Of a stretch of DNA of 64,000 nt, positions 1 through 64,000 are shown in pieces; positions within the stretch are counted from its first letter, which is position 1; each line of letters starts with the position of its first letter. This DNA comes from an uncultured Anaerotruncus sp. GTDB taxonomy: Bacteria > Bacillota > Clostridia > Oscillospirales > Ruminococcaceae. Made by a program: the position numbers and the translations under genes. Under the pieces are notes generated by a model. It was given only the letters and a program-made list of their open reading frames with translations. It made no database searches and had not been told where the DNA came from. The stretch is taken from positions 1-64,000 of the forward strand of contig CALWZG010000022.1 of NCBI GenBank assembly GCA_944385965.1, in the 5' to 3' direction.

Positions 1-1370
1 AGATCATGGTTTACGACCTGGGCGGCGGTACCTTCGACGTTTCCATCATCGAGATGGGCGACGGCGTTACCGAAGTTCTGGCCACCAACGGTGATACCCA
101 CCTGGGCGGCGATGACTTCGACCAGCGGATTATCAACTACCTGGTCAGCGAGTTCAAGAAGGAGGAAGGCATCGACCTGACCGGAGACCGGATGGCGATG
201 CAGCGTTTGAAGGACGAGGCGGAGAAAGCTAAGATTGAGCTTTCCAGCATGACCAGCGTTAACATCAACATTCCCTTCATCGCAGCGGACGCCAATGGTC
301 CTAAGCACTTGAACATGGGTCTGACCCGTGCTAAGTTCAACGAGCTGACTGCGGATTTGGTGGAGCGTACCATGGAGCCTGTCCGTAAGGCCATCGCTGA
401 CTCCGGCTTCAAGATTTCTGAGATTGACAAGGTGCTTCTGGTGGGTGGTTCTACCCGTATCCCCGCTGTTCAGGAAGCTGTTAAATCCTTCTGCGGCAAG
501 GAGCCCTTCAAGGGCATCAACCCGGATGAGTGCGTAGCCATCGGCGCGGCACTCCAGGGCGGTGTTCTGAATAAGGATGTAAAGGGTATGATTCTGATTG
601 ATGTTACCCCCCTGTCTCTGGGCGTGGAGACTCTGGGCGGTGTCTGCACCAAGATCATTGACCGTAACACCCCAATCCCTGTGGAGAAGAGCCAGATTTT
701 CTCTACCGCCGCTGATAACCAGACCTCTGTTGAGATTGTGGTACTCCAGGGCGAGCGTGAGATGGCCAGAGACAACAAGCAGCTGGGTACCTTCCGTCTG
801 GAAGGCATTCCCGCCGCTCCTCGCGGAATTCCTCAGATTAAGGTGACTTACAGCATCGACTCCAACGGTATTGTCCATGTATCCGCCAAGGATATGGGTA
901 CTGGTAAGGAGCAGACCGTTACCATTACCGCTTCCACCAATATGTCCAAAGAGGATATTGACCGGGCTGTGAAGGACGCTGAGGCCTTCGCTGAGGAGGA
1001 CAAGAAGCGCCGTGAGGAAGTTGAGGTCCGCAACAACGGAGACCAGATGGTTTATCAGACTGAGAAATTCCTCAGCGAGCAGGCTGCCAACGTTTCCGCT
1101 GACGATAAATCCCGTCTGCAATCCAAGGTGGACGCTTTGAAGGAAGCGCTGAAGGGTTCTGATACCGCTGAGATTAAATCCAAAGAGGATGACCTGAAAC
1201 GGGATTATGACGAGCTGATTACCCATGTATATCAGCAGGCAGCGCAAGCCCAGCAGGCTCAGGCTCCTGATATGGGCGGCCAGTCCTCCGCTGGTGCCAG
1301 CAGCAATGGCGGCAATGGGGACTATGTAGACGCCGATTTCCGTGAGGTTGACGACGACGAGAAAAAGTAA
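1..1370 (+). CDS. dnaK: Chaperone DnaK (Hsp70), 5' end outside the window
   Basis: ATP-dependent Hsp70 chaperone of the cytoplasm, working with DnaJ and GrpE. The reading frame is already open at base 3, so the N-terminal part of the nucleotide-binding domain lies outside the window. What remains starts at the phosphate-2 motif ([13 protein letters not shown]), followed by GGDDFDQ, the adenosine motif LVGGSTRIP, the interdomain linker [11 protein letters not shown], the beta-sandwich substrate domain, the helical lid and an acidic tail ending [14 protein letters not shown]. It is followed by dnaJ, as in most Firmicutes; hrcA and grpE would be expected just upstream. Identification is secure. 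Confidence 0.98.
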
Positions 1371-1388
1371 TACAATAGGCAGAGTGTG

Positions 1389-1421
1389 CCGCAAGGCGGA
1401 GGAGTTCCCTCCGCCTTGCGG
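1389..1421 (+). promoter_or_regulatory. Intercistronic stem-loop between dnaK and dnaJ
   Basis: A perfect inverted repeat with 14-bp GC-rich arms (1389-1402 and 1408-1421) and a 5-nt loop. No T-run follows, so it is not a standard terminator. It more likely protects the dnaK mRNA 3' end or sets the dnaK:dnaJ ratio, which is inference. Confidence 0.7.
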
Positions 1422-1453
1422 TGGTAAAACGGGAAAAACAGGGGTGAAACATT

Positions 1454-2620
1454 TTGGCTGAGAAACGAGACTACTATGAGGTATTGGGCGTGTCCAAGGA
1501 TGCGTCCGCGGAAGAACTGAAAAAAGCCTTCCGCAAGCAGGCGAAGCAGTATCACCCCGACTTGAATCCGGGTGATAAGACCGCCGAGGCGAAATTTAAA
1601 GAGGTCAATGAGGCTTATGAGGTGCTCAGTGACCCAGCCAAGCGGCAGCGGTATGACCAGTTTGGTCATGCGGGGGTAGACCCTTCTTATGCCGGTGGAG
1701 CCGGCGGCGCTGGCTATACAGGCGGCTTTGGTGGGTTTGGCGGCTTCGGCGGTTTCGATGTGGGGGATATTTTTGATTTCTTTGGCGGCTTTGGCGGGGG
1801 AGGACGTACCCGCAACCCCAACGCTCCCATTCGAGGCAATGACATCAATGTAACCATTGGCCTTGACTTTATGGAGGCGGCCAAGGGCTGTAAGAAAAAA
1901 ATCACCATCCAGCGTCTGGAACAGTGCGATACCTGCGGCGGAACCGGCGCCAAGAAAGGCTCCTCTCCTGAAACCTGTCCTGAGTGCGGTGGTACCGGCC
2001 AGGTAAAGGTAACACAGCGTACTCCCATCGGCGCTATTCAGACCTCCCGCACCTGTACCAAGTGCGGAGGCAAGGGCAAGATTATCAAAGACCCATGCCC
2101 GGATTGCCGTGGGATGGGCAGGGTGCGCCACAGCCGGACCTTGGAGGTCAGCGTCCCCGCTGGCATTGATGATGGTCAGGCGTTCCTGTTGAGAGGGCAG
2201 GGGGATCAGGGGGTCAATGGGGGCCCCGCCGGCGATGTGAATATCATCGTGAACCTGCGCCCTGACAACATCTTTGAGCGGGATGGCTTTGATGTGTGGT
2301 GTGATATTCCCATCACCTTTACCCAGGCGGTTTTGGGGGATGAAATCACCGTCCCCACCATTGATGGAAAGGTGAAATATACCGTGCCGGAGGGAACCCA
2401 GACAGGAACTGTGTTCCGCCTGCGGAATAAGGGAATTCCTTATGTGAATGGCAGAGGCCGGGGTGACCAGTATGTGAAGGTGAGCATTGAGGTTCCCCGC
2501 AACCTGACAGGCAAGCAGAAGGAAGCGCTGAAAAAGTTTGATGAGCTTTCCACCGAGCGCAACTATGAGAAGCGGAAAAGCTTTTTTGATAAACTCAAGG
2601 ACGCTATGAAGGGCGATTAA
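1454..2620 (+). CDS. dnaJ: Chaperone DnaJ (Hsp40)
   Basis: Co-chaperone that stimulates DnaK ATP hydrolysis and delivers clients. The 388-aa product has the full type-I layout: J domain with the HPD motif (in YHPDLN, about residue 34), a Gly/Phe-rich linker (about 75-120), four zinc-binding CxxCxGxG repeats ([32 protein letters not shown]) and the C-terminal substrate domain. The start is a TTG at 1454 giving [12 protein letters not shown]; the purine-rich AGGGGTGAAAC just upstream serves as ribosome-binding site, and no ATG fits. It sits 83 bp after dnaK and is probably co-transcribed with it. Confidence 0.97.
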
Positions 2621-2640
2621 ACCAGCCCAAAGGCGTCAAG

Positions 2641-2681
2641 AAAAGCCGTTTGGACGATTGAGTTTCGTCTGGGCGGCTTTT
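2641..2681 (+). terminator. Terminator after dnaJ
   Basis: Stem AAAAGCCG...CGGCTTTT with an additional inner helix (GGACGA/TCGTCT), ending in T residues, 20 bp past the dnaJ stop. It closes the chaperone operon. Confidence 0.75.
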
Positions 2682-2790
2682 GTTATGCGCCAACTTCACC
2701 TCCTTGTGAAAGTGGAAATTTTCACATTTGAGGACTATAATGAAGTTAAATAGATGGAAAAGAAAAACTTTCAAAACCCCAGGTTTCTCA

Positions 2791-2819
2791 TTGAAAAGGA
2801 AGTCTCTTTTCGGTATAAT
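2791..2819 (+). promoter_or_regulatory. Sigma-A promoter of prmA
   Basis: -35 TTGAAA (2791-2796), 17-bp spacer, -10 TATAAT (2814-2819). Transcription would begin near 2826, which rules out upstream in-frame ATGs and supports the prmA start at 2851. Confidence 0.85.
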
Positions 2820-2850
2820 TGGGAAAGTGTCAGGAATGGAGGATGGACCT

Positions 2851-3771
2851 ATGCAATATAGTGAAGTAAACATTAAAATTCCCACCGCTTATGTGGATAC
2901 TGTCTCCGATATCGCCAATATGGTGGTTCCCTATGGGATTTATATTGAGGATTACAGTGATATTGAGGAGCTGGCTCCTCAGATTGCCCATGTGGATTTG
3001 ATAGAGCAGGAGCTGCTGGAACGGGACCGGGAACATGGAATTATTCATATCTATATTTCCCCGGAGGAAAGCCCATTGGAAGCCATTTCTTATCTCAAGG
3101 AGCGCTTGGAAGCCTTGAACATTCCCTACCAAGTGGACAGTCAGCAGGTGGACGAGGAGGACTGGGCCACCAACTGGAAGAAATATTATTTCCCTACCAA
3201 GGTTGGAAATCGGCTGGTGGTTTGTCCTTCCTGGGAGCAATACACTCCCAAAGAGGGGGAAGTGGTGCTGACCATGGACCCAGGCATGGCCTTTGGAACA
3301 GGGACCCATGACACCACCCGCCTGTGTATGGGGCTGCTGGAAGATGCGGTGACCCCGGAAACTAAGCTGCTGGACGTTGGCACAGGAAGCGGAATCCTAG
3401 CCATCGCCGCTTTGCTGCTGGGGGCCAAAGAAGCCCAAGGGGTGGATATTGACGAGGTAGCGGTGAAGGTGGCCAAGGAAAACGCGCAAGCCAATGGAGT
3501 GTCCCAGAAGGTGACCTTTCACGCTGGGGACCTGACCCAAAAGGTATCTGGGCGTTTTAATCTGATTACCGCCAACATTGTGGCGGATGTGATTATCCGC
3601 TTGATTCCAGACCTGGACCGGTTCTTGACAGAGGATGGTACCTTCATCGCTTCTGGAATCATCGACACCAGGGAGCAGGATGTGGTGGAGGCTTTGGAAA
3701 AAGCCGGTTATCATGTGACCAAACGAGAGGAATCCGGCGGCTGGATTGCATTGGCCGCCATGCGGGGATAA
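2851..3771 (+). CDS. prmA: Ribosomal protein L11 methyltransferase
   Basis: Methylates ribosomal protein L11 using S-adenosylmethionine. The 306-aa product has the PrmA N-terminal substrate-recognition domain (about 1-110) and a Rossmann methyltransferase domain with the SAM motif DVGTGSGILAIAA, the acidic loop GVDIDEVAV and the motif-IV region ITANIVAD. The ATG at 2851 was chosen because GGAGG lies 8 nt upstream and the promoter at 2791-2819 lies inside any longer frame. It is followed by rsmE, as in many Firmicutes heat-shock regions. Confidence 0.95.
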   Translation: MQYSEVNIKIPTAYVDTVSDIANMVVPYGIYIEDYSDIEELAPQIAHVDLIEQELLERDREHGIIHIYISPEESPLEAISYLKERLEALNIPYQVDSQQVDEEDWATNWKKYYFPTKVGNRLVVCPSWEQYTPKEGEVVLTMDPGMAFGTGTHDTTRLCMGLLEDAVTPETKLLDVGTGSGILAIAALLLGAKEAQGVDIDEVAVKVAKENAQANGVSQKVTFHAGDLTQKVSGRFNLITANIVADVIIRLIPDLDRFLTEDGTFIASGIIDTREQDVVEALEKAGYHVTKREESGGWIALAAMRG

Positions 3772-3800
3772 ATCGGCTTGAAAGGGAAGGATGAGTGAGG

Positions 3801-4526
3801 ATGCCAAGATTTTTTACAGGGCAGGTTATGGGAGAAAACGCGGTGATTACCGGGGAGGACGCCCGCCATATCGCTTTGTCCCTGCGGATGCGGGCCGGAG
3901 AGCGGGTAACCCTTTGTGACAGTGCCGGCCAGGATTATCAGTGTGTCCTCACGGAGATTTCCCCGGCCAAGGTTTTGCTGCGGGTGGAGGAGGTGGAGCC
4001 ATCCGCAGGGGAGCCCTCCCTTCAAATCACTTTGTATCAGGCCCTTCCCAAGGGGGATAAGATGGAGTCCATCATCCAAAAGTCGGTGGAGCTTGGGGTG
4101 GCTAAAATTGTTCCTGTGCTGACCCATCGGTGCGTTTCCCGGCCGGACCAGAAGTCCATGAGCAAAAAGCTGGAACGTTATAACCGGATTTCTTTGGAGG
4201 CCGCCAAGCAGTGCGGCCGTGGGAGAATCCCTCCGGTAGAGCCCTTAATCGACTTTGAGGAAGCGGTGGGGCGGATAGCTCAGGCCCCTTTGGGTATTTT
4301 CTTCTACGAAAACGCTCAGGAGCCTTTAAAGGACGCTTTGACCTGTCGGCTGCAACAGGAGGTTTCCATCCTGATTGGCAGCGAGGGAGGTTTTGAGCCA
4401 TCTGAGGCAGCCTACGCAGTGGAAAAGGGACTGCTCCCCTTGTCTTTAGGCCCCCGGATTCTCCGCTGTGAGACAGCGCCCCTGGCGGCAATCACAGCTA
4501 TTTTATACCAAGGAGGGGAAATGTGA
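3801..4526 (+). CDS. rsmE: 16S rRNA (uracil-1498-N3)-methyltransferase
   Basis: Methylates U1498 of 16S rRNA. The 241-aa product belongs to the SPOUT superfamily: an N-terminal PUA-like region begins MPRFFTG, and the C-terminal trefoil knot shows IGSEGGFEPSE and LGPRILRCETAPLAA, the SAM-binding knot of RsmE. The start may be ATG 3801 or the in-frame GTG at 3795; I prefer 3801 because family members begin MxRFF. It lies 29 bp after prmA, with no terminator between, so the two form an operon. The stop overlaps the next start. Confidence 0.95.
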   Translation: MPRFFTGQVMGENAVITGEDARHIALSLRMRAGERVTLCDSAGQDYQCVLTEISPAKVLLRVEEVEPSAGEPSLQITLYQALPKGDKMESIIQKSVELGVAKIVPVLTHRCVSRPDQKSMSKKLERYNRISLEAAKQCGRGRIPPVEPLIDFEEAVGRIAQAPLGIFFYENAQEPLKDALTCRLQQEVSILIGSEGGFEPSEAAYAVEKGLLPLSLGPRILRCETAPLAAITAILYQGGEM

Positions 4527-5374
4527 TGAACAGCAAGATTTGGACAGCAGGGGTAGCGCTGCTCTGTGCCCTGGCCTTGTTGGGAGGATGCGCTCCCCGA
4601 GCCAAGGAAACGGATGGTTCTATTCCTTCTTCCGTTCCATCCAGCAGCCAGAAAGAACAGATTTCCTCATCCTCAATTGAATCTTTGGCTTCTCCTCAAC
4701 CGGAGACTTCTTCTGAGAAGGAAAGCGCCTCTCAGCAAGAGGAGAGCATGCAAAATATGGATGAAAACCAGGAAGAATCCTCCCCTATCCCTGAGGATGA
4801 GGGTAAAACGGAGGATTGGATGCTGATTTTGGCCAATGACACCCATCCCATCGGAGAATATGCACCTGAGTTGGGGATGGTGCAGGACCCCTATCAGATG
4901 GATGTGCGGGTGGTTCCCATCATGCTGGAGATGATGGCGGACGCCAAAGCCCAAGGGGTAGACCTTCTGATTTGTTCCGCCTACCGCCCTTATTCCTCCC
5001 AGGAGCGGAATTTTAATAACAGCGTCAATAATTATATTGCCCAGGGATACAGTGAGGAGCAGGCCAGGAGCCTGACCAAACGGCTGATTATGGAGCCGGG
5101 AAAAAGCGAACATCAGACCGGTCTGGCGGCGGATATTGTAACCCCTTCTTATCAGATGCTGGATGAAGGGTATGCGCAGACTGAGGCGGCTCAATGGCTG
5201 GCTGCTCACGCTCCGGAGTATGGATTTATTTTACGCTATCCCAAAGATAAAACGGAGATTACAGGCATTGATTATGAGCCGTGGCATTTCCGCTATGTGG
5301 GGGTAGAGGCGGCCATGGAAATCACCGAAAAAGGGCTCTGCCTGGAGGAATATTTGGAGGAACAGGATGGATAG
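4526..5374 (+). CDS. VanY-family D-alanyl-D-alanine carboxypeptidase, lipoprotein
   Basis: Predicted zinc D,D-carboxypeptidase acting on peptidoglycan stem peptides outside the membrane. The N-terminus is a lipoprotein signal (hydrophobic run then LGGC lipobox, Cys near residue 22), followed by a Ser/Glu/Pro-rich linker to about residue 95. The catalytic domain has the peptidase M15B motifs SAYRPYSSQ, SEHQTGLAADI (SxHxxGxAxD zinc ligands) and EPWHFRYV (catalytic Glu and third ligand). The ATG at 4526 shares its A with the rsmE stop, with AGGAGGGG upstream, so translation is coupled. Without vanA/vanX neighbours this is a wall-maturation enzyme, not glycopeptide resistance. Confidence 0.9.
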   Translation: MNSKIWTAGVALLCALALLGGCAPRAKETDGSIPSSVPSSSQKEQISSSSIESLASPQPETSSEKESASQQEESMQNMDENQEESSPIPEDEGKTEDWMLILANDTHPIGEYAPELGMVQDPYQMDVRVVPIMLEMMADAKAQGVDLLICSAYRPYSSQERNFNNSVNNYIAQGYSEEQARSLTKRLIMEPGKSEHQTGLAADIVTPSYQMLDEGYAQTEAAQWLAAHAPEYGFILRYPKDKTEITGIDYEPWHFRYVGVEAAMEITEKGLCLEEYLEEQDG

Positions 5375-5912
5375 GCAAAATCTGATTCATAAGACAACCT
5401 GTCTTATGAGCGGACAAAGCCGGGGCCAGCAGGCGGTTTTGGCGGCGGTTCTTTTGGCTGGGGCCATGATGGTTGGCGGAGTCTTGGCGTGGAGGGTTCA
5501 CACCTCCAAAACACAGCCGGTGGTACAAAGCCAGTTGTTGAGCCAACTGGCGGCTCCTTCACAGAAAGGGCGTTTGGCCCAGATACTATTGAATCCAGAA
5601 GAAACCGAACTGCTCATGAAATATATTGACGCTATGGGGGAGGCTGTGGCCAATTTGGAAATCTCCACAAACTGGTATCTAACCCAGTTTGTGGAAATTT
5701 TGGACGCCTCAAAAGAGGCGGAAACCACTTTGGTGAATTTCTCGTGGAATGGAGAGACAGGGGCCATGAAGGTTCTTTGTGAAGGGGGAAATTCCCAAAT
5801 GTTCCTTCAGCAGCTGCGGGAAAGCTCAGCCTTTTCAAAAGTGTCAGAACCGTCCTTTTTAGAGGACAGTGAAAGGTTTGAACTGGAGTGTGCTTTCTCA
5901 AAAACTGAATGA
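5367..5912 (+). CDS. Membrane-anchored protein of unknown function (weak PilN resemblance)
   Basis: A 181-aa protein that I do not recognise with confidence. Residues about 22-43 form one hydrophobic transmembrane segment, so the rest would lie outside the cell or face the membrane. The C-terminal ~90 residues (VNFSWNGETGAMKVLCEGG... ending in an SSAFSKV...FELECAF pattern) loosely resemble the PilN fimbrial-assembly fold, but no other pilus genes are nearby. It overlaps the vanY-like gene by 8 bp and is probably translated by coupling. The gene contains a perfect 12-bp inverted repeat (5664-5695). Confidence 0.55.
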   Translation: MDRQNLIHKTTCLMSGQSRGQQAVLAAVLLAGAMMVGGVLAWRVHTSKTQPVVQSQLLSQLAAPSQKGRLAQILLNPEETELLMKYIDAMGEAVANLEISTNWYLTQFVEILDASKEAETTLVNFSWNGETGAMKVLCEGGNSQMFLQQLRESSAFSKVSEPSFLEDSERFELECAFSKTE

Positions 5913-6049
5913 TTAGGAAGCCTTTGGAAATGTTTTCGCAACACTTGACAAGCAGGTAGGAATTTTACAAAAGTTTTTTGAGAAAACAGACAAAAATATA
6001 AAAAAGAGATAAATTTCATTAAAAAAACACAGACGAAAACAGGAAAATG

Positions 6050-6058
6050 TGCTATACT
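6050..6058 (+). promoter_or_regulatory. Extended -10 promoter
   Basis: TGC followed directly by TATACT (6053-6058) is an extended -10 element in an AT-rich region; no good -35 is visible at 17 bp. Transcription would begin near 6065, leaving a leader of about 145 nt before the next gene. Confidence 0.55.
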
Positions 6059-6103
6059 ATTCCTAGAAATCTGGATACCTGAAACTGAGTCGGTCATAAG
6101 GAT

Positions 6104-6168
6104 TATCAGGCCAATGAGATCAAGGTAAACCTCTTTGGGAAGAACTGAGGCAGGTCCTCATTCTGATA
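6104..6168 (+). ncRNA. Structured 5' leader RNA of unknown class
   Basis: A 12-bp bipartite helix (TATCAG plus AATGAG at 6104-6118 pairing with CTCATT plus CTGATA at 6157-6168, with a 3-nt GCC bulge) closes a loop that holds an inner stem CCTC/GAGG (6130-6133 with 6147-6150). It lies inside the predicted leader of the gene at 6210. I could not match it to the TPP, cobalamin, c-di-GMP, lysine, fluoride or guanidine riboswitch signatures. It could be a riboswitch, a protein-binding leader or chance structure. Confidence 0.4.
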
Positions 6169-6209
6169 GGCAGAAAACCTTTTGAGTGTAAAGAAAGACG
6201 GTGATTCCA

Positions 6210-6794
6210 ATGAACTTATTTTCACACATCACAATGGGGCGGTATCTGCATACTTATTTTTCTCAGCAGTTAGGGGTGGAATTGGACCGTTGGACCTTTG
6301 TCCGGTGGAATTTCCTTCCTGATATCGCTCCAAGTTTGCTCAAACTGTCCCATTTCAAAAAGGATATTTATGATTTGGTGATGGAGCGGGCGGAGAAGCT
6401 GGCCCGTGATGGAGAGGAGATGAGTGTTCAGGAATACAGCAAGCAGTTGGGGATTCTGTGCCATTTTATGGCGGATTTCTTCTGCTACGCTCATTCGGAA
6501 ACCTTTGATGGAACAAAGATTGGCCATCTGAAATATGAGCTGAAAATGCAGTTTTATGGATACCGCCGCAGAGATATGCTGCATGCGGTGGATTTGATTG
6601 CCAACGCGGCGGAGATTGACCGTTCAGCGGCCCTTTATGAGCAAATCAATGAACTGCATGGTCGGTACATGGAATTGGCTCCCTCCTATGGGGTAGATTT
6701 TGTGTATTCCTTGACCGCTTGTGTTGAGCTGATGCGGGGCTTGATGGACTCTGTCCAGGAAAGAAAACCTGCGCTTGCGGCTCAGGTGGCTTGA
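6210..6794 (+). CDS. Zinc-dependent phospholipase C-like protein
   Basis: A 194-aa protein of the bacterial zinc-dependent phospholipase C fold. Visible family features are an N-terminal Leu/Phe-Ser-His stretch (MNLFSHITMGRYLH), an internal Asp after a Trp-rich segment (FVRWNFLPD) and the HFxxDxxxxAH cluster (CHFMADFFCYAH), which provide candidate zinc ligands. No signal peptide is visible, so it is probably cytoplasmic, and true phospholipase activity is uncertain. I chose ATG 6210 with GGTGA 4-5 nt upstream; an in-frame GTG at 6201 is the alternative. It sits downstream of a structured leader. Confidence 0.7.
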   Translation: MNLFSHITMGRYLHTYFSQQLGVELDRWTFVRWNFLPDIAPSLLKLSHFKKDIYDLVMERAEKLARDGEEMSVQEYSKQLGILCHFMADFFCYAHSETFDGTKIGHLKYELKMQFYGYRRRDMLHAVDLIANAAEIDRSAALYEQINELHGRYMELAPSYGVDFVYSLTACVELMRGLMDSVQERKPALAAQVA

Positions 6795-6835
6795 TAAAAC
6801 GATTTATAGATTCCCAGAAGGGATTCATAAACAAG

Positions 6836-6866
6836 GCGGGCGCTTGGTATTTCACCAAACGCCCGC
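6836..6866. terminator. Bidirectional terminator between convergent genes
   Basis: GCGGGCG-x-TTGGT / ACCAA-x-CGCCCGC stem with a small loop, placed between the phospholipase-like gene (+) and sdpI-like gene (-). Confidence 0.75.
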
Positions 6867-6888
6867 TCACTTTATAGAGAAATTTTTG

Positions 6889-7539
6889 TTACGATTTTGG
6901 TTTGGAAATCTGTCGGTACCAAATATAGGACATACAGGTAGGGATTCCTGTACCGAGAATCAAAGTGGTGATAAGGAAGACGAAAAGGGATTTTTCTTCC
7001 ATCCAAAAGCTGGCGCAGAGTATAAATACCCCAGCGAAAAACATAAGGATTCCGCCTAAACGATGGGTACGGTTCCACACATCCTCATTAGATAAGGTCC
7101 ATGGATTTTTGATGCCCATAAAGAAATTATTTTTCAGTTTAGGCATTAGATTCCCGATGCCCATAAACAGAATTCCCAGCAAAGCGCAGGTGAAATGTCC
7201 CATAGACAGGGTACGAGGGAAGAAGGTTTCCAGCAGGACAGCCCCCATCATCAGCAGCAGAAAGGTCAGAAGCAATATCCCAAAGGTGTCATAGTAGCTC
7301 TGAAATCTTAGATAGCTGCTTTTACGAGGGTCGATTTTTGGAACCACCCGCATAAGCACGCCGAAAAACAGGGAAAGCCCAGCGAAAAGCCAAAGCTGCT
7401 CTCTGTGGCCATATTCCACAGAACCATCCAAGTTCCAATGAATAGGAACCTGCTCAGGCAGATGTCTATAAAGAACCGCTATCAGAAGGATGGGTGCTAT
7501 TGCCAGAATCCAATAAAAAATCAGTTTGGTTTTTCTCAT
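6889..7539 (-). CDS. SdpI-family immunity/membrane protein (DUF1648)
   Basis: A 216-aa integral membrane protein. The N-terminal DUF1648 region (KTKLIFYWILAIAP...VPIHWNLDGSVEYG) is followed by about five further membrane segments and the SdpI signature around NNFFMGIKNPWTLSNEDVWNRTHRLGG. In Bacillus subtilis SdpI gives immunity to the SdpC toxin and holds SdpR at the membrane; no SdpC-like toxin is seen here. The start ATG at 7539 has GGAG 8 nt upstream. It overlaps the preceding ArsR-type regulator gene by 74 bp, which fits a co-transcribed SdpRI pair. Confidence 0.85.
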   Translation of the reverse strand: MRKTKLIFYWILAIAPILLIAVLYRHLPEQVPIHWNLDGSVEYGHREQLWLFAGLSLFFGVLMRVVPKIDPRKSSYLRFQSYYDTFGILLLTFLLLMMGAVLLETFFPRTLSMGHFTCALLGILFMGIGNLMPKLKNNFFMGIKNPWTLSNEDVWNRTHRLGGILMFFAGVFILCASFWMEEKSLFVFLITTLILGTGIPTCMSYIWYRQISKPKS

Positions 7540-7807
7540 GGTTTGAAGCTCCTTTCAAAGCGATAATCCAGCCCATTAACTCATCCAACACCGACATATT
7601 CAGTTCGTAATAAACAAACTTTCCACGTTTGATGTCGCTGACCAATCCGGCTGATTTCAATACACTGAGGTGATGGGAAACGGTGGCGGCGGTCATCTGA
7701 AAATGCCCACCGATTTCTCCAGCGGTTTTTGCCCCATCGGATAGAATGGAAAGGATTTCTCGCCGGGTCTGGTCAGATAAAGCTTTGAAGGTCTGCTGAA
7801 ATCCCAT
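7466..7807 (-). CDS. ArsR/SdpR-family autorepressor
   Basis: A 113-aa winged-helix repressor. The HTH lies in TAGEIGGHFQMTAATVSHHLSVLKSAGLV and the wing in RGKFVYYELN; the metal-binding Cys motif of classic ArsR proteins is absent, as in SdpR. SdpR-like homology ends near residue 87. The remaining ~25 residues (after ALKGAS) are encoded in the frame overlapping the start of the sdpI-like gene and look like unconserved read-on. It probably represses its own operon through two similar sites around the promoter at 7846-7874. Confidence 0.85.
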   Translation of the reverse strand: MGFQQTFKALSDQTRREILSILSDGAKTAGEIGGHFQMTAATVSHHLSVLKSAGLVSDIKRGKFVYYELNMSVLDELMGWIIALKGASNHEKNQTDFLLDSGNSTHPSDSGSL

Positions 7808-7833
7808 TGCGGTTTCCTCCTTTTAATAGTTTG

Positions 7834-7896
7834 ATAATTATCTAAATATTAGACGAAAAAATGGTTTAAGTCAATACGTTTAGATGATTTTCTAAA
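7834..7896 (-). promoter_or_regulatory. Promoter and two putative SdpR-type operators
   Basis: On the minus strand, -35 TTGACT (7869-7874) and -10 TAATAT (7846-7851) are separated by exactly 17 bp. An inverted repeat TTTAGA-N6-TCTAAA (7879-7896) lies just upstream of the -35, and a related element (TTTAGATAATTATC, about 7834-7847) overlaps the -10 and start site. The paired similar sites flanking a promoter suggest autorepression by the ArsR-type protein. Confidence 0.7.
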
Positions 7897-8056
7897 TATT
7901 GACTCTGGAAATAGGATACAAAAAAAGCCCTGTACAGCCATCTAATAAGAAAAAATCGTTAAAAAATAAGATATTTTATGAATAATTCTAAAAGGCTTTT
8001 TGATTCAAGAAAGATGATTGGCGAAAACGGCAATAGATTTTGCACAAATTTTGCAC

Positions 8057-8062
8057 TATAAT
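8057..8062 (+). promoter_or_regulatory. Putative livJ promoter
   Basis: TATAAT at 8057-8062 follows a directly repeated TTTTGCAC (8038-8045 and 8049-8056); the hexamer 17 bp upstream is a poor -35. The repeated octamer could be an activator or repressor site. The rest of the 7897-8136 gap is AT-rich, and a weak long-loop stem (AAAAAGCC near 7925, GGCTTTTT near 7994) may end one of the flanking transcripts. Confidence 0.45.
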
Positions 8063-8136
8063 TTTTTACAACACATAAATTGCTTTAAAGTGATAGTGTT
8101 GAGAATGTGGGGCTTCCCACCTAGGAGGAAAAGAAA

Positions 8137-9348
8137 ATGAAAAAGTTTTATCCAATGGCGGTTGCCGCTTTAATGGCCGCTACCGCGCTTACCGCTTGTT
8201 CAGGCGGTTCGGAATCCTCTTCCAGCGAGGCTGCTTCCAGTGAGGCTGCTTCTTCTGGAGCAGAGGCTTCTTCCGCCGCTGAGGCTCCCGCTTCCGGCGA
8301 TGCCATCAAGATTGGTGTTATGGGACCTCTGACCGGAGATGTATCTGTTTACGGAATCGCTGCCACCAATGGTGTCAAGATGGCGATTGATGAGATTAAC
8401 GCCGCTGGCGGCATCAATGGTCAGCAGATTGAGATGATTCTGCTGGATGAGAAGGGTGACCAAACTGAGGCCATCAACGCTTACAACAGCTTGGTAGACC
8501 AGGGCGTTGTAGCGATCATTGGTGACGTAACCTCCAAGCCTACTCAGTCGGTAGCGGAGGTAGCCGCTGAGGACTATATGCCTATGCTGACTCCTACCGG
8601 CACCGCGGAAGACATCACCAAAACTGGTGACAACATCTTCCGTACCTGCTTCATGGACCCCTTCCAGGGCAAGATTATGGCCACCTTCGCTAAGGATGAC
8701 CTGAACGCTCAGAAGGTAGCGGTTATGTATGACAGCAGCTCTGACTACTCCAACGGTTTGGCTGAGTCCTTTAAGGCCCAGGCTGAGGCTTTGGGTATGG
8801 AGGTCACCGCATATGAGGGCTATGCCGCTGCTGATACCGATTTCACCACTACTTTGAACAAGATTATCGCTACCGCTCCTGACGCGATTTTTGTTCCTGA
8901 TTATTACGGAGATGTAGCTTTGATTATGGACCAGGCCCGTACCGCTGGTTATGAGGGCGCTCTGCTGGGCGGCGATGGTTGGGATGGTGTTCTCACCGCT
9001 CTGCCTGCTGACAAGATTTCCGCTGCCAACAACGGCTATTTCTCCAACCACTATTCCACCGCTGACGAAGCGGCTGCTACCTTCCTGGAGAACTATAAGA
9101 ATCTGTTTGGCCTGGATGGTAACGCTTTCGCCGCTTTGGGTTATGACTCCGCTTATATCATGGCGGATGCGATTGGGCGTGCTGGCTCTACCGACAGTGA
9201 AGCGATTGTTGAAGCTCTGAAGGCCACCGAGCATGATGGTGTGACTGGCCATATCACCTTTGATGAGAATGGCGACCCGATTAAAACCGTCGCTGTTACC
9301 AAATATGTGGATGGCAAGGCTGAGCTGGCCGCTAAGGTTTCCGCCTAA
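8137..9348 (+). CDS. livJ: Branched-chain amino-acid ABC transporter, substrate-binding lipoprotein
   Basis: Extracellular binding protein of a Liv-type ABC importer. The 403-aa product has a lipoprotein signal (lipobox LTAC, Cys near 21), then a Ser/Glu/Ala-rich spacer to about residue 52, then the type-I periplasmic-binding fold starting KIGVMGPLTGDVSVYG and including DEKGDQTEAINAYNSLV and VVAIIGDVTSKPT. Ligand selectivity (Leu/Ile/Val versus related amino acids) cannot be read from sequence. It heads the five-gene livJHMGF cluster, with AGGAGG upstream of the start. Its codon use looks strongly biased, as expected for an abundant protein. Confidence 0.93.
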   Translation: MKKFYPMAVAALMAATALTACSGGSESSSSEAASSEAASSGAEASSAAEAPASGDAIKIGVMGPLTGDVSVYGIAATNGVKMAIDEINAAGGINGQQIEMILLDEKGDQTEAINAYNSLVDQGVVAIIGDVTSKPTQSVAEVAAEDYMPMLTPTGTAEDITKTGDNIFRTCFMDPFQGKIMATFAKDDLNAQKVAVMYDSSSDYSNGLAESFKAQAEALGMEVTAYEGYAAADTDFTTTLNKIIATAPDAIFVPDYYGDVALIMDQARTAGYEGALLGGDGWDGVLTALPADKISAANNGYFSNHYSTADEAAATFLENYKNLFGLDGNAFAALGYDSAYIMADAIGRAGSTDSEAIVEALKATEHDGVTGHITFDENGDPIKTVAVTKYVDGKAELAAKVSA

Positions 9349-9388
9349 TTGGAAAATCCTTTAGCGCCCCCTTAGAAACTGCCGGATT

Positions 9389-9413
9389 GGGGCAGGGCGT
9401 GAAGCCCTGCCCC
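9389..9413 (+). terminator. Partial terminator/attenuator after livJ
   Basis: Ten-bp perfect stem GGGGCAGGGC/GCCCTGCCCC with a 5-nt loop and only TTT after it. Such a hairpin after the binding-protein gene typically lets livJ mRNA accumulate above the membrane and ATPase genes. Confidence 0.7.
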
Positions 9414-9533
9414 TTTGGTGGATTTCAGAGAAATCAAATGAGAGCGCGCCTGGTGCGGTGCGGCAAGAACTAACCTGGGAAGCTGGTTGTTGCCACAGCC
9501 ACAGCTTGCGTGAGGAAAGGCGAGGGAGGACAT

Positions 9534-10427
9534 ATGGACGTTATCTTATTTATCAAACAACTGATTAACGGCATCCAAGTGGGCAGTATCTATGCGCTGA
9601 TTGCGCTGGGATATACCATGGTTTATGGTATCGTCAAGCTCATTAACTTTGCCCATGGTGATTTTATCATGGTGGGCGGTTATGTGGCGGTTTTCAGTAT
9701 CCCCTTATTGACAGGGCATGGGCTGCCAGCCTGGCTTTGTATTCTGGGAGCGGTTGTCATTTGTACCGTAATCGGCTGCGCCACTGAGAAAATCGCTTAT
9801 AAGCCTTTGCGGGGCGCCCCCAGCTTGTCGGTATTGATTACCGCCATCGCCATGAGCCTGTTTTTAGAGAACCTGGCTTTGATTTTGTTCTCTTCCTCCC
9901 CCCGTCCTATGAGCAATGTATTCAATCTGGAGCCTATCCAGTTGGGGGAAATCCAAATTTCTGGCATCACCTTGATTACCATTGGGTTATCGATTTTGAT
10001 TATGGTGGGGCTGCAAATGTTCATTAAGGGAACCCGTATGGGAAAAGCCATGCGGGCGGTTTCTGAAGATGGCGGAGCAGCCATTCTGATGGGCATTAGC
10101 ACCGACCGCACCATCTCCCTGACTTTTGCCATCGGCTCTGGACTGGCTGGTGTGGCGGCGGTTATGTATTGTTCAGCATATCCTCAGGTGCAGCCTTATA
10201 TGGGCTCTATGCTGGGCTTAAAAGCCTTTATCGCCGCTGTTCTGGGTGGTATTGGCAGTGTTCCGGGAGCTATGGTGGGAGGCATCGTCATCGGTCTTGT
10301 GGAGAGCATGACAAAAGGCTATATCTCCACCCAGCTTTCCGACGCGGTTGTATTCGCGATTTTGATTTTGGTCCTGCTGATTAAGCCCACCGGCCTGTTT
10401 GGCAAAAATGTGGGCGAGAAAGTGTAA
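9534..10427 (+). CDS. livH: Branched-chain amino-acid ABC transporter permease LivH
   Basis: One of two membrane permeases of the Liv importer. The 297-aa product has eight or so hydrophobic helices and the family landmarks GSIYALIALGYTMVYGIVKLINFAHGD near the N-terminus and the EAA-like loop around AAVLGGIGSVPGAMVGGIVIGLVE. The ATG at 9534 has GGGAGGA 3-8 nt upstream; the in-frame start at 9510 would add eight non-family residues. It lies 11 bp from livM. Confidence 0.93.
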   Translation: MDVILFIKQLINGIQVGSIYALIALGYTMVYGIVKLINFAHGDFIMVGGYVAVFSIPLLTGHGLPAWLCILGAVVICTVIGCATEKIAYKPLRGAPSLSVLITAIAMSLFLENLALILFSSSPRPMSNVFNLEPIQLGEIQISGITLITIGLSILIMVGLQMFIKGTRMGKAMRAVSEDGGAAILMGISTDRTISLTFAIGSGLAGVAAVMYCSAYPQVQPYMGSMLGLKAFIAAVLGGIGSVPGAMVGGIVIGLVESMTKGYISTQLSDAVVFAILILVLLIKPTGLFGKNVGEKV

Positions 10428-10438
10428 GGTGACTGGCC

Positions 10439-11509
10439 ATGCGGAACAACAAACAGATTTTAACCTCTTATATTGTGAACACCATCGTTTTGGTGGTGCT
10501 GTTCGGACTGCTGCTCTGGGCCAGTGAAACGGGTTTGATTAGCCGTTACCTGCGGGGAATTATCATGACCATTTTTATTAACGTGATTCTGGTCACCTCC
10601 CTGAACCTGACCACTGGATTTTTGGGGCAAATCGCCTTGGGACACGCCGGCTTTATGTCCATTGGCGCCTATACAGCGGGCTTGTTTGTGAAATACCTTC
10701 AGGACACAGAGAATGGACTGGGTATGACCCTGATTGAAAAGGGTAACCCTACCACCATGGGAACTGCTATGTTTTTTGTTTCCCTGCTGCTGGCGGGATG
10801 TGTAGCGGCGGTCTTTGGACTGCTGGTGGGAATTCCTGCCTTGCGCTTGAAGGGGGACTACTTGGCGATTATTACCTTGGGCTTTGGAGAGATTATCCGC
10901 TCCATCATTGAGAACCTGGAGTTTACAGGAGGCGCTCAGGGTCTGAGCAAAATCCCCAAGCTGGCCCAGCTGGACACCACCTACATTGTTATGGTTTTGT
11001 GCGTGGTTGTAATTTTCATGTTCGTCCGCTCCCGCTTCGGCCGTTCGGTCATTGCGGTGCGTGAAGACGACATCGCCTCGGAAGCCTGCGGCATCAATAA
11101 CACCTACTATAAGGTGTTGGCCTTTACCGTAGCAGCCTTCTTTGCCGGAATCGCGGGTGGAATTTACGCCCAGTATATGTCGGTTCTGGGTGCCTCTACC
11201 TTTGGATTTATGAAGTCCATTGACATTTTGGTTATGGTGGTATTGGGCGGCTTAGGTTCCATTACAGGTTCCATTATTTCTGCGGTGGGATTGACCTCTC
11301 TGCCTGAGATTCTGCGGAATGTGCAGATTGGGCCGTTTAATTTTTCCGATTACCGTATGTTGATTTATTCGGTGGTTTTGATTTTGGTAATGATTTTCAA
11401 GCCCTCTGGATTGTTGGGTACCTATGAATTTTCTCTTACCAAAAGCGTTGGAAAATTGTTCGGCAAAGGAAAAAGCAAAGCTACCACAGGGAAAGGGGGC
11501 GCTGAATAA
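10439..11509 (+). CDS. livM: Branched-chain amino-acid ABC transporter permease LivM
   Basis: Second permease of the Liv importer. The 356-aa product shows multiple membrane helices with the LivM signatures NLTTGFLGQIALGHAGFM, ALRLKGDYLAIITLGFGEI and VVLGGLGSITGSIISA. The basic tail (GKGKSKATTGKGG) is cytoplasmic. Its stop overlaps the livG start by one base, indicating coupled translation. Confidence 0.93.
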   Translation: MRNNKQILTSYIVNTIVLVVLFGLLLWASETGLISRYLRGIIMTIFINVILVTSLNLTTGFLGQIALGHAGFMSIGAYTAGLFVKYLQDTENGLGMTLIEKGNPTTMGTAMFFVSLLLAGCVAAVFGLLVGIPALRLKGDYLAIITLGFGEIIRSIIENLEFTGGAQGLSKIPKLAQLDTTYIVMVLCVVVIFMFVRSRFGRSVIAVREDDIASEACGINNTYYKVLAFTVAAFFAGIAGGIYAQYMSVLGASTFGFMKSIDILVMVVLGGLGSITGSIISAVGLTSLPEILRNVQIGPFNFSDYRMLIYSVVLILVMIFKPSGLLGTYEFSLTKSVGKLFGKGKSKATTGKGGAE

Positions 11510-12273
11510 TGGCTGCACCTGTATTGCAGGCGAAAAATTTAGGCATTGCCTTCGGCGGCTTGAAGGCGGTGGAAGGCTTTGAGATTGAGATTGGGCCGAG
11601 CGAGCTGCTGGGCTTGATTGGACCGAACGGAGCTGGGAAAACCACTGTGTTCAATATGCTGACCGGGGTTTATCAGCCCACAGAAGGGGCTATTTATCTG
11701 GGTGGACAGCTGATGAAGGGAAAGAAACCCCATCAGATGGTAAAGGCGGGAATCGCCCGCACCTTCCAGAATATCCGTCTGTTTAAAAAGATGACGGTTC
11801 TGGAGAATGTAAAGGTAGCCTTTAACCAACACATGCGCTATTCCGGCGTAGCGGCCATTCTGCGGCTGCCCTCCTACTGGAAAGAGGAGCGGGAAATTGA
11901 GAAAAAGGCTATGGAGCTGCTGGAAGAACTGCGGATGGCGGACCTGCATGACCACATCGCTGAGAACCTGCCCTATGGCCAGCAGCGCAAGCTGGAAATC
12001 GCCCGAGCGTTGGCAACCTCTCCCAAGGTGCTGCTGCTGGACGAACCTGCCGCTGGTATGAATCCCACCGAAACAGCCGAGCTGATGGAGGTCATCGGGA
12101 TTATCCGCAAGAAGTTTAATATTTCTATCCTGCTGATTGAGCATGATATGAGCTTGGTTATGAGTATTTGTGAGCGGCTGGTGGTCATTGACTATGGTCA
12201 TATCATCGCCACAGGGACCCCGGCGGAGGTTGCCAAGAATCCCAAGGTGATTGCCGCCTATCTGGGTGAGTAA
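11509..12273 (+). CDS. livG: Branched-chain amino-acid ABC transporter ATPase LivG
   Basis: ATP-hydrolysing subunit of the Liv importer (254 aa). Walker A GPNGAGKTT, the LivG-type insertion after ARTFQNIRLFKKMTVLENV, the ABC signature in PYGQQRKLEIARAL, Walker B LLLDEPAAGMNP and the switch His in LIEHDMS are all present. It follows livM directly and precedes livF by about 10 bp. Confidence 0.95.
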   Translation: MAAPVLQAKNLGIAFGGLKAVEGFEIEIGPSELLGLIGPNGAGKTTVFNMLTGVYQPTEGAIYLGGQLMKGKKPHQMVKAGIARTFQNIRLFKKMTVLENVKVAFNQHMRYSGVAAILRLPSYWKEEREIEKKAMELLEELRMADLHDHIAENLPYGQQRKLEIARALATSPKVLLLDEPAAGMNPTETAELMEVIGIIRKKFNISILLIEHDMSLVMSICERLVVIDYGHIIATGTPAEVAKNPKVIAAYLGE

Positions 12274-12283
12274 GGAGGGACGC

Positions 12284-12991
12284 ATGATGCTGCGAGTAAA
12301 GGATTTAAATGTATCTTATGGCGCGATTCACGCCCTCCATGGGGTAAGCCTGGAGGTAAACCAAGGGGAGATTGTTTCCCTGATTGGCGCCAACGGAGCG
12401 GGGAAAACCACCACCCTGCATACCATTTCAGGATTGAAAAAGGCTTCCTCTGGTGAGGTGAGCTTGGATGAACATAACCTTTTGACAACACCTCCGGAGA
12501 AGATTATTCGTCTGGGTCTGGCTCATGTGCCGGAGGGGCGGCGGATTTTCGCCTCTATGACGGTGGCGGAAAACCTGGAAATGGGTGCTTTCATCTATAA
12601 TGACAAGGCCAAAATCGCTGAAGATATGGAAAATGTCTACAAGCATTTCCCTCGTCTGAAGGAGCGGTATCGTCAGGCGGCGGGAACCCTTTCAGGAGGA
12701 GAGCAGCAGATGCTGGCCATTGGACGGGCCATGATGAGCCGCCCGAAAATTCTCTTGATGGATGAGCCCTCTATGGGTTTGTCCCCTCTGCTGGTAAAGG
12801 AGATTTTCCAGATTATCCAACAGCTTAACCAAGCGGGTATGACCATCCTGCTGGTGGAGCAAAACGCGAAGATGGCGCTTTCCATCGCCCATAGAGCGTA
12901 TGTGCTGGAGACCGGAAAGATTGTGATGAGCGGACCAGCCAAGGATATGATGGAGGATGACAAGGTGAGAAAGGCCTATCTGGGCTTATAA
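12284..12991 (+). CDS. livF: Branched-chain amino-acid ABC transporter ATPase LivF
   Basis: Second ATPase of the Liv importer. Walker A GANGAGKTT, the LivF-typical PEGRRIFASMTVAENLEMGA, signature LSGGEQQMLAIGRAM, Walker B ILLMDEPSMGLSP and LLVEQNA are visible. The start is ATG 12284 or the adjacent ATG 12287, both behind TAAGGAGG just after the livG stop; the longer frame from 12251 would overlap livG without reason. This is the last gene of the liv operon. Confidence 0.95.
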   Translation: MMLRVKDLNVSYGAIHALHGVSLEVNQGEIVSLIGANGAGKTTTLHTISGLKKASSGEVSLDEHNLLTTPPEKIIRLGLAHVPEGRRIFASMTVAENLEMGAFIYNDKAKIAEDMENVYKHFPRLKERYRQAAGTLSGGEQQMLAIGRAMMSRPKILLMDEPSMGLSPLLVKEIFQIIQQLNQAGMTILLVEQNAKMALSIAHRAYVLETGKIVMSGPAKDMMEDDKVRKAYLGL

Positions 12992-13044
12992 CTTAAAACC
13001 AGGGACGCCGTAGGGCGTCTCTTGCTTTTACAGGAGGAAACCAT

Positions 13045-13521
13045 ATGGCAGAAGGGAAAACCAACGCGATGCGTTTGTTGGACAAAGCGAAAATTTCTTA
13101 TCAGGTTCATACTTATGAGCATGAGGACGGAAAAATTGATGGAATCAGCGTGGCGGAAAAATTGGGGGAGCCTTTGGAACAGGTGTTTAAAACTTTGGTG
13201 ACCAAAGGGAGCAAAGGGGGATATTTTGTTTTTGTCATTCCGGTAGCCCAGGAGCTGGACCTGAAAAAAGCTGCCAAAGCGGTGGGGGAAAAGTCTGTGG
13301 AGATGATTCATGTGGTGGACATCAACAAGGTGACAGGCTATATTCGAGGGGGTTGCTCCCCAGTGGGGATGAAGAAGCTGTTCCCAACAGTTTTTGACAG
13401 CAGTGTGGAAAACCTGCCAACAGTAATTGTCAGTGGGGGGAGAATTGGGACTCAGGTGGAGGTGCAGCCCAAAGAGCTGCTGGCCCTTGTGAAGGCAAAG
13501 ACAGCGGAGCTGACTGCGTAA
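13045..13521 (+). CDS. ybaK: Cys-tRNA(Pro) deacylase YbaK/EbsC
   Basis: Trans-editing enzyme that hydrolyses Cys-tRNA(Pro). The 158-aa product matches the YbaK family in length and motifs: the conserved Lys in QVFKTLVTKG, the GYIRGGCSPVGMKK loop, and the C-terminal VSGGRIGTQVEVQPKELL. It follows the liv operon by about 50 bp, with a small hairpin in between, has AGGAGG 6 nt upstream of the ATG, and ends before a strong terminator. Confidence 0.93.
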   Translation: MAEGKTNAMRLLDKAKISYQVHTYEHEDGKIDGISVAEKLGEPLEQVFKTLVTKGSKGGYFVFVIPVAQELDLKKAAKAVGEKSVEMIHVVDINKVTGYIRGGCSPVGMKKLFPTVFDSSVENLPTVIVSGGRIGTQVEVQPKELLALVKAKTAELTA

Positions 13522-13538
13522 AAAGGAAAAGAGAAGTA

Positions 13539-13578
13539 AAAATGGCCCCCTCTGGTAAACACCAGAGGGGGCCATTTT
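13539..13578. terminator. Strong bidirectional terminator
   Basis: Perfect 18-bp stem AAAATGGCCCCCTCTGGT with a 4-nt loop and flanking A/T runs, between the convergent ybaK and GH13 genes. Confidence 0.9.
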
Positions 13579-13584
13579 CAAAAC

Positions 13585-15219
13585 TTAATTTCCGAGATAG
13601 GTGAACCGTTCCATGGTTTTTCCATCACGTTCCACTGTGCCTAAAAACATCTCTTTTGGGCGGACCCACAGACCGAAGTCTCCATAAAGCGCCCGATAGA
13701 CTACCAGTTCTTCCTGGGTTTCACTGTGTTTGGCCAGCCCAATCACCTCGTACTCATTTCCTTTGAAGTGGCGGTACCGGCCGATTTTCAGTTCCCGTTC
13801 CTGGGGCGGAAGAACCTTGATTTCCTCCGGGGGCTGGGAAATGGGTTGAGAAAGCTCTAATGTTCCCAAGGCCTCAAACTCCTGGGAGGAAACTAAAATC
13901 CGGCTTCCAAAGGCGGGAAGTTCCAGTTTCAGGTTGCCGTCATTGGTCTCAAAACGGGTACCGGTGAAAACATCCACCAGAGGGGTGTCATCCACATGGA
14001 ACTCCACATACTCTGGATGTTCCGCCAGATTCAGCGCCACATAAACCCGGTGATTGTCCGCCATCCGACAGAAGGCATATTGCTGGTTTTTCACCATTCG
14101 CTGCTCGTACCCACCATACCGCAGAGCCCGCAGTCCCTGGTGGATACGTCCCAGCCGTTGCAGATGGGCGCAGAGGCGTTCATTGGCCTCAGGAACAGCA
14201 CCAAGCTCCAGGCAGGGCCGCAAATCCCGGTCAGAACCGTTGTGATGGGTTCCTTTGATTCCCCACTCACTTCCGTAATAAATAGAAGGGGCGCCCGGCA
14301 TGGTGTACAGAAGGGTATACACATTCTCCAGCAGGCGGGGGTCCTTCAAGGTGCTTCCCAGTCGGTCTACATCGTGGTTATCCACAAAGTTGTAGAGCCA
14401 TAAGTTCCGATAAAGCCCTCCATTCCCGCCGAATTGTCGGTTGAGGGAATAGGCGATTTCAAAATAATTTTTATCGTTGTGGGAGGAGTAAAGCCCTTTC
14501 CGACACTCATAATTGGTCACCGAATCCAACAATTCTGGATTGGCCCACCGGTTATAGTCACCATGGATGATTTCGCCCATCAGCCAAAAATCAGAGCGTT
14601 TGCTTTTGGTGAACGCCCGAAGCTGACGGAAAAAGTCCAGATCCACACAGTCGGCGGCGTCCAAGCGCAGGCCATCAATCCCAAACTCGTCCATCCACAT
14701 ACCCACAGCGTCCAGAAGATGCTGGACAACCTGGGGATTGCGCAGATTCAGCTTCACCAGATTGTAGTGGCCCTGCCACCCCTCATACCAGAAGGGATCC
14801 CCCATAGGGCTGCCCCCGCCGAAATTCAGGTTATGGAACCAGGAGCAGTAGGGAGAGCTTTGAAGCTTTTCCTGTACATCCCGAAACGCCCAGAATTCTC
14901 TGCCGACATGGTTAAAAACTCCATCCAGAACGATGCGGATTCCATTTTCGTGAAGTGTTTGGCAGAGGGCTTTGAAATGGGCGTTATCCCCCAGACGACG
15001 GTCTATGGTGTAATAGTCCCTGGTGTCATATCCATGCTCTGAGGACTCGAACACAGGCCCTAAATAAAGGGCATTGACCCCCAGCTCCCGCAGGTGGGGA
15101 ATCCAGTCCCGCAGCTTTTCCAGCCGCTGGACTGGTTCAGACCAATTATTTTTTTCCGGGGCACCGCAAAACCCCAAGGGATAAATATGGTAAAATACCG
15201 CTCCATGAATCCAATCCAT
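13585..15219 (-). CDS. GH13 alpha-amylase-family glycosidase fused to a DUF1653 domain
   Basis: Cytoplasmic alpha-glucan/maltodextrin hydrolase of the GH13 family (544 aa, no signal peptide). The (beta/alpha)8 domain shows VFNHVG, the nucleophile region DGLRLDAAD, the acid/base Glu in LMGEII and the transition-state Asp in FVDNHDVDR, with a beta-sandwich after about residue 390. The last ~65 residues, starting [17 protein letters not shown] and ending near ERFTYLG, are a DUF1653 domain, normally a free-standing small protein. ATG 15219 was chosen because AGAGGAGGAG lies 9 nt upstream. The substrate is probably cyclomaltodextrin or short maltodextrin, by analogy only. Confidence 0.88.
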
Positions 15220-15330
15220 ATAACACAGCTCCTCCTCTGATAATTTTTGGTTGGGCTGGTCACCCTCATCCAAACCCTCTCTCAGTATACCCTAAATCTG
15301 GAAACGCGGCAAGGGATTTCATAAAACAAA

Positions 15331-15354
15331 AGGGTGGGGGAATTCCCCCACCCT
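15331..15354 (-). terminator. Terminator after rbr (minus strand)
   Basis: Ten-bp perfect stem AGGGTGGGGG/CCCCCACCCT with loop AATT; on the minus strand it is followed by TTTTGTTTT. It closes the perR-rbr operon. Confidence 0.85.
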
Positions 15355-15366
15355 AAAATGGATGTC

Positions 15367-15903
15367 TTAATAGTTTTTCGCTTGCAGCTGGAAATAAGCC
15401 TGGGGATGAGCGCAGACAGGGCAAACCTCAGGAGCCGCCTCCCCCACATGAATATGTCCGCAGTTGGAGCATTGCCAAATCATGACACCAGTACGCTGGA
15501 ACACCTGCTGGGTATCAATATTTTTCAGCAAAGCCCGATAACGCTCCTCATGTTCTTTTTCGATTTTGCCAACTTCCTCAAAGAGGTAAGCAATATGGTC
15601 AAAGCCTTCCTCACGGGCCTCTTTGGCGAAGGTGGCATACATATCAGTCCACTCGTAGTTCTCACCGGCGGCAGCGTCCGCTAAGCAGGCGGCTGTATCG
15701 GGAATCCCATCATGCAGCAGCTTAAACCAGATTTTAGCGTGCTCCTTTTCATTGTCAGCGGTTTCCAGGAACAGGTTGGCAATCTGTACAAAGCCTTCCT
15801 TTCTGGCTTTTGAGGCATAATAAGTATATTTGTTTCTCGCTTGAGACTCACCAGAGAAAGCGGCCAGGAGGTTTGCTTCTGTCTTTGAACCTTTCAATTG
15901 CAT
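15367..15903 (-). CDS. rbr: Rubrerythrin
   Basis: Peroxide-reducing non-haem diiron protein protecting anaerobes from H2O2. The 178-aa product has an N-terminal ferritin-like four-helix domain (first Glu in GESQARNKY, further ligands in [11 protein letters not shown] and [13 protein letters not shown]) and a C-terminal rubredoxin domain with CSNCG and CPVCA. ATG 15903 has AGGAGA upstream and gives the family-typical start [12 protein letters not shown]. It lies 16 bp after perR in the same transcript, so it is probably de-repressed by peroxide. Confidence 0.95.
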
Positions 15904-15919
15904 ATAAATAATCTCCTTT

Positions 15920-16312
15920 CTAAATGGGTGTTTGTCCCTGATGCTCGCACTTATGACAAACACCATAAAGTAACAAATGATATCCCGTAACCGCAAAATC
16001 CGGCTGCTCCATAATTAAAGCTTCCAGTTTTTTTGCGTTGGGAAAACCAATATCGAAAACCTGGCCGCATTTTTCACAAACCAGATGATGGTGGGGGTCC
16101 AGACGTCCATCAAACCGGTCAGAACCATGGGGAATTTGGATTTTAAGAATCTTGCCCTGTTCGACCAAAAGATTTAGATTTCGGTAGACCGTTCCCAAAC
16201 TGATATTGGGGTCCTCCATACGCACTAAGGAGTAGATGTCATCCGCGGTGGGATGGGTCAAATTTTGATAGACCACTCGTCGTACCAGTTCTCTTTGCCT
16301 AGAATATTTCAT
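15920..16312 (-). CDS. perR: Fur/PerR-family transcriptional repressor
   Basis: A 130-aa metal-dependent repressor, most like PerR. The winged helix includes [27 protein letters not shown]; the dimerisation domain has the regulatory-metal His cluster [12 protein letters not shown] and the structural zinc pairs CEKC and CHKC. Its coupling to rubrerythrin, and a PerR-box-like sequence just downstream of its own -10, support a peroxide sensor with autoregulation. Assignment to PerR over Fur or Zur rests on this context. Confidence 0.85.
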
Positions 16313-16340
16313 AGTCTAATCCCTTTAATGTGATAAAATT

Positions 16341-16392
16341 GATAATAATTATTATTTATTTATATAATACATGGATTTTGTAATAATGTCAA
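16341..16392 (-). promoter_or_regulatory. perR promoter with PerR-box-like operator
   Basis: On the minus strand: -35 TTGACA (16387-16392), 17-bp spacer, -10 TATTAT (16364-16369). An AT-rich dyad (GATAATAATTATTATTTAT, 16341-16359) overlaps the expected start region. A near-identical element occurs at the second rubrerythrin gene (31441-31461). Confidence 0.8.
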
Positions 16393-16461
16393 GATATTTT
16401 GCAGTAAAATTTAATTTATGATATACTTATAAAAAAGCAGCAAAGGAATGGAGGATTTATC

Positions 16462-17295
16462 ATGTGGGATGTAGGATTGGTAAAGCAGGAGGCTAAAAGG
16501 GCACTGCGAAGATATTATTGGATGGCTTTTGTGGTTTGCTTGTGTACAAGTTTTGTGGGGAATATCCATACCAGCTTGGGAAAAGTTTTCAATGTATCCT
16601 TTGACCTTCCCATATATAGGAATCCGCAAGAACTTTTCACGGTGTTCACGATTTTGGGTGTAGCGCTTTTGCTGGGAGTAGTGTTCAGCTTGGGCATGAG
16701 ATTTTTTCTGGTGAACCCAGTTTATGTAGGGCGCAATCGCTTCTTTATGGAAAGCAGATACCGGGAGAGTCGATTTGAGCGTTTGTTTTTTGGATTTACT
16801 CAGGGGCAGAAACGTTATTTGAATCTGGTAAAGGTGATGGCAATTCAAGATGTATATATTTACAGTTGGAGTGTGCCAGGGGTAGCCCTGCTGATTATTG
16901 GAGGACTATATAAAGGATTAGGTGAAACATATACAGGAGCGGCTTTATTGGCTTTAGGCGGGGTGCTTTCCCTCCTGTCAGCGATTCCCTTGGCCATTCA
17001 GTATTATACCTACTCCATGGTGCCGTATCTTCTGACAGAATCTCCAGATTTGGATTGGCGCCGTGCGCTGCGATTGAGCAAGCAAATGACACAGGGAGAA
17101 CGAGCAAAGCTGTTTTTATTGGATTTATCCTTTATTGGCTGGATGATTTTAGGCTTTTTAGCTTGCTGTATTGGCTTATGCTTTGTAGAACCCTATTACC
17201 AAGCTACAAAAGCGGAAGTTTATGCTGCTTTGAGAGAGAAAGCGGCGGCGTTGGGACTGGCGGCCCCAGAAGAATTACCGGGATTTGGGAGCTGA
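16462..17295 (+). CDS. DUF975 integral membrane protein
   Basis: A 277-aa membrane protein of the DUF975 family, function unknown. It has about five hydrophobic segments (near 23-40, 66-88, 132-150, 160-182 and 220-245) and the family-typical N-terminus VKQEAKRALRRYYWMAF and internal NPVYVGRNRFFMESR. The ATG is preceded by GGAGG. It is transcribed divergently from perR and ends at a bidirectional terminator. No partner gene indicates its role. Confidence 0.75.
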   Translation: MWDVGLVKQEAKRALRRYYWMAFVVCLCTSFVGNIHTSLGKVFNVSFDLPIYRNPQELFTVFTILGVALLLGVVFSLGMRFFLVNPVYVGRNRFFMESRYRESRFERLFFGFTQGQKRYLNLVKVMAIQDVYIYSWSVPGVALLIIGGLYKGLGETYTGAALLALGGVLSLLSAIPLAIQYYTYSMVPYLLTESPDLDWRRALRLSKQMTQGERAKLFLLDLSFIGWMILGFLACCIGLCFVEPYYQATKAEVYAALREKAAALGLAAPEELPGFGS

Positions 17296-17324
17296 GTAAA
17301 CTTAACCCTATTTTCAGGAAAAAG

Positions 17325-17359
17325 AAAAATCCCTTAGCCGTAAGGCCAAGGGATTTTTT
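17325..17359. terminator. Bidirectional terminator
   Basis: AAAAATCCCTT-(GCC hairpin)-AAGGGATTTTTT between the convergent DUF975 gene and the gntP-like permease gene. Confidence 0.85.
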
Positions 17360-17370
17360 AAAAACCCAAA

Positions 17371-18696
17371 TCAGATAACGCCAACAGCGTTCAGGATGAA
17401 GGTGCAAACGCAAGCGGTCAAACCAGCTACGGTACAACCACCGCCGATGCTCTTCAGGCCTTGAGTAAAGCTCATATTAGCCATGGAAGTTCCAACCCAG
17501 AAAGCGGAGCTGTTACCATGTTTGAATACGAAGCTTCCAGCGGCGCAAGCCAGGAAAGCGGAAAGTGGGGTAATACCCAAAGTGGACAGCATAGGCTGGG
17601 TCATCTGAGCCGCAGTCAAAACCGCCAAAGTGGTAGAACCAGTGATAACATGGAGCAGAATCGCCAAGATGATGGGCAGAATCAAACCAGGAACACCAGC
17701 GTCTACGATTCCCTGAGCGATTTTCTCAGCCACACCAGCGTTTTTAACGAAAGCGGCCAGAGCGCCACCCATACCAGTGATGAACAGAGGCATAGCAGCA
17801 GAAGACATAGAATCGTCTACCCAGTCACTCAGAACTTCCTTGGTGTGCCAACGGGGACCAGTCAGCATCATAGCCAAAACGCAACCGATCAGCAGGGCGC
17901 ACAAAGGAGAACCGATGAACATGAACGCGGAAGTAATGCCGGAATCAGGCATAGTTTGTGTGAAGATGTTCTGAAGAACGATCAAAAGCAGGGGAACCAC
18001 GATGGGCATATAAGCCAAAGTTGTGGAAGGAAGCTGTACATTCTCAGGCTCATCCTTCATGTATTCTTTTTTAGGATAGACCATCTCTTTGAAACCGATA
18101 AATTTGCACCAGAAAACGGTGGTAATCAGAGCGGGGAAAGAAACAATCAGGCCCCACAGGATAGCCTGCCCTAAAGGTACACCTAAAGCGGCGGCAGCGG
18201 CCAGAGGTCCAGGAGTGGGAGGAACCAGAGCGTGGGTAATCTGAGCGCCTACCGACAGAGCGGAACCATAAGCCATCATGGAAACACCAGTTTCCACAGC
18301 CAATTTGGAAACGATGGGGGTCAACAGGATGGTTACAGTATCAGAGAATACAGGGATACCCAGAACAAAAGCGGAGAACGCGATGGCCCAGATTACATTT
18401 TTCTGGCCAACGATTTTGATAGCGGAGGTACAAATCGCCTGAGCAGCACCAGTTTCCTCCAGCATTTTTCCAAGAATACAACCTAATAAGATTACAATTC
18501 CGATATCTTCAATGGTACTGGCAAAGGCACCATTGATGGTTGATTCCATATCGCCAAGCGGGGTCCCAATCGCAACGCCCAATACAATGGCAGCCAGCAG
18601 CAAGCTGGTAACCGCGTTTACCTTGAACTTTGCGATCAAGACGATCATCGCTACGATTACGATTGCGAAGACAACGAGTATGTACGTTGTGGACAT
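17371..18696 (-). CDS. GntP-family permease for an organic/sugar acid
   Basis: Inner-membrane H+ symporter of the GntP family (441 aa, about 12 hydrophobic segments), which imports gluconate-like hydroxy acids. Family landmarks include GIVILLGCILGKMLEETGAAQ, GIPVFSDTVTILLTPI, ALVPPTPGPLAAAAALG and a C-terminal VFKHGNSSAFWVGTSM. ATG 18696 has GAGGAGG upstream. An exact sigma-54 promoter lies 260 bp upstream and a PrpR-like sigma-54 activator gene is next door, so uptake is probably induced by its substrate. Context suggests it feeds the enzymes at 22.4-28.9 kb; the substrate itself is not readable from sequence. Confidence 0.88.
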   Translation of the reverse strand: MSTTYILVVFAIVIVAMIVLIAKFKVNAVTSLLLAAIVLGVAIGTPLGDMESTINGAFASTIEDIGIVILLGCILGKMLEETGAAQAICTSAIKIVGQKNVIWAIAFSAFVLGIPVFSDTVTILLTPIVSKLAVETGVSMMAYGSALSVGAQITHALVPPTPGPLAAAAALGVPLGQAILWGLIVSFPALITTVFWCKFIGFKEMVYPKKEYMKDEPENVQLPSTTLAYMPIVVPLLLIVLQNIFTQTMPDSGITSAFMFIGSPLCALLIGCVLAMMLTGPRWHTKEVLSDWVDDSMSSAAMPLFITGMGGALAAFVKNAGVAEKIAQGIVDAGVPGLILPIILAILLHVITGSTTLAVLTAAQMTQPMLSTLGITPLSAFLACAAGSFVFKHGNSSAFWVGTSMANMSFTQGLKSIGGGCTVAGLTACVCTFILNAVGVI

Positions 18697-18718
18697 AATA
18701 TACGCCTCCTCAATTTTG

Positions 18719-18817
18719 TTAAACACTTTCACGCAGCTCCAATTCACTAACAACCGAAAGGTCTTTTAAACCAGAACGGTATACTCCCCTGTTTATGGCC
18801 CCGTGAAAAGCAATCAT
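18719..18817 (-). CDS. Small open frame in the gntP leader (32 aa)
   Basis: ATG at 18817 has GAGGGG 7 nt upstream and opens a 32-codon frame (MIAFHGAINRGVYRSGLKDL, then SVVSELELRESV) whose stop lies 22 nt before the gntP start, between the sigma-54 promoter and gntP. A second, 7-codon mini-frame (MDQLYYN) behind AAGGAGGG precedes it. It has no recognisable domain. It could be a small co-expressed protein, a leader peptide tuning gntP translation, or chance. Confidence 0.35.
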   Translation of the reverse strand: MIAFHGAINRGVYRSGLKDLSVVSELELRESV

Positions 18818-18956
18818 TCCGAATCCCCTCAGTTGTAATACAATTGGTCCATACCCTCCTTTTCAAAAATTCAGCTTTTGGGTGTGGGATTTAAACATCA
18901 CTCACATGATTCGGATGGTTTTTACGTGTGCGGTAAAAACCTGTTTGTTAATAAAT

Positions 18957-18973
18957 AAGCAATTTGCGTGCCA
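18957..18973 (-). promoter_or_regulatory. Sigma-54 (-24/-12) promoter of gntP
   Basis: The minus strand reads TGGCACGCAAATTGCTT (18973 to 18957), an exact match to TGGCACG-N4-TTGCW with the correct GG-N10-GC spacing. Transcription would start near 18947, giving a leader of about 250 nt before gntP. The adjacent gene at 19193-21097 encodes an activator with the GAFTG motif needed to open such promoters. Confidence 0.92.
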
Positions 18974-19121
18974 AAAAGAAGTGAGCAAGAGATTATATAG
19001 GAAAAATTTATAAAGCCATTAGAAAAAACAGGCTGTTTTTAGGCAAAATCAAAAGAAATAAAAAATTTCTCCAAAATCCATTTCAAAACTATGAACAGCT
19101 TTGCAAGATAAAACAAATAAA

Positions 19122-19150
19122 AACAGTTGATGCATTTTGCATCAACTGTT
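19122..19150 (-). terminator. Perfect inverted repeat: terminator of the regulator gene or activator site
   Basis: Thirteen-bp perfect arms (AACAGTTGATGCA and its complement) with a 3-nt centre. On the minus strand it is followed by TTTTTATTTG, as a terminator for the gene ending at 19193 would be. It also lies about 150-180 bp upstream of the sigma-54 promoter, with a second small palindrome TGTTGCAACA (19147-19156), which is a normal position for an enhancer site. Both roles are possible. Confidence 0.6.
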
Positions 19151-19192
19151 GCAACAAATGAACAATATTTGATGGAGTGCATAAGAACCATA

Positions 19193-21097
19193 TCAGCGAA
19201 GATTATATTTTTGCATTTTTCGCCATAAGGTGGAGCGATTGATGCCCAGTAGCTTGGCCGCCTGGCTTTGATTATAACCGCATTCCTCCAAAGCTTGCTG
19301 AATATGGGCCTGCTCGCTTTCAGGGGAATGAAGCAGAAAAGATTTTCCCGGTTCAACTTCCACATCCCGGGGATAAAGGGCCTCCCGCATCTGCTGCTCT
19401 TTAATGATGGAGTCTCCTTTGCAGTTAACGCTCAGGCGTTCAGCCACATTTTTCAATTCCCGGATATTTCCGGAGAAGGGGAAGGCCTCCAGAATAGAAA
19501 GGGCTTCTGGAGAGATTTGACGGATACATCCCCCAAACTGTTGGTTATACTGGCCGATGAAATGCTGGAACAGGAGAGGAATGTCCTCCTGGCGGCGGCG
19601 CAGCGGGGGAATGTACAGCTTGAGGATTTCCAAACGGAAAAGCAGGTCACGTCGGAAGGCCCCACGTTCCACCTGTTCTTTGAGATTCCGGTTGGTGGCG
19701 GCGATAACCCGCACATCAATGGAGATGACCCGGTCATCTCCCACCCGGCGAATCTCATTTTCCTGAAGCACCCGCAATAACTTGCTTTGAAACCCTAAAG
19801 GAATCTCAGAAATCTCGTCCAAAAACAGAACACCATTATTGGCCAATTCAAACAAACCAGTTTTTCCGCCCTTCATGGTGCCGGTGAAGGCACCTTCCAC
19901 ATAGCCGAACAGTTCACTTTCCAAAAGGTTTTCCGGCAGGGCGGCGCAGTTCACCGCCACAAAAGGCTGGTCCCGGCGGGGGCTGGCGTTGTGGATGCTT
20001 TGGGCCACCAGTTCTTTACCGGTACCGGTTTCCCCCACAATCAGCACATTGGAGGAAACTGCCGCGTATTTTTGTGCAAGATGAATCACCTCATCCATGG
20101 CTTTGCTTTTATGGATGATGTCAGGAAATTGGTATCTGGCCCGCAATCCTTTGTCTCCCAGCTTTTTGCGAATCTGGGTTTCGTTTTGCTGGATTGTGGA
20201 AACATTTTGAAGGGTGACCATAACGCCAGAGGTTTCTCCCGAAACCTGTATAGGGGTGAAGGATGCCAGATAAGCGGACCCGTTTTCCAATTTGTATAAT
20301 TGTGATGGCAAATCACTTCCTGACAAGGCCATGGAAAGGTCTTCCTTCATAAAGGGAAAAGCCTCCGCTACCTTACGCCCCACCAAGGGATGAGAAGAAG
20401 GGGAGGCGATTTTTTCGGCGGTTTTATTGGCAATGGAAATACGCCGCTGAGGTGTGACATAAAGAAACCCATCTTTGATGCTTTGAATCAGGGCCTTGTG
20501 CAGCTCACTTTTTTCCCGTTCATGGGCCACTAATTTCACTGTCCGGAGGGCGGTGTCAATAGCGTCCAGGATGGCGTTGTCGCTTAACTCCACCACCACC
20601 GATGGAATCCGGTATTGAATCGCCCGTAGATGCACAGAGTAGATTCCCAATACCATATCACAGCCATGTTCGATGGCGGATTCCAGGGCTTCGTCAATAC
20701 CTTCAAAATTTTTAGGGGTAAATACCCGGATCTCACATCCAAAAATACTGCTCAAATCCATATGGCCACAGCTTCGGCCAAAGGGCCCCACAAGAGCAAT
20801 TTTTTTAGGATGGAATCTTTGGACACAATTGTATAAGCAGTGGATTACGTCGTAGCCTGTAATAGGCAGTTCCACCACAGGGGCTTGGATACCAGCCTGT
20901 TTAAGCTGTTCGGCGGCGTAGCCTCGGGCAATGACCACATCGCAGTCCAGAGCGTTGGAAGAAAGGTCTGAAAAACGTTCAGAGGTGATTACCGAGACCG
21001 TTTTCTGCAAGTGTCCGCTCTGGGGATGATTGTTAAAGATTCTGTTTACCTTTTCCTCTAGTTCTGGATAAGGGACAATGAAATGAATTTTGGTCAT
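19193..21097 (-). CDS. PrpR-type sigma-54-dependent transcriptional activator
   Basis: Enhancer-binding protein (634 aa) that drives sigma-54 promoters in response to a small molecule. Domains in order: an N-terminal PrpR_N sensor domain (about 1-190), a PAS domain (about 200-310, with SIKDGFLYVTPQRRISIAN), an AAA+ ATPase with Walker A GETGTGKE, the sigma-54 contact loop GAFTG, Walker B LFLDEI and arginine finger region, and a C-terminal Fis-type HTH (SQAAKLLGINRSTLWRKM). PrpR_N domains bind catabolic intermediates, so the effector is probably an acid or aldehyde of the neighbouring pathway. Its obvious target is the promoter at 18957-18973. Confidence 0.92.
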   Translation of the reverse strand: MTKIHFIVPYPELEEKVNRIFNNHPQSGHLQKTVSVITSERFSDLSSNALDCDVVIARGYAAEQLKQAGIQAPVVELPITGYDVIHCLYNCVQRFHPKKIALVGPFGRSCGHMDLSSIFGCEIRVFTPKNFEGIDEALESAIEHGCDMVLGIYSVHLRAIQYRIPSVVVELSDNAILDAIDTALRTVKLVAHEREKSELHKALIQSIKDGFLYVTPQRRISIANKTAEKIASPSSHPLVGRKVAEAFPFMKEDLSMALSGSDLPSQLYKLENGSAYLASFTPIQVSGETSGVMVTLQNVSTIQQNETQIRKKLGDKGLRARYQFPDIIHKSKAMDEVIHLAQKYAAVSSNVLIVGETGTGKELVAQSIHNASPRRDQPFVAVNCAALPENLLESELFGYVEGAFTGTMKGGKTGLFELANNGVLFLDEISEIPLGFQSKLLRVLQENEIRRVGDDRVISIDVRVIAATNRNLKEQVERGAFRRDLLFRLEILKLYIPPLRRRQEDIPLLFQHFIGQYNQQFGGCIRQISPEALSILEAFPFSGNIRELKNVAERLSVNCKGDSIIKEQQMREALYPRDVEVEPGKSFLLHSPESEQAHIQQALEECGYNQSQAAKLLGINRSTLWRKMQKYNLR

Positions 21098-21192
21098 AGC
21101 CGGGTCCTTTCCTTCTCTGGAATTGAAGTCTTTCTACTTATTAAATATATAATAATATAGGAAACTCAAAGATACAAGGCGGCTTTTCATAT

Positions 21193-21231
21193 AAAAAATC
21201 CTGACACCCTTACAAAGTGTCAGGATTTTTT
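21193..21231 (-). terminator. Terminator after the LysR gene
   Basis: Stem AAAAAATCCTGACAC...GTGTCAGGATTTTTT with an 8-nt loop, symmetric and so active on either strand. It lies between the LysR gene and the sigma-54 activator gene, both on the minus strand, so each has its own transcript. The remaining 21232-21390 is AT-rich without a recognisable feature. Confidence 0.85.
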
Positions 21232-21390
21232 GAATTTAGTATATATTGCATAAAATAGAAGATATGTTATCTCAAAATATAAACAATGAAAACAAGAAAA
21301 GCTATTACATCATAGCAAAAAAATATTTTACAAACCCTCCAAAGAGGACTACAATAAGAATGTCGAGAGATTAACAAACAGGGAAAAGGG

Positions 21391-22266
21391 TCATTCCGGC
21401 TGGTAGCCGCGGGTAAAGTCAATGAACTTTGCCACATCGCTGTGCAGATGATGATTCTTATTCCAGATCAGGTCCAGCTTGACGATGATGGGTTCCTCAA
21501 AGGGAATCTCAACGATTCCATCCACAGGCGCCACAACACCCCGAAAAAATACCGTGGAGGCGGAGCCGTTGGCTACCAATTCCTTGATAGCGTGGATTTG
21601 GTTGGAATACAGGATTACGTTGGGAGTGACACCATACTTTTTGTATAATTTCTTGATGGCAATGGTCTGATAGGAGTCCTCCCGGAGGAGAACCAAAGGT
21701 TCCTGCTGAATCAGGTTTACTGTGACACTGGATGCTTGCGCTAGGGGATGTCCCTTGGAGACGCAGAACAAAATCTCAGTATCCTGAATGTTCACCCGTT
21801 CAAAATTCATGCTGTCTTGGGCGCTGGTGGAAATAATAGCTACATCCAGACTTCCATCCGCCACAAGCTCCCGCAAATGACTGGAACCCTGCTCGTTAAT
21901 GGTGAGGGTAACATCTGGATAAAGCTTGCGGAACTGCTGGAACATCTGAGGAAAAAGGATGGTGCTGATCATAGGCGGAACACCAATCTTCACTCCCTGG
22001 GCCCGATTGCTCAGGCTGCTCATCAGAGCGCTGAGTTCATCCACACTGTCCAGGATTTTTGAGGCCCGTTCCAAAAAGATGTGTCCTTCATCCGTCAGGG
22101 AGATGCCTTTGCTCAGACGATAAAACAGATTGACACCAAACTCCTCCTCCAAATCCTTGATGGCGTTGGAGATGGAAGGCTGGGTGATATGCAGCTCAGC
22201 CGCCGCTTTGGTAATATTGTTATATTTACACACCGCTCGAAAGTATTGCATTTGGATTAGTTTCAA
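21391..22266 (-). CDS. LysR-family transcriptional regulator
   Basis: A 291-aa LysR-type regulator: N-terminal winged HTH (MKLIQMQYFRAVCKYNNITKA, continuing AAELHITQPSISNAI), linker helix, and a two-lobed effector domain from about residue 90 (VKIGVPPMISTILFP). It is divergent from the CoA-transferase gene with 144 bp between the two starts, the classical arrangement for control of the divergent operon. Its HTH resembles CysL/CbbR-type members, but the effector cannot be predicted. Confidence 0.88.
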   Translation of the reverse strand: MKLIQMQYFRAVCKYNNITKAAAELHITQPSISNAIKDLEEEFGVNLFYRLSKGISLTDEGHIFLERASKILDSVDELSALMSSLSNRAQGVKIGVPPMISTILFPQMFQQFRKLYPDVTLTINEQGSSHLRELVADGSLDVAIISTSAQDSMNFERVNIQDTEILFCVSKGHPLAQASSVTVNLIQQEPLVLLREDSYQTIAIKKLYKKYGVTPNVILYSNQIHAIKELVANGSASTVFFRGVVAPVDGIVEIPFEEPIIVKLDLIWNKNHHLHSDVAKFIDFTRGYQPE

Positions 22267-22410
22267 TCAGCATCCCCCTTTAAGTTAAATTATAAAAGGA
22301 ATTATAGCACGGAGAGGGGGAAGATGACAAGAGGCGTTGTGGGAACATTTAGTGAAAGAGGGGGATTTTCCCCATCACATATTTCATTTGTAAAGGAAGG
22401 GAAACGTAAG

Positions 22411-24072
22411 ATGATTCAAAAATCTGAGAGAGCTTGGGACACCCAACGCAAAGAGAAGGTTGCCCGCTTGCAAGCCGCCGCTTCCCTGGCGAACGGCAAG
22501 GTTCTTCCCGAGGAAAATATTGTTAAATTACTGGAAGCCGTCATTCGTCCAGGTGACATCGTCGCCATCGAGGGCGACAATCAGAAACAGGCTGAGACTT
22601 TGGCCAAGGCGCTGTGCAAGGTGGACCCCAAAGTGGTTCATGATCTGCATATGGTCCTGTCCGCTCCTCAGCTGAAAGAACATCTGGATCTGTTTGAGCT
22701 GGGCATCGCCCGGGATTTGGACTTTTCCTTCTCTGGAAACTCCGCTACTCGGATTTCTGATATGATTGATGCTGGTACCGTCCATGTGGGCGCGATACAT
22801 ACTTATCTGGAGCTGTACAGCCGGATGTTCACCGACCTGATCCCCAAGGTGGCCCTGGTAGTGGCGGACGAGGCGGATAAAGACGGAAATCTTTATACCG
22901 GCGCCAACACCGAGGAGACCCCCACCATCGTTGAGGCAGCCGCTTTCAAAGATGGTATCGTAATCTGCCAGGTCAATAAGATTGTGGATAAGGTTACCCG
23001 TGTGGATATCCCTGGCGAGTGGGTAGACTTCGTGGTGGAAACCGAGGTTCCTTACGCTATTGAGCCTCTGATGACCCGTGACCCTGCCATCATCAAGGAT
23101 GTTCACGTACTGCAAGGTATGATGGCCATTAAGGGCATCTACGCCAAACATCTGGTAACCCGCATGAACCATGGTATCGGCTTTAACACCGCCGCTATCG
23201 AGCTGCTGCTCCCCACCTACGGCGAGGAGCTGGGCCTGAAGGGAAAGATTTGCCGCAACTGGGTAGCCAACCCCATCCCTGCGATGATTCCCGCCATCGA
23301 AACCGGCTGGGTAGAGAGTGTTGTGGCCTTCGGTTCTGAGGCTGGTATGGGCGATTATGTAGCTGCCCGTCCTGACATCTTCTTTACCGGAAAAGACGGC
23401 AGACTCCGTTCCAACCGTTGCTACGCCCAGATGGCAGGCCTGTATGGTATGGATATGTTCACCGGTTCCACCTTGCAGATGGACGCTGTTGGTAACTCCT
23501 CTACCGTTACCCAGGGCCGTATCACCGGATTCGGCGGCGCACCCAACATGGGCTCCAACCCCAATGGACGTCGTCATTCCTCCACTCCTTGGAACAATAT
23601 GATTCTGGATCATAATGATCCTATGGCCAGAGGCCGTAAACTGGTTACCCAGATGGTGCGCACCACCATTAAGGGCAAACCCACCTTCGTTGAGCAGCTG
23701 GACGCTGTTGAAGTAGGTAAGAAAGCTGGATTCCCAGAGGCTCCTGTTATGATTTACGGAGATGACGTAACCCATCTGATTACTGAGATTGGTTTGTCCT
23801 ATCTGTACATGGCGGAGAACCTGGAGGAGCGCAAGAAATTGATTGCCGCGGTGGCTGGCGATACTCCGATCGGACACACCATCACCGACAAGGAAATCAA
23901 AGAGCTGCGTGCTGCCGGCAAGGTGATGTTCCCAGAGGATCTGGGCATCGATCCTTCCGAGGCGACCCGTGAGCGGCTGGCTGCCAAGAACCTGCAAGAG
24001 CTGGTGGAGTGGTCCGGTGGCCTGTATAAGATCCCCGAGAAGTTCCTCAAACCCCGTGAGCCCAAGAAATAA
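22411..24072 (+). CDS. Malonate decarboxylase alpha-subunit-like CoA transferase
   Basis: A 553-aa member of the MdcA family; in malonate decarboxylase MdcA exchanges acetate for malonate on the carrier protein. Homology runs the full length: IEGDNQKQAETLAKAL, VHDLHMVLSAPQ, GAIHTYLELYSRMF, DEADKDGNLYTG, MMAIKGIYAKH, FNTAAIELLLPTYGEELGLKG, GFGGAPNMGSNPNGRRH and APVMIYGDDVTHL. None of the other mdc genes (carrier protein, decarboxylase, prosthetic-group synthesis) is nearby, so it probably moves free CoA between acetyl-CoA and a malonate-like acid. ATG 22411 has AAGGAAGGG upstream; an in-frame start at 22324 would add a non-family leader. Codon use looks like that of highly expressed genes. Confidence 0.88.
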   Translation: MIQKSERAWDTQRKEKVARLQAAASLANGKVLPEENIVKLLEAVIRPGDIVAIEGDNQKQAETLAKALCKVDPKVVHDLHMVLSAPQLKEHLDLFELGIARDLDFSFSGNSATRISDMIDAGTVHVGAIHTYLELYSRMFTDLIPKVALVVADEADKDGNLYTGANTEETPTIVEAAAFKDGIVICQVNKIVDKVTRVDIPGEWVDFVVETEVPYAIEPLMTRDPAIIKDVHVLQGMMAIKGIYAKHLVTRMNHGIGFNTAAIELLLPTYGEELGLKGKICRNWVANPIPAMIPAIETGWVESVVAFGSEAGMGDYVAARPDIFFTGKDGRLRSNRCYAQMAGLYGMDMFTGSTLQMDAVGNSSTVTQGRITGFGGAPNMGSNPNGRRHSSTPWNNMILDHNDPMARGRKLVTQMVRTTIKGKPTFVEQLDAVEVGKKAGFPEAPVMIYGDDVTHLITEIGLSYLYMAENLEERKKLIAAVAGDTPIGHTITDKEIKELRAAGKVMFPEDLGIDPSEATRERLAAKNLQELVEWSGGLYKIPEKFLKPREPKK

Positions 24073-24159
24073 TTAAATAAACTCGTAGGTCTAAACGGCT
24101 GGGGGGCAACCCCCTGGCCGTACCACATAAATTTTTTAAAAGATGGGAGATTTGAAGTC

Positions 24160-25578
24160 ATGGAAAAGAAAGACATCAACTACCAAGAATATGTAGCCGG
24201 TTTGGTTGAGAAAGCGAAAGCTGCTCAGAAGGTGGCTGAGGGCTACGACCAGAAGAAAGTAGATACTCTGTGCGCTGCTGTGGCTTGGGCTGCTTGCAAC
24301 GAGGAGTTCCGCAAGACCGCCGCTCAGATGCTGATTGACGAGTCTAAAATCGGTGTATTCCAGGATAAATTCAACAAGATCCGCAATAAGGCGATCGGCG
24401 TTTGGTCCCAGATGAAGGATGAGCGTTCTGTTGGCATCATCTCTCAGGATCCCATCAAGAACACCATGACCTTTGTGAAACCTATGGGCGTTATCGGCGC
24501 TTTGATTCCTGTTACCAACGGTGAGGCTACTCCTATCGTAAAGACCCTGTGGGTTCTGAAGAGCCGCAACGCTCTGGTTATGGCTCCTCATCCTCATGGA
24601 AAGAAGACCTGCCAGTTTGTTGTGAACTACATCCGTGAGGTTCTGAAGAAATATGACGCTCCCGAGGATCTGGTTCAGTGCATCGAGCCTGAGTATGTAG
24701 CTGTTGAGGCTTCCGCTCAGCTGATGAAACAGGCTGACTTCGTAGTAGCTACCGGTGGTACCCCAATGGTTCGTGCTGCTTACAGCTCCGGTACTCCTAC
24801 TATCGGTGTAGGTACTGGTAACGTTACCACCTATATCGACGAGTCCGCTGATCTGGCTGACGCCGCTCACAAGATCATGCAGTCCAAGACCTTTGATAAC
24901 GCTTCTTCCTGCTCTTCCGAGAACAGCGCCGTTGTCAATGAGAAGGTTTATGACAAGTTTGTAGAGGCTTGCAAAGCTGAAGGCGCCTTCATGATTCCCG
25001 CTGATAAGAAAGCCAGCTTCCAACAGACCATTTGGCCTGAGTGGCCCGCCAACCACAACCTGAACCGTATGATTACCGGTAAGACCGCCGCTCAGATTCT
25101 GGAGGTTGCTGGTATCGAGGCTCCCGCTGATGTGAAATGGATTCTGGTTGAGGAGAACGATGGCTTCGGTCATGAGCATCCCTTCACCGGTGAGAAATTG
25201 TCCCCCATCACCACCCTCATCAAGTGCAAAGACTTCGAGGATGGTCTGTCCAAGATGCAGAAGGTTCTGGATTATCAGGGCAATGGTCACTCCTGCGGTA
25301 TCCACACCAAGAACGAGGCTCAGATTCGTGAAATCGGCGCTCGTATGCATGTTGCCCGTATCCTGGTTAACCAGCCTCAGGCTCTGGGTAACTCCGGTGC
25401 GTTCTTCAATGGTCTGCCCATCACCATGTCTCTGGGCTGCGCTACTTGGGGTCACAACAGCACCTGCAACAACCTGACTTGGCACGACATCGTGAACACC
25501 ACCACCGTGTCCATGCCTGTGGAGCCCAAGATTCCTACCGACGAGGAGCTGTTCCCCGCCGAGATCCGCAACGCTTAA
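24160..25578 (+). CDS. CoA-acylating aldehyde dehydrogenase
   Basis: NAD(P)-dependent enzyme interconverting an aldehyde and its acyl-CoA (472 aa). It belongs to the acetaldehyde/sulfoacetaldehyde (SauS)-like acylating group: VIGALIPVTNGEATPIVKTL, MAPHPHGKKT, VVATGGTPMVRAAYSSG, the cofactor/CoA region GVGTGNVTTYID and the catalytic Cys251 in SCSSENS. Such enzymes lack the Glu general base of hydrolytic ALDHs and pass the acyl group to CoA. It follows the CoA transferase by 87 bp containing a GC hairpin. The pairing suggests acid to acyl-CoA to aldehyde, or the reverse. The substrate is unknown. Confidence 0.87.
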   Translation: MEKKDINYQEYVAGLVEKAKAAQKVAEGYDQKKVDTLCAAVAWAACNEEFRKTAAQMLIDESKIGVFQDKFNKIRNKAIGVWSQMKDERSVGIISQDPIKNTMTFVKPMGVIGALIPVTNGEATPIVKTLWVLKSRNALVMAPHPHGKKTCQFVVNYIREVLKKYDAPEDLVQCIEPEYVAVEASAQLMKQADFVVATGGTPMVRAAYSSGTPTIGVGTGNVTTYIDESADLADAAHKIMQSKTFDNASSCSSENSAVVNEKVYDKFVEACKAEGAFMIPADKKASFQQTIWPEWPANHNLNRMITGKTAAQILEVAGIEAPADVKWILVEENDGFGHEHPFTGEKLSPITTLIKCKDFEDGLSKMQKVLDYQGNGHSCGIHTKNEAQIREIGARMHVARILVNQPQALGNSGAFFNGLPITMSLGCATWGHNSTCNNLTWHDIVNTTTVSMPVEPKIPTDEELFPAEIRNA

Positions 25579-25615
25579 TTGCGTAAGTATCAGCATAGAA
25601 TTTAAATTGATTCCC

Positions 25616-25648
25616 TGCCACCAGGGCCATGAAAAGGCTCTGGTGGCA
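25616..25648 (+). terminator. Putative terminator after the aldehyde dehydrogenase gene
   Basis: Thirteen-bp stem TGCCACCAGGGCC/GGCTCTGGTGGCA (one G-T pair) with a 7-nt loop; only a short T-run (GTTTTA) follows. It may end or attenuate the first transcript of the island. Confidence 0.6.
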
Positions 25649-25683
25649 AGCTGGGTTTTACCAGAATTTTGCTTCTTATGGAA

Positions 25684-25772
25684 TTTGTGCTAAAGCACAA
25701 AGATAAAAAATGCGATTTGTGCTGTCCCACAAGAAGCAGGCTGTTCCATTTTAAAGAGAAATATGGTATAAT
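25684..25772 (+). promoter_or_regulatory. Tandem operator pair and promoter of the TIM-barrel operon
   Basis: Two copies of TTTGTG-N6-CACAA(A/G) lie at 25684-25701 and 25716-25733, 32 bp apart (three helical turns), upstream of a TATAAT (25767-25772) whose -35 hexamer TTCCAT is weak. A weak -35 with tandem upstream dyads is the usual layout of an activated promoter. The protein that binds is unknown; the LysR or the PrpR-like regulator are candidates. Confidence 0.6.
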
Positions 25773-25840
25773 ATGCATAGCATATTAATGCAAATTTATA
25801 AAGGCATGGCCTACCGCCATGTGGAAAGGATGCGTTTCAC

Positions 25841-26740
25841 ATGAGAGAGTCTATTCATAAGTATTTCCAAGTGGGTACCATTCAGTGGATGAGCCACCCC
25901 GCCTCCGCTAAGAGCGTTCTGGATTCCATCAAGACCATCGCTTGCGATGATTTCTTCGATGCCATCGAGGTCTGCAAGATGGATGACGAGACCCGTGTAA
26001 AGGCTAAGGCTATGTTGGAGCAGTCCCATCTGAAGGTTTGCTATGGCGCTCAGCCCCGTCTGCTGGGACCCAAGCTGAACCCCAACGATATTGATGAGGA
26101 AGGCCGCAAGAAGGCTGAGGCTACCTTGATTGAGGCTGTTGATGAGGCTGAGTACCTGGGCGCTAAGGGAATCGCTTTCCTGGCCGGTAAATGGGAGCCT
26201 GAGACCAAAGACCAGGCTTACGCTCAGCTGCTGAAGACCACCCGCAATGTCTGCGATTATGCCGCCAAGAAGGGCATGATGGTAGAGCTGGAGGTTTTCG
26301 ACTTTGATATGGACAAGGCCGCTCTGATTGGTCCTGCTCCTTATGCTGCTCAGTTCGCCGCTGATATGCGTACCACCCACAGCAACTTTGGCCTGATGGT
26401 GGACCTGTCTCACTTCCCCACCACCTATGAGACCAGCAAATTCGTGATTCAGACCTGCCGTCCTTACATCACCCACTTCCATCTGGGCAACGCGGTGGTG
26501 AAAGAGGGCTATCCCGCTTACGGCGACAAGCATCCCCGCTTCGGCTTCCCCGACAGCGCCAATGATGTGGCTCAGCTGGCGGATTACTTCACCGTCCTGA
26601 AAGAGGAAGGCTTCTTCAACGCTGAGAATCCTTATGTCCTGTCCATGGAGGTTACTCCTTTCGGTGATGAGGACGCGGATATCATCCTGGCCAACACCAA
26701 GCGTGTCATCAACCGGGCTTGGGCTCTGGTAGAGGACTAA
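25841..26740 (+). CDS. TIM-barrel sugar/hydroxy-acid isomerase (hydroxypyruvate isomerase-like)
   Basis: A 299-aa member of the xylose-isomerase-like TIM barrel superfamily (AP-endonuclease-2 fold). The four expected metal ligands can be placed: Glu151 (VELEVFD), Asp188 (MVDLSHF), His212 (ITHFHLGN) and Glu270 (SMEVTPF), the same E-D-H-E pattern as hydroxypyruvate isomerase and related epimerases. It is longer than E. coli Hyi by about 40 residues, so the exact reaction is open. It is followed 84 bp later by a hydroxyacid dehydrogenase, which fits isomerisation of tartronate semialdehyde and hydroxypyruvate. It has its own promoter region and strongly biased codons. Confidence 0.75.
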   Translation: MRESIHKYFQVGTIQWMSHPASAKSVLDSIKTIACDDFFDAIEVCKMDDETRVKAKAMLEQSHLKVCYGAQPRLLGPKLNPNDIDEEGRKKAEATLIEAVDEAEYLGAKGIAFLAGKWEPETKDQAYAQLLKTTRNVCDYAAKKGMMVELEVFDFDMDKAALIGPAPYAAQFAADMRTTHSNFGLMVDLSHFPTTYETSKFVIQTCRPYITHFHLGNAVVKEGYPAYGDKHPRFGFPDSANDVAQLADYFTVLKEEGFFNAENPYVLSMEVTPFGDEDADIILANTKRVINRAWALVED

Positions 26741-26824
26741 TTTAAGCCGTTGGTTGTTCCCAAATCAGGACAAGCACCTGGTTTGGGGTTTCCCTAAAAT
26801 TCTAATTTAAGGAGGACGATCCCC

Positions 26825-27787
26825 ATGAAAATCGTTATTCTGGATGGTTATACTGAGAACCCCGGCGATCTGAGCTGGGAGGGCTTTGAGCAGCTGGGTG
26901 AGCTGACTGTTTATGACCGCACCCCTTATGAGGATGCTGAAATCATCAAACGTATTGGTGACGCTGACGCTGTTATTGTGAATAAAGTTCCCATCAGCAA
27001 GGCTACCCTGGACGCTTGCCCCAGCATCAAGTACATCGGCGTTCTGGCTACCGGTTACAATGTTGTGGATTACACCACCGCCAAAGAGCGTGGAATCCCT
27101 GTCTGCAACATCCCCACCTATGGCACCGACGCTGTTGGACAGTTCGCCATCGCTATGCTGCTGGAAATCTGCCATCATGTTGCCCATCACAGCGACGCTG
27201 TTCACGCTGGCCGCTGGGAGAACAATGATGACTGGTGCTTCTGGGACTTCCCGCTGATTGAGCTGGCTAACAAGACCATGGGTATCATCGGCTTTGGCCG
27301 TATCGGTCAGGCTACCGGCCGCATCGCCAAGGCTCTGAACATGAAGGTTATCGCTTATGATTCCTATCCCAACGATTCTGGCAAGGCTATTGCCGAGTAT
27401 GTGGATCTGGACACCCTGCTGAAGACCTCCGATGTCATCGCTCTGCACTGCCCGCTGTTCCCTGAGACCCAGGGCATCATCAACAAGGACAACATCGCCA
27501 AGATGAAAGACGGTGTCATCATCCTGAACAACTCCCGTGGTCCCCTGATCGTGGAGCAGGATTTGGCCGACGCTCTGAACTCCGGCAAGGTTTACGCCGC
27601 TGGTCTGGACGTTGTTTCCACTGAGCCTATCAAGGGCGACAACCCGCTGCTGAAGGCGAAAAACTGCATCATCACTCCACACATCTCTTGGGCTCCCAAG
27701 GAGAGCCGTCAGCGCTTGATGGATATCGCTGTGGCGGACCTGAAGGCGTTCATCGATGGCAACCCCATCAACGTTGTGAACAAATAA
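26825..27787 (+). CDS. NAD-dependent D-2-hydroxyacid dehydrogenase (hydroxypyruvate/glycerate type)
   Basis: Reduces a 2-oxoacid to its D-2-hydroxyacid (320 aa). The Rossmann motif GFGRIG (156-161) with Asp179 at the end of the second strand indicates NAD(H). The catalytic triad Arg238 (NNSRGPLI), Glu267 (STEP) and His286 (ITPHISWAP) is intact. The set resembles glycerate dehydrogenase/hydroxypyruvate reductase. AAGGAGG lies 9 nt before ATG 26825. It is in line with the TIM-barrel gene before it and the DUF362 gene 20 bp after it. Confidence 0.9.
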   Translation: MKIVILDGYTENPGDLSWEGFEQLGELTVYDRTPYEDAEIIKRIGDADAVIVNKVPISKATLDACPSIKYIGVLATGYNVVDYTTAKERGIPVCNIPTYGTDAVGQFAIAMLLEICHHVAHHSDAVHAGRWENNDDWCFWDFPLIELANKTMGIIGFGRIGQATGRIAKALNMKVIAYDSYPNDSGKAIAEYVDLDTLLKTSDVIALHCPLFPETQGIINKDNIAKMKDGVIILNNSRGPLIVEQDLADALNSGKVYAAGLDVVSTEPIKGDNPLLKAKNCIITPHISWAPKESRQRLMDIAVADLKAFIDGNPINVVNK

Positions 27788-27807
27788 GCTGATTTTAAAG
27801 AGGTAAT

Positions 27808-28899
27808 ATGGATAACAGAATCATCGTCACCTACGGCGACGACCCTATGCGGATGACGAAGGAACTGTTAGAAGCGGCTAAGCTCGACCAGATGATTCCG
27901 AAAGGGGCTCTGGTCGGGCTTAAACCGAATCTAGTGGTTGCTAAGCCCGCGGAAACCGGCGCCACCACACATATTGAAATTGTAGCGGCTACCATTGAGT
28001 ATCTGCAAGCCCATGGACACAACAATATTCTGATTTTGGAGGGTTCCTGGGTAGGGGACAGCACCAAACGGGCCTTTAAGGTCTGCGGTTTTGAGGATGT
28101 CTCCAGAAAATACAAGGTTCCCTTGTTTGACACAAAAGGGGACAGTGTCACTGTCAAGTCTTATGGCGGCATCAATATGGAGGTCTGCAATAAGGCTTTG
28201 GAGGTGGACTTCCTCATCAATATGCCCGTTTTGAAGGGGCATTGTCAGACCATTGTTACTGGAGCCTTGAAGAACATGAAGGGCTGTATTTCCGACCGTG
28301 AGAAACGCCACTTCCATGCCCTGGGCCTGGACCGCCCTATTGCCTATCTGAATAAGGTTATCAAACCCCAGTTTATCTTGGGGGATGGCATCTGCGGGGA
28401 TTTGGACTTTGAGGAAGGCGGAAACCCTGTTCGGATGAACCGGATGTTCTGCGGTACAGACCCAGTCCTGATTGACAGCTATATCGCCTCCAATATGGGA
28501 TATGAGCCTCACGATATTGAGTATATCAAAATCGCGGAGGAAATCGGTGTTGGAAGCAGCGATATTGAGCATGCGGACATTGTGGAGCTGAACCGTGATA
28601 CCACCATCGCCCGCCCAACCTCCTCCAGAAAGGTGCAGAAGCTGGCCAAGGCCGCCCGTCCTAAGGAGGCCTGCTCCGCTTGCTATGCCAATCTGATTCA
28701 GGCCTTTGCCCGTTTGGATGATGAGGGCTGGCTGAATGAGTTTGTAAGAAATCCTGTCTGCATTGGACAGGGTTATGAGGGGCAGAGCGGGGAACTTGGA
28801 GTAGGCAAGTGTACCTGTGGTATGAAACACAGTCTGCCTGGCTGCCCGCCCAGAACCCCTGAAATTTTGAAATTCCTGAGGGAGTATGCGAAAAACTGA
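27808..28899 (+). CDS. DUF362 protein with a Cys-rich C-terminus
   Basis: A 363-aa protein of the DUF362 family, function unknown. The core (about 1-230) has KPNLVVAKPAETGATTH, ILEGSWVGDST, INMPVLKGHCQTIVTGALKNMKG and a GDGICGDL turn. The last ~90 residues carry a spaced cysteine set (CSACYAN, VCIGQG, KCTCGMKH, PGCPP) that could bind an Fe-S cluster or zinc. It follows the dehydrogenase by 20 bp, so it probably works in the same pathway, perhaps in electron transfer or as an unusual enzyme. The role is inference. Confidence 0.7.
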   Translation: MDNRIIVTYGDDPMRMTKELLEAAKLDQMIPKGALVGLKPNLVVAKPAETGATTHIEIVAATIEYLQAHGHNNILILEGSWVGDSTKRAFKVCGFEDVSRKYKVPLFDTKGDSVTVKSYGGINMEVCNKALEVDFLINMPVLKGHCQTIVTGALKNMKGCISDREKRHFHALGLDRPIAYLNKVIKPQFILGDGICGDLDFEEGGNPVRMNRMFCGTDPVLIDSYIASNMGYEPHDIEYIKIAEEIGVGSSDIEHADIVELNRDTTIARPTSSRKVQKLAKAARPKEACSACYANLIQAFARLDDEGWLNEFVRNPVCIGQGYEGQSGELGVGKCTCGMKHSLPGCPPRTPEILKFLREYAKN

Positions 28900-28945
28900 C
28901 CTTGAGGAAGCATCGAAGTCTTTCAAAAGAATATAAAACAGCCAT

Positions 28946-28976
28946 AAAAGCCATCAGCCCTAAGCTGATGGCTTTT
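28946..28976 (+). terminator. Terminator of the catabolic operon
   Basis: AAAAGCCATCAGC/GCTGATGGCTTTT perfect stem with a 5-nt loop, 47 bp after the DUF362 stop. Confidence 0.88.
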
Positions 28977-28983
28977 AGACTAT

Positions 28984-29027
28984 AAAAAATCCGGCCTGTG
29001 GATATTACCACAACAGCCGGATTTTTT
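28984..29027 (-). terminator. Terminator of the SGNH/DUF4358 operon
   Basis: AAAAAATCCGGC...GCCGGATTTTTT with an inner TGTGG/CCACA stem; back to back with the preceding terminator and serving the minus-strand gene at 29056. Confidence 0.85.
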
Positions 29028-29055
29028 AACGGAATTAGAAAGGAGAGCAGTCGAT

Positions 29056-29529
29056 TTAGAACTGAGCTTCAAAAGTTTCTTTGACCTTTGAAGTGTCATC
29101 GGCTACCGCCAACAGTACATAGTTGCCTTGGGTGAGAACCAGGGCGTTTTCAATTTTAGGCATCTCCTCAGGAATATAATTCTCGAAAGCGGTCTTTTGG
29201 TCTTCTAAATGAGCGTTTACAGCGTCTTTAGCGGCTTGCACATCCCCAGCGTCTTTCACCTTGATGACGGTGATTTCCTCAGCAGTAGCCAAGGTTCCTA
29301 CATACATAGCCTTGTCCTCTACCAGTTCTGAATCTAAATTATATCGGGCGGAGAACATAGCATCGTCCCCTTCGGTCATAGCGTCTTTGAAGGTCACCTG
29401 CTCCGCCACAGCCTTCACCACATCCGCCGCAGAGGGCTGCTTGGAGCCTCCCTCACTCTTGGAACAGGCCACAAAACTCAGGCACAGAAGACCCGCCAAT
29501 CCCATCACAACCAATTTTTTCATATTCAT
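29056..29529 (-). CDS. DUF4358 lipoprotein
   Basis: A 157-aa secreted lipoprotein (lipobox SFVACS) of the DUF4358 family, function unknown. The mature part contains ADVVKAVAEQVTFKD, ELVEDKAMYVGTLATAEEITVIKVKD and a long amphipathic helix. The alternative start two codons downstream (MKKLVVMG) is equally good. It lies 33 bp downstream of an SGNH hydrolase gene; these two families are often adjacent in Clostridia, which suggests a shared envelope function. Confidence 0.75.
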   Translation of the reverse strand: MNMKKLVVMGLAGLLCLSFVACSKSEGGSKQPSAADVVKAVAEQVTFKDAMTEGDDAMFSARYNLDSELVEDKAMYVGTLATAEEITVIKVKDAGDVQAAKDAVNAHLEDQKTAFENYIPEEMPKIENALVLTQGNYVLLAVADDTSKVKETFEAQF

Positions 29530-29562
29530 ATGTCTTACCTCCAGTTATTGTTAGATTGTAGT

Positions 29563-30462
29563 TTACTGGGCCGCATCCACTGTATGGGACCGCAGATAGG
29601 TAAACCATTTCTGATAATACTCAGGACCGAAATGCATCCCGTCCGCTGGGGACGCTTCATCCGGCAGAGCGCCTTCCTCATTTTTCATGCAGGAGGCCAC
29701 ATCCAAATAATATACTTCCTGCTCTTGACACAGCTCCTTTAAAGCTTGATTAAACTGGTCAATGCGGGTATTATCCATTTGGTAATTATTGTTTTTGGTC
29801 ACCGGAAGGATAGACTGCACATAAATAATGGCATTTGGCTGCTGTGCCTTCATGTCCTCCAAAAGCTGGGTGTAGCGACTGATAAAAGTAGCCTCATCCT
29901 CATCACGGACCTCATTTCCCCCAAGCATAATATAGACCTTGGCGTATTCCTTTTGCTTGAGAGCCTCCATCACAGGGATTTTTGTTCCATCTTCCTGCTC
30001 TACAACAGGAGAGGTATAGGCTGTTCCAAGGTTTAATCCAGTACTGGCCAGGACAGTGGTATTTTCCATAATCCCATACAGTTCAATGCCTGTGGTGATG
30101 GAATCTCCTACAAATACAGCGTCCTCAAAATAATCATTTTTCACCCGATTGGGATTTTCCGCTACTGCGCCTGTTTCATCAACAGGACTGCTGGATTCCT
30201 GGGGCTTACTGGAACTGGACGCTGCATGTTCCACTTCCGACGAGCTTTCCTGCTGGGAGGAGGAAGCCTCTAATTCCGATCTTCGAGCAATCATTTCTGC
30301 TTCCGCCTGACTGGCCCTGGCCAGCTTTTGGTCATCTCCGGACAGCTTCTGCCAAATAGTGGCAATAGCCAGCGAAATCACCAAAGCGAAGGCCAGCATC
30401 AACAGCAAAGGCAAAATATAGTTCTTTTTTTGAGGGCGGTGCGCCCGTATATTTTTGTACAT
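29563..30462 (-). CDS. Membrane-anchored SGNH/GDSL hydrolase
   Basis: A 299-aa extracytoplasmic esterase-like protein. A single membrane helix (about 15-37) is followed by a Ser/Glu-rich spacer and an SGNH domain: block I VGDSITTG (nucleophile Ser), the oxyanion GGNEV block and the C-terminal DGMHFG supplying Asp and His. Such proteins often remove or transfer O-acetyl groups on cell-surface glycans. ATG 30462 is preceded by AGGAG. It is co-transcribed with the DUF4358 lipoprotein gene. Confidence 0.82.
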   Translation of the reverse strand: MYKNIRAHRPQKKNYILPLLLMLAFALVISLAIATIWQKLSGDDQKLARASQAEAEMIARRSELEASSSQQESSSEVEHAASSSSKPQESSSPVDETGAVAENPNRVKNDYFEDAVFVGDSITTGIELYGIMENTTVLASTGLNLGTAYTSPVVEQEDGTKIPVMEALKQKEYAKVYIMLGGNEVRDEDEATFISRYTQLLEDMKAQQPNAIIYVQSILPVTKNNNYQMDNTRIDQFNQALKELCQEQEVYYLDVASCMKNEEGALPDEASPADGMHFGPEYYQKWFTYLRSHTVDAAQ

Positions 30463-30579
30463 CTTTGCTTCTCCTATTTCCGATTCATGCATTGGTTTTT
30501 ATTATATAACAACCCTTTGCCTATGTAAAGGTAAAATTCTCTTTTACCTCACAATTTAATAATTCGGTAAAATTTATAG

Positions 30580-30608
30580 TTGACAATTTTATGTAAGCGT
30601 GGTAGAAT
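30580..30608 (+). promoter_or_regulatory. Promoter of tRNA-Leu
   Basis: -35 TTGACA (30580-30585), 17-bp spacer, -10 TAGAAT (30603-30608), about 28 bp before the mature tRNA 5' end. Confidence 0.9.
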
Positions 30609-30636
30609 ATCATCGTTAACCTTATCGGTTAAGATG

Positions 30637-30720
30637 TGCGGCAGTGCTGGAATCGGCAGACAGGCACGTTTGAGGTGCGTGTGCGTGAGCGTGTGGGTTC
30701 AAGTCCCATCTGCCGCACCA
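30637..30720 (+). tRNA. tRNA-Leu (anticodon GAG)
   Basis: An 84-nt class-II tRNA with encoded CCA. The acceptor stem TGCGGCA pairs with TGCCGCA, the anticodon stem CACGT/GCGTG encloses loop TTGAGGT with anticodon GAG, a long variable arm follows, and the T loop reads TTCAAGT. It reads CUC/CUU leucine codons. It is flanked by a consensus promoter and an immediate terminator, so it is a single-gene transcript. Confidence 0.96.
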
Positions 30721-30756
30721 AAAGAAAAGGACACCAAAAGGTGTCCTTTTCTTTTG
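30721..30756 (+). terminator. Terminator of tRNA-Leu
   Basis: Perfect stem AAAAGAAAAGGACACC with a 4-nt AAAA loop and a T-rich tail, starting directly after the CCA. Confidence 0.9.
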
Positions 30757-30799
30757 GTGTTTTTTAGATTTCTTTAAAAGCCTTATTTTTGTATAACTC

Positions 30800-30837
30800 A
30801 ATAGGACCAAGGCGTTTCTTCGCCTTGGTCCTATTTT
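30800..30837 (-). terminator. Terminator of the reverse rubrerythrin gene
   Basis: AATAGGACCAAGGCG...CGCCTTGGTCCTATT stem with a short loop, facing the gene that ends at 30874. Confidence 0.85.
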
Positions 30838-30873
30838 ACTAGAGCAATCCGCTCATAATATCAGATTGGATCT

Positions 30874-31422
30874 TTATTTGCCAAAATAACGGTTCAGCAG
30901 GCCCTGGAAGCCACAGCCATGACGAGCCTCATCCTTAGCCATCTCATGAACAGTGTCGTGGATTGCATCCAGACCCAGTTCTTTAGCCTTGGCAGCCAGT
31001 TTCTTCTTGCCATCGCAAGCGCCATTTTCAGCAGCTACACGCAGCTCCAAGTTCTTCTTGGTGTCCGCATAGACACACTCGCCCAGCAGCTCAGCGAATT
31101 TAGCGGCATGCTCAGCCTCCTCGTAAGCAGCCTTCTCATAGTACAGGCCAACCTCGGGATATCCTTCACGATGAGCCTGACGAGCCATAGCCAGATACAT
31201 GCCAACCTCAGTGCACTCACCGGTGAAATTCATGCGCAGGCCCTCGATGATCTCAGGATCAACGCCAGCGGCTACACCGATGCGATGCTCGTCCGCCCAA
31301 GTCAAAGCGTCAGTAGACTGCTCCTCGAATTTAGAAGCAGGAGCTTTGCACTGAGGGCAGAACTCAGGGGCAGACTCGCCTTCATAAACATAACCGCAGA
31401 TTGTGCAAACATACTTTTTCAT
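30874..31422 (-). CDS. Reverse rubrerythrin (N-terminal rubredoxin)
   Basis: H2O2/O2-reducing diiron protein (182 aa) with the domains in the opposite order to the rubrerythrin at 15367: rubredoxin first ([21 protein letters not shown]), then a ferritin-like domain with ligands in [26 protein letters not shown] and AKDEARHG. Reverse rubrerythrins of Clostridium are highly induced by peroxide and oxygen. A PerR-box-like element matching the one at perR lies between its promoter and start, so both rubrerythrins probably belong to one peroxide regulon. Confidence 0.93.
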
Positions 31423-31440
31423 AAAATGAACCTCCTAATA

Positions 31441-31500
31441 TGAAAATAATTATTATTTTTATGTTGACTTAAATATACCACAGAAGTGTAGTTAAGTCAA
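31441..31500 (-). promoter_or_regulatory. Reverse rubrerythrin promoter with PerR-box-like operator
   Basis: On the minus strand: -35 TTGACT (31495-31500), 17-bp spacer, -10 TATATT (31472-31477), then the AT dyad TGAAAATAATTATTATTTTT (31441-31460) across the initial transcribed region. The core AATAATTATTATT is shared with the perR operator at 16341-16359. Confidence 0.8.
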
Positions 31501-31731
31501 GTGTTTATAAGAAAAACTTGGAAATTTTTTTTGGATTTTAGATGAAGAAAAGCAAATTTTAATAGAAAGGTGTGGTTTGTGAGAGCACACATTTTTATCA
31601 TTATACCTATTTTAACATGAAAAAATCCAGATAGAATTTGTAAACATTAGCGGCAAATCGGCCAGAAAGGATTCTGGAAACTTTGGTATGGAAGGATTTC
31701 TGGAAATTTAGAGGGTTGATAAAAGAGGGCT

Positions 31732-31760
31732 GCATAAACCCATCTTTAAGGAACATACTA
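31732..31760 (+). promoter_or_regulatory. Sigma-G-like forespore promoter
   Basis: GCATA (31732-31736), 17-bp spacer, CATACTA (31754-31760) fits the sigma-G consensus (GHATR, 17-18 bp, CATWHTA). No sigma-A -10/-35 pair is apparent near it. It sits 34 bp before the small gene at 31794. Confidence 0.55.
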
Positions 31761-31793
31761 AGCATACAATCAAAGGAAAAGAGGTGAATGTCT

Positions 31794-31970
31794 ATGGCAA
31801 AAAACAGCATGAACCGTTCCAACACAAACGCCAGCAATAAAACCAACCCCAGCAGCGCCAGCAATGGGATGTCCAACAGCACCTCCAATGGCGTTTCTTC
31901 CACCACCAGCGCTGCTAACCAGAAAGCTGGTCAGGCGAAGAAAAATGGCGGCGCTTCCAACTGTCGTTAA
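31794..31970 (+). CDS. Small Asn/Ser-rich protein, candidate spore protein
   Basis: A 58-aa basic, low-complexity protein made mainly of Asn, Ser, Thr, Ala and Lys, beginning MAKNSMNRSNTNASNK and ending GGASNCR. I recognise no named family; the composition recalls gamma-type small acid-soluble spore proteins, though it lacks their repeats. ATG 31794 has GAGGTG 7 nt upstream (the ATG at 31788 is too close to it). The sigma-G-like promoter just upstream suggests forespore expression. The C-terminal Cys-Arg is unusual. Confidence 0.6.
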   Translation: MAKNSMNRSNTNASNKTNPSSASNGMSNSTSNGVSSTTSAANQKAGQAKKNGGASNCR

Positions 31971-31993
31971 GATAAGTCGCGCTTCAAAAAAGA

Positions 31994-32030
31994 CAGGCCC
32001 ATTGCAAAAGTACCTTTTGCAATGGGCCTG
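31994..32030. terminator. Hairpin between convergent genes
   Basis: Perfect 16-bp inverted repeat CAGGCCCATTGCAAAA with a 5-nt centre. It lacks a clear T-run on either side but lies where a bidirectional terminator is expected. Confidence 0.7.
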
Positions 32031-32059
32031 CTCATGTATGGGCAAGAGTCAGACAAGTT

Positions 32060-33436
32060 TTATTTACGGGTGAGCAGATCCGCTACATACAGGCCATTGG
32101 CCGCCGCCTGAGAAAGGGAACGGGTAAAGCCAGCCCCATCTCCCAGAGCGTAGATGCCAGGGCATCCCTCAATTTCAAAATCATGGGCTTTGGGACGAGC
32201 GGAATAATACTTACACTCAATGCCATAAAGCAATGTGTCATAGTTGGCGGTACCAGGGGAAATCTGGTCCAAAGCGTGAAGGGTTTCAATGATGTTGTCC
32301 AGCTGACGTTTGGGCATACAAAGGCTCAAATCCCCTGGGACAGCATCCAAAGTGGGACGAACGGTACCTTGACGCAGGCGTTTCTCGTCGGTACGGCGTC
32401 CAGCTTCCAAGTCTCCCAGCCGCTGCACAAGCACGCTTCCGCCGCTGATGAGGTTGGCCAGAGAAGCTACATGGCGGGCATATTCAATAGGCTCCTTAAA
32501 GGGCTGGGTGAAATTGGTGGTGGAAAGCAGGGCGAAATTAGAGTTTTTAGTTTTGCGGGCTTCGTCCCGGTAGCTATGTCCATTTACGGTCAAGACACCG
32601 TTGGTATTTTCGGTAACCACCTGGCCTCTGTCATTGAAGCAGAACATCCGGGTAGTGTCGCCGTACCGTTTAGAACGGTACCAAATTTTAGGCTCATAGA
32701 TTTTTTTGGAGAAGTCCTCCCAAATCATGGAGGGAAGCTCTACCCGAACCCCAATATCCACCTGGTTATTGTGAAGCTCTACCTGATTTTTCTCGCACCA
32801 GCTGGAGAAGAATAAGCTGCCAGCCCGCCCCACAGCGAAGATGATTTTATCTGCTTTGCAGGTTTTTTCTCCGTCTTTATCGGCAACCGTAATCTGATGG
32901 GTATCCCGGTCTACATCTTGTACCTGGGTGTTGGTGAAAATCTCAATTTTCCCTTCCAGGGAATTGATGAGATTCATCATGGTGTCAAAGTTAGAATCTG
33001 TTCCCAGATGCTTGAGCTGGGCCTGGCTCATATGCAGGTCAAATTCCAGACACCGCTTTTTCAGTTCGTTGTTGGGCATGTACCGCTCGGTGGTAGCCCC
33101 AAAGCTTACCAAAATCTGGTCCGCCTGTTCAATGTAGTCCAGAACCACCTCGTCAGGAAGGAACTCGGTGAGCCAGCCGCCATACTCGGTGCTGATGACG
33201 TACTTTCCGTCAGAGAAAGCACCCGCTCCAGCCATTCCCTCCATAATCGCGCAGGATTTGCAGTTGATGCAGGCCTTTGTTTTTTTGGTGATGATGGGGC
33301 AGATGCGGCGACTGAGGGGGTTGCCCTTCTCAAACAAAGCGATAGAAAGGGAAGGGTCCTTCTGGGAAAGGCGGTAAGCGGCCATAATGCCGCCGATGCC
33401 GCCGCCGATGATGGCAATATCATAATTGGTTTTCAT
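32060..33436 (-). CDS. FAD-dependent oxidoreductase (COG2509-type)
   Basis: A 458-aa flavoprotein of the uncharacterised COG2509 dehydrogenase family. The N-terminal FAD Rossmann motif is IIGGGIGGIMAAYRLS; a cysteine cluster CINCKSC follows near residue 56; AVGRAGSLFF and the C-terminal YALGDGAGFTRSLSQAAANGLY complete the flavin site. The substrate is unknown. Its ATG follows directly on the stop of the upstream glycosyltransferase gene, so the two are translated from one mRNA. Confidence 0.85.
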   Translation of the reverse strand: MKTNYDIAIIGGGIGGIMAAYRLSQKDPSLSIALFEKGNPLSRRICPIITKKTKACINCKSCAIMEGMAGAGAFSDGKYVISTEYGGWLTEFLPDEVVLDYIEQADQILVSFGATTERYMPNNELKKRCLEFDLHMSQAQLKHLGTDSNFDTMMNLINSLEGKIEIFTNTQVQDVDRDTHQITVADKDGEKTCKADKIIFAVGRAGSLFFSSWCEKNQVELHNNQVDIGVRVELPSMIWEDFSKKIYEPKIWYRSKRYGDTTRMFCFNDRGQVVTENTNGVLTVNGHSYRDEARKTKNSNFALLSTTNFTQPFKEPIEYARHVASLANLISGGSVLVQRLGDLEAGRRTDEKRLRQGTVRPTLDAVPGDLSLCMPKRQLDNIIETLHALDQISPGTANYDTLLYGIECKYYSARPKAHDFEIEGCPGIYALGDGAGFTRSLSQAAANGLYVADLLTRK

Positions 33437-34738
33437 TTATTTTGACTCCTTTTTACGGCGCAGCCGCAGGGTTTTATAAAGCTTGAGTTTTAAGGGGTGA
33501 ACATCCTCGTCTGGATTCCGACGGGAAGTCAGTTTGGATTGCAGATGGAGGTAAGGGTGGGCCAGTTGGGCCCGCCGTTTCTCATGTAAAGCGTGGTTAT
33601 ATACCTGGATTACATACTGGGCCAAGTCGGTGGAACCACTATTTTCCACAGAGCAGCGGCAAGACTGGCTCAGATTCTTTTTCTCTTGAGGTGTCATAGC
33701 CTGGAAAGCCCGGATTTTATCTCCCATATCCTGAGCGGTATGGAAAATAAATCCATTGATACCGTCCCGTACCTGCCCCTCATTCAACGGGTCCTGGATT
33801 TGGAATACAGGAAGCCCACTGGCCATTCCCTCCAGCATGGAGATGGAATTGGTATCAGAGGTGGAGGCGGTGATGTAAAAGTCCGCTATTGTCAGATAAG
33901 GAGGCATTTTCTCATGCTCAATCTTTCCGGCGAAGGTCACCATGTCCAAAATACCCAAACGGGCGGCCTGTTCCTCCAGTTCAGGGCGGGTAGGCCCATC
34001 CCCGATGATAAGCAGCCGGATATTTTCCTCAGGGGAGAAGGTCTCTTTCCAGTAATCCAAAAGCAGGTCCACACTTTTTTCCCGGCCCAAGCGCCCCACA
34101 AAAACGCCCACAAAACTGTTTTCGCTGTATCCAAACTCCTCACGGAGCTTTTGCCGGTTTTCAGAATGGGCGTCCAAGCGAAAGGCGTCCAAATCTACCG
34201 GGTTGGGAATCACATTTACCGGTTTGTAAATCCCCACCTGCCGGAAATACTCCTCACATTTTTTGGAGGGACCGGTAAGGGCCTGGGCAAATTTAGCGAA
34301 CAGCTTTGTATATTTATGGGAAAGCTTGGTGGTCAGGGGAACCAGAGCCGGAGGGGCCACATAATAAACGTATTCGTCGTACATGGTGTGCAGGGTGTAT
34401 ACTAAGGCGATATCCAGAAGCATGGCAATCATCATTCCAGACAGCCCAACCCCAAACTCCTGATGAACATGAATAATATCCGGGCGAAACCGACGCACCA
34501 GTCTTAGGCGGGTGGTGGACAGCGGCATAGCCACCCCGTATCCGTAAAAACGTTTGGAGGTGCGGGCAGGACAATGGAGAACCCCATTGGCGATATAATG
34601 GCGCTGGGCGGTGGCATCCGCTGTAACCACCAGCACTTCATGTCCAAGAGCTTCTAGGCCGTCCTTCAGGGATTTCACATGGGTCACCACCCCATTGACA
34701 TGGGGCAGATAGGTTTCGGTGAACAACGCGATTCGCAT
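33437..34738 (-). CDS. GT4 glycosyltransferase (diglucosyl-diacylglycerol synthase type)
   Basis: A 433-aa retaining GT-B glycosyltransferase. The N-terminus MRIALFTETYLPHVNGVVTHV and the IIHVHQEFGVG and YTLHTMYDEYVYY segments match lipid-directed glucosyltransferases; the nucleotide-sugar site lies in VGRLGREKSVDLLLDYW and ASTSDTNSISMLEGMASGLPV. The C-terminal tail is basic (RRNPDEDVHPLKLKLYKTLR), consistent with membrane binding. It probably makes a membrane glycolipid or lipoteichoic acid anchor. It is the first gene of a two-gene operon under an operator-like palindrome. Confidence 0.85.
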   Translation of the reverse strand: MRIALFTETYLPHVNGVVTHVKSLKDGLEALGHEVLVVTADATAQRHYIANGVLHCPARTSKRFYGYGVAMPLSTTRLRLVRRFRPDIIHVHQEFGVGLSGMMIAMLLDIALVYTLHTMYDEYVYYVAPPALVPLTTKLSHKYTKLFAKFAQALTGPSKKCEEYFRQVGIYKPVNVIPNPVDLDAFRLDAHSENRQKLREEFGYSENSFVGVFVGRLGREKSVDLLLDYWKETFSPEENIRLLIIGDGPTRPELEEQAARLGILDMVTFAGKIEHEKMPPYLTIADFYITASTSDTNSISMLEGMASGLPVFQIQDPLNEGQVRDGINGFIFHTAQDMGDKIRAFQAMTPQEKKNLSQSCRCSVENSGSTDLAQYVIQVYNHALHEKRRAQLAHPYLHLQSKLTSRRNPDEDVHPLKLKLYKTLRLRRKKESK

Positions 34739-34781
34739 ACAACAACCTCCCTGCTGATTTTGGGACAGTCATACAATTTAA

Positions 34782-34821
34782 GTATAACATAATTGTGCAA
34801 GAAATCAATTGTTTTCTTGCG
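34782..34821 (-). promoter_or_regulatory. Promoter with overlapping inverted repeat
   Basis: Minus strand -35 TTGATT (34804-34809), 16-bp spacer, -10 TATACT (34782-34787). The -35 is covered by a dyad with perfect 8-bp arms GCAAGAAA-N8-TTTCTTGC (34798-34821), which looks like a repressor site. Confidence 0.65.
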
Positions 34822-34955
34822 GAAAATAGCAAAAATTCTATAGCTCTCCAAAAATGATTGGAGAGGAGGGAATAAAACAGAAAGACAGCAATCAAAAATA
34901 GATGTCTTGACAAATATCAAGTCTAATATTTGTAGTTTTTGCCGGGTGGATAAAT

Positions 34956-34984
34956 TTGCGTTCCAGGGAAAAAAGGTGTACAAT
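34956..34984 (+). promoter_or_regulatory. pncB promoter
   Basis: -35 TTGCGT (34956-34961), 17-bp spacer, -10 TACAAT (34979-34984). Another TTGACA at 34907 has only an 11-bp spacing to TAATAT and was not chosen. The rest of the 34.8-35.0 kb gap shows nothing else. Confidence 0.65.
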
Positions 34985-35043
34985 AAAAAACAAATTTGTG
35001 TGGGGCGGCAATAGGCCGCGAATTTAACCGTGAGGTGAGCGAC

Positions 35044-36495
35044 ATGATATCCAATTTACAGCGCAACCTGACCATGCTGACCGATTTCTATGAGATTACA
35101 ATGTCAAATGGGTATTTCCAATATGGCTTTCAGGACCGGGAAGCCATTTTCGACATGTTTTTTCGGAAGATACCGGATGGAGGCGGGTTCGCCATCTTTG
35201 CCGGGCTGGAGCAGCTGGTGGAGTATCTGAAGAATCTGAAATTTACTCAGGAGGACATTGCGTATCTGCGGGAAAAAGGACAGTTCTGCGAGGAATTTTT
35301 GGATTACCTGCTGCATTTTGAGTTTAAGTGCAGCGTCTGGTCTATGAAGGAAGGAACCCCAATTTTCCCCTATGAGCCGGTAGTGATGGTGAAAGGTCCC
35401 ATTATCCAGGCTCAGCTCATTGAGACCATGGTGCTGCTGACCATCAACCATCAATCCCTGATGGCCACCAAGGCCAATCGGATTGTCCGGGCGGCGAAAG
35501 GGCGTCCCATCTCGGAGTTTGGCTCCCGGCGGGCTCACAGTTATGACGCCGCGATTTTAGGCGCCAGAGCCACCTATATTGGAGGCTGTGCCGCTACCGC
35601 CTGCGCCATTGCGGACCGGGAATATGGGATTCCCGCGGTAGGAACCATGGCCCACAGTTGGGTGCAAGTGTTTGACAGTGAGTATGAGGCATTTAAAAAT
35701 TACGCTTTGATTTACCCAGATAACTGTATCTTTTTGGTAGATACCTATAATGTGATTCAATCAGGAATCCCCAACGCCATAAAGGTAGCGGATGAAATCC
35801 TCAAGCCCCAGGGAAAACGCTTGAAAGGGGTCCGGATTGATTCGGGAGACATCGCCTATCTGTCCAAAAAGGCCCGGAAGATGCTGGATGAAGCGGGGTA
35901 CACCGACTGTAAAATTATGGCGTCCAATTCTCTGGATGAGTACATCATTCAGGATTTGCTGGTGCAGGGCGCCAAGATTGACATTTTTGGTGTGGGAGAG
36001 AGCCTGATTACCAGCAAGTCCAACCCGGTATTTGGAGGGGTTTACAAGCTGGTAGCGGTGCAGAAAGGGGACACCTTCCTGCCTAAAATCAAAATCAGTG
36101 AAAGCATCGAGAAAATCACCACTCCTTGTTTTAAAAATGTATACCGCTTCTTTAACCGGGAGACAGGGCAGGCCATTGCGGATTATGTGACCCTCCATGA
36201 GGAGCAGGTGGATGACACCAAACCCATTACGATTTTTGACCCGGTGGCTACCTGGAAGAAAAAAACCATCACAAATTTCCGGGCGGAGCCTATCCTGACA
36301 CAAATTTTTGATGAAGGAAAATGTGTGTACGACCTTCCCGCCCTGGATGATATTCGGCAGTACTGCAAGGAGCAGGTGGATACCTTGTGGGAGGAAGTAA
36401 AACGCTTTGAGTTCCCCCACCACTATTATGTGGATTTGTCCGACCGTTTATGGAAGGAACGCAACGACCTGCTGGAAAAAATCAGCGTGAAGTAA
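35044..36495 (+). CDS. pncB: Nicotinate phosphoribosyltransferase
   Basis: Makes nicotinate mononucleotide from nicotinate and PRPP in the NAD salvage pathway. The 483-aa product shows the NAPRTase signatures NLTMLTDFYEITMSNGYF, SEFGSRRAHSYDAAI, the PRPP/phosphate loop VRIDSGDIAYLSKKAR and VFGVGESLITSKSNPVFGGVYKLV-like region around residue 320. ATG 35044 was preferred over 34996 because GAGGTGAG lies just upstream and the product then starts as family members do. It is monocistronic between its own promoter and terminator. Confidence 0.95.
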   Translation: MISNLQRNLTMLTDFYEITMSNGYFQYGFQDREAIFDMFFRKIPDGGGFAIFAGLEQLVEYLKNLKFTQEDIAYLREKGQFCEEFLDYLLHFEFKCSVWSMKEGTPIFPYEPVVMVKGPIIQAQLIETMVLLTINHQSLMATKANRIVRAAKGRPISEFGSRRAHSYDAAILGARATYIGGCAATACAIADREYGIPAVGTMAHSWVQVFDSEYEAFKNYALIYPDNCIFLVDTYNVIQSGIPNAIKVADEILKPQGKRLKGVRIDSGDIAYLSKKARKMLDEAGYTDCKIMASNSLDEYIIQDLLVQGAKIDIFGVGESLITSKSNPVFGGVYKLVAVQKGDTFLPKIKISESIEKITTPCFKNVYRFFNRETGQAIADYVTLHEEQVDDTKPITIFDPVATWKKKTITNFRAEPILTQIFDEGKCVYDLPALDDIRQYCKEQVDTLWEEVKRFEFPHHYYVDLSDRLWKERNDLLEKISVK

Positions 36496-36501
36496 AAACG
36501 G

Positions 36502-36536
36502 AAAGCCTCCCTCGTTTATACGGTGGGAGGCTTTTT
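36502..36536 (+). terminator. Terminator of pncB
   Basis: AAAGCCTCCC...GGGAGGCTTTTT stem followed by T residues; it also suits the convergent PH-domain gene. Confidence 0.88.
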
Positions 36537-36543
36537 ATAAAAA

Positions 36544-36942
36544 TTATTCAGCGTCCAGAGGGACTTCCTGCTCCGAGGGGTTGTCTTCCAAAAGCTCACC
36601 TACCCGCAGGCGCCGGGCTTCCTTCATGGCTTCCACCTGCTGGTGTATCAGCTCTTTTACCTCTCGGGGCTGTTTAATATTTTTCAGTTCCAGCACAGGG
36701 CTGCTTTTGTCAGAAGATTGAATGATGACGCTGCCCACCCCGAATATCCGCTGGGACAACGCTATGCGCAGGCTTAAATCCCGCACCCGATAAAGGATAA
36801 TTTCCTCCGCCCGCAGGTTCAGCAGCCCCGCTTCCACGAAAATCCGGTCTTCGGTCAGCGAATAGCGGGTAAAGGAAATGGGAAGGCCAAGGATTCTTTT
36901 CCGGTCCCTCCATAAATATTGCAATGGCTTCAATTTTTCCAT
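36544..36942 (-). CDS. PH domain-containing protein (bPH2/DUF304)
   Basis: A 132-aa soluble protein with one bacterial pleckstrin-homology domain: the strand pairs ISFTRYSLTEDRIFVEAGLLNLRAEE and ILYRVRDLSLRIALSQRIFGVGSVII are typical of the bPH2/DUF304 family, followed by the C-terminal helix KEL-IHQQVEAMKEARR. Membrane helices usual in YdbS/YdbT relatives are missing. Function is unknown. It has its own well-formed promoter. Confidence 0.8.
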   Translation of the reverse strand: MEKLKPLQYLWRDRKRILGLPISFTRYSLTEDRIFVEAGLLNLRAEEIILYRVRDLSLRIALSQRIFGVGSVIIQSSDKSSPVLELKNIKQPREVKELIHQQVEAMKEARRLRVGELLEDNPSEQEVPLDAE

Positions 36943-37001
36943 ACGAAAACCGTCCTTTCCCAGAGATTTTTGGCGCAGAGAACGCTCACTTTTATGTGTT
37001 T

Positions 37002-37030
37002 ATTATAATGCGGGACCGCTTTGGAATCAA
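37002..37030 (-). promoter_or_regulatory. Promoter of the PH-domain gene
   Basis: Minus strand -35 TTGATT (37025-37030), 17-bp spacer, -10 TATAAT (37002-37007). Confidence 0.8.
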
Positions 37031-37077
37031 GCACTCCTAAAAAGGGTTCAGAAGTAAGAAGCCTTTTTGCTGGGGGT

Positions 37078-37105
37078 TTGCATTTTTGGCGGCTTGTGCT
37101 AAAAT
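37078..37105 (+). promoter_or_regulatory. cimA promoter
   Basis: -35 TTGCAT (37078-37083), 16-bp spacer, -10 TAAAAT (37100-37105) preceded by TGC (extended -10). The start site would be near 37112, supporting the GTG start of cimA at 37131. Confidence 0.7.
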
Positions 37106-37130
37106 AAAAACCAGTGATGAGGTGAGAGAT

Positions 37131-38726
37131 GTGAGCAAAATAGAGATTTTCGACTCCACCCTGCGGGATGGAGCCCAAGGGGAGACGGTTTCCTTTTCGG
37201 TGGAGGATAAGCTGAACATCGCCCGTGTATTGGACCGGCTGGGGGTGGATTACATTGAGGCGGGAAATCCTTTCAGTAACCCCAAAGATGCGGAGTTTTT
37301 CCGCCGGGCCAGAGAGCTGGGACTGGAAAGGTCCCGTTTGGTGGCCTTTGGCTCTACCAGACGCAGAAATATGCCGGTAGAACAGGACCGCAACTGCCAA
37401 GCCCTTTTAGAGTCCGGGGTGGAGTGTGTGGCGGTATTTGGGAAAAGTTCTCAGTGGCAGGTTCGGGAGGTGCTGGGAACCACCCAGGAGGAAAACCTGC
37501 GGATGATTTATGACACGGTTTCCTACCTGACAAAGGCGGGAAAGCGGGTTTTCTTTGATGGGGAACATTTTTTTGATGGGTACAAGCAAAACCCCTACTA
37601 TGCGGAACAGACCCTGAGGGCGGCTCAGGAAGCGGGAGCGTATCGGTTGGTGCTTTGTGATACCAATGGAGGCTGCTTCCCGGATGAAATTCAGGGAATC
37701 GTGGGGGAGATGTGCAAAAAATTCCCTGGAATGATAGGAATTCATTGCCATGATGACACTGGCTGTGCTGTGGCCAATACCCTGGCGGCGGTCCATGGGG
37801 GAGTGGTCCATGTGCAGGGGACTTATATTGGAATTGGGGAGCGGTGCGGAAATACCAACCTGTCTACCGTTATCGCTGACCTCCAGCTCAAACAGGGGTA
37901 TCCCTGCATCCCGGCGGACCGGGTGCGGGAGATGACCCAGGCCGCCCGCCAGATTTCAGAAATCTGCAACATTCATCTGCCTCATACGATGGCTTATGTG
38001 GGTGAAAGCGCTTTCGCCCATAAAGGCGGTATGCATGTGGACGGGGTGATGAAAAACTCGGCGGCCTTTGAGCATATCAGCCCGGAGGCGGTGGGCAACC
38101 GCAGGCAAATTCTCCTTTCCGAGGTGGCTGGGCGGGCGGCTCTGGCGGCCAAGGTACAAACCTTCCTCCCAGATTTGCCGGAAAACGCGCCGGAGGTAGC
38201 CCGCCTGGTGGATACCCTAAAGGAACTGGAATTTGAAGGCTACCAATTTGAAGCGGCAGCGGCCAGCTTTGAACTGGTGGTACTCAAACAGCTGAAGCGG
38301 TTTACCCCCTTCTTTCAGTTGGTTCTGTTCCGAATCATCGGTGAGCAAGATCAGGCGGACCGGCATATGGCTTCAGCTATGGTCAAGCTGCGGGTAGGGG
38401 AACGGTACGAGATTACCGCTGACGAGGGAGACGGTCCGGTTCATGCTCTGGACCGGGCGCTGCGAAAGGCCTTGGAGGTATTTTATCCCACACTGGCGGG
38501 GGTTCGCCTGATTGACTATAAGGTGCGTGTGATGGAGGCAGGAAAAGCCACCGCTTCTATGGTACGGGTACTGATTGAGTCCTCCGACGGAAGGCATATG
38601 TGGACAACCGTAGGAGTCTCAAAGGATATTATCAACGCCTCTATGCGGGCGTTGGTGGACTCTATGGAATATAAACTGTATCAAGACCAGCAGGAGGGCC
38701 TGCTGACAGACAGGGGAGAGCTTTGA
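37131..38726 (+). CDS. cimA: (R)-citramalate synthase
   Basis: Condenses pyruvate and acetyl-CoA to citramalate, the first step of the threonine-independent isoleucine route. The 531-aa product has the HMG-CoA lyase-like TIM barrel (STLRDGAQGETVSFS, IHCHDDTGCAVANTLAAV, GIGERCGNTNL) and a C-terminal LeuA-type regulatory domain (about 410-520), typical of feedback inhibition. The length and EHFFDGYKQNP segment fit the long CimA type rather than LeuA. The start is GTG 37131 (VSKIEIFDSTL) behind GAGGTGAG. Two further genes follow in tight succession. Confidence 0.92.
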   Translation: MSKIEIFDSTLRDGAQGETVSFSVEDKLNIARVLDRLGVDYIEAGNPFSNPKDAEFFRRARELGLERSRLVAFGSTRRRNMPVEQDRNCQALLESGVECVAVFGKSSQWQVREVLGTTQEENLRMIYDTVSYLTKAGKRVFFDGEHFFDGYKQNPYYAEQTLRAAQEAGAYRLVLCDTNGGCFPDEIQGIVGEMCKKFPGMIGIHCHDDTGCAVANTLAAVHGGVVHVQGTYIGIGERCGNTNLSTVIADLQLKQGYPCIPADRVREMTQAARQISEICNIHLPHTMAYVGESAFAHKGGMHVDGVMKNSAAFEHISPEAVGNRRQILLSEVAGRAALAAKVQTFLPDLPENAPEVARLVDTLKELEFEGYQFEAAAASFELVVLKQLKRFTPFFQLVLFRIIGEQDQADRHMASAMVKLRVGERYEITADEGDGPVHALDRALRKALEVFYPTLAGVRLIDYKVRVMEAGKATASMVRVLIESSDGRHMWTTVGVSKDIINASMRALVDSMEYKLYQDQQEGLLTDRGEL

Positions 38727-39184
38727 TGAGGCTGGATAAGGAAGTTTTAATTGAGGAGCTGCGGAAAATAGATGAGGAACAGCTGAAAACTGGCCCTGTG
38801 GCTTTCCTGCTGGAGAAATGGGGCAGGCCATATCCAATTGTGGTAAAGGACCAGGGGGACTTTTTTGAGCTGACCACACGAGGCTTTTTTCATAAAAAGA
38901 TGCGGATTTCCAAAGAGGAGGTATTTCCAAAGAAACCTCAGGGAGTAGAGGGAATTCCCCAGCTGGCGGAACTGGTGGATCAGCTTTATGAGGTTTTAGG
39001 CGGGGACGCCTCTCCCTATCAGGAGATTTTTCAGGGGATTATAGGGGGATGTCCCTGCTTTCCGCCCACCAAGTGGCTGGGAGATATTTCGGAAGCCTTC
39101 CAGCAGGTGCTGTCGGAGAACGCCATTCAGGACCCGGATTTGAAGGGAAAAGTGGAGTCTGTCTGGCGGCAGCTGAAAATTTGA
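38726..39184 (+). CDS. Hypothetical protein after cimA
   Basis: A 152-aa soluble, acidic protein of no family I can name. It starts MRLDKEVLIEELRKIDEEQL and contains a predicted beta region (PIVVKDQGDFFELTTRGFFHKKMRI) then helices. A GGCPCFPP segment contains the only close Cys pair. The ATG overlaps the cimA stop by one base, with AGGGGAG upstream, so it is coupled to cimA. Confidence 0.65.
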   Translation: MRLDKEVLIEELRKIDEEQLKTGPVAFLLEKWGRPYPIVVKDQGDFFELTTRGFFHKKMRISKEEVFPKKPQGVEGIPQLAELVDQLYEVLGGDASPYQEIFQGIIGGCPCFPPTKWLGDISEAFQQVLSENAIQDPDLKGKVESVWRQLKI

Positions 39185-39203
39185 GGAAGCAAGGAATTAA
39201 AAA

Positions 39204-39722
39204 ATGGAGATAGAATTTCGCCAAGGAAAATTGGAAGATTTGCCGCAAATTATGGAGATGATTCAGCAGGCTCAAGCTTATTTTTCAGCAAAAGGAATCA
39301 ACCAGTGGCAGGGTGGGTATCCCAGTCAGGAAAGAATTCGGCAGGATATTCAGGAAAAAGCGGCTTGGGTGCTGAGGATAGGAGAAGAAATTGTGGCTTC
39401 CGCTGCTTTCTTTACTGCTGAGGAGCCCAGCTATCAGCAAATTCAAGGGGCTTGGCACACAAGTTCTCCATACGCCAGTATCCATCGGATGGCGGTAAGA
39501 GAGGATTGGAAAGGACAGGGTTTAGCGGGGCGGATGCTCACCCAGTTGGAGGCCCTGGCTAAAGAGAGAGGAATGGGCGTGCGGATTGATACCCACCGTG
39601 AAAATCTTTCCATGCGAAGAACGCTGGAAAAGAATGGATACCAGTATTGCGGTATCATCTATTTGGTAGAACCTGGGCCGGAGCAGGGACAAGAGCGGCT
39701 GGCCTACGATTATATCTGCTGA
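39204..39722 (+). CDS. GNAT-family N-acetyltransferase
   Basis: A 172-aa acetyl-CoA-dependent acetyltransferase. Strand-4/helix-3 acetyl-CoA motif VREDWKGQGLAGRMLTQLE is clear, preceded by SIHRMAV and followed by IDTHRENLSMRRTLEKNGYQYCG, the usual GNAT C-terminus. The acceptor is unknown. It lies 19 bp after the hypothetical gene and ends at a strong terminator. Confidence 0.88.
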   Translation: MEIEFRQGKLEDLPQIMEMIQQAQAYFSAKGINQWQGGYPSQERIRQDIQEKAAWVLRIGEEIVASAAFFTAEEPSYQQIQGAWHTSSPYASIHRMAVREDWKGQGLAGRMLTQLEALAKERGMGVRIDTHRENLSMRRTLEKNGYQYCGIIYLVEPGPEQGQERLAYDYIC

Positions 39723-39728
39723 ATATAC

Positions 39729-39772
39729 AAAAGGGCCGCCGCGGAATCTTAGATTCCGCGGCGGCCCTTTTT
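39729..39772. terminator. Very strong bidirectional terminator
   Basis: A nearly perfect stem of about 20 bp (AAAAGGGCCGCCGCGGAATC and its complement) between the convergent acetyltransferase and glf genes; it ends both operons. Confidence 0.95.
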
Positions 39773-39780
39773 GAGTCAGA

Positions 39781-40953
39781 TTACAGAGACTTTCGTTCAA
39801 GAAGGGAATCGGACAAGCGCAGGGCTTGAAGGATAGCCCCATCCATATTGTAATATTTGTATTCCGCCAACCGTCCGCAAAGGAAAAGATTGGGGAATTT
39901 TTCAGCCAGCTTCACATAGCGCTGGTACAAGGCCAGATTTTCCGGGTCGGAAATCACATAATAGGGGGTATTCCCCTGGGCGGCCATAGGGTCGTAGGCC
40001 ATGGGATATTCCCGCAAAATGGTGGTCACACCAGGCAGTTCCTGTCCGCTGAGTTTTTTAAACTCGGTGATGCGGGTGAAGTCCTCCTCATTGGGATAGT
40101 TCACCACAGCGGCAGGCTGGAAGCTGGTAGTTTCTAACCGCTGGAAATCCAGCCGCAGGGAGCGGTAGGGCAAAGGTCCGTAGGCGTAGCCAAACAGCTG
40201 GTCAATGGCCCCTGTAAAGATAACAGGTCCTTGGAAAGGAGTCCCTTCCAGAGAAATAACGCCATTAACTTCATCCAGCTTCAGCATGGTTCCAGCTTCC
40301 CGATTGGTCTGGACTTGGATATTTGGGCTGTCCAGCATAGCCTCAAAAATAGGGGTATATCCCTTTTCCGGCATAAATTGATAGGTGTCCTGGAAATAAC
40401 GGTCATCATATCCCAATACCACAGGCACCCGGTCAATCACCGAACGGTCCACCTGGTCAATGGGCATCCCCCATTGTTTGGCGGTATAATGGAGGAATAC
40501 CTTTTCAAAAACAAACTCCCCAAAGGAGTGGATGGTCTCGTCCTTGGCGCTGAGCAGAGACATGATGGACGCGGTACGCTGTCCCGGGAATAAATCTAGA
40601 AGCTTCTTTTGAATCTCCTGGGCTTTTTCTTTTGGGAACAGGGTATCCAGGGACTTAAAGTTGAAGGGAATCGGCACCAGCTGGCCATCTATGCGGCCCA
40701 AGACACGGTGTTCATAGGGAAACCATTTGGAAAATTGCTGGACATATTCCCATACCCGTTGGGAATTGGTGTGGAAAATATGGGGACCATACCAATGTAC
40801 CAATACTCCATTTTCATCTGGGGCATCATACATGTTTCCACCAATTTGGGGACGCTTGTCGATAACAAGCACCTTTTTGCCCGCCTGGGCCATCTGCTGG
40901 GCGGTTACTGCCCCGGAAAAACCAGCCCCAATTACAATGACATCATAATTCAT
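39781..40953 (-). CDS. glf: UDP-galactopyranose mutase
   Basis: Flavoenzyme converting UDP-galactopyranose to UDP-galactofuranose (390 aa). FAD motif VIGAGFSGAVTAQQMAQ, the substrate loop NMYDAPDENGVLVHWYGPHIFHT-like region with the conserved WYGPHIF, HYTAKQWG and the C-terminal RLAEYKYYNMDGAI are all present. It is the last gene of the polysaccharide operon, indicating that the glycan contains galactofuranose. Confidence 0.95.
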   Translation of the reverse strand: MNYDVIVIGAGFSGAVTAQQMAQAGKKVLVIDKRPQIGGNMYDAPDENGVLVHWYGPHIFHTNSQRVWEYVQQFSKWFPYEHRVLGRIDGQLVPIPFNFKSLDTLFPKEKAQEIQKKLLDLFPGQRTASIMSLLSAKDETIHSFGEFVFEKVFLHYTAKQWGMPIDQVDRSVIDRVPVVLGYDDRYFQDTYQFMPEKGYTPIFEAMLDSPNIQVQTNREAGTMLKLDEVNGVISLEGTPFQGPVIFTGAIDQLFGYAYGPLPYRSLRLDFQRLETTSFQPAAVVNYPNEEDFTRITEFKKLSGQELPGVTTILREYPMAYDPMAAQGNTPYYVISDPENLALYQRYVKLAEKFPNLFLCGRLAEYKYYNMDGAILQALRLSDSLLERKSL

Positions 40954-40968
40954 TTGCAGTTTCCTCCG

Positions 40969-42852
40969 TTATGCCTCAAATTTTGGCTTTACAAAGATGT
41001 GATATACCCGCTTCAAACGTTCTCTCCCCACCGTCCCTTTTGGCAGGAAATGGTCTACCACCTTCCGGGGAAGACCGAGAAGATTCCTTAACCATTGCCA
41101 ACGGCGTTGCTCGTCCAAACCATGAGCCACATGCCAGGCGTTGCCCTCCATCATGCGGAATACCAGCTGTTCATAATAGGGGGTTTTTCTGGCATACTCC
41201 CAAAAGACAGAAGCGTAATCCTCGTCGGGACGGTGCCAGGGTTTCATATATCCAGCGTAGTGAATGATTTTAGGGGCCTCATGGGCTTTTTGATAAGTTT
41301 TATAAATTTCCGCGGGAGCGTAGGTGACCACATGCTCCACCCGGTAGCGGGCACAGTCGGTAATCAGGTTCCAGGCCATATCCAGATAGTAGACCCGGCC
41401 CTCACAATACAGATTCAGTACATCCTGGTCACTGTATTTGTAACCGTGAGAGGCAAAGGTGAGCCATTGGGACAGGGAATAGGCTTCCCGCATGGCTTTG
41501 GTATTCAGCAGCAGAACCCCCGCCTGGAAATATTGATAAGGGTCCTTCATTTTCAGCTCGGTTTGGCAGTATTCCAGGGTGGAGGGATTGGCCCCATTAA
41601 TCTGACCCAGGAAATCTGGGTCCCTTGCCGCCGCCAGCATATGGTTTCCGATGTCTGTATCATACAGCTTGGCCACATCCTCCCGCACCACCAGGTCACA
41701 GTCCAGATAAAGCACCTTCTCATAGGTGGGGAGGATATCCTGAATCAAAAACCGGAAGAAGGTTTCTACACTGATATGTTCTTTGGCTTCCAGATGGTAG
41801 CCTCCCAACAGCCGTTCTGCGTCAAAGAACCGGAGGGAAACATTGGGATAATCCGCCACCATATTCAGTAAGATTCCCTGGTTCTCCTTGGAGACATCCG
41901 ATTCCAAAAGCACCAAATCATAGTTGCGCACAGGGGAGGTATGGTCCAAAACCGATTGCAGGCAGGTGGCGAAGATGGGGGAGAAATAGTTGTTGGCGGC
42001 AAACACCACCGGTACAGGATGGTCCGCGAAAGCGGGCAGCAGCATCTCCTGGGGGTCGGTGTTCTCAAACAGGACGCATTGCAGCTCTTTTACCCGAAGA
42101 TTGGGATTCTGTTCCAGCAGGCGCAGATAGTAAATCCCGAACAGCCGCTCGGAAAGATGCCCTGGGGTACGCAGAGCCTCCTGACTGTAATGGGTAAAAT
42201 CTGTGCGGCGCTCGAATTCCTCCAGAACGTCAAACATCCATTGGCAGTAATCCTGGAAAATGTCCTTGCGGAGAATGTACATATTGCAGAAGCTGGTCAC
42301 ATACCCCTCACAATGCTTCTTGGCCGCGGCGGCGTATTCAGGATATTTTTCCTCAATAATCTCAAGGACGGTTTTCAAATCTTTATAATGGAGCCGGGTG
42401 GCTTTTTTGTATTGGTCATCCACCGATTGGAAGTGTTGAGGCATTTTCCGCAGGTCTTTCCGGGTGGTGGTAATCACATCATACTGCTCCACCAGTTCTT
42501 GGATGGCTTGGTCATTCAGCTCATAATCCTCAATGGCTTTCCGGTCGATGTAAGGGTGGAGGATATTGCCCCAGGGGTCCTCCTTGAACTGCTCCTTGGA
42601 AAAGCTGAAATACCGGCGGTAGTGACAGAACCCATAGTAATCGGCGTCCAGATTTTTCCAGGCCCAATATTGGGCAGTCAGCTCGCAGTACATGGGGTTT
42701 TTCTCGGAGATGGACTCCCCTTGGTCATCGTACAGCATCCCAGGCAGCCGCTTTTTGGCGATGGCAGCCCCCACCTGAATAGGCAGCATCAGCTGGCTTT
42801 TGGGGTGGTCGGCAGGCTTATGACAGGAGATGAGAATTTTGATATTGGACAT
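40969..42852 (-). CDS. Two-domain glycosyltransferase (DUF4422 + GT8)
   Basis: A 627-aa protein with two transferase-like domains. Residues about 1-265 are a DUF4422 domain (NIKILISCHKPADHP start, MYCELTAQYWAWKNL, FCHYRRYF). Residues about 280-540 are a GT8 domain (VFAANNYFSPIFATCLQS, the DxD motif in VLYLDCDLVV, AGVLLLNTKAMRE, YSDQDVLNLYCEG and KIIHYAGYMKPW). Both domain types occur singly in capsule clusters; here one chain may add two successive sugars. The gene is 15 bp upstream of glf in the operon. Confidence 0.88.
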   Translation of the reverse strand: MSNIKILISCHKPADHPKSQLMLPIQVGAAIAKKRLPGMLYDDQGESISEKNPMYCELTAQYWAWKNLDADYYGFCHYRRYFSFSKEQFKEDPWGNILHPYIDRKAIEDYELNDQAIQELVEQYDVITTTRKDLRKMPQHFQSVDDQYKKATRLHYKDLKTVLEIIEEKYPEYAAAAKKHCEGYVTSFCNMYILRKDIFQDYCQWMFDVLEEFERRTDFTHYSQEALRTPGHLSERLFGIYYLRLLEQNPNLRVKELQCVLFENTDPQEMLLPAFADHPVPVVFAANNYFSPIFATCLQSVLDHTSPVRNYDLVLLESDVSKENQGILLNMVADYPNVSLRFFDAERLLGGYHLEAKEHISVETFFRFLIQDILPTYEKVLYLDCDLVVREDVAKLYDTDIGNHMLAAARDPDFLGQINGANPSTLEYCQTELKMKDPYQYFQAGVLLLNTKAMREAYSLSQWLTFASHGYKYSDQDVLNLYCEGRVYYLDMAWNLITDCARYRVEHVVTYAPAEIYKTYQKAHEAPKIIHYAGYMKPWHRPDEDYASVFWEYARKTPYYEQLVFRMMEGNAWHVAHGLDEQRRWQWLRNLLGLPRKVVDHFLPKGTVGRERLKRVYHIFVKPKFEA

Positions 42853-42865
42853 AGGGATTCCCCTT

Positions 42866-44731
42866 TCATGGATTTGGGAACAGCTGTTTGGTCAAGCGGC
42901 CCACAGGACGCTCTACCAGCCGGTAATGGGCCAAGGCCACAAAAGCTACCAGCGCCAGAGTTACAACGAAAGCGCCGGTGTAGCCTAAGAAGGGGGTAAG
43001 CAGGGTCATCAGCAGGCCCCCATAGGTCATGTGGGTCAGATACACCGAGTAGCTCACCTTGGAGATTCCTCCCACCAAAGGCAGGGAAGGAAGCTGGCTT
43101 TCCAAAGCCAGCCCCAAGGCAAACAGCAGAAAGGCGTAAGCGAAAGAAATCAGATAGGGGGATTGGCTGTAATAGTCCGGCTTGAAATGAACCATACCTT
43201 TTAAGGTCAGCAGGTAATTGATTCCGCTGAACATCAAAAACCATCCAAAGCCCATTTTCTTCTCCCGCAGCCAGTAGACCAAAGCCCCAAAGAGGGGAAA
43301 GGAGACATACCAGCCAAAGGATAACACATTCACCAGAACAGAGGGCAAAGGAAGGGAAACCGCTGCCCATAGTCCACCCCCAAGAACCAAAAGGCATCCG
43401 GCGGCGGCTAGCTTGGGCTTTTTCTGGAACCAGGGCAGGAACAGCCAGCCCAAGAAATAGAACAAAAGGGTGGGGAATAAAAACCAGGTGGTACCGTTGA
43501 TGACATCCGGTTCCCCCAGGGGATAGTTCAGCAGGGTGGCCCCCAGCATCCACTGACGGGGAGAAAAGCTCGCCCAGAAGGTGGGGCCGGTCATCAAGCC
43601 CACCACCTTTTGTACAAGCCAGAAGCTGGCGAAGGAAATCAGCAGGGGGGGATAGAGCTTCAGCAGCTTTTTCCCGGCGAAGGACAGCCTGCCGCCCCTC
43701 TCAAGAGGCAACAGGTAGCCGCTGATGAGGAAGAACAGCACCACCCCAAAGGCTCCAAAGGATTGGGTGATGCCTAGAGGCTGGTTCAGGTTGTTTTCCA
43801 CCAGCCGCCCCAGCCACCAATCCGGGTTGCGGAAGGGACCCAGATGGTCCCACACCACCATGAAAAGGGCCAAAGTCCGCAGAAGGTCCAGCACAGGGAA
43901 CCGTTTTTTGGAGGAGACAGGGGGAGGGGAATCCTGAGGGGAAGCTTCCTCTGGTTCCTGGGGGGGCTGCTGCACCAACCCATGGCCTCCAGTCTCCATA
44001 TCGTGGATATAAGCGTCACATACTTCTTGGGCGTCCCCAATCATTTGGGTGACCCCATGCTTAAGCCAGATGGCCTTTTTGCAGAGCCGTTTTACCTGGT
44101 CGGAGGAGTGGGAAACAAAAATCAGGGTGGCGCCTTGCTCAATCATTTCCTTCATTTTTTGCTCGCATTTCTGCTGGAACATGAAGTCTCCCACCGCCAG
44201 AATCTCGTCCACGATGAGTACATCCGGCACCACCACTGTGGCGATGGCAAAGCCTAAACGGGCCACCATACCGGAGGAGAAGTTTTTCACAGGGACATCC
44301 ACAAAGTCCCATAGCTCAGCGAAATCCATAATTTCCTGGAATTTGCTGTCCATAAAGGCGGTATCGTATCCCAGCACAGCGCCGTTCAGGTAGATATTTT
44401 CCCGGGCGGTCAGGTCGATGTCAAACCCGGCTCCCAGCTCGATAAGAGGGGCAATGGTTCCATCCACCTTTACAGAACCGGAGGACGGGGCGAAAATCCC
44501 GGAAATGACCTTCAGGAGGGTGGATTTCCCGCAGCCATTTTCCCCGATGATGGCAAATGGCTCTCCTTTGTTTACGGTAAAGCTTACATCCCGAAGGGCG
44601 TAAAACTCATCAAACATCAGCTGGTGTTTCAGCAGCATCACCACATAGGTTTTGATGCTGTCAACCTTTTCCCGGGAAAGGTTAAACCGCATGGAAACAT
44701 GATTGACTTGTATAATCGGCTGTTCTTCCAT
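42866..44731 (-). CDS. Polysaccharide-export ABC ATPase fused to an acyltransferase-3 membrane domain
   Basis: A 621-aa chimera. Residues about 1-245 form a TagH/Wzt-type exporter ATPase: Walker A GENGCGKST, signature FSSGMVARLGFA, Walker B LIVDEILAVGD and switch VSHSSDQ. After a Pro/Glu/Ser-rich linker (about 246-275), residues 278-620 are an acyltransferase-3 (OafA/WecH-like) domain with about ten membrane helices, the catalytic-type VVWDHLG near its start and VVLFFLISGYLL. This would tie O-acylation of the glycan to its export. ATG 44731 has AAGGAG 8 nt upstream. The permease partner is the preceding gene. Confidence 0.88.
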   Translation of the reverse strand: MEEQPIIQVNHVSMRFNLSREKVDSIKTYVVMLLKHQLMFDEFYALRDVSFTVNKGEPFAIIGENGCGKSTLLKVISGIFAPSSGSVKVDGTIAPLIELGAGFDIDLTARENIYLNGAVLGYDTAFMDSKFQEIMDFAELWDFVDVPVKNFSSGMVARLGFAIATVVVPDVLIVDEILAVGDFMFQQKCEQKMKEMIEQGATLIFVSHSSDQVKRLCKKAIWLKHGVTQMIGDAQEVCDAYIHDMETGGHGLVQQPPQEPEEASPQDSPPPVSSKKRFPVLDLLRTLALFMVVWDHLGPFRNPDWWLGRLVENNLNQPLGITQSFGAFGVVLFFLISGYLLPLERGGRLSFAGKKLLKLYPPLLISFASFWLVQKVVGLMTGPTFWASFSPRQWMLGATLLNYPLGEPDVINGTTWFLFPTLLFYFLGWLFLPWFQKKPKLAAAGCLLVLGGGLWAAVSLPLPSVLVNVLSFGWYVSFPLFGALVYWLREKKMGFGWFLMFSGINYLLTLKGMVHFKPDYYSQSPYLISFAYAFLLFALGLALESQLPSLPLVGGISKVSYSVYLTHMTYGGLLMTLLTPFLGYTGAFVVTLALVAFVALAHYRLVERPVGRLTKQLFPNP

Positions 44732-44747
44732 GAAGGAGGCTCCTTTC

Positions 44748-45533
44748 TCAGATAAACAGGATAAAATTGGCCTGCTTGCGCTTGAATACCCACAGCCCAA
44801 ACCCCAGCATCCCCAGGCTCCAGGCCAGGCTTTGCAGAGTATTCAAGAGGGTGGGAAGCTGTCCATACAGCACAAGCTGCCGGAAGCAGTCGATAAATAG
44901 GTACAGAGGGTTCAGCTGCACAAGAGGCCGGAACTGGTCTGGAATCACCGAAACCGGATAGAAGATAGGGGTCAGGTACATCCAGGCGGTGGTGCATACC
45001 CCATATAAATGGTTGGTATCCCGAAAATACACAGCACATACCGAAAGAATCATCCCCATACCCATGGAAAACAGCAGCACATACAGCAGAGGCAGGGGAA
45101 ACAGCAGCAGAGCGGGTGTAATGGGTACCCGTGTAAAAATCATCACAATCACCACCGCCGCCAGGGAGAACAGCAGGGTAACAAAGGAGGACAGCACTCT
45201 GGATACAGGAAAAATGTACTTGGGCACGTAGACCTTTTTCATCAAAGAGGCGTTTCCGGTGATGGCCCCCATGGCCATGGTGGTGGACTCGGAAAAAAAG
45301 GTAAAGATAATTTGTCCGGTAATGAGATAAATGGGGTAGTTGGGAATATCGTACCGGAACAGGGTGGAGAACACAATGGACAGAACCACCATCATAAGAA
45401 GGGGGTTCAGCAGGCTCCATAAATATCCCAGCACCGACCTGCGGTACTTGACCTTCAAGTCCCGCTGCACCAGCCGCATCAGCAGGGTGCGGTATTTCTT
45501 CAGCTTGGCAAGCTGCGTGTTCAGTTCGCTCAT
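44748..45533 (-). CDS. Polysaccharide/teichoic-acid ABC exporter permease
   Basis: A 261-aa ABC-2 type permease (TagG/Wzm-like) with six membrane helices; the N-terminal KYRTLLMRLVQRDLKVKYRRSVLGYLWSLLNPLL amphipathic entrance helix and the C-terminal LNPLYLFIDCFRQLVLYGQ are characteristic (each quoted region is a family landmark). With the ATPase domain of the following gene it exports a lipid-linked polymer. Start is ATG 45533, one base after the stop of the preceding gene; in-frame ATG 45545 is possible. Confidence 0.9.
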   Translation of the reverse strand: MSELNTQLAKLKKYRTLLMRLVQRDLKVKYRRSVLGYLWSLLNPLLMMVVLSIVFSTLFRYDIPNYPIYLITGQIIFTFFSESTTMAMGAITGNASLMKKVYVPKYIFPVSRVLSSFVTLLFSLAAVVIVMIFTRVPITPALLLFPLPLLYVLLFSMGMGMILSVCAVYFRDTNHLYGVCTTAWMYLTPIFYPVSVIPDQFRPLVQLNPLYLFIDCFRQLVLYGQLPTLLNTLQSLAWSLGMLGFGLWVFKRKQANFILFI

Positions 45534-45534
45534 G

Positions 45535-46548
45535 TCACATTCCATCCCGGCCACGCTGCCCGAGAATTCTCCTTTTCAGCTCAAAATAGGCGGGCAGAGA
45601 CAGCCCAGCCCGGTTCATCTGCCGCAGCAGGAACCCTTTTTTGCGGATGGCGTGGAACACCTGTGGATTTATCTCTTTCACATAGCGCTCCCATGCCAAT
45701 CCTTTCCCCAGGCCCTCTTTCCTGTCCGGCAGGTACATATAGAGGGTGGTCAGATGATCCGCCGCAGCCTGGGCGGTTCGAAAGAACAGATAATCCCCTG
45801 CCTCTCCGGTAGGGGCAGTTTGTAAGGCATCCAGCAAACGCCGCACCACCTGTTCCCGATGGGAGGCGTACTTCGCCCGGTTGCCGGGGGAGGTGGACTG
45901 CCCAGGGTCCCCTACTTGGTAACGGTAAACATCCAAGTCGTAGTATATCACTGTTTTGGCCCCAAGAAAAGGCAAAATCACATATTCCTCATCCACAAAG
46001 AAAATTCCATCCTGCATGAAAAAGCCGGTTTCCCGCAGTAAACCGGTCCGATAGGTGGTGGAGTGAAGGCAGGGGACGTTTTCACGGCAGGGGGAGAAGG
46101 TGTGATAGACCTGGTTATAGTGCACCCCCTGGAACCTGACCGGCAGCTCTTGGCCCGTAGATTGGACCACCCTGCGGTAATTGGTTTGGATGACATCCAC
46201 AGTCTGGTCCCCAAGGGCCTCCAGCGCTTCCAGCTGATGGGTCAGGGCTTGGGCATCCACCCAGTCATCCCCATCCACAACCCGGAAATACCGTCCTTTG
46301 GCCATGGCGATGGCTTGATTCACCGCGCCGCCATACCCCTTGCTGTCCCGGGACACCAGCTGGAACACATCCGGGTAACGCTGGGCAAAGGATTCCCCGA
46401 TGCTGGCGGTACTGTCGGTGGAGGCGTTATTCAAAATCAGAACTTCCAATTTGCCGCTTTTCCCTGCTTCCAGATAGGTGGGCAGGTTTTTGGGCAGGTG
46501 TTTTTCCATGTTATAGGAAGGGATACCTATGGTCAGGAGCTTTTCCAT
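45535..46548 (-). CDS. GT2 glycosyltransferase
   Basis: A 337-aa family-2 glycosyltransferase with a GT-A domain: start LTIGIPSYNMEKHLPKNLPT, NNASTDSTASIG, and the DxD-type motif VVDGDDWVD that binds the nucleotide-sugar metal. The C-terminal ~120 residues are helical. It adds one residue to the repeat unit on the cytoplasmic side. It overlaps the neighbouring GT2 gene by 16 bp. Confidence 0.87.
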   Translation of the reverse strand: MEKLLTIGIPSYNMEKHLPKNLPTYLEAGKSGKLEVLILNNASTDSTASIGESFAQRYPDVFQLVSRDSKGYGGAVNQAIAMAKGRYFRVVDGDDWVDAQALTHQLEALEALGDQTVDVIQTNYRRVVQSTGQELPVRFQGVHYNQVYHTFSPCRENVPCLHSTTYRTGLLRETGFFMQDGIFFVDEEYVILPFLGAKTVIYYDLDVYRYQVGDPGQSTSPGNRAKYASHREQVVRRLLDALQTAPTGEAGDYLFFRTAQAAADHLTTLYMYLPDRKEGLGKGLAWERYVKEINPQVFHAIRKKGFLLRQMNRAGLSLPAYFELKRRILGQRGRDGM

Positions 46549-47348
46549 CCGTTTCGTTCCTCCTTCAGCCGTCTCAGCAGGGGGCGGGGCAGAAGCCCCA
46601 CCGCCAAGGGCTTTATTACATAGGGCAGAGCCTTAGGGAGCATCCCCAGCTGCCGAAACCTGAAAAAACGGGTGACGCTCTCATTGATTCGGTGCGGGAA
46701 GCGGCGTTTCAGGTCATCCTGAGGGCCTACCTGGTAAAAAAACAGCTTTTCTTTCAGATTATAGCCTAGGTATCCCTTGGCGTACAGCCGCAGCAGCAGG
46801 TCATAATCCTCACACAGCACCACCCATTTGGATTGACTGTATCCCCGAACCGCCAGCAGGGCCTCCCGCCGGAACATAAGGGTAGGGTGGACAAAGGGCA
46901 TGTTAAAGCGAAAATCCATGGGGGTGGGGGCTTGTGGAAACAGCCGCTCCCCTACCACTCTATCCTGATAGAATACAGTCACATCACACCCCACAAAAGC
47001 GGCCTCTGGATGGGACTCCAAAAAATCCCGCTGTTTCTGAAACCGCTGGGGGGCGCTGCGGTCATCCCCATCCATCCGAGCGATATAGGTTCCCTTGGCG
47101 TTGGCCAGACAGAGGTTCAGCTTTTGAGGCAGGGCACAAGCGCCACCTCCTCTGCAAATCCGGATACGGGGGTCCTCCAAGGCCAGCCGGTCCAAGGTTT
47201 CCTGAACCATTGGGGAGGAGCCATCATCACAGATTAAAAATTCCCAATCGGTGAAGGTCTGCTCCTGGACAGAACGGATGGAGGCTTGCAGTTCCTGAGT
47301 GTCCTCCCCAGGAATGTAAACCCCCATAATCACAGAAATTTCAGGCAT
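46533..47348 (-). CDS. GT2 glycosyltransferase
   Basis: A 271-aa GT-A family-2 glycosyltransferase: ISVIMGVYIPGEDTQELQAS, FLICDDGSSP, the RMDGDDRSAPQRFQ DxD region and GCDVTVFYQD. ATG 47348 has AGGAG upstream and overlaps the upstream GT4 stop by 8 bp; the longer frame would sit inside that gene. It is one of three sugar-adding enzymes in the middle of the operon. Confidence 0.87.
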   Translation of the reverse strand: MPEISVIMGVYIPGEDTQELQASIRSVQEQTFTDWEFLICDDGSSPMVQETLDRLALEDPRIRICRGGGACALPQKLNLCLANAKGTYIARMDGDDRSAPQRFQKQRDFLESHPEAAFVGCDVTVFYQDRVVGERLFPQAPTPMDFRFNMPFVHPTLMFRREALLAVRGYSQSKWVVLCEDYDLLLRLYAKGYLGYNLKEKLFFYQVGPQDDLKRRFPHRINESVTRFFRFRQLGMLPKALPYVIKPLAVGLLPRPLLRRLKEERNGWKSS

Positions 47349-48516
47349 CCCCGTTTCTCCTTTCATCCAGTCCATAGTAAGACAGCAGCAGAGGCTTGAC
47401 ATACTCCAGGGCGAAAGGCTTAACAGCCTCCCGACCAGCCGCTCCAAAAGCCGCTCTCAGTTCCGGGTGGGCGGCCAGCTGGCGGATGGCCTGGGCCATA
47501 GCCTGTGGGTCATCCAAAGGGGTCAGATACCCGGTTACCCCAGATTCAACCAGCTCCTGATGCCCTTTCACATCGGTGGCTATCGCCGGAAGCCCGCAGG
47601 ACATAGCCTCCATTAGATGGAAGGGCAGCCCCTCAGAGCGGCTTGGGGAAACCACCATGTCACAGAGGGGATAAAGAGTTCCTAAATCCGCCACCTGCCC
47701 TAAAAAGCGCACCTGTTCCTCCACTCCCAAGGCTTTTGCCAGCTCTTTGCAGGAATCCAGAAGAGCGCCGCTGCCGGCCAGCAGCAGGAGCAGGCTGGGA
47801 AGATTTGCCTGGGCCAGAGCCCGCAGGAGAAGGGCCTGGTTTTTCCGCCCGGAAAACTCAGTCCCATAAATCAAAACCAATTGCTCCTTCTCAATCCCCA
47901 AAGCGGTTCTGCCCGCTTCCCGCTGGTCTGGGGGCAGGGGGGAGAAGCGTTCACGCTGAAAGCCCATTCCAGGGATAAACCCCAGTTCTTTAGGCCCAAA
48001 ATGATATTTTTTCGCCAAGCGGAAATCCTTCTGGTTCATCACCAGCAAAAGGTCTGTGGCCTTGCCCGCCAGCCATTCCGGCAGGATATAAGCCCAGCGT
48101 TTCCAACCTTGGTCCCGGAACAGGTACCCATGGCAGACATAGGCCACCCAAGGCCGTTTTGGGGTAAACAGAGCAGCCAGCCGAAAGATGACGCTGGCCA
48201 GGGTGGTGTGGACACAAAGTTTTTGAAAGTGTCCCCGGCGCAGCAGTCTCCAGGCGTCCAAAACAGCCAGCAGATTCCAGGGGGAGAACAGCCGCTTTCG
48301 CCAGGGCATGGCTATTACTTGGTCTGCATAAGGGATAGGGGCAGGGTCTTCCACCGCTACCCATACCTCCCAACCTTGGTCATGGAAGGCTTTTAGATAG
48401 GGCAGATGAAAGTTGCGGATATGCACAGCGGCGGAAGCGCAGAATAAAACCCTTTTTGCGGAAACAGGGCCCCCTGTACAGGAGCCCTTTTGGTTATTTG
48501 TCATAGCATCTTTCAT
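47341..48516 (-). CDS. GT4 glycosyltransferase
   Basis: A 391-aa GT-B glycosyltransferase. The N-terminal domain follows RVLFCASAAVHIRNFHLPYLKAF and includes VCVHTTLASVIFRL-like and VCHGYLF segments resembling EpsD/CapM enzymes; the C-terminal domain has YGTEFSGRKNQALLLRAL, VSPSRSEGLPFHLMEAMSCGLP and ATDVKGHQELV, the UDP-sugar site. ATG 48516 shares bases with the LCP gene stop. Confidence 0.87.
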   Translation of the reverse strand: MKDAMTNNQKGSCTGGPVSAKRVLFCASAAVHIRNFHLPYLKAFHDQGWEVWVAVEDPAPIPYADQVIAMPWRKRLFSPWNLLAVLDAWRLLRRGHFQKLCVHTTLASVIFRLAALFTPKRPWVAYVCHGYLFRDQGWKRWAYILPEWLAGKATDLLLVMNQKDFRLAKKYHFGPKELGFIPGMGFQRERFSPLPPDQREAGRTALGIEKEQLVLIYGTEFSGRKNQALLLRALAQANLPSLLLLLAGSGALLDSCKELAKALGVEEQVRFLGQVADLGTLYPLCDMVVSPSRSEGLPFHLMEAMSCGLPAIATDVKGHQELVESGVTGYLTPLDDPQAMAQAIRQLAAHPELRAAFGAAGREAVKPFALEYVKPLLLSYYGLDERRNGDA

Positions 48517-49901
48517 CACGCATTTTCCTCATCCGCAGGCCGGTCAACCTTTACCCTGGGCCGGTCCTCATCCTCAGAAGAGGAGGCTTCCTCCTCACCT
48601 TCCACCTTCACACGATGAGGCTGCTCTTGGGAGGAAGCCTGATAATCCGGCTGGTCCGTCTCCTCTTGTTCCTCCTCCTGAGGCTCAGAGATTACATTTC
48701 CATCCTCATCCACCTGCTGGGGATATTTCCGTTCCGGCCGCTCATAGTCCGGCTCATCCTCCTCAGTGGTCTCCTCCTCTTGGGGTTCTTCCTGAGGATG
48801 CTCCAGCGCCCACTGATAGGCGGCTTCCTGCTGGGCTTTCCAAACACGAGCCTTGACCTCATCGGAGGCCTCATAGCTTTCAGGGTCAAAGGTATCCTCA
48901 TAACAGAACTCGTGCATAATGCGAACCGCTTCCTCATGGTCCAGCATCATCATACTCCGACCATCATCGGTCAGCTTATTTCCATACATACCAGGCAGCG
49001 GCATGGTCATCTGCTCCAGCTCTACCCCAAGAAAGCCGATGGCTTTGGGCATCAAGGCGTTGATTTCCTTTTTGGTGAAGTTGGTTTCCACCAAAGGAAG
49101 CGCCACATCCAGCAGGTCGTCCAACTCCCCAATGCTGAGATTTTTGGTTTGGTCGATGGCTGCCTGCAATACGTTGCGCTGCCGCTGCACCCGGTTGAAG
49201 TCACTGTCAATAAACCGCTGGCGCCCATAAGCCAGTGCATCAAATCCATCCAAGTGGTTCATACCGGGTTTCACTTTATTACGAGTAGTAGAATTTGTAT
49301 AAATTTCTCCATTTAGTGCGGCGGCCTCTGTTTCAGTCAGATAGATGTCAACCCCGCCGATAGCGTCAATCAATTGAGCCGCAGAACTTACATTGACGCG
49401 AGCATACCGCCGTACATCAATCTCAAATTGCTCCCGAACCGCCTGGAGCATAGCGTCCGCCCCGCCATAGGCAAAGGCATGGGTCAGCCAATCCTCTCCG
49501 TTGATTTCGTCAATCTCCACACCGATAGCACGCTCCAAGCTGATAAGCTTGGCGGTATGTTTTTTCAGGTTCAGGCTTAAAAGCATACAGGCGTCCGCCC
49601 GGGCGCCGCTCTGATACTCGGTGCTGAAATCCTCAGTGGTACCGCCTGCCTCCCGTTCATCGGTTCCCAGCAGAAGTACATTTAAGTATTCCAAATCAGC
49701 GATTCCACCTACATCGGACCCGTTTTCATCCTGCCAAATTTCCTCGGGGGCATTTTCATCTCCCACAAAGTTCAGTTTGTCCAATTTGCTCTGGACATAA
49801 ACCCATCCGCCAATGACCAACACTAAAATCAGCATCAGTACACCAATTAAAATCGTGAGCCAGTTGGCTCGGAAGGGATATAGAAATTTTTTGCTGTTCA
49901 T
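48516..49901 (-). CDS. LytR-CpsA-Psr (LCP) family ligase with acidic tail
   Basis: A 461-aa membrane protein that probably transfers the finished glycan from undecaprenyl-PP to peptidoglycan. One N-terminal membrane helix (about 12-35) precedes the extracellular LCP domain (about 75-300) with NVLLLGTDEREAGG, the Arg/Asp-rich RADACMLLSLN and LTHAFAYGGADAMLQAV, RRYARVNVSSAAQLIDAIGG and YGRQRFIDSDFNRVQRQRNVL. The last ~105 residues are low-complexity and very acidic (Glu/Asp/Pro). ATG 49901 was chosen for its AAGGA at 8 nt; ATG 49910 is possible. It has its own consensus promoter in front. Confidence 0.9.
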   Translation of the reverse strand: MNSKKFLYPFRANWLTILIGVLMLILVLVIGGWVYVQSKLDKLNFVGDENAPEEIWQDENGSDVGGIADLEYLNVLLLGTDEREAGGTTEDFSTEYQSGARADACMLLSLNLKKHTAKLISLERAIGVEIDEINGEDWLTHAFAYGGADAMLQAVREQFEIDVRRYARVNVSSAAQLIDAIGGVDIYLTETEAAALNGEIYTNSTTRNKVKPGMNHLDGFDALAYGRQRFIDSDFNRVQRQRNVLQAAIDQTKNLSIGELDDLLDVALPLVETNFTKKEINALMPKAIGFLGVELEQMTMPLPGMYGNKLTDDGRSMMMLDHEEAVRIMHEFCYEDTFDPESYEASDEVKARVWKAQQEAAYQWALEHPQEEPQEEETTEEDEPDYERPERKYPQQVDEDGNVISEPQEEEQEETDQPDYQASSQEQPHRVKVEGEEEASSSEDEDRPRVKVDRPADEENA

Positions 49902-49974
49902 TCGCTCCATCCTTTATCTTCTGTGTAAGGTGAGAATTTATGGACTCTTTTTTATATGGTATTAACAAAAGGGT

Positions 49975-50004
49975 ATTATAATCTTTTTGTGTGGAGTCTG
50001 TCAA
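49975..50004 (-). promoter_or_regulatory. Internal promoter upstream of the LCP gene
   Basis: Minus strand -35 TTGACA (49999-50004), 18-bp spacer, -10 TATAAT (49975-49980). Both hexamers are perfect, so the LCP gene and everything after it can be transcribed without the first gene. Confidence 0.85.
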
Positions 50005-50065
50005 TGATGGAAGGGATGAATTTGGACAAAATCCAATAATCTTGTAGAATTTGCTTTTTTATGGG

Positions 50066-51460
50066 TTATAAATCCTCTGAGGGGTTGACAATTCCCCGCA
50101 CCAGAGTGAGGCATAGGATTTTGATGTCCAGCAGGAAAGACCAGTTTTCAATATAGAACATGTCACATTTTACCCGCTCCAAAATAGAGGTATCCCCCCG
50201 CCATCCGTTGACCTGCGCCCAACCGGTAATCCCTGGGCGCACCAGATGTTTCAGCATGTAAAGGGGTACCTCTTCCCGGAACTTCTCCACAAAAAAGGGC
50301 CGCTCTGGGCGAGGCCCCACCAGGCTCATATCTCCTTTTACCACATTGAACAGCTGGGGAAGCTCATCAATGGAAAACTTCCGGATGAAGGTTCCAAAAC
50401 GGGTGCGGCGGCGGTCATCCCGGGTTCCCCAGGTAGTCATATCTTCATTTCCAGCCACCTGCATAGAACGGAATTTATACATCACAAAGGGACGTTTGTT
50501 GCGGCCAATCCGCTCCTGGCGATAGATGATGGGGCCTGGGGAGAAAAGCTTCACGCAGACCGCTACCACCAGCATCAGAGGGGATAAAATCAGAATCAGG
50601 CATAAGGCTCCCACCAAATCCACAGACCGCTTCAAAAAACGGTTGAACAGGTTGTCTAATGGGATACGCCGAAGATTGATGAGAGGCATCCCATCCAGCT
50701 CATCTACATAAGGACGAGTAGGCAGGTATTGGGCATAGAAGGGCAGCAGGCTGGATTTGACCCCTTCCCGCTCACAAACTTCAATGATTCCTCCCAGCAG
50801 TTTGAACTCCTCCGCGTCCAGGGAGATTACCACCTCGTCCGCCACATGAGCCTGAAGCAGCTCTCCCAGCTGCTTGAGTTCCCCCAAAAAGGGCAGATCC
50901 CGTCCGCCAGTCTGACAGCGGCAGTCGCTTACATAGCCCACCACTGTATATCCGAAATCTCTGTCATTGGTAATCTTGTCATAAAAATCTCCCGACACGC
51001 TGTTCCACCCAGCGATTAAGACCCGGGTCAGATTTTTTCCCTGGCGGCGCCAGGAGCGCAGGGTCCAACGGATACAAATACGCAACGCAACACCAAAAAA
51101 GGTGTTAAAAAGAGCAAATAGAACAACCAGCAGACGGGAAACATCTACCGAACGCTGGAAAAAGCTGAACAGGAACAGAAAAGCCGCTCCAAAGAAATTG
51201 GCGCAAATCACCTTGGCTGACTCGTTGACCATGGAATGGTAGTGGAACATCTCATACAGTTCCAGAAGGTTATAAAGGAGAATATAAACAGGTATGGAAA
51301 ACGCCAGCATCCACAGGTAGTAATCCAAGCCAAAATGTTCCGGGTCCCCGCTGAGGAGGGAAAAACGCACCCAATAAGCCAGAAGCATGGCCCCCAGCTC
51401 GATTAGAAGGTCACAACAGCGCAGGGACATAATGAAGATTTTTTGATTTTCTTTAAACAT
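50066..51460 (-). CDS. Undecaprenyl-phosphate sugar phosphotransferase (priming transferase)
   Basis: Starts glycan assembly by moving a sugar-1-phosphate onto undecaprenyl phosphate (464 aa). The first ~150 residues hold four or five membrane helices; a CoA-binding-like Rossmann region follows (VLIAGWNSVSGDFYDKI). The C-terminal catalytic domain (about 265-464) begins FNRFLKRSVDLVGALCLI and has PGPIIYRQERIGRN, KFRSMQVAGNEDM, KFSIDELPQLFNVVKGDMSLVGPRPERP and RPGITGWAQVNG, the polyprenyl glycosylphosphotransferase signature. It is the first gene of the polysaccharide operon. Confidence 0.92.
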   Translation of the reverse strand: MFKENQKIFIMSLRCCDLLIELGAMLLAYWVRFSLLSGDPEHFGLDYYLWMLAFSIPVYILLYNLLELYEMFHYHSMVNESAKVICANFFGAAFLFLFSFFQRSVDVSRLLVVLFALFNTFFGVALRICIRWTLRSWRRQGKNLTRVLIAGWNSVSGDFYDKITNDRDFGYTVVGYVSDCRCQTGGRDLPFLGELKQLGELLQAHVADEVVISLDAEEFKLLGGIIEVCEREGVKSSLLPFYAQYLPTRPYVDELDGMPLINLRRIPLDNLFNRFLKRSVDLVGALCLILILSPLMLVVAVCVKLFSPGPIIYRQERIGRNKRPFVMYKFRSMQVAGNEDMTTWGTRDDRRRTRFGTFIRKFSIDELPQLFNVVKGDMSLVGPRPERPFFVEKFREEVPLYMLKHLVRPGITGWAQVNGWRGDTSILERVKCDMFYIENWSFLLDIKILCLTLVRGIVNPSEDL

Positions 51461-51535
51461 AGCATCTCCAAATTCTTTGACTATCCTATGAAATATGAAC
51501 CCTCAATACAAAAGTGACAGAAACTCTAATTGATG

Positions 51536-51565
51536 ATTATATAGCGGGAAAGGAGAGCCTGTCAA
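51536..51565 (-). promoter_or_regulatory. Main promoter of the polysaccharide operon
   Basis: Minus strand -35 TTGACA (51560-51565), 18-bp spacer, -10 TATAAT (51536-51541), both perfect; leader of about 70 nt before the start at 51460. A weaker pair (TTGTAT/TAGGAT) lies closer to the gene. Confidence 0.85.
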
Positions 51566-51717
51566 GAGCCTGCCGCAAAGGGGAAAACTACTATAAAGGT
51601 GCGCTGTTTTTTGAAAAATCCTGCGTATTTGTGGCAAAAGAAAAAGTTTTCAAGAGCTGGAAGATCTTTATAAACAGTTTTTCCAGAACGCATGCCTTTA
51701 TGAAACCATCCAATCAG

Positions 51718-51766
51718 AAAAGCCGTTTCCCCATAGATGCCTTGGGCATCTGTATGGAAACGGCTT
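51718..51766 (-). terminator. Terminator of the two-component operon
   Basis: Stem AAGCCGTTTCC.../GGAAACGGCTT with an inner AGATGCC/GGCATCT helix, 17 bp past the response-regulator stop; it separates this operon from the polysaccharide promoter. Confidence 0.85.
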
Positions 51767-51782
51767 AAAACCATAAAAAGGA

Positions 51783-52475
51783 TTAAGGAAACTCCTTGCT
51801 GAAATAGATGACCGATGGGCGTCCTCCGGTATCATAATTCACCCGGCTGTCCGCCAGCCCCTGAGCCAGCATATAGTTCATATATCTGCGGATGGTTACA
51901 GTGGATAGCCCAGCCTGAAGGGACAAGGTATCGCTGGAAGCGCCTTGAGGTCCAGCGTTTTTCAGACAGTCCCGCAGCATGGCTAGGGTCTTGCTCTGTA
52001 ATCCTTTAGGTACAGGGTTCTCGTCAGAAAAAGGCGTGGAGGTGAACAAAAGCCTATCGATTTGGGATTGAGTCACCTGGGTGGGATGGTCCAAAGCCAG
52101 ACGCCTCTGGCAGAAGGTTTCCAGCGCCTGCTGGAATCGGGAGAGGGAAAAGGGCTTTACCAGATAGTCGGTGACACCCAGTTTTAAAAGGGTTTCCAGG
52201 GTGTGGGTTTCATGGGCGGCGGTCACCATAATGGCGTCAGTGTCAATCCCCCGCCCCCGCAGTTCCCTCAGCAGCTCCACTCCGTTTAACAAAGGCATGT
52301 AAACGTCCAGAATCATCAAATCCGCTGGCGTCTCAGAAAGATACCGCAGGGCGCTGCGCCCCTCTTCAAACACCCTCACTACCTGAAAGCGCGGGTCCTT
52401 TTCGGTGTAGGCTTTATTTAATTTGGCGATGATGGGTTCATCTTCCACAATGACTACTTGAAACGGCTGGCTCAT
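51783..52475 (-). CDS. CitB/DcuR-family response regulator
   Basis: A 230-aa DNA-binding response regulator. Receiver domain (1-120): acidic pair VEDEP, phosphoacceptor Asp in LMILDVYMP, Thr/Ala in VTAAHE and Lys in YLVKPFSLSRF. The C-terminal part (about 165-225) is the CitB/DcuR-type HTH (SSDTLSLQAGLSTVTIRRYMNYML). It overlaps the kinase gene by 4 bp. Members respond to citrate or C4-dicarboxylates and activate transporters and fermentation genes, but no such target is adjacent. Confidence 0.92.
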   Translation of the reverse strand: MSQPFQVVIVEDEPIIAKLNKAYTEKDPRFQVVRVFEEGRSALRYLSETPADLMILDVYMPLLNGVELLRELRGRGIDTDAIMVTAAHETHTLETLLKLGVTDYLVKPFSLSRFQQALETFCQRRLALDHPTQVTQSQIDRLLFTSTPFSDENPVPKGLQSKTLAMLRDCLKNAGPQGASSDTLSLQAGLSTVTIRRYMNYMLAQGLADSRVNYDTGGRPSVIYFSKEFP

Positions 52476-54085
52476 GCCTCAGACTCCTTTCCACGGCGAT
52501 GGAAGGTTATAATGAAGGAGGTCCCAGTGCCTAAAGCAGATTCCACCCGAATGGTTCCCTGGTAGGCGTCCACAATCTCCTTGACCAGCGCCAGCCCGGT
52601 TCCCCGGTGTTTGCTTTTAGTGGAGTAACCTTGGTGAAAAATACGCTGGGTGGCTTCCGGGGACATACCGGGTCCGGTGTCATCCACGCTGATGAGTAGG
52701 GTATCCCCCTTTTCCAAAAGCCCCACCAAAATCTCTTTGGGGGTTCGGGAGGTTTGGTTGAGGGCCTCTATGGCGTTTTCAATCAGGTTTCCCAGAATGG
52801 TCACATAGGCCTCGGAGGGCAGGAAAGCGTTCCCGCCCGAAAGGTGGCTGCTCAGTTCCAGAGAGAGTTTAATTCCCAGTTCAGATGCCCGGCTGGTTTT
52901 TCCAATCAGCAGAGCTGCGGCTGAGGGGTCCTCCACCCGGGCGGTGATGGCGCCTACCGCCTCCTTCTGGATACGGGCGGTCTCCATAATATAATCTTCC
53001 GCCTGTTGGTACTCCTGAAGCTGCAAAAGCCCCATCAAGACGTGCAGCTTGTTCATAAACTCATGGGTATAAGCCCGCATGGCCTCCACCATATGCTTGG
53101 CGCCGGTCAGGTCCTCCGCCAGCCGGGCTACCTCGCTGCGGTCCCGGAAGATAGCCACCGCCCCAACCGGTTTCCCATTTTCCAAGATGGGAAGCCGGTT
53201 AGCCAAAATGGGTTTTTGGGTAGCAGCGCTTAAATCCACATAATATTCCGCACGGCGGGTGCGCATAACACGGTCCAGCACCGAGCCGGGAAAAGCCTGA
53301 CTCAGAGGCTTGCCAATCACATTGGAGACAGCGCCCCCCAGAATCTCAGAGGCGGCATGGTTGACATACATCACACGATGGTCCCGGTCTATGGCCAGAA
53401 TCCCTTCCTCCAAAGCGTCCAGAATATCGCTGCGCTGCTGGAAAAGATTACCAATCACCTCGGGCTCATATCCCAAAAGAGCGGATTTGATGCGCTTGGA
53501 AAGCTGCTGTGAAAGGAAAAATCCCAGAATCACAGCCAAAAACCCTAAAAAGATGTATTGAGCGGTGATGGAGTGAATGATGCCGGATAAGCTGCGTATA
53601 TTGATTCCCACCATAGCGAAGCCTAATAAGAGATTATCCTGTCCGTAGATGGGAGCGTAAGCGCAGCGCTCTGCCCCGGAAGAACCGGTATCATCTGAGT
53701 TAAAGGGACCTTCCCCATCAAAAATCCGCTGCTGAACCTTACCTTGGTAGGGCTGCCCAATCAGCTCAGGGTTTGGATGGTAAAGCTGGATGTTTTGGCT
53801 GTCCGCTACCACAATGGTATCAATGTCGCTGACCGAGTGGATGGAATTTTCCAGAAATTGAATCATTTCCGGGCGAGAAGTTTGGGTCTCCAGGGAATCA
53901 ATGACAAAAGGGGATTGGGCCACCATAAGAGCGGCATTCATCAGTTTTTCGTCCAGGTTGCGGCGCTCCAGCCCCACCCCCAGCCAGATTGCCCCGCCCA
54001 TACACAGGGCCACGGAAAGCAGGATAGACAGAAGGTTGATAGACAGCACAGCTTTGCCGATGGTGCGGGTAGGCTTGGACCCCAT
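52472..54085 (-). CDS. CitA/DcuS-family sensor histidine kinase
   Basis: A 537-aa membrane kinase for extracellular carboxylates. A first membrane helix (about 12-36), an extracytoplasmic PAS-like sensor (about 38-165), a second helix (about 172-192), a cytoplasmic PAS (about 215-325, LDALEEGILAIDRDHRVMYVN), then the H box with phospho-His in YTHEFMNKLHVL and ATPase boxes N (ILGNLIENAIEAL), G1 (DDTGPGM), F (IFHQGYSTK) and G2 (GTGLALVKE). All essential residues are present. In citrate sensors the ligand pocket is rich in Arg/Lys/Ser; here the pocket (VVADSQNIQLYHPNPELIG) gives no clear substrate. Confidence 0.93.
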   Translation of the reverse strand: MGSKPTRTIGKAVLSINLLSILLSVALCMGGAIWLGVGLERRNLDEKLMNAALMVAQSPFVIDSLETQTSRPEMIQFLENSIHSVSDIDTIVVADSQNIQLYHPNPELIGQPYQGKVQQRIFDGEGPFNSDDTGSSGAERCAYAPIYGQDNLLLGFAMVGINIRSLSGIIHSITAQYIFLGFLAVILGFFLSQQLSKRIKSALLGYEPEVIGNLFQQRSDILDALEEGILAIDRDHRVMYVNHAASEILGGAVSNVIGKPLSQAFPGSVLDRVMRTRRAEYYVDLSAATQKPILANRLPILENGKPVGAVAIFRDRSEVARLAEDLTGAKHMVEAMRAYTHEFMNKLHVLMGLLQLQEYQQAEDYIMETARIQKEAVGAITARVEDPSAAALLIGKTSRASELGIKLSLELSSHLSGGNAFLPSEAYVTILGNLIENAIEALNQTSRTPKEILVGLLEKGDTLLISVDDTGPGMSPEATQRIFHQGYSTKSKHRGTGLALVKEIVDAYQGTIRVESALGTGTSFIITFHRRGKESEA

Positions 54086-54287
54086 AAAATCAACTCCTTG
54101 TTGGAAAAATACAGCATATCTTCCTATTTATTATAGGATTCCACTTCTAAGGTGTCAACGGTCGAAAAAGCTCCCACCACTACTCAAAGAGAATGAGATA
54201 GAGACAGCGTGAAACACTAACAATCAATAAGGAGCATCTGGAATAAAAAACGCCAACTGGAAAAAAGTTTTTTTACTTTCGTAAGAA

Positions 54288-54316
54288 TTGCCCTTTGAGG
54301 GTTGGGGTGCTAAAAT
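54288..54316 (+). promoter_or_regulatory. Promoter of the atp operon
   Basis: -35 TTGCCC (54288-54293), 17-bp spacer, -10 TAAAAT (54311-54316) preceded by TGC (extended -10). It lies about 20 bp before the expected transcript start ahead of atpB. Confidence 0.7.
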
Positions 54317-54344
54317 GAACCCGCAGTAAACGAGGTGATGAAGA

Positions 54345-55022
54345 TTGGATGTGATTAAGCAGCGGATGACCGAGGAGCTGACCGGCGTGAAAAAGCTGGC
54401 GCTGGGCCCTTTGGTTGTACCGGAGTCGGTTGTGGTAACCTGGGGAATTATGATTTTGCTGGTGGGACTGTCCATCCTGCTGACCAGGAGGCTGCGTGAG
54501 GAGAAGCCCGGAAAGGCTCAGCTGGTTTTGGAATGGTTTGTAAGCTTTATCAACGGGTTTGCTCAGGAATCTTTAGGGGAACACGGCAAGTTGTTCGCTC
54601 CTTATCTTGGAACCATAGGGCTTTATATCGCCTGCGCCAACCTGAGCGGTTTGGTGGGGGTGACACCGCCCACCAAGGATTTGAATGTGACCGCCGCACT
54701 GTCGCTGATGAGTATGTTTCTGATTTATGGTTCCAGTTTTTATTTTAAGGGACTAAAGGGCGGACTTCATAAATTTGTGGAGCCAATGCCGCTGCTGCTT
54801 CCTATCAATCTTATGGAGGTGGCTATCCGGCCTCTTTCCCTGTGTATGCGGCTGTTTGGAAATGTATTGGGGTCCTTTGTGATTATGGAGCTGATTAAAA
54901 TTCTGGCCCCGCTGATTATCCCCATTCCTTTCAGCCTGTATTTTGATGTATTCGACGGAATGATTCAAACCATTGTATTTGTGTTTCTCACCACCCTGTT
55001 TGTGGCGGAAACCATTGAATAA
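54345..55022 (+). CDS. atpB: ATP synthase F0 subunit a
   Basis: Membrane stator subunit forming the two ion half-channels against the c-ring (225 aa). The essential Arg sits in [13 protein letters not shown]; other landmarks are [23 protein letters not shown] and the C-terminal [15 protein letters not shown]. The start is TTG 54345 with GAGGTG 7 nt upstream; GTG 54351 is the only nearby in-frame alternative. It opens the atpBEFHAGDC operon, with no atpI in front. Confidence 0.95.
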
Positions 55023-55045
55023 AAATTTTCGAGGAGGAAATCGTT

Positions 55046-55261
55046 ATGTTAGTTGCAATTGGAGCTGCTGTCGCTGTATTCACTGGAGTAGGAGCTGGTA
55101 TTGGAATCGGAATTGCCACAGGAAAGGCCGCGGAATCCATCGCCCGTCAGCCGGAAGCCGCCGGACAAATCAACAAGGCGCTGCTGCTGGGATGCGCTCT
55201 GGCGGAGGCAACCGCTATCTATGGATTCGTAGTCAGCTTGGCGCTGATGTTCATGCAGTAA
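55046..55261 (+). CDS. atpE: ATP synthase F0 subunit c
   Basis: Rotor-ring proteolipid (71 aa, two helices joined by the polar loop ARQPEAAG). The ion-binding carboxylate is Glu54. At the positions equivalent to Ilyobacter Gln32 and Ser66, which bind Na+, this protein has Ile and Ala ([18 protein letters not shown]), so H+ is the expected coupling ion. GAGGAGG precedes ATG 55046. Confidence 0.95.
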
Positions 55262-55274
55262 GGGGGCGTAGGCC

Positions 55275-55763
55275 ATGCTGGAACTGGATGTCACCAGTAT
55301 CCTGTGGAATATTGCAAACCTGCTGGTGCTTTTCCTTCTGCTGAAACATTTTTTGTTCAAGCCTGTCAACGCCATTCTGGATAAAAGAGCCCAGGCGATT
55401 CAGTCGGAGCGGGAGGAAGCCCAGGCCCAGCGGATTGAGGCCCAGGAGCTGAAAGAGTCCTATGACCAACGGCTGGCCCAGGCCAGTCAGGAAGCCGCCC
55501 GGCTGGTGGCTCAGGCCAAGAGCCAGGGCCAGCGGGAATACGAGGCGATTTTGGAGAAGGCCCAGAGAGACGCTCAGCGGGTGCAGCAGCAGGCGCAGGC
55601 TGAGCTGGAGGCCCAACGGCAGAAAGCCCTGGCGGATACCCGCCAGCAGGTGGCCAGTCTGGCTCTGATGGCAGCCGCGAAGGTGGCGCAGCGTCGGATG
55701 GACGAAACAGAAGACCAAGCTTTGGTGGAGGAGTTTCTGCGGGAGGCGGGTGAAGCCTCATGA
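55275..55763 (+). CDS. atpF: ATP synthase F0 subunit b
   Basis: Peripheral-stalk subunit (162 aa): N-terminal membrane helix (about 8-28, SILWNIANLLVLFLLLKHFLF) then a long charged Gln/Glu/Ala-rich coiled coil that reaches F1. The stop overlaps the atpH start (ATGA). Confidence 0.93.
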   Translation: MLELDVTSILWNIANLLVLFLLLKHFLFKPVNAILDKRAQAIQSEREEAQAQRIEAQELKESYDQRLAQASQEAARLVAQAKSQGQREYEAILEKAQRDAQRVQQQAQAELEAQRQKALADTRQQVASLALMAAAKVAQRRMDETEDQALVEEFLREAGEAS

Positions 55764-56275
55764 GTGAAATTGCCTGCCGCTATGCCCAAGCTTTATGGGG
55801 GCTGACTCAGGAGGAGAAAGCCTTGGAAAAAACAGCCCATCTGATGCGGGGAGAGCCGGATTTATGGGACGCCTTGTGTGGTCCATCGGTTCGGCCGGAG
55901 GAAAAGGCGGCTGTTGTGGGCCGCCTGCCTTTTTTGCAAGGGGAACCGGTGCTGCGTTCCTTTTATCAATTGCTGGCCCGGAAGGGCCGGATGGCTCTGC
56001 TGCCGGAAATTGTGAGGGCTTATGAGGATTTGGCGCTGAGGGAGCGGGGAGGATGCCGCTGCCTGCTGCGCTGTGCCAAAATTCCTTCCGCTCAGACTCA
56101 GGAAGCATTGAAAAAAGCCCTCTGCAAGCTGCACCATAAACAAGAAATTTTACTGGAAGTTGAAGAAAATCCCAGTCTTTTGGGAGGCTTTACCCTGGAG
56201 CTGGAAGGTGTCACCTACGACCAAAGCCTGAAAGGGCGGCTGTCCAGGCTGGCCCGTTATTTACAGATGAGGTGA
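55760..56275 (+). CDS. atpH: ATP synthase F1 subunit delta
   Basis: Connects the peripheral stalk to the top of F1 (171 aa). Family features are [20 protein letters not shown] at the N-terminus, REKGR-like [19 protein letters not shown] in the middle and the C-terminal [21 protein letters not shown]. Divergent, as delta usually is, but position in the operon is decisive. Confidence 0.92.
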
Positions 56276-56283
56276 GAGGCAAC

Positions 56284-57804
56284 ATGAATATGAGACCTGA
56301 CGAGGTGGTTTCCATTCTCCAGGAGGAAATCGCCGGTTATGAGAATAAAATCCGCCGGGAGGAAACCGGCTCGGTCATCTCTCTGGGAGATGGCATCGCC
56401 ACCATTTATGGGTTGGACAAGGCTTTTTACGGTGAGTTGGTGGAGTTCGAGAATGGGACCCCTGGCATGGTACTGGATTTGTCCAGAGACAGTGTAGGCT
56501 GTGTGCTGCTTGGCTCTGACGAAGGGCTTCAGGAAGGTTCTCAGGTGCGCCGCACAGGCCGCCAGGCGGATATTCCGGTGGGGGACGCCCTCATCGGGCG
56601 GGTGGTGGACGCCTTGGGGGCCCCCATTGATGGATTGGGACCTATTCCTTCTACCGAAACCCGGCCCATCGAGCGGGAAGCTTCCGGCGTTGTAAGCCGA
56701 GAGCCGGTCACAGTTCCCTTGCAGACCGGAATTCTGGCCATAGACGCCATGGTTCCCATTGGCAGAGGCCAGAGAGAGCTGATTATTGGAGACCGGCAAA
56801 CCGGAAAAACCGCCATCGCTGTGGATACCATCCTGAACCAGAAGGGGCAAGATGTGATTTGCATTTATGTGGCCATTGGACAGAAGGCTTCCAGTGTGGC
56901 CCGTGTGCGGGATACCCTGCAAAAGCATGGGGCTATGGATTACAGCATTATCCTGTCGGTCACCGCCAGCGACCCGGCTCCCTTGCAGTATATCGCGCCT
57001 TACGCGGGAGCGGCTATGGGAGAATACTTTATGGGGAAGGGAAAGGATGTACTGATTGTCTATGATGACCTTTCCAAGCACGCGGTAGCTTACCGTACCC
57101 TGTCGCTGCTGCTCCATCGTTCCCCTGGCCGTGAGGCTTATCCGGGAGACGTTTTCTATCTCCACTCCCGTCTGTTGGAGCGGGCCTGCCGCTTGACCAA
57201 GGAATACGGCGGTGGTTCCATGACTGCTCTGCCCATTATCGAGACACAAGCGGGAGATGTGTCCGCTTATATCCCAACCAATGTGATTTCCATTACAGAT
57301 GGCCAGATTTATCTGGAGACAGACCTGTTTTTCGCTGGACAGCGTCCAGCGGTGAACGTGGGCCTGTCAGTGTCCCGTGTGGGCGGTGCCGCCCAGACCA
57401 GAGCGATTAAAAAAACCGCTGGTACCCTGCGTATCGATCTGGCAAGGTTCCGGGAGCTGGAGGTGTTCACTCAGTTCAGCTCTGATTTGGACCAAGCCAC
57501 CCGCCAGACCCTGGAACATGGCAAACGCCTATTGGAACTGCTCAAGCAGCCTCTTTACCAGCCAATGCCGGTGAGCCGGCAGGCCATTTTGCTGTACATT
57601 TCCACCAGCGGCCTGCTGGATAATGTTCCCTTGGAACAGGTACGGAAATTCGCTTTGGATTTTGCGGACCGGATGGCGATTGAGCATCCTGAGGTTATAG
57701 AGGAAATTGAAAGCAGCAAGAACCTTTCCGGGGCCTGTGTGCAGGTGATTCGGGACACTTTCGCGGTTTATGAGAAGCAGGTGAGCGCCTCATGGCAAGT
57801 ATAA
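56284..57804 (+). CDS. atpA: ATP synthase F1 subunit alpha
   Basis: Non-catalytic nucleotide-binding subunit of F1 (506 aa). P-loop GDRQTGKTA, the DELSEED-adjacent and signature region [17 protein letters not shown], and [12 protein letters not shown] are present. ATG 56284 is preceded by GAGGTGAGAGG. The 3' end overlaps atpG by 13 bp. Confidence 0.97.
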
Positions 57805-58682
57805 AGGAGATTCGGGACCACATCAAAAGTGTGGAGCAAACGCTGAAAATTACCAACGCCATGTATTTGATTTCCTCCTCCAGTATGCGGAAGGCGAAAA
57901 AACAGCTGGCGGATGTGGAACCTTACTTTGAGAAAATTTCCACCACCATTTCGGATATTCTCCACCGCTCCCCTGAAATCACCCATCTGTATTTTGACAA
58001 GCGTCCGGAAAAAAGCAAACGGATGGCGGCGTACCTTGTAATCACCGGGGATAAGGGGCTGGCTGGGGCTTATAACCACAATGTCATTAAGCTGGCGGAG
58101 GAGCAGCTCAGGCTGCACCCTCAGGAAGAGCCTTCCCTGTTTTTGGTAGGACAGGTGGGCCGGGCTCACTTTGCCAGAAAGCAGTCGGAACATGTGATTG
58201 GTTCCTTTATGTATACAGCCCAAAATCCTACCATGTATCGGGCCAGGGAAATCAGCGATACGCTGTTGGATTTGTTTCGGCGGGGATTGATGGATGAACT
58301 GTATATGATTTATACAGATATGGTTTCCCCTATGAGGATGGAACCTAAAATTGTGAAGCTTCTGCCGTTGGACCGGGATAATTTCCCTTGGCAGAAACCG
58401 GAAGGGGAACATTATCAGGAGATAGTGACCTATGTGCCCTCTCCTGACGCGGTTCTTTCCCAGTTGGTCCCCGGTTACCTGAAGGGAATGATTTTTGGAG
58501 GATTGGTAGAGTCCTATTGCAGTGAGCAGAACTCTCGTATGAGTGCTATGGACTCCGCCACCAAAAACGCGAAGCAGATGCTTAAAAACCTGTCTCTGGC
58601 TTACAATCAGGCCCGGCAGTCGGCCATTACCCAGGAGCTGACCGAAATTGTAGCGGGCGCCCAGGGCGGGGGACAGAGATGA
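57792..58682 (+). CDS. atpG: ATP synthase F1 subunit gamma
   Basis: Central rotor shaft (296 aa). N-terminal coiled-coil helix [20 protein letters not shown], the domain core [18 protein letters not shown] and the C-terminal helix [19 protein letters not shown] with [16 protein letters not shown] are typical; the terminal helix enters the alpha3beta3 ring. Confidence 0.95.
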
Positions 58683-58710
58683 ATGAAACCACCTGGAAAG
58701 GCGTGATTGA

Positions 58711-60512
<1,802 letters not shown>

Positions 60513-60537
60513 AGGTAAGAAGAACCATCAAAAAGTA

Positions 60538-60577
60538 GGCGGTGGTTCCCATAAATGGGAACCACCGCCGGAATTTT
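60538..60577 (+). terminator. Terminator of the atp operon
   Basis: Perfect 15-bp stem GGCGGTGGTTCCCAT with a 3-nt centre, then GGAATTTTT. Confidence 0.9.
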
Positions 60578-60721
60578 TATAAGAAGTTTCCGCCAGTGGC
60601 ATCCGCTTTACAAAACAGCGGGTTATTTTTTTGAATATTATCATGTACAAAATAGAGTTTGGGTTTGCGGTTTACAGCTTGCGAGAAAGGTAGAATAAAG
60701 TCATTTTTTAGCGTTTTTATA

Positions 60722-60749
60722 TTGATTATTTGTCGACTTATGTTATACT
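60722..60749 (+). promoter_or_regulatory. Putative promoter of the contractile-injection operon
   Basis: -35 TTGATT (60722-60727), 16-bp spacer, -10 TATACT (60744-60749). It is the only sigma-A-like pair I see in the 416-bp gap between atpC and the sheath gene, and gives a leader of about 230 nt that contains the small frame at 60782 and a hairpin next to the sheath start. Confidence 0.6.
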
Positions 60750-60781
60750 AAAAACGATAGCAAAAAGGCGGGTGGCAGCAT

Positions 60782-60889
60782 ATGGATTCTCTAACATTGG
60801 TAAAGTCCAATGAAAATTTTGTGATGATTGTCTTATCCAGCTCGGCCCGCTGGCTGGTTTCAAGGCAAAAGTCTGCGTCTGAGGTATAG
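60782..60889 (+). CDS. Small open frame before the sheath gene (35 aa)
   Basis: ATG 60782, about 12 nt after a GCGGGTGG stretch, opens a 35-codon frame (MDSLTLVKSNENFVMIVLSS, then SARWLVSRQKSASEV). It has no domain I recognise and only a weak ribosome-binding site. It lies directly downstream of the predicted promoter. It may be a leader peptide or chance. Confidence 0.3.
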   Translation: MDSLTLVKSNENFVMIVLSSSARWLVSRQKSASEV

Positions 60890-60986
60890 ACAACCGCTTC
60901 TCTGATTGAGGTCAGGAATATGGGGAAGCTCAATAAGCTTGATATTGAGGAAGGAGGCTGCCGGTTCCTTTGGGAACCGTGATGGT

Positions 60987-62696
60987 ATGGCAGAATATTT
61001 ATCCCCTGGAGTTTATGTAGAAGAGTTTGAGTCTGGCGGCAAGCCGATGGAGGGTGTGGGCACCAGCACAGCCGGATTTATAGGTTTGGCGGAGCGCGGC
61101 CCTGTGGGCGGCGTGCCGGTACTGGTGACAAATTTCGCTGATTATAAGAGAAAATTTGGCGGTTACCTCTCCGCCAGTGAGTTCGGTGATTATCGTTTTC
61201 TGGCCTATTGTGTGGAACATTTCTTTTTGAACGGCGGTTCCCGTGCGTATATCTCCCGCTGTGTTCCCGCCGACGCCAAGGTGGCTAAGGGAAGCATTCC
61301 CGAAGAAAACCCTGTTGTCAATTTTTACGCTGCCAATCCAGGGCAGTGGGGAGATGACATCACTGCGATTCTCACCCCCGCCAGCAAGGCAAAGACCCAG
61401 ATTTTGGAGCAGATTGATGACACCAAATATCGGGTGAAAAAATCCGTAGGCTTTGAGAATGGCGATGTGGTGGTGCTGGAAGGTCCTGATGTAAAGCAGT
61501 ACAATGTGATTGTCAAGAGTCTGGACAACGTCATCGAATTTGCACAGGCGTTTGATGAGGAGTGTGTGGACACCAATCTGGTTCCCCAGACCACCATCTC
61601 CACCTGCGAGTTCAATCTGGAAGTGAAGTATGACGACGTGGACGAGTTCTACGGCGATGTTTCCTTCAATATCAACAGCTCCAACTACCTGCTGAACAAG
61701 GTGGCTAAATCCGCCCTGATTCGCTGCGAGGTGGTATCCGCTCCAGAGGGAGACCCCTTCCTGGCTCTCTCCAGTGACGGTTCTGTTGCTACTGTGGCCT
61801 TCAAGGGCGGCAGCAACGGCAGCAAGTCCGCTGTCACACCTGACATTTTTATGGGTACTGATAATGGCCCCGGCAAGCGCACCGGCATCCAGGCGTTTCT
61901 GGACAATGAGACCGCGTCCATTATGGCGGTGCCGGGCATTACCGACCCCAATGTACAGCTGACCCTGGTGGCCCATTGTGAGAATCTGGCCAGCCGTTTC
62001 GCTGTTCTGGATATGCCGGAGGACCTTTCCAAGACCGATGAGATTCTCACCCACAGAAGTGTGGTGGATTCCACTTATGCGGCTATGTATCATCCCTGGC
62101 TGACAGTGTTCGACCCGCTGGACAAGAAGAGCATCAACATTCCGCCCTCCGGTTCGGTTGTGGGAATCTATGCCCGCAGCGATACCAGCCGTGGTGTTCA
62201 CAAGGCGCCTGCCAACGAGGTAGTGCGGGGCTGCACCGGCCTGAGCGTCCCCTTCAATAAGGGAGAGCAGGACATCCTCAATCCCAAGGGCGTCAACCTG
62301 ATTCGCTCCTTCCCTGGCCAGGGTATCCGTGTATGGGGTGCCAGAACCACCTCCTCCGACCCCAGCTGGAAATATGTCAACGTCCGTCGTTTGTTCATTT
62401 ATCTGGAGGAGTCCATCAAGGCCAACACCAATTGGGTGGTCTTTGAGCCCAATGACGAGCGTCTGTGGTCCAGGGTAAAACGGACTATCGACGGTTTCCT
62501 CAAGACCATGTGGCGTTCCGGCGCTCTGGCTGGTTCCACCGAAGCGGAAGCCTTCTTCTGCAATATTGACCACAGCACCATGACTCAGGATGATATTGAT
62601 AATGGGCGCCTGATCTGCGTCATCGGTGTCGCTCCTGTAAAACCGGCCGAGTTTGTTATCTTCCGGATCACCCAGAAGACCGGCGAAGCAGGCTGA
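60987..62696 (+). CDS. Contractile tail sheath protein (extracellular contractile injection system type)
   Basis: A 569-aa sheath subunit that polymerises around the inner tube and contracts to drive it outward. The N-terminus MAEYLSPGVYVEEFESGGKP with STAGFIGLAERGPVG is the phage-sheath N-terminal signature; the C-terminal domain (about 460-565) holds FPGQGIRVWGARTTSSDPSWKYVNVRRL-type conserved sequence (ARTTSSDPSWKYVNVRR) and WVVFEPNDERLW. The centre (about 110-330) is an inserted, variable domain. ATG 60987 was chosen by homology. The only strong ribosome-binding site (AAGGAGG, 60951-60957) is 29 nt away with a hairpin in between. Confidence 0.92.
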   Translation: MAEYLSPGVYVEEFESGGKPMEGVGTSTAGFIGLAERGPVGGVPVLVTNFADYKRKFGGYLSASEFGDYRFLAYCVEHFFLNGGSRAYISRCVPADAKVAKGSIPEENPVVNFYAANPGQWGDDITAILTPASKAKTQILEQIDDTKYRVKKSVGFENGDVVVLEGPDVKQYNVIVKSLDNVIEFAQAFDEECVDTNLVPQTTISTCEFNLEVKYDDVDEFYGDVSFNINSSNYLLNKVAKSALIRCEVVSAPEGDPFLALSSDGSVATVAFKGGSNGSKSAVTPDIFMGTDNGPGKRTGIQAFLDNETASIMAVPGITDPNVQLTLVAHCENLASRFAVLDMPEDLSKTDEILTHRSVVDSTYAAMYHPWLTVFDPLDKKSINIPPSGSVVGIYARSDTSRGVHKAPANEVVRGCTGLSVPFNKGEQDILNPKGVNLIRSFPGQGIRVWGARTTSSDPSWKYVNVRRLFIYLEESIKANTNWVVFEPNDERLWSRVKRTIDGFLKTMWRSGALAGSTEAEAFFCNIDHSTMTQDDIDNGRLICVIGVAPVKPAEFVIFRITQKTGEAG

Positions 62697-62736
62697 GTCC
62701 CGCCGGTATGATTACATAAGGAAAGGAAGATAAATT

Positions 62737-63168
62737 ATGGCTGGTATTTATCCTTACGGAAAGTTTCGGTTCCGGGTGGAATGTGATGGTTTATCAGAAT
62801 ATTTTTCAGAAGTAACTGGCTTTGACGCCAATGTGGACGTGTACGAATATCGGGAGGGCAGTCAAAAGACCACCCCGCTGAAGGTGTCCGGCCTGCGCAA
62901 GTATGGCAACGTGACCCTGAAACGAGCTGTCTCTGAGGCCAACGCCACCGAGCTGTGGGATTGGTGGACCATCGCCGCCGACCAGGAGCCGGAGCGCAAG
63001 AGCCTGGCCATCACCCTGATGGACAATGACGGAAATGATGTGGCTACCTGGAACATTGAGGAGGCATGGCCTGTCAAGTATACCGCCCCTGATTTTAACG
63101 CCACCGCTTCGGAGGCTGCTGTTGAAACCATTGAACTGGCACACGAAGGCATGACCCGCGTGATGTAA
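62737..63168 (+). CDS. Contractile injection system tube protein (gp19-like)
   Basis: Inner-tube subunit (143 aa) of the T4-gp19-like family found in phage-tail-like injection systems. Landmarks: GIYPYGKFRFRVECDGLSEYFSEVTGFDANVDVYEYREG, of which FRFRVECDGL and FSEVTGF are the most diagnostic, GNVTLKRAV, WDWW and the C-terminal VETIELAHEGMTRV. It follows the sheath gene by 40 bp with AAGGAAG before the ATG. Sheath followed by tube is the usual order. Confidence 0.93.
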   Translation: MAGIYPYGKFRFRVECDGLSEYFSEVTGFDANVDVYEYREGSQKTTPLKVSGLRKYGNVTLKRAVSEANATELWDWWTIAADQEPERKSLAITLMDNDGNDVATWNIEEAWPVKYTAPDFNATASEAAVETIELAHEGMTRVM

Positions 63169-63207
63169 TCAAAATTTCAACAACAAAATATAAATGTAAT
63201 TCTTTGC

Positions 63208-63285
63208 CGCTGCTGTATCATAATCTGATTGTAATTTTCAGGATGCCTGGAAAGAATTCTGATTATGCTGCAGCAGCGCTTTTTT
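63208..63285 (+). terminator. Internal terminator-like stem-loop in the injection operon
   Basis: CGCTGCTG (63208-63215) plus ATAATC (63220-63225) pair with GATTAT (63261-63266) plus CAGCAGCG (63271-63278), followed by CTTTTTT. It lies between the tube gene and the next gene, which begins 20 bp later. Partial termination here would keep sheath and tube mRNA in excess over the assembly genes, matching their high copy number in the particle; that role is inferred. Confidence 0.65.
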
Positions 63286-63304
63286 GAAAGGAGAGCTGGT
63301 CATC

Positions 63305-63676
63305 ATGGCCTTTGAAACAGAATTTCACTTTGTGCTGCCCCGTGGTTATGTGGATCAGGATGGAACGGTCCACCGGGAGGGCGTGATGCGTCTGGCCAAC
63401 GCGGCGGATGAGATTCTGCCTCTGCGGGACCCCAAGGTACAGCAGAACCCAGGCTATCTGACCATCATTCTGCTGACCCGGGTGATTACCAAGCTGGGTA
63501 CCCTGCCGATGATTACCACCAAAACCATTGAGGGATTGTTCACCTTGGATTTGGCGTATTTGCAGGACTTCTATGAGCGGATTAACTCCATGGAAATGCC
63601 CAAATACCGGTGTATCTGTCCTCACTGCGGGCAGGAGGTGGATGTCCCGGTAAATTTTATGGAAGCCATCGGATAA
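63305..63676 (+). CDS. Injection-system assembly protein with zinc-ribbon, zero-frame product
   Basis: A 123-aa protein of a small family found after tube genes in phage-tail-like systems. An N-terminal beta-rich part (MAFETEFHFVLPRGYVDQDG, EGVMRLANAADEILPLRDP) is followed by helices (IILLTRVITKLGTLP...YLQDFYERINSME) and one zinc-knuckle half (CICPHCGQEV). ATG 63305 has AAGGAG about 11 nt upstream. Position after the tube gene suggests a tail-assembly chaperone role. Near its end are a Shine-Dalgarno-like element and a slippery heptamer, so some ribosomes may continue into the -1 frame to give a longer fusion (see 63658-63867). Confidence 0.75.
   Translation: MAFETEFHFVLPRGYVDQDGTVHREGVMRLANAADEILPLRDPKVQQNPGYLTIILLTRVITKLGTLPMITTKTIEGLFTLDLAYLQDFYERINSMEMPKYRCICPHCGQEVDVPVNFMEAIG
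63633..63658 (+). promoter_or_regulatory. Putative programmed -1 frameshift signal
   Basis: Slippery heptamer A AAT TTT at 63652-63658 in the zero frame (codons GTA AAT TTT), fitting X XXY YYZ. AGGAGGTG (63633-63640), a perfect anti-16S match, lies 11-13 nt upstream, the spacing at which internal Shine-Dalgarno elements stimulate -1 slippage in E. coli dnaX. No start codon in the -1 frame lies at a normal distance from this element. No clear downstream pseudoknot was seen. Confidence 0.7.
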
Positions 63677-63867
63677 GGCTGTACGCTCAGGACAAGCTCT
63701 ACGAGGAAAGCGCCTTTCTGGCCTATTACACCCACTGGAGCAGGGAGGAAATTCTCCAGATGTCCCATCAGGACCGGATTAAGTGGTGCGGCGAAATTTC
63801 TAAAATCAACAGCAAGATTAACGCCGCCTCCGGACACGAGGAGAGAAAAAACGTTTTTTCAATTTAA
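63658..63867 (+). CDS. -1 frame extension, DUF6760-like, without its own start codon
   Basis: Sixty-nine codons in the -1 frame relative to the preceding gene: YGSHRIRLYAQDKLYEESAF, then LAYYTHWSREEILQMSHQDR and IKWCGEISKINSKINAA. The helical segment from about LYEESAFLAYYTHWS to KINSKI resembles the small DUF6760-type proteins of contractile injection loci. The frame has no ATG; its only starts are a GTG at 63610 deep inside the upstream gene, ATA 63673 and CTG 63679, none with a placed ribosome-binding site. Frameshifting at 63652-63658 would give a 187-aa fusion. A sequencing indel or a rare start codon are the alternatives. Confidence 0.65.
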   Translation, partial: YGSHRIRLYAQDKLYEESAFLAYYTHWSREEILQMSHQDRIKWCGEISKINSKINAASGHEERKNVFSI

Positions 63868-63897
63868 GCTTTATTCTATGGCAGAAAGGGAAGAGGC

Positions 63898-64000
63898 ATG
63901 GCGGCGGGAGATTTTGTAAATGGGGCGGTTTTTCGAGTCAGCTTTTTTGGCCTGGAACTGGGTTTTTCCAGGGTCAGCGGATTGGGCGGCTCAGTGGAAT
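63898..64000 (+). CDS. Second tube-like (gp19 family) protein, 3' end outside the window
   Basis: ATG 63898, behind AGGGAAGAGG, starts MAAGDFVNGAVFRVSFFGLE, then LGFSRVSGLGGSVE up to the window edge. The FRVSF-GLELGFSRVSGLGG pattern matches the N-terminus of the tube/gp19 family (compare FRFRVECDGL...FSEVTGF in the first tube gene). Paralogous tube proteins next to the baseplate are normal in extracellular contractile injection systems. Confidence 0.75.
   Translation, partial: MAAGDFVNGAVFRVSFFGLELGFSRVSGLGGSVE

Follow-up and report, generated by a model that had tools for sequence, protein, structure and literature searches.

A carrier-free MdcA homologue beside a CoA-acylating aldehyde dehydrogenase: a candidate tartronate-to-glycerate route in gut-type Clostridia

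Free-CoA transfer in vitro by MdcA-type subunits is reported in the older literature, and Sporomusa malonica reportedly uses malonate by way of a malonyl-CoA step and a Na+-pumping biotin decarboxylase. In the malonate decarboxylase of Pseudomonas, MdcA holds malonate with Arg341, Asn292 and Gln345 over Phe312, the oxyanion holes are built from Asn258, Ile261, Tyr134 and Gly381, and Arg228 lies near the diphosphate (PMC5534430). Phe424 of this enzyme is the main contact with the carrier protein MdcC: F424A breaks the holoenzyme, and F424 is the only MdcC-binding residue demonstrated to be indispensable when changed singly. The glyoxylate carboligase operon of Escherichia coli is gcl-hyi-glxR-glxK, and tartronyl-CoA is hydroxymalonyl-CoA.

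According to the accessible part of the report on the synthetic TaCo pathway, an engineered glycolyl-CoA carboxylase there produces tartronyl-CoA, which the Chloroflexus malonyl-CoA reductase then reduces, and formation of tartronyl-CoA was measured by a coupled assay with malonyl-CoA reductase (PMC10729300). Tartronic acid is described, in the accessible part of its source, as a plant acid for which most reports concern cucurbits, cucumbers among them (PMC11120510). In a twin study, tartronate in blood ranked second by the number of gut species associated with it (PMC6776654). The open-licence literature that we searched, a body of work that could miss earlier biochemistry in subscription journals, describes no gene set for tartronate breakdown. 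In the accessible portions of that literature, tartronyl-CoA appears solely in papers on or citing engineered pathways.

The MdcA homologue and its neighbourhood

The window, meaning the whole 64,000-nucleotide stretch analysed (contig CALWZG010000022.1 of assembly GCA_944385965.1, an uncultured Anaerotruncus sp.), contains the following features:

22411..24072, + strand: MdcA-like CoA transferase, predicted acetyl-CoA:tartronate CoA-transferase (TIGR01110, PF16957; active-site residues conserved, MdcC-interface residues gone)
24160..25578, + strand: CoA-acylating aldehyde dehydrogenase, predicted tartronyl-CoA reductase, catalytic Cys251 (SauS-like model; MdcA linkage in three genomes)
25616..25648, + strand: strong stem-loop between the dehydrogenase and TIM-barrel genes, possible attenuator or terminator (-32.8 kcal/mol, z -5.1)
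25841..26740, + strand: xylose-isomerase-like TIM barrel, predicted tartronate semialdehyde/hydroxypyruvate isomerase (PF01261, predicted fold, gene context)
26825..27787, + strand: D-2-hydroxyacid dehydrogenase (HADH), predicted hydroxypyruvate reductase (PF00389/PF02826; usual neighbour of the TIM-barrel gene)
27808..28899, + strand: DUF362 protein with a Cys-rich C-terminus (PF04015)
21391..22266, - strand: LysR-type regulator, divergent, candidate regulator of the operon (PF03466/PF00126)
17371..18753, - strand: GntP permease (unit 17371-21097), with a sigma-54 site just upstream and an adjoining PrpR_N activator gene

An earlier note on this DNA had described the product of 22411-24072 as collinear with MdcA over its whole length. 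The protein is confirmed as a genuine, complete MdcA homologue: it scores 823.7 bits against TIGR01110 (mdcA), above the NCBI cut-off of 789.15, matches PF16957 with 870 bits over 537 residues, and aligns residue by residue with PDB 5vit at 538 positions; it can also be aligned over its length with 6mpr. The same note had called it a lone homologue, coupled to a CoA-dependent aldehyde dehydrogenase, and both claims held when the genome was searched. The whole source assembly (2.34 Mb) encodes one MdcA copy and, at E<=0.001, no match to MdcC (TIGR03130), MdcB/CitG (TIGR03132) or MdcE (PF06833), while nothing similar to MdcD, MdcG or MdcH was evident among the open reading frames of positions 12000-36000 of the window. 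Searched for through MdcC, MdcB and MdcE, an mdc operon lacking only its alpha subunit was not found elsewhere in the genome, and this explanation was rejected. The evidence for missing partners is strong, yet not absolute, since the assembly is 95.8% complete and lies in 72 contigs. As a control, the TIGR03132 model picks up a relative in E. coli, so that its null result here suggests that the genome is unable to make the special prosthetic group.

The dehydrogenase gene begins 87 bp downstream of the MdcA gene, and its catalytic Cys is invariant among its relatives. Its best model, NF047625 (SauS), is matched with 497.2 bits, below the cut-off of 600, which counts against a reading in terms of tartronate. 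Two relatives, about 50% identical to it, belong to inositol operons that contain iolD/iolE (L156, 7951-9339; L158, 7994-9382), and another accompanies an aminotransferase gene near an MmdA-type decarboxylase (L161). One of the inositol-operon relatives exceeds the SauS cut-off (602.6), so that a SauS match does not settle the substrate. In the two inositol operons the aldehyde to be expected is malonate semialdehyde, and the placement of these relatives, there and by the MmdA-type decarboxylase, suggests that the family may be able to handle malonyl-type thioesters. As a side observation, the SauS-like dehydrogenases of L156 and L158 perhaps convert malonate semialdehyde to malonyl-CoA, replacing IolA.

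A hairpin similar to that at 25616..25648 occupies the same place between the dehydrogenase and TIM-barrel genes of L002, and in the window another strong hairpin lies between the MdcA and dehydrogenase genes. With hairpins at both junctions, the genes may not form one transcript and the TIM-barrel genes may be separate, which weighs against tartronate, as does the lack of any transporter gene found inside the operon. The GntP permease was set aside for that role: a perfect sigma-54 -24/-12 match (TGGCACGCAAATTGC) lies upstream of it at 18973 on the minus strand, and with this site and its PrpR-type regulator we treated it as a separate unit. Permease and PrpR_N activator probably form a self-contained acid uptake unit. 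The divergent LysR gene has a 35% identical counterpart in the same place in L002, and a DUF362 relative (55%) adjoins the TIM-barrel relative of L154.

Carrier-free MdcA proteins in other genomes

We searched for the gene pair in 298 genomes of the family, 394 of the order and 391 of the class, in one genome of the genus to which G084 belongs, and in GTDB contigs. MdcA is paired with an aldehyde dehydrogenase in at least three loci, in three genomes, among the matches listed; the pair is thus rare. Beside the window, these are L002, from the uncultured Clostridiales RUG743 (79% identity to the window in MdcA, 59% in the dehydrogenase), and L089, from G084, which belongs to the family but to a different genus (72% and 73%). 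The three MdcA proteins (hereafter the trio) form one clade with support 100/100. Four other genomes of the window's own genus lack this MdcA, a patchy distribution that speaks against the tartronate interpretation. In L002, the dehydrogenase gene is followed on the same strand by a TIM-barrel gene, inside which the contig stops, again a point against. No TIM-barrel gene adjoins the pair in G084, a further adverse point; there, MdcA and dehydrogenase are directly followed by a gene for a beta-hydroxyacid dehydrogenase whose best model is TIGR01505, tartronate semialdehyde reductase (193.5 bits, below the cut-off of 340.75).

In two further genomes of the family, at loci L090 (9761-14993) and L091 (9806-13765), MdcA adjoins genes for an MmdA-type CoA decarboxylase of the biotin-dependent, Na+-pumping type, and L090 additionally carries a biotin carrier and a Na+-pump beta subunit. 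MdcC was not detected in either locus, and both apparently encode a carrier-free malonate route. Recruitment of a carrier-free MdcA is hence not unique to the window.

All ten malonate-binding and catalytic positions (N59, Y134, R228, N258, I261, N292, F312, R341, Q345 and G381) are identical in the window protein. The surface that binds MdcC is not preserved in the trio: F424 is deleted, E466 is I or V and I490 is D in all three, and R521 is P in two of three. Across the alignment, all 84 other homologues have an aromatic residue at the Phe424 position; a few of their loci, such as L020, have no flank in which a carrier gene could show. The residue is deleted in exactly five proteins, those of the window, L002, L089, L090 and L091, all found without a carrier gene. 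Loss of the carrier and loss of the MdcC interface therefore coincide. Realigning the region by a slower method gave the same outcome; in the window protein the counterpart of Phe424 is Thr419 by phmmer and a gap by MAFFT, and the aromatic residue is absent both ways. As the five proteins form a single clade (support 94/93), one or two loss events, rather than five, are implied. These comparisons point to a branch of carrier-free MdcA proteins whose simple signature is the deleted Phe424, and for which the label “malonate decarboxylase subunit alpha” is misleading.

The trio carries additional changes of its own. Of the 186 alignment columns that do not vary across 85 other MdcA homologues, the carrier-free malonate type included, four differ uniformly in the trio. 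Three of the changes, F226M, T296A and L297M in Pseudomonas numbering (M221, A291 and M292 in the window), lie at most five residues in sequence from Arg228 and Asn292, which bind the ligand in the Pseudomonas enzyme. They would fit an altered substrate, without proving it. The earlier note suggested that another pathway has recruited the protein as a free-CoA transferase. This is well supported, as the carrier and prosthetic-group genes are absent, the residues that contact MdcC are lost and the linkage to the dehydrogenase recurs in three genomes.

A proposed route to glycerate and its rivals

The putative metal ligands of the TIM-barrel protein (E151, D188, H214 and E270) are invariant in 20 homologues, and its predicted model (pLDDT 94.5) has a fold matching many epimerases and isomerases, 1k77 among them, a match that does not discriminate between families. 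The protein matched no curated hydroxypyruvate isomerase model and IolO only weakly (25 bits), and a PDB profile search with its family returned a single marginal match, Art22. No characterised close relative was found in these searches, to the detriment of the tartronate assignment.

Relatives of the TIM-barrel protein are present in 22 of the 298 family genomes, and HADH lies near the TIM-barrel gene in 15 of 20 loci outside the window operon (58-81% identity; one a fragment). Some gene calls in these relatives came from a simple open-reading-frame caller made for the analysis and were checked by homology where used. Gcl-like carboligase genes stand beside the TIM-barrel and HADH pair in seven loci (L136, L141, L144, L145, L146, L147 and L150), tartronate-semialdehyde-reductase-like genes occur in four TIM-barrel loci (one above its cut-off, 470 versus 397, in L138), a GarL-like aldolase in one (L140), and glycerate kinase adjoins in L145 and L151. 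The source genome itself encodes a glycerate kinase (402 bits). The simplest reading is that the two enzymes form a module that would take tartronate semialdehyde through hydroxypyruvate to D-glycerate, with various feeds, and that in the window MdcA and the dehydrogenase would stand in as its source. Two properties of the Gcl-like proteins detract from it: they score 600-632, below the cut-off of 791, and the ThDP enzymes of L141 (4829-6493), L144 (13246-14913), L145 (3885-5576) and L150 (3708-5384) carry Glu (RHEE) at what we take to be the position of Val51 in E. coli Gcl. Separately, split transketolase genes, often with a zinc alcohol dehydrogenase, adjoin the TIM-barrel and HADH pair in L137, L142, L143 and L151; tartronate semialdehyde alone does not explain these four loci, which perhaps belong to an undescribed sugar or sugar-acid pathway.

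We propose that the operon probably serves anaerobic use of tartronate (hydroxymalonate). The MdcA-like protein would convert acetyl-CoA and tartronate to tartronyl-CoA and acetate with no carrier protein, and the aldehyde dehydrogenase would use NAD(P)H to reduce tartronyl-CoA, yielding tartronate semialdehyde and free CoA. The TIM-barrel protein would then isomerise tartronate semialdehyde to hydroxypyruvate, the 2-hydroxyacid dehydrogenase would reduce this to D-glycerate, and D-glycerate would enter glycolysis by way of a glycerate kinase whose gene lies elsewhere in the genome. In G084, the beta-hydroxyacid dehydrogenase would replace the isomerase and HADH steps. We infer the substrates, the direction and the CoA donor from the observed families, gene order, missing carrier genes and residue patterns. 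The substrate of MdcA must be a malonate-like diacid, that of an aldose-ketose isomerase a 2-hydroxyaldehyde and that of the last enzyme a 2-oxoacid. All three requirements would be satisfied by tartronate, tartronate semialdehyde and hydroxypyruvate, whereas malonate and sulfoacetate fall short on the last two.

A malonate route is unlikely, although several observations speak for it. MdcA would here form malonyl-CoA and the dehydrogenase malonate semialdehyde, for 3-hydroxypropionate or another use, with the TIM-barrel and HADH genes as an unrelated neighbouring unit. The malonate-binding residues are all intact, but the trio's changes adjoining ligand-binding residues are seen in no malonate-type MdcA. 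The half-identical dehydrogenase relatives in inositol operons and by the MmdA-type decarboxylase suit malonate, as does the hairpin separating the MdcA and dehydrogenase pair from the TIM-barrel gene; yet the same-strand adjacency of dehydrogenase and TIM barrel is retained in L002 at just 59% dehydrogenase identity, and malonate semialdehyde is unusable by the chemistry of the TIM barrel and HADH. The G084 reductase could use malonate semialdehyde, but scores higher as a tartronate semialdehyde reductase (193 bits) than as HIBADH (152 bits).

It is less likely still that the enzymes run in reverse, oxidising glycerate or hydroxypyruvate through tartronate semialdehyde and tartronyl-CoA, with MdcA saving the thioester as acetyl-CoA and tartronate being excreted. 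The reactions of CoA transferases and of CoA-acylating dehydrogenases can run either way, and sequence gives no direction, but two NADH per glycerate would be a poor choice for a fermenter. Elsewhere, moreover, the TIM-barrel and HADH genes adjoin expected C3 suppliers (Gcl-like, GarL-like) and glycerate kinase, which points towards glycerate as the product.

Activation of sulfoacetate by MdcA, with the dehydrogenase as SauS, is very improbable. Malonate and sulfoacetate are isosteres, alike in shape, and no curated model fits the dehydrogenase better than SauS (497 bits), but the score misses a cut-off that the inositol-operon relative passes, and the TIM barrel and HADH would be left without a role. 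The genome has no match to the glycyl-radical enzyme family PF02901 and hence no isethionate lyase, and we rejected the sulfoacetate/isethionate route on this ground. Equally hard to credit is a reading of the protein as a leftover or displaced alpha subunit from a malonate decarboxylase of the usual kind, its other genes lost or outside the assembly: the draft status would allow it, but the reading frames are intact, the MdcC interface is gone and the gene pairing is retained in three genomes.

On balance, we favour a natural tartronyl-CoA route in gut-type Clostridia, in which the carrier-free MdcA would be an acetyl-CoA:tartronate CoA-transferase and the adjacent dehydrogenase a natural tartronyl-CoA reductase, leading from tartronate to glycerate. 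If so, the two natural enzymes would be candidates for use in the synthetic CO2-fixing TaCo route, and their genes a marker for tartronate use in microbiomes.

Comparison with described systems

The window protein shares with MdcA of malonate decarboxylase (5vit, PMC5534430) its fold, its full length, about 60% identity and the malonate-binding and catalytic residues. It differs in that its genome lacks MdcC, MdcB and MdcE, that Phe424 is deleted and E466 and I490 are replaced, and that it is coupled to a reductase, not a decarboxylase. The malonate system of L090 and L091 likewise has a carrier-free MdcA, which groups with the trio at 94/93, but its partner is an MmdA-type decarboxylase and its MdcA retains the NPHPTLIP loop of malonate enzymes. 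SauS, the acylating sulfoacetaldehyde dehydrogenase, is the closest curated model of the window dehydrogenase, which falls below its cut-off in a genome without the glycyl-radical enzyme and where sulfonate genes were not seen.

The lower part of the proposed route is that expected from the E. coli gcl operon, namely conversion of tartronate semialdehyde to D-glycerate, through hydroxypyruvate or by direct reduction, followed by glycerate kinase, whereas its tartronate semialdehyde would derive from tartronyl-CoA, not glyoxylate, and its isomerase belongs to another branch of PF01261. With the synthetic TaCo pathway, as described in the accessible part of its report (PMC10729300), it would share the reduction of tartronyl-CoA towards glycerate; in the window, tartronyl-CoA would instead arise from tartronate through CoA transfer.

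Follow-up and report, generated by a model that had tools for sequence, protein, structure and literature searches.

The question raised by this locus is how its DUF6760 segment comes to be translated. The window, that is, the whole stretch of DNA analyzed, comprises 64,000 nucleotides of a genome contig from an uncultured Anaerotruncus sp., and close to its 3' end a zinc-ribbon assembly gene carries a DUF6760-like segment in its -1 frame, as the initial annotation had proposed and as the ORF coordinates and the match to PF20546 (E 7e-16) confirmed. Programmed -1 ribosomal frameshifting on the heptamer A AAT TTT was the best explanation for this arrangement, and from sequence comparison we consider it highly likely.

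Overlap and putative slip site in the window

The zinc-ribbon ORF begins with the ATG at 63305 and its final codons are GTA AAT TTT ATG GAA GCC ATC GGA TAA, in which A AAT TTT stands in the correct phase within the overlap, exactly as had been described (Table 1). The -1 frame was open across 63610-63867. A fusion of 118 zero-frame codons and 69 codons in -1 has the predicted length of 187 aa, beside the 123-aa protein. The junction, however, had been given as VKF-YGSH; VNF-YGSH would be expected if both tRNAs slipped together, since AAT and TTT would by then already have been decoded, and the VKF form would need a different order of events. The tryptic junction peptide expected for the fusion of the window is CICPHCGQEVDVPVNFYGSHR.

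Table 1. Features around the chaperone gene of the window
Feature	Position	Strand	Evidence or remark
Tail tube protein gene, T4 gp19-like	62737..63168	+	PF06841 E 3.1e-42; immediately 5' of chaperone gene
Long hairpin then TTTTTT, terminator- or attenuator-like (putative function)	63206..63282	+	Between tube and chaperone genes
Zinc-ribbon tail assembly chaperone gene, zero frame, 123 aa	63305..63676	+	ORF; PHROG_508 tail assembly chaperone 2.6e-6
AGGAGGTG, Shine-Dalgarno-like, possible stimulator	63633..63640	+	Sequence; anti-SD duplex about -15 kcal/mol
Slippery heptamer A AAT TTT	63652..63658	+	In phase with zinc-ribbon frame
DUF6760 segment, -1 frame after the putative shift, 69 codons and stop	63658..63867	+	PF20546 E 7e-16
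Short hairpin AGCC/GGCT, weak possible stimulator	63664..63680	+	Local fold, -4.8 kcal/mol; 5 nt 3' of heptamer
Zero-frame stop TAA, end of 123-aa form	63674..63676	+	Sequence
Second gp19-like tube gene, start only in window	63898..64000	+	L017:3898-4317, PF06841 9.5e-9

Relatives of the locus

Relatives were collected by means of whole-genome searches, in which the chaperone half was found in 15 of 149 near genomes and DUF6760 in 13 of 398 phylum genomes and 16 of 391 class genomes (the window's own genome being included in each count). Genome contigs (the best 80 of 593), viral contigs (7 and 2 added), and plasmids (34 records matched, 13 of them retrieved) provided further relatives. The chaperone half and DUF6760 were close together in 139 loci, a number that includes duplicates and near-identical loci, such as L003 and L038; the copies L001, L017, L028, and L143 were omitted from the heptamer-frequency analysis onward. 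Clustering at 85% identity of the 103 loci with an A- or T-type heptamer gave 48 representatives, which were therefore chosen for the heptamer and are mutually related. Another 24 loci, added later, lie outside the 139; several repeat earlier genomes, and L171 is L016 again.

Conservation of the -1 phase and of the heptamer

Conservation of the heptamer and of the -1 phase across diverged genomes had been put forward as a test of frameshifting, and both were found to be conserved. DUF6760 lay in the -1 frame in 136 of the 139 loci, the three not scored as such (L030, L130, and L145) having chaperone frames that appear broken or mis-delimited. AAATTTT, TTTTTTG, or TTTTTTA occurred in phase within the overlap in 103 loci, GGGGGA or GGGGGG at the corresponding place in 31 more, and the remaining five were other cases (L015, L115, L116, L118, and L145). 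Among the 24 additional loci, some from genomes seen before, 21 had DUF6760 in -1 (20 with A AAT TTT or T TTT TTR and L170 with GGGGGAA) and three were devoid of DUF6760. Strict X XXY YYZ heptamers were found in phase at 65 of 14,703 codons (0.44%) elsewhere in the same genes.

The three wobble bases of the heptamer were the only invariant ones in 40 loci (next best 92.5%, with Met and Trp columns skipped); the rows had been chosen by heptamer, which makes this invariance circular, and we thus relied on the count of Asn-Phe codons, a test free of such selection. Asn-Phe was encoded within the last 15 codons in 95 of the 139 loci, and all 95 used AAT TTT, preceded by A in 94 of them; the exception, L137, has T TTT TTG instead. 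The joint probability of the codon choices over the 48 representatives was 10^-61.9 given local codon usage, a figure that is conditional on the heptamer, was obtained from relatives that are not independent, and is to be taken as a measure of constraint, not as a P value. For the 40 A-type representatives, the heptamer condition excluded no Asn-Phe locus except L137. The chance of the three codons occurring together in loci of high GC content (L009-L011, 60-65% GC) was 0.1-0.4% each.

From the heptamer to 30 nt past the stop, the -1 frame was open in all 48 representatives and the +1 frame in 11, openness of the former up to the DUF6760 domain being partly enforced by the selection of loci. 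In one relative (L008:1858-1995) about 45 extra -1-frame codons lie between T TTT TTG and DUF6760, and the frame is still open. Zinc-ribbon relatives without detectable DUF6760 (L016, L076, L117, L172, and L173) presented no strict heptamer or GGGGGA within the last 15 codons in any of the five cases, three of which are clean (the L117 match is remote; L016 is incomplete, with 755 bases downstream); L076 reads ATA AGC TTT where related loci read ATA AAT TTT or GTA AAT TTT. In a tree of 55 chaperone N-termini with few forks resolved (L030, L145, L130, L126, and near-copies left out), all 28 A-type rows and five of the six T-type rows fell in one branch (SH-aLRT 97), with L137 outside. The sharing of one supported branch by both types indicates that the slippery site was exchanged while the phase was kept.

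Possible stimulators around the heptamer

The initial annotation had paired the heptamer with an upstream AGGAGG. This element is indeed present in the window, where AGGAGGTG lies 11 nt before the heptamer and pairs strongly with the anti-Shine-Dalgarno sequence (around -15 kcal/mol), but it was not conserved in the relatives: pairing below -6 kcal/mol was reached in 35-46% of the 48 representatives for 12-mers ending 3-12 nt before the heptamer, with the strongest mean value (-5.29 kcal/mol) at the 12-mer ending 6 nt before it. AGGAGG as a conserved second signal was thus rejected for the family.

A downstream hairpin is common in the relatives and weak in the window. Hairpins starting 4-9 nt 3' of the heptamer had a mean energy of -7.97 kcal/mol in the 48 representatives vs. 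-4.49 kcal/mol at control positions (six per locus; p 2.6e-7, a value that treats loci as independent), and the excess was clear for A-type loci (p 1.2e-6) and weak for T-type loci (p 0.04). No fold excess was found in fifty-base windows starting at least 8 nt after the heptamer. The stem was GCCGG...CCGGC in most A AAT TTT loci, and long stems appeared in some copies of the T TTT TTR set (L006 and L029); the stem of the window is only AGCC/GGCT, and a 69-nt fold displayed another structure that is not unusual (z +0.42). Stem cells were paired in 72.0% of cases in the A AAT TTT set, as compared to 16-47% when slid, and 0-41 of 500 shuffles reached the observed covariation values; the corresponding figures for the T TTT TTR set were 81.9%, 32-44%, and 48-227 of 500 on five covariation measures. 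The covariation picture is mixed and, since the codons that form the stem are also coding, the stem in the relatives is not proven.

Start codons and alternatives to frameshifting

The claim that DUF6760 has no usable start codon stood in part. No ATG, GTG, or TTG was present between heptamer and domain in 68 of the 103 heptamer loci (33 of the 48 representatives), nor between site and domain in 24 of the 31 G-type loci, whereas one was present in 35 heptamer loci. The window itself has a GTG in the -1 frame at 63610, within the zinc-ribbon gene and 42 nt 5' of the heptamer, so that the lack of a usable start is something that we infer. The 35 loci with a start codon would suit a situation in which both mechanisms operate, frameshifting giving the fusion and translational coupling some free DUF6760. 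The start codons, however, occupied no conserved place among the loci and were entirely lacking in the 33 representatives mentioned, and we regard this combination as unlikely.

Coupling as the sole mechanism is less probable still, and we judge it very unlikely. Ribosomes would end at TAA and restart on the overlapping non-standard ATA (ATAA, 63673-63676), thus producing a separate DUF6760 protein. ATA was indeed the commonest codon overlapping the zero-frame stop (65 of 103 heptamer loci, 29 of 48 representatives), distant relatives carry ATGA or GTGA overlaps that keep this register, a gene of a Nostoc plasmid is annotated from an ATA, and coupling and frameshifting are interchangeable in some clusters according to excerpts of Antonov et al. 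(PMC3711429). Nevertheless, the codon at this place was otherwise varied (GTA 12, CTG 9, CTA 6, TTA 4, GTG 3, TTG 2, and ATG 2 of 103), and coupling leaves unexplained the slippery codons (AAT TTT in 95 of 95), the absence of the site where DUF6760 is missing, and the placement of the hairpins. In ten G-type loci (L021, L114, L130, L136, L139-L142, L144, and L147) the GGGGGA run abuts the ATA; this spacing of about one base is too little for a usual ribosome-binding site, and the G run could therefore hardly be one for that codon.

Homologues with a start of their own, which had been named as a finding that would speak against frameshifting, are indeed known from distant lineages (Haloferax with an ATGA overlap, one Rhizobium with ATG, and two Streptomycetaceae with GTG); we read them as alternative solutions in those lineages, not as evidence against frameshifting in the Clostridia clade. 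As a separate observation, the ATA at the chaperone stop may reflect a residue preference in the -1 frame, the remnant of an ATGA, or a weak start.

Transcriptional slippage on a homopolymer run, leading to a shifted mRNA, is highly improbable: T6 and G5-6 runs exist in some relatives, but the window and 94 of the 139 loci have A3T4 with no long single-base run, and the pattern follows X XXY YYZ. The chance of an assembly error or a broken gene, conceivable as long as the reading rested on a single genome, is negligible; finding the -1 arrangement again in those 136 of 139 loci (duplicates and near-identical loci included) from many assemblies makes an indel error very unlikely.

Proposed decoding

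Under programmed frameshifting on A AAT TTT, the majority of ribosomes would follow the zinc-ribbon frame to the stop at 63676 and yield the 123-aa chaperone, the equivalent of gpG or P2 gpE. With their tRNAs on A AAT TTT (63652-63658), a minority would slip one base back and translate the DUF6760 segment as well; their product would be the 187-aa fusion, which corresponds to gpGT or gpE+E'. If the parallel with phage lambda holds, coating of the tape measure protein would fall to the chaperone part and recruitment of tube subunits to the DUF6760 tail. Sequence, phase, conservation, and the homology described below are what the comparison shows; that ribosomes slip here, how often they do so, and what each form does, we infer. 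The locus very probably carries, within a contractile injection system, the frameshift of E/E' (G/GT) chaperones, a mechanism known from phages. The initial annotation was aware of no described case in injection systems, and no description of such a chaperone frameshift was found in the open-licence literature either.

G-type sites and wider distribution

The 31 G-type loci, which read NNG GGG GAA, GAG, or GGA in the zero frame, came from cyanobacteria, actinobacteria, proteobacteria, Paenibacillus, some Clostridia relatives, and metagenome contigs. GGGGGAA is the motif called 'fivetwo' by the authors of PRFect, who place it across about a thousand phage cases (excerpts of PMC10885494). Frameshifting at the G-type sites is probable, not proven. 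A broader view, which we hold to be rather more plausible than not, is that of an ancient and nearly general -1 chaperone frameshift in DUF6760-carrying injection systems, with GGGGGAA, GGGGGAG, or GGGGGGA in cyanobacteria, actinobacteria, proteobacteria, and bacilli, A AAT TTT or T TTT TTR in a Clostridia clade, and an ATG or GTG start in Haloferax, one Rhizobium, and some Streptomycetaceae. If this is true, the length of these machines would be controlled through a translational ratio, as it is for the tails of phages.

Identity of the two protein halves

The chaperone half matched PHROG_508 (tail assembly chaperone) in all 29 members of alignment A5. Among 352 chains compared, its structural model (pLDDT 84.6) reached Z values of at least 2 only with YqbN and the HK97 chaperone, the VIA-align scores being modest (Z under 8) in both cases: Z 6.7 over 89 residues with rmsd 4.4 for YqbN (3klu), and Z 5.9 over 83 residues with rmsd 3.9 for the HK97 tail assembly chaperone (2ob9). 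Foldseek gave nothing below E 0.57 for this half, 3klu appearing at E 2.3, and tblastn no match in 50,697 phage records. A relative from Pseudanabaena scored 5.6e-5, just short of the cut-off, with PF10109, to which P2 gpE belongs. No match was obtained when the zinc-ribbon profile was compared directly with that of gpE, and gpE is placed in phrog_103, not in phrog_508; upstream homology thus rests on PHROG_508, the one cyanobacterial relative close to PF10109, and the modest fold scores. The match to PHROG_508 and to chaperone folds supports the zinc-ribbon protein as a tail assembly chaperone.

The DUF6760 segment was modeled as three helices (pLDDT 85.8). Its profile aligned with P2 E' in hhalign at E 1.5e-5 (probability 79.6), and the score of 28.6 exceeded both the top value among 200 shuffles (16.9) and that of the highest-scoring unrelated stretch (19.4) in a set of 530 ORF stretches, DUF6760 and E' being two of them. 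Five of the 29 members touched PF06528 (best E 0.03), and phrog_10636 and phrog_1756 were common to P2 E' and DUF6760. Foldseek found nothing below E 3.5 for DUF6760, searches of PDB sequences nothing at E 0.001 (best 0.037 and 0.26), and NCBIfam has no family for the window proteins. DUF6760 is likely a homologue of phage P2 gpE', judging from the profile match. An identity as Cis6 (excerpts of PMC8894136 and PMC12210884) was considered and provisionally set aside upon the match with P2 E'.

Gene neighborhood

The locus is a contractile injection system of the non-T6SS, AAA+ type, with sheath, tube, CIS_tube, spike, gp25, baseplate J, and AAA+ ATPase in one stretch. A sheath gene and the gp19 tube gene lie upstream of the chaperone gene; downstream follow the second gp19-like tube gene, a 1259-aa protein, CIS_tube (PF19266), a spike OB-domain protein, gp25, and baseplate J, with the AAA+ ATPase further on. 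Neither capsid nor terminase was found among the 15 downstream proteins scanned in Pfam. The 1259-aa protein, directly after the second tube gene (L017:4318-8097; genome contig C22, about 64318-68097), is rich in Gln and gave no Pfam match; its position and length suit a tape measure protein. A MORN-repeat protein (L148:879-2390) was observed beside or inside an injection-system cluster. Directly upstream of the cluster in the window is what we take, from ORF translations, to be an F1Fo ATP synthase operon (54345-60512).

Between the tube and chaperone genes, a 94-nt stretch folds at -34.8 kcal/mol. It includes a terminator-like site at 63266-63278, the region having six such sites vs. 4.0 in shuffles, and a hairpin-plus-T element of -12 kcal/mol or better was found 5' of the chaperone gene in 19 of the 48 representatives, a count made with no control set. 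This hairpin could keep expression of the chaperone lower than that of the tube.

Significance and comparison with known systems

Contractile injection systems are studied as relatives of phages and as protein-delivery devices. DUF6760 now gains a likely identity as an E'-type chaperone tail, and frameshifting would explain how gene finders can miss it, as in an unannotated stretch of a Brasilonema plasmid (whose gene table is incomplete). On this reading, assembly would involve short and fused chaperone in a set ratio; silent changes in the heptamer would offer a direct handle on assembly and length control.

In dnaX, an AGGAGG-like upstream element accompanies the heptamer, whereas in the chaperone family the upstream element is not conserved. 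Recoding in a contractile machine is also found in tssM of the Citrobacter rodentium T6SS, although that gene is unrelated and the event there is transcriptional frameshifting (excerpts of PMC4256274). The chaperones of the SEA-PHAGES set use GGGGGAA, as do many G-type relatives, but they belong to phages, not to injection systems (excerpts of PMC10885494). With gpG/gpGT of phage lambda the present locus would share two products from one start, a -1 frameshift, and the roles at tape measure and tube (excerpts of PMC5009743); that case is known from experiment, ours is proposed from the comparison of sequences. The HK97 chaperone shares the fold of the chaperone half, with the modest score given above.

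The analogy with phage G/GT drawn initially holds and appears to reflect homology, the downstream half pointing to P2 E/E' and the upstream half to tail assembly chaperones. As compared with P2 (AF063097), the chaperone here ends in a zinc ribbon, the site in the window is A AAT TTT, a second tube gene and an AAA+ ATPase are present, and the upstream halves have no direct profile match. The two agree in the order of sheath, tube, E/E', and tail length determinator (the last being putative in our locus), and in a -1 shift close to where the first frame ends, which is annotated in the P2 record and very probable here. P2 reads GGT TTT TTG at its site, T TTT TTG being found also in some of the injection-system relatives, and its E' and DUF6760 are probably homologous.
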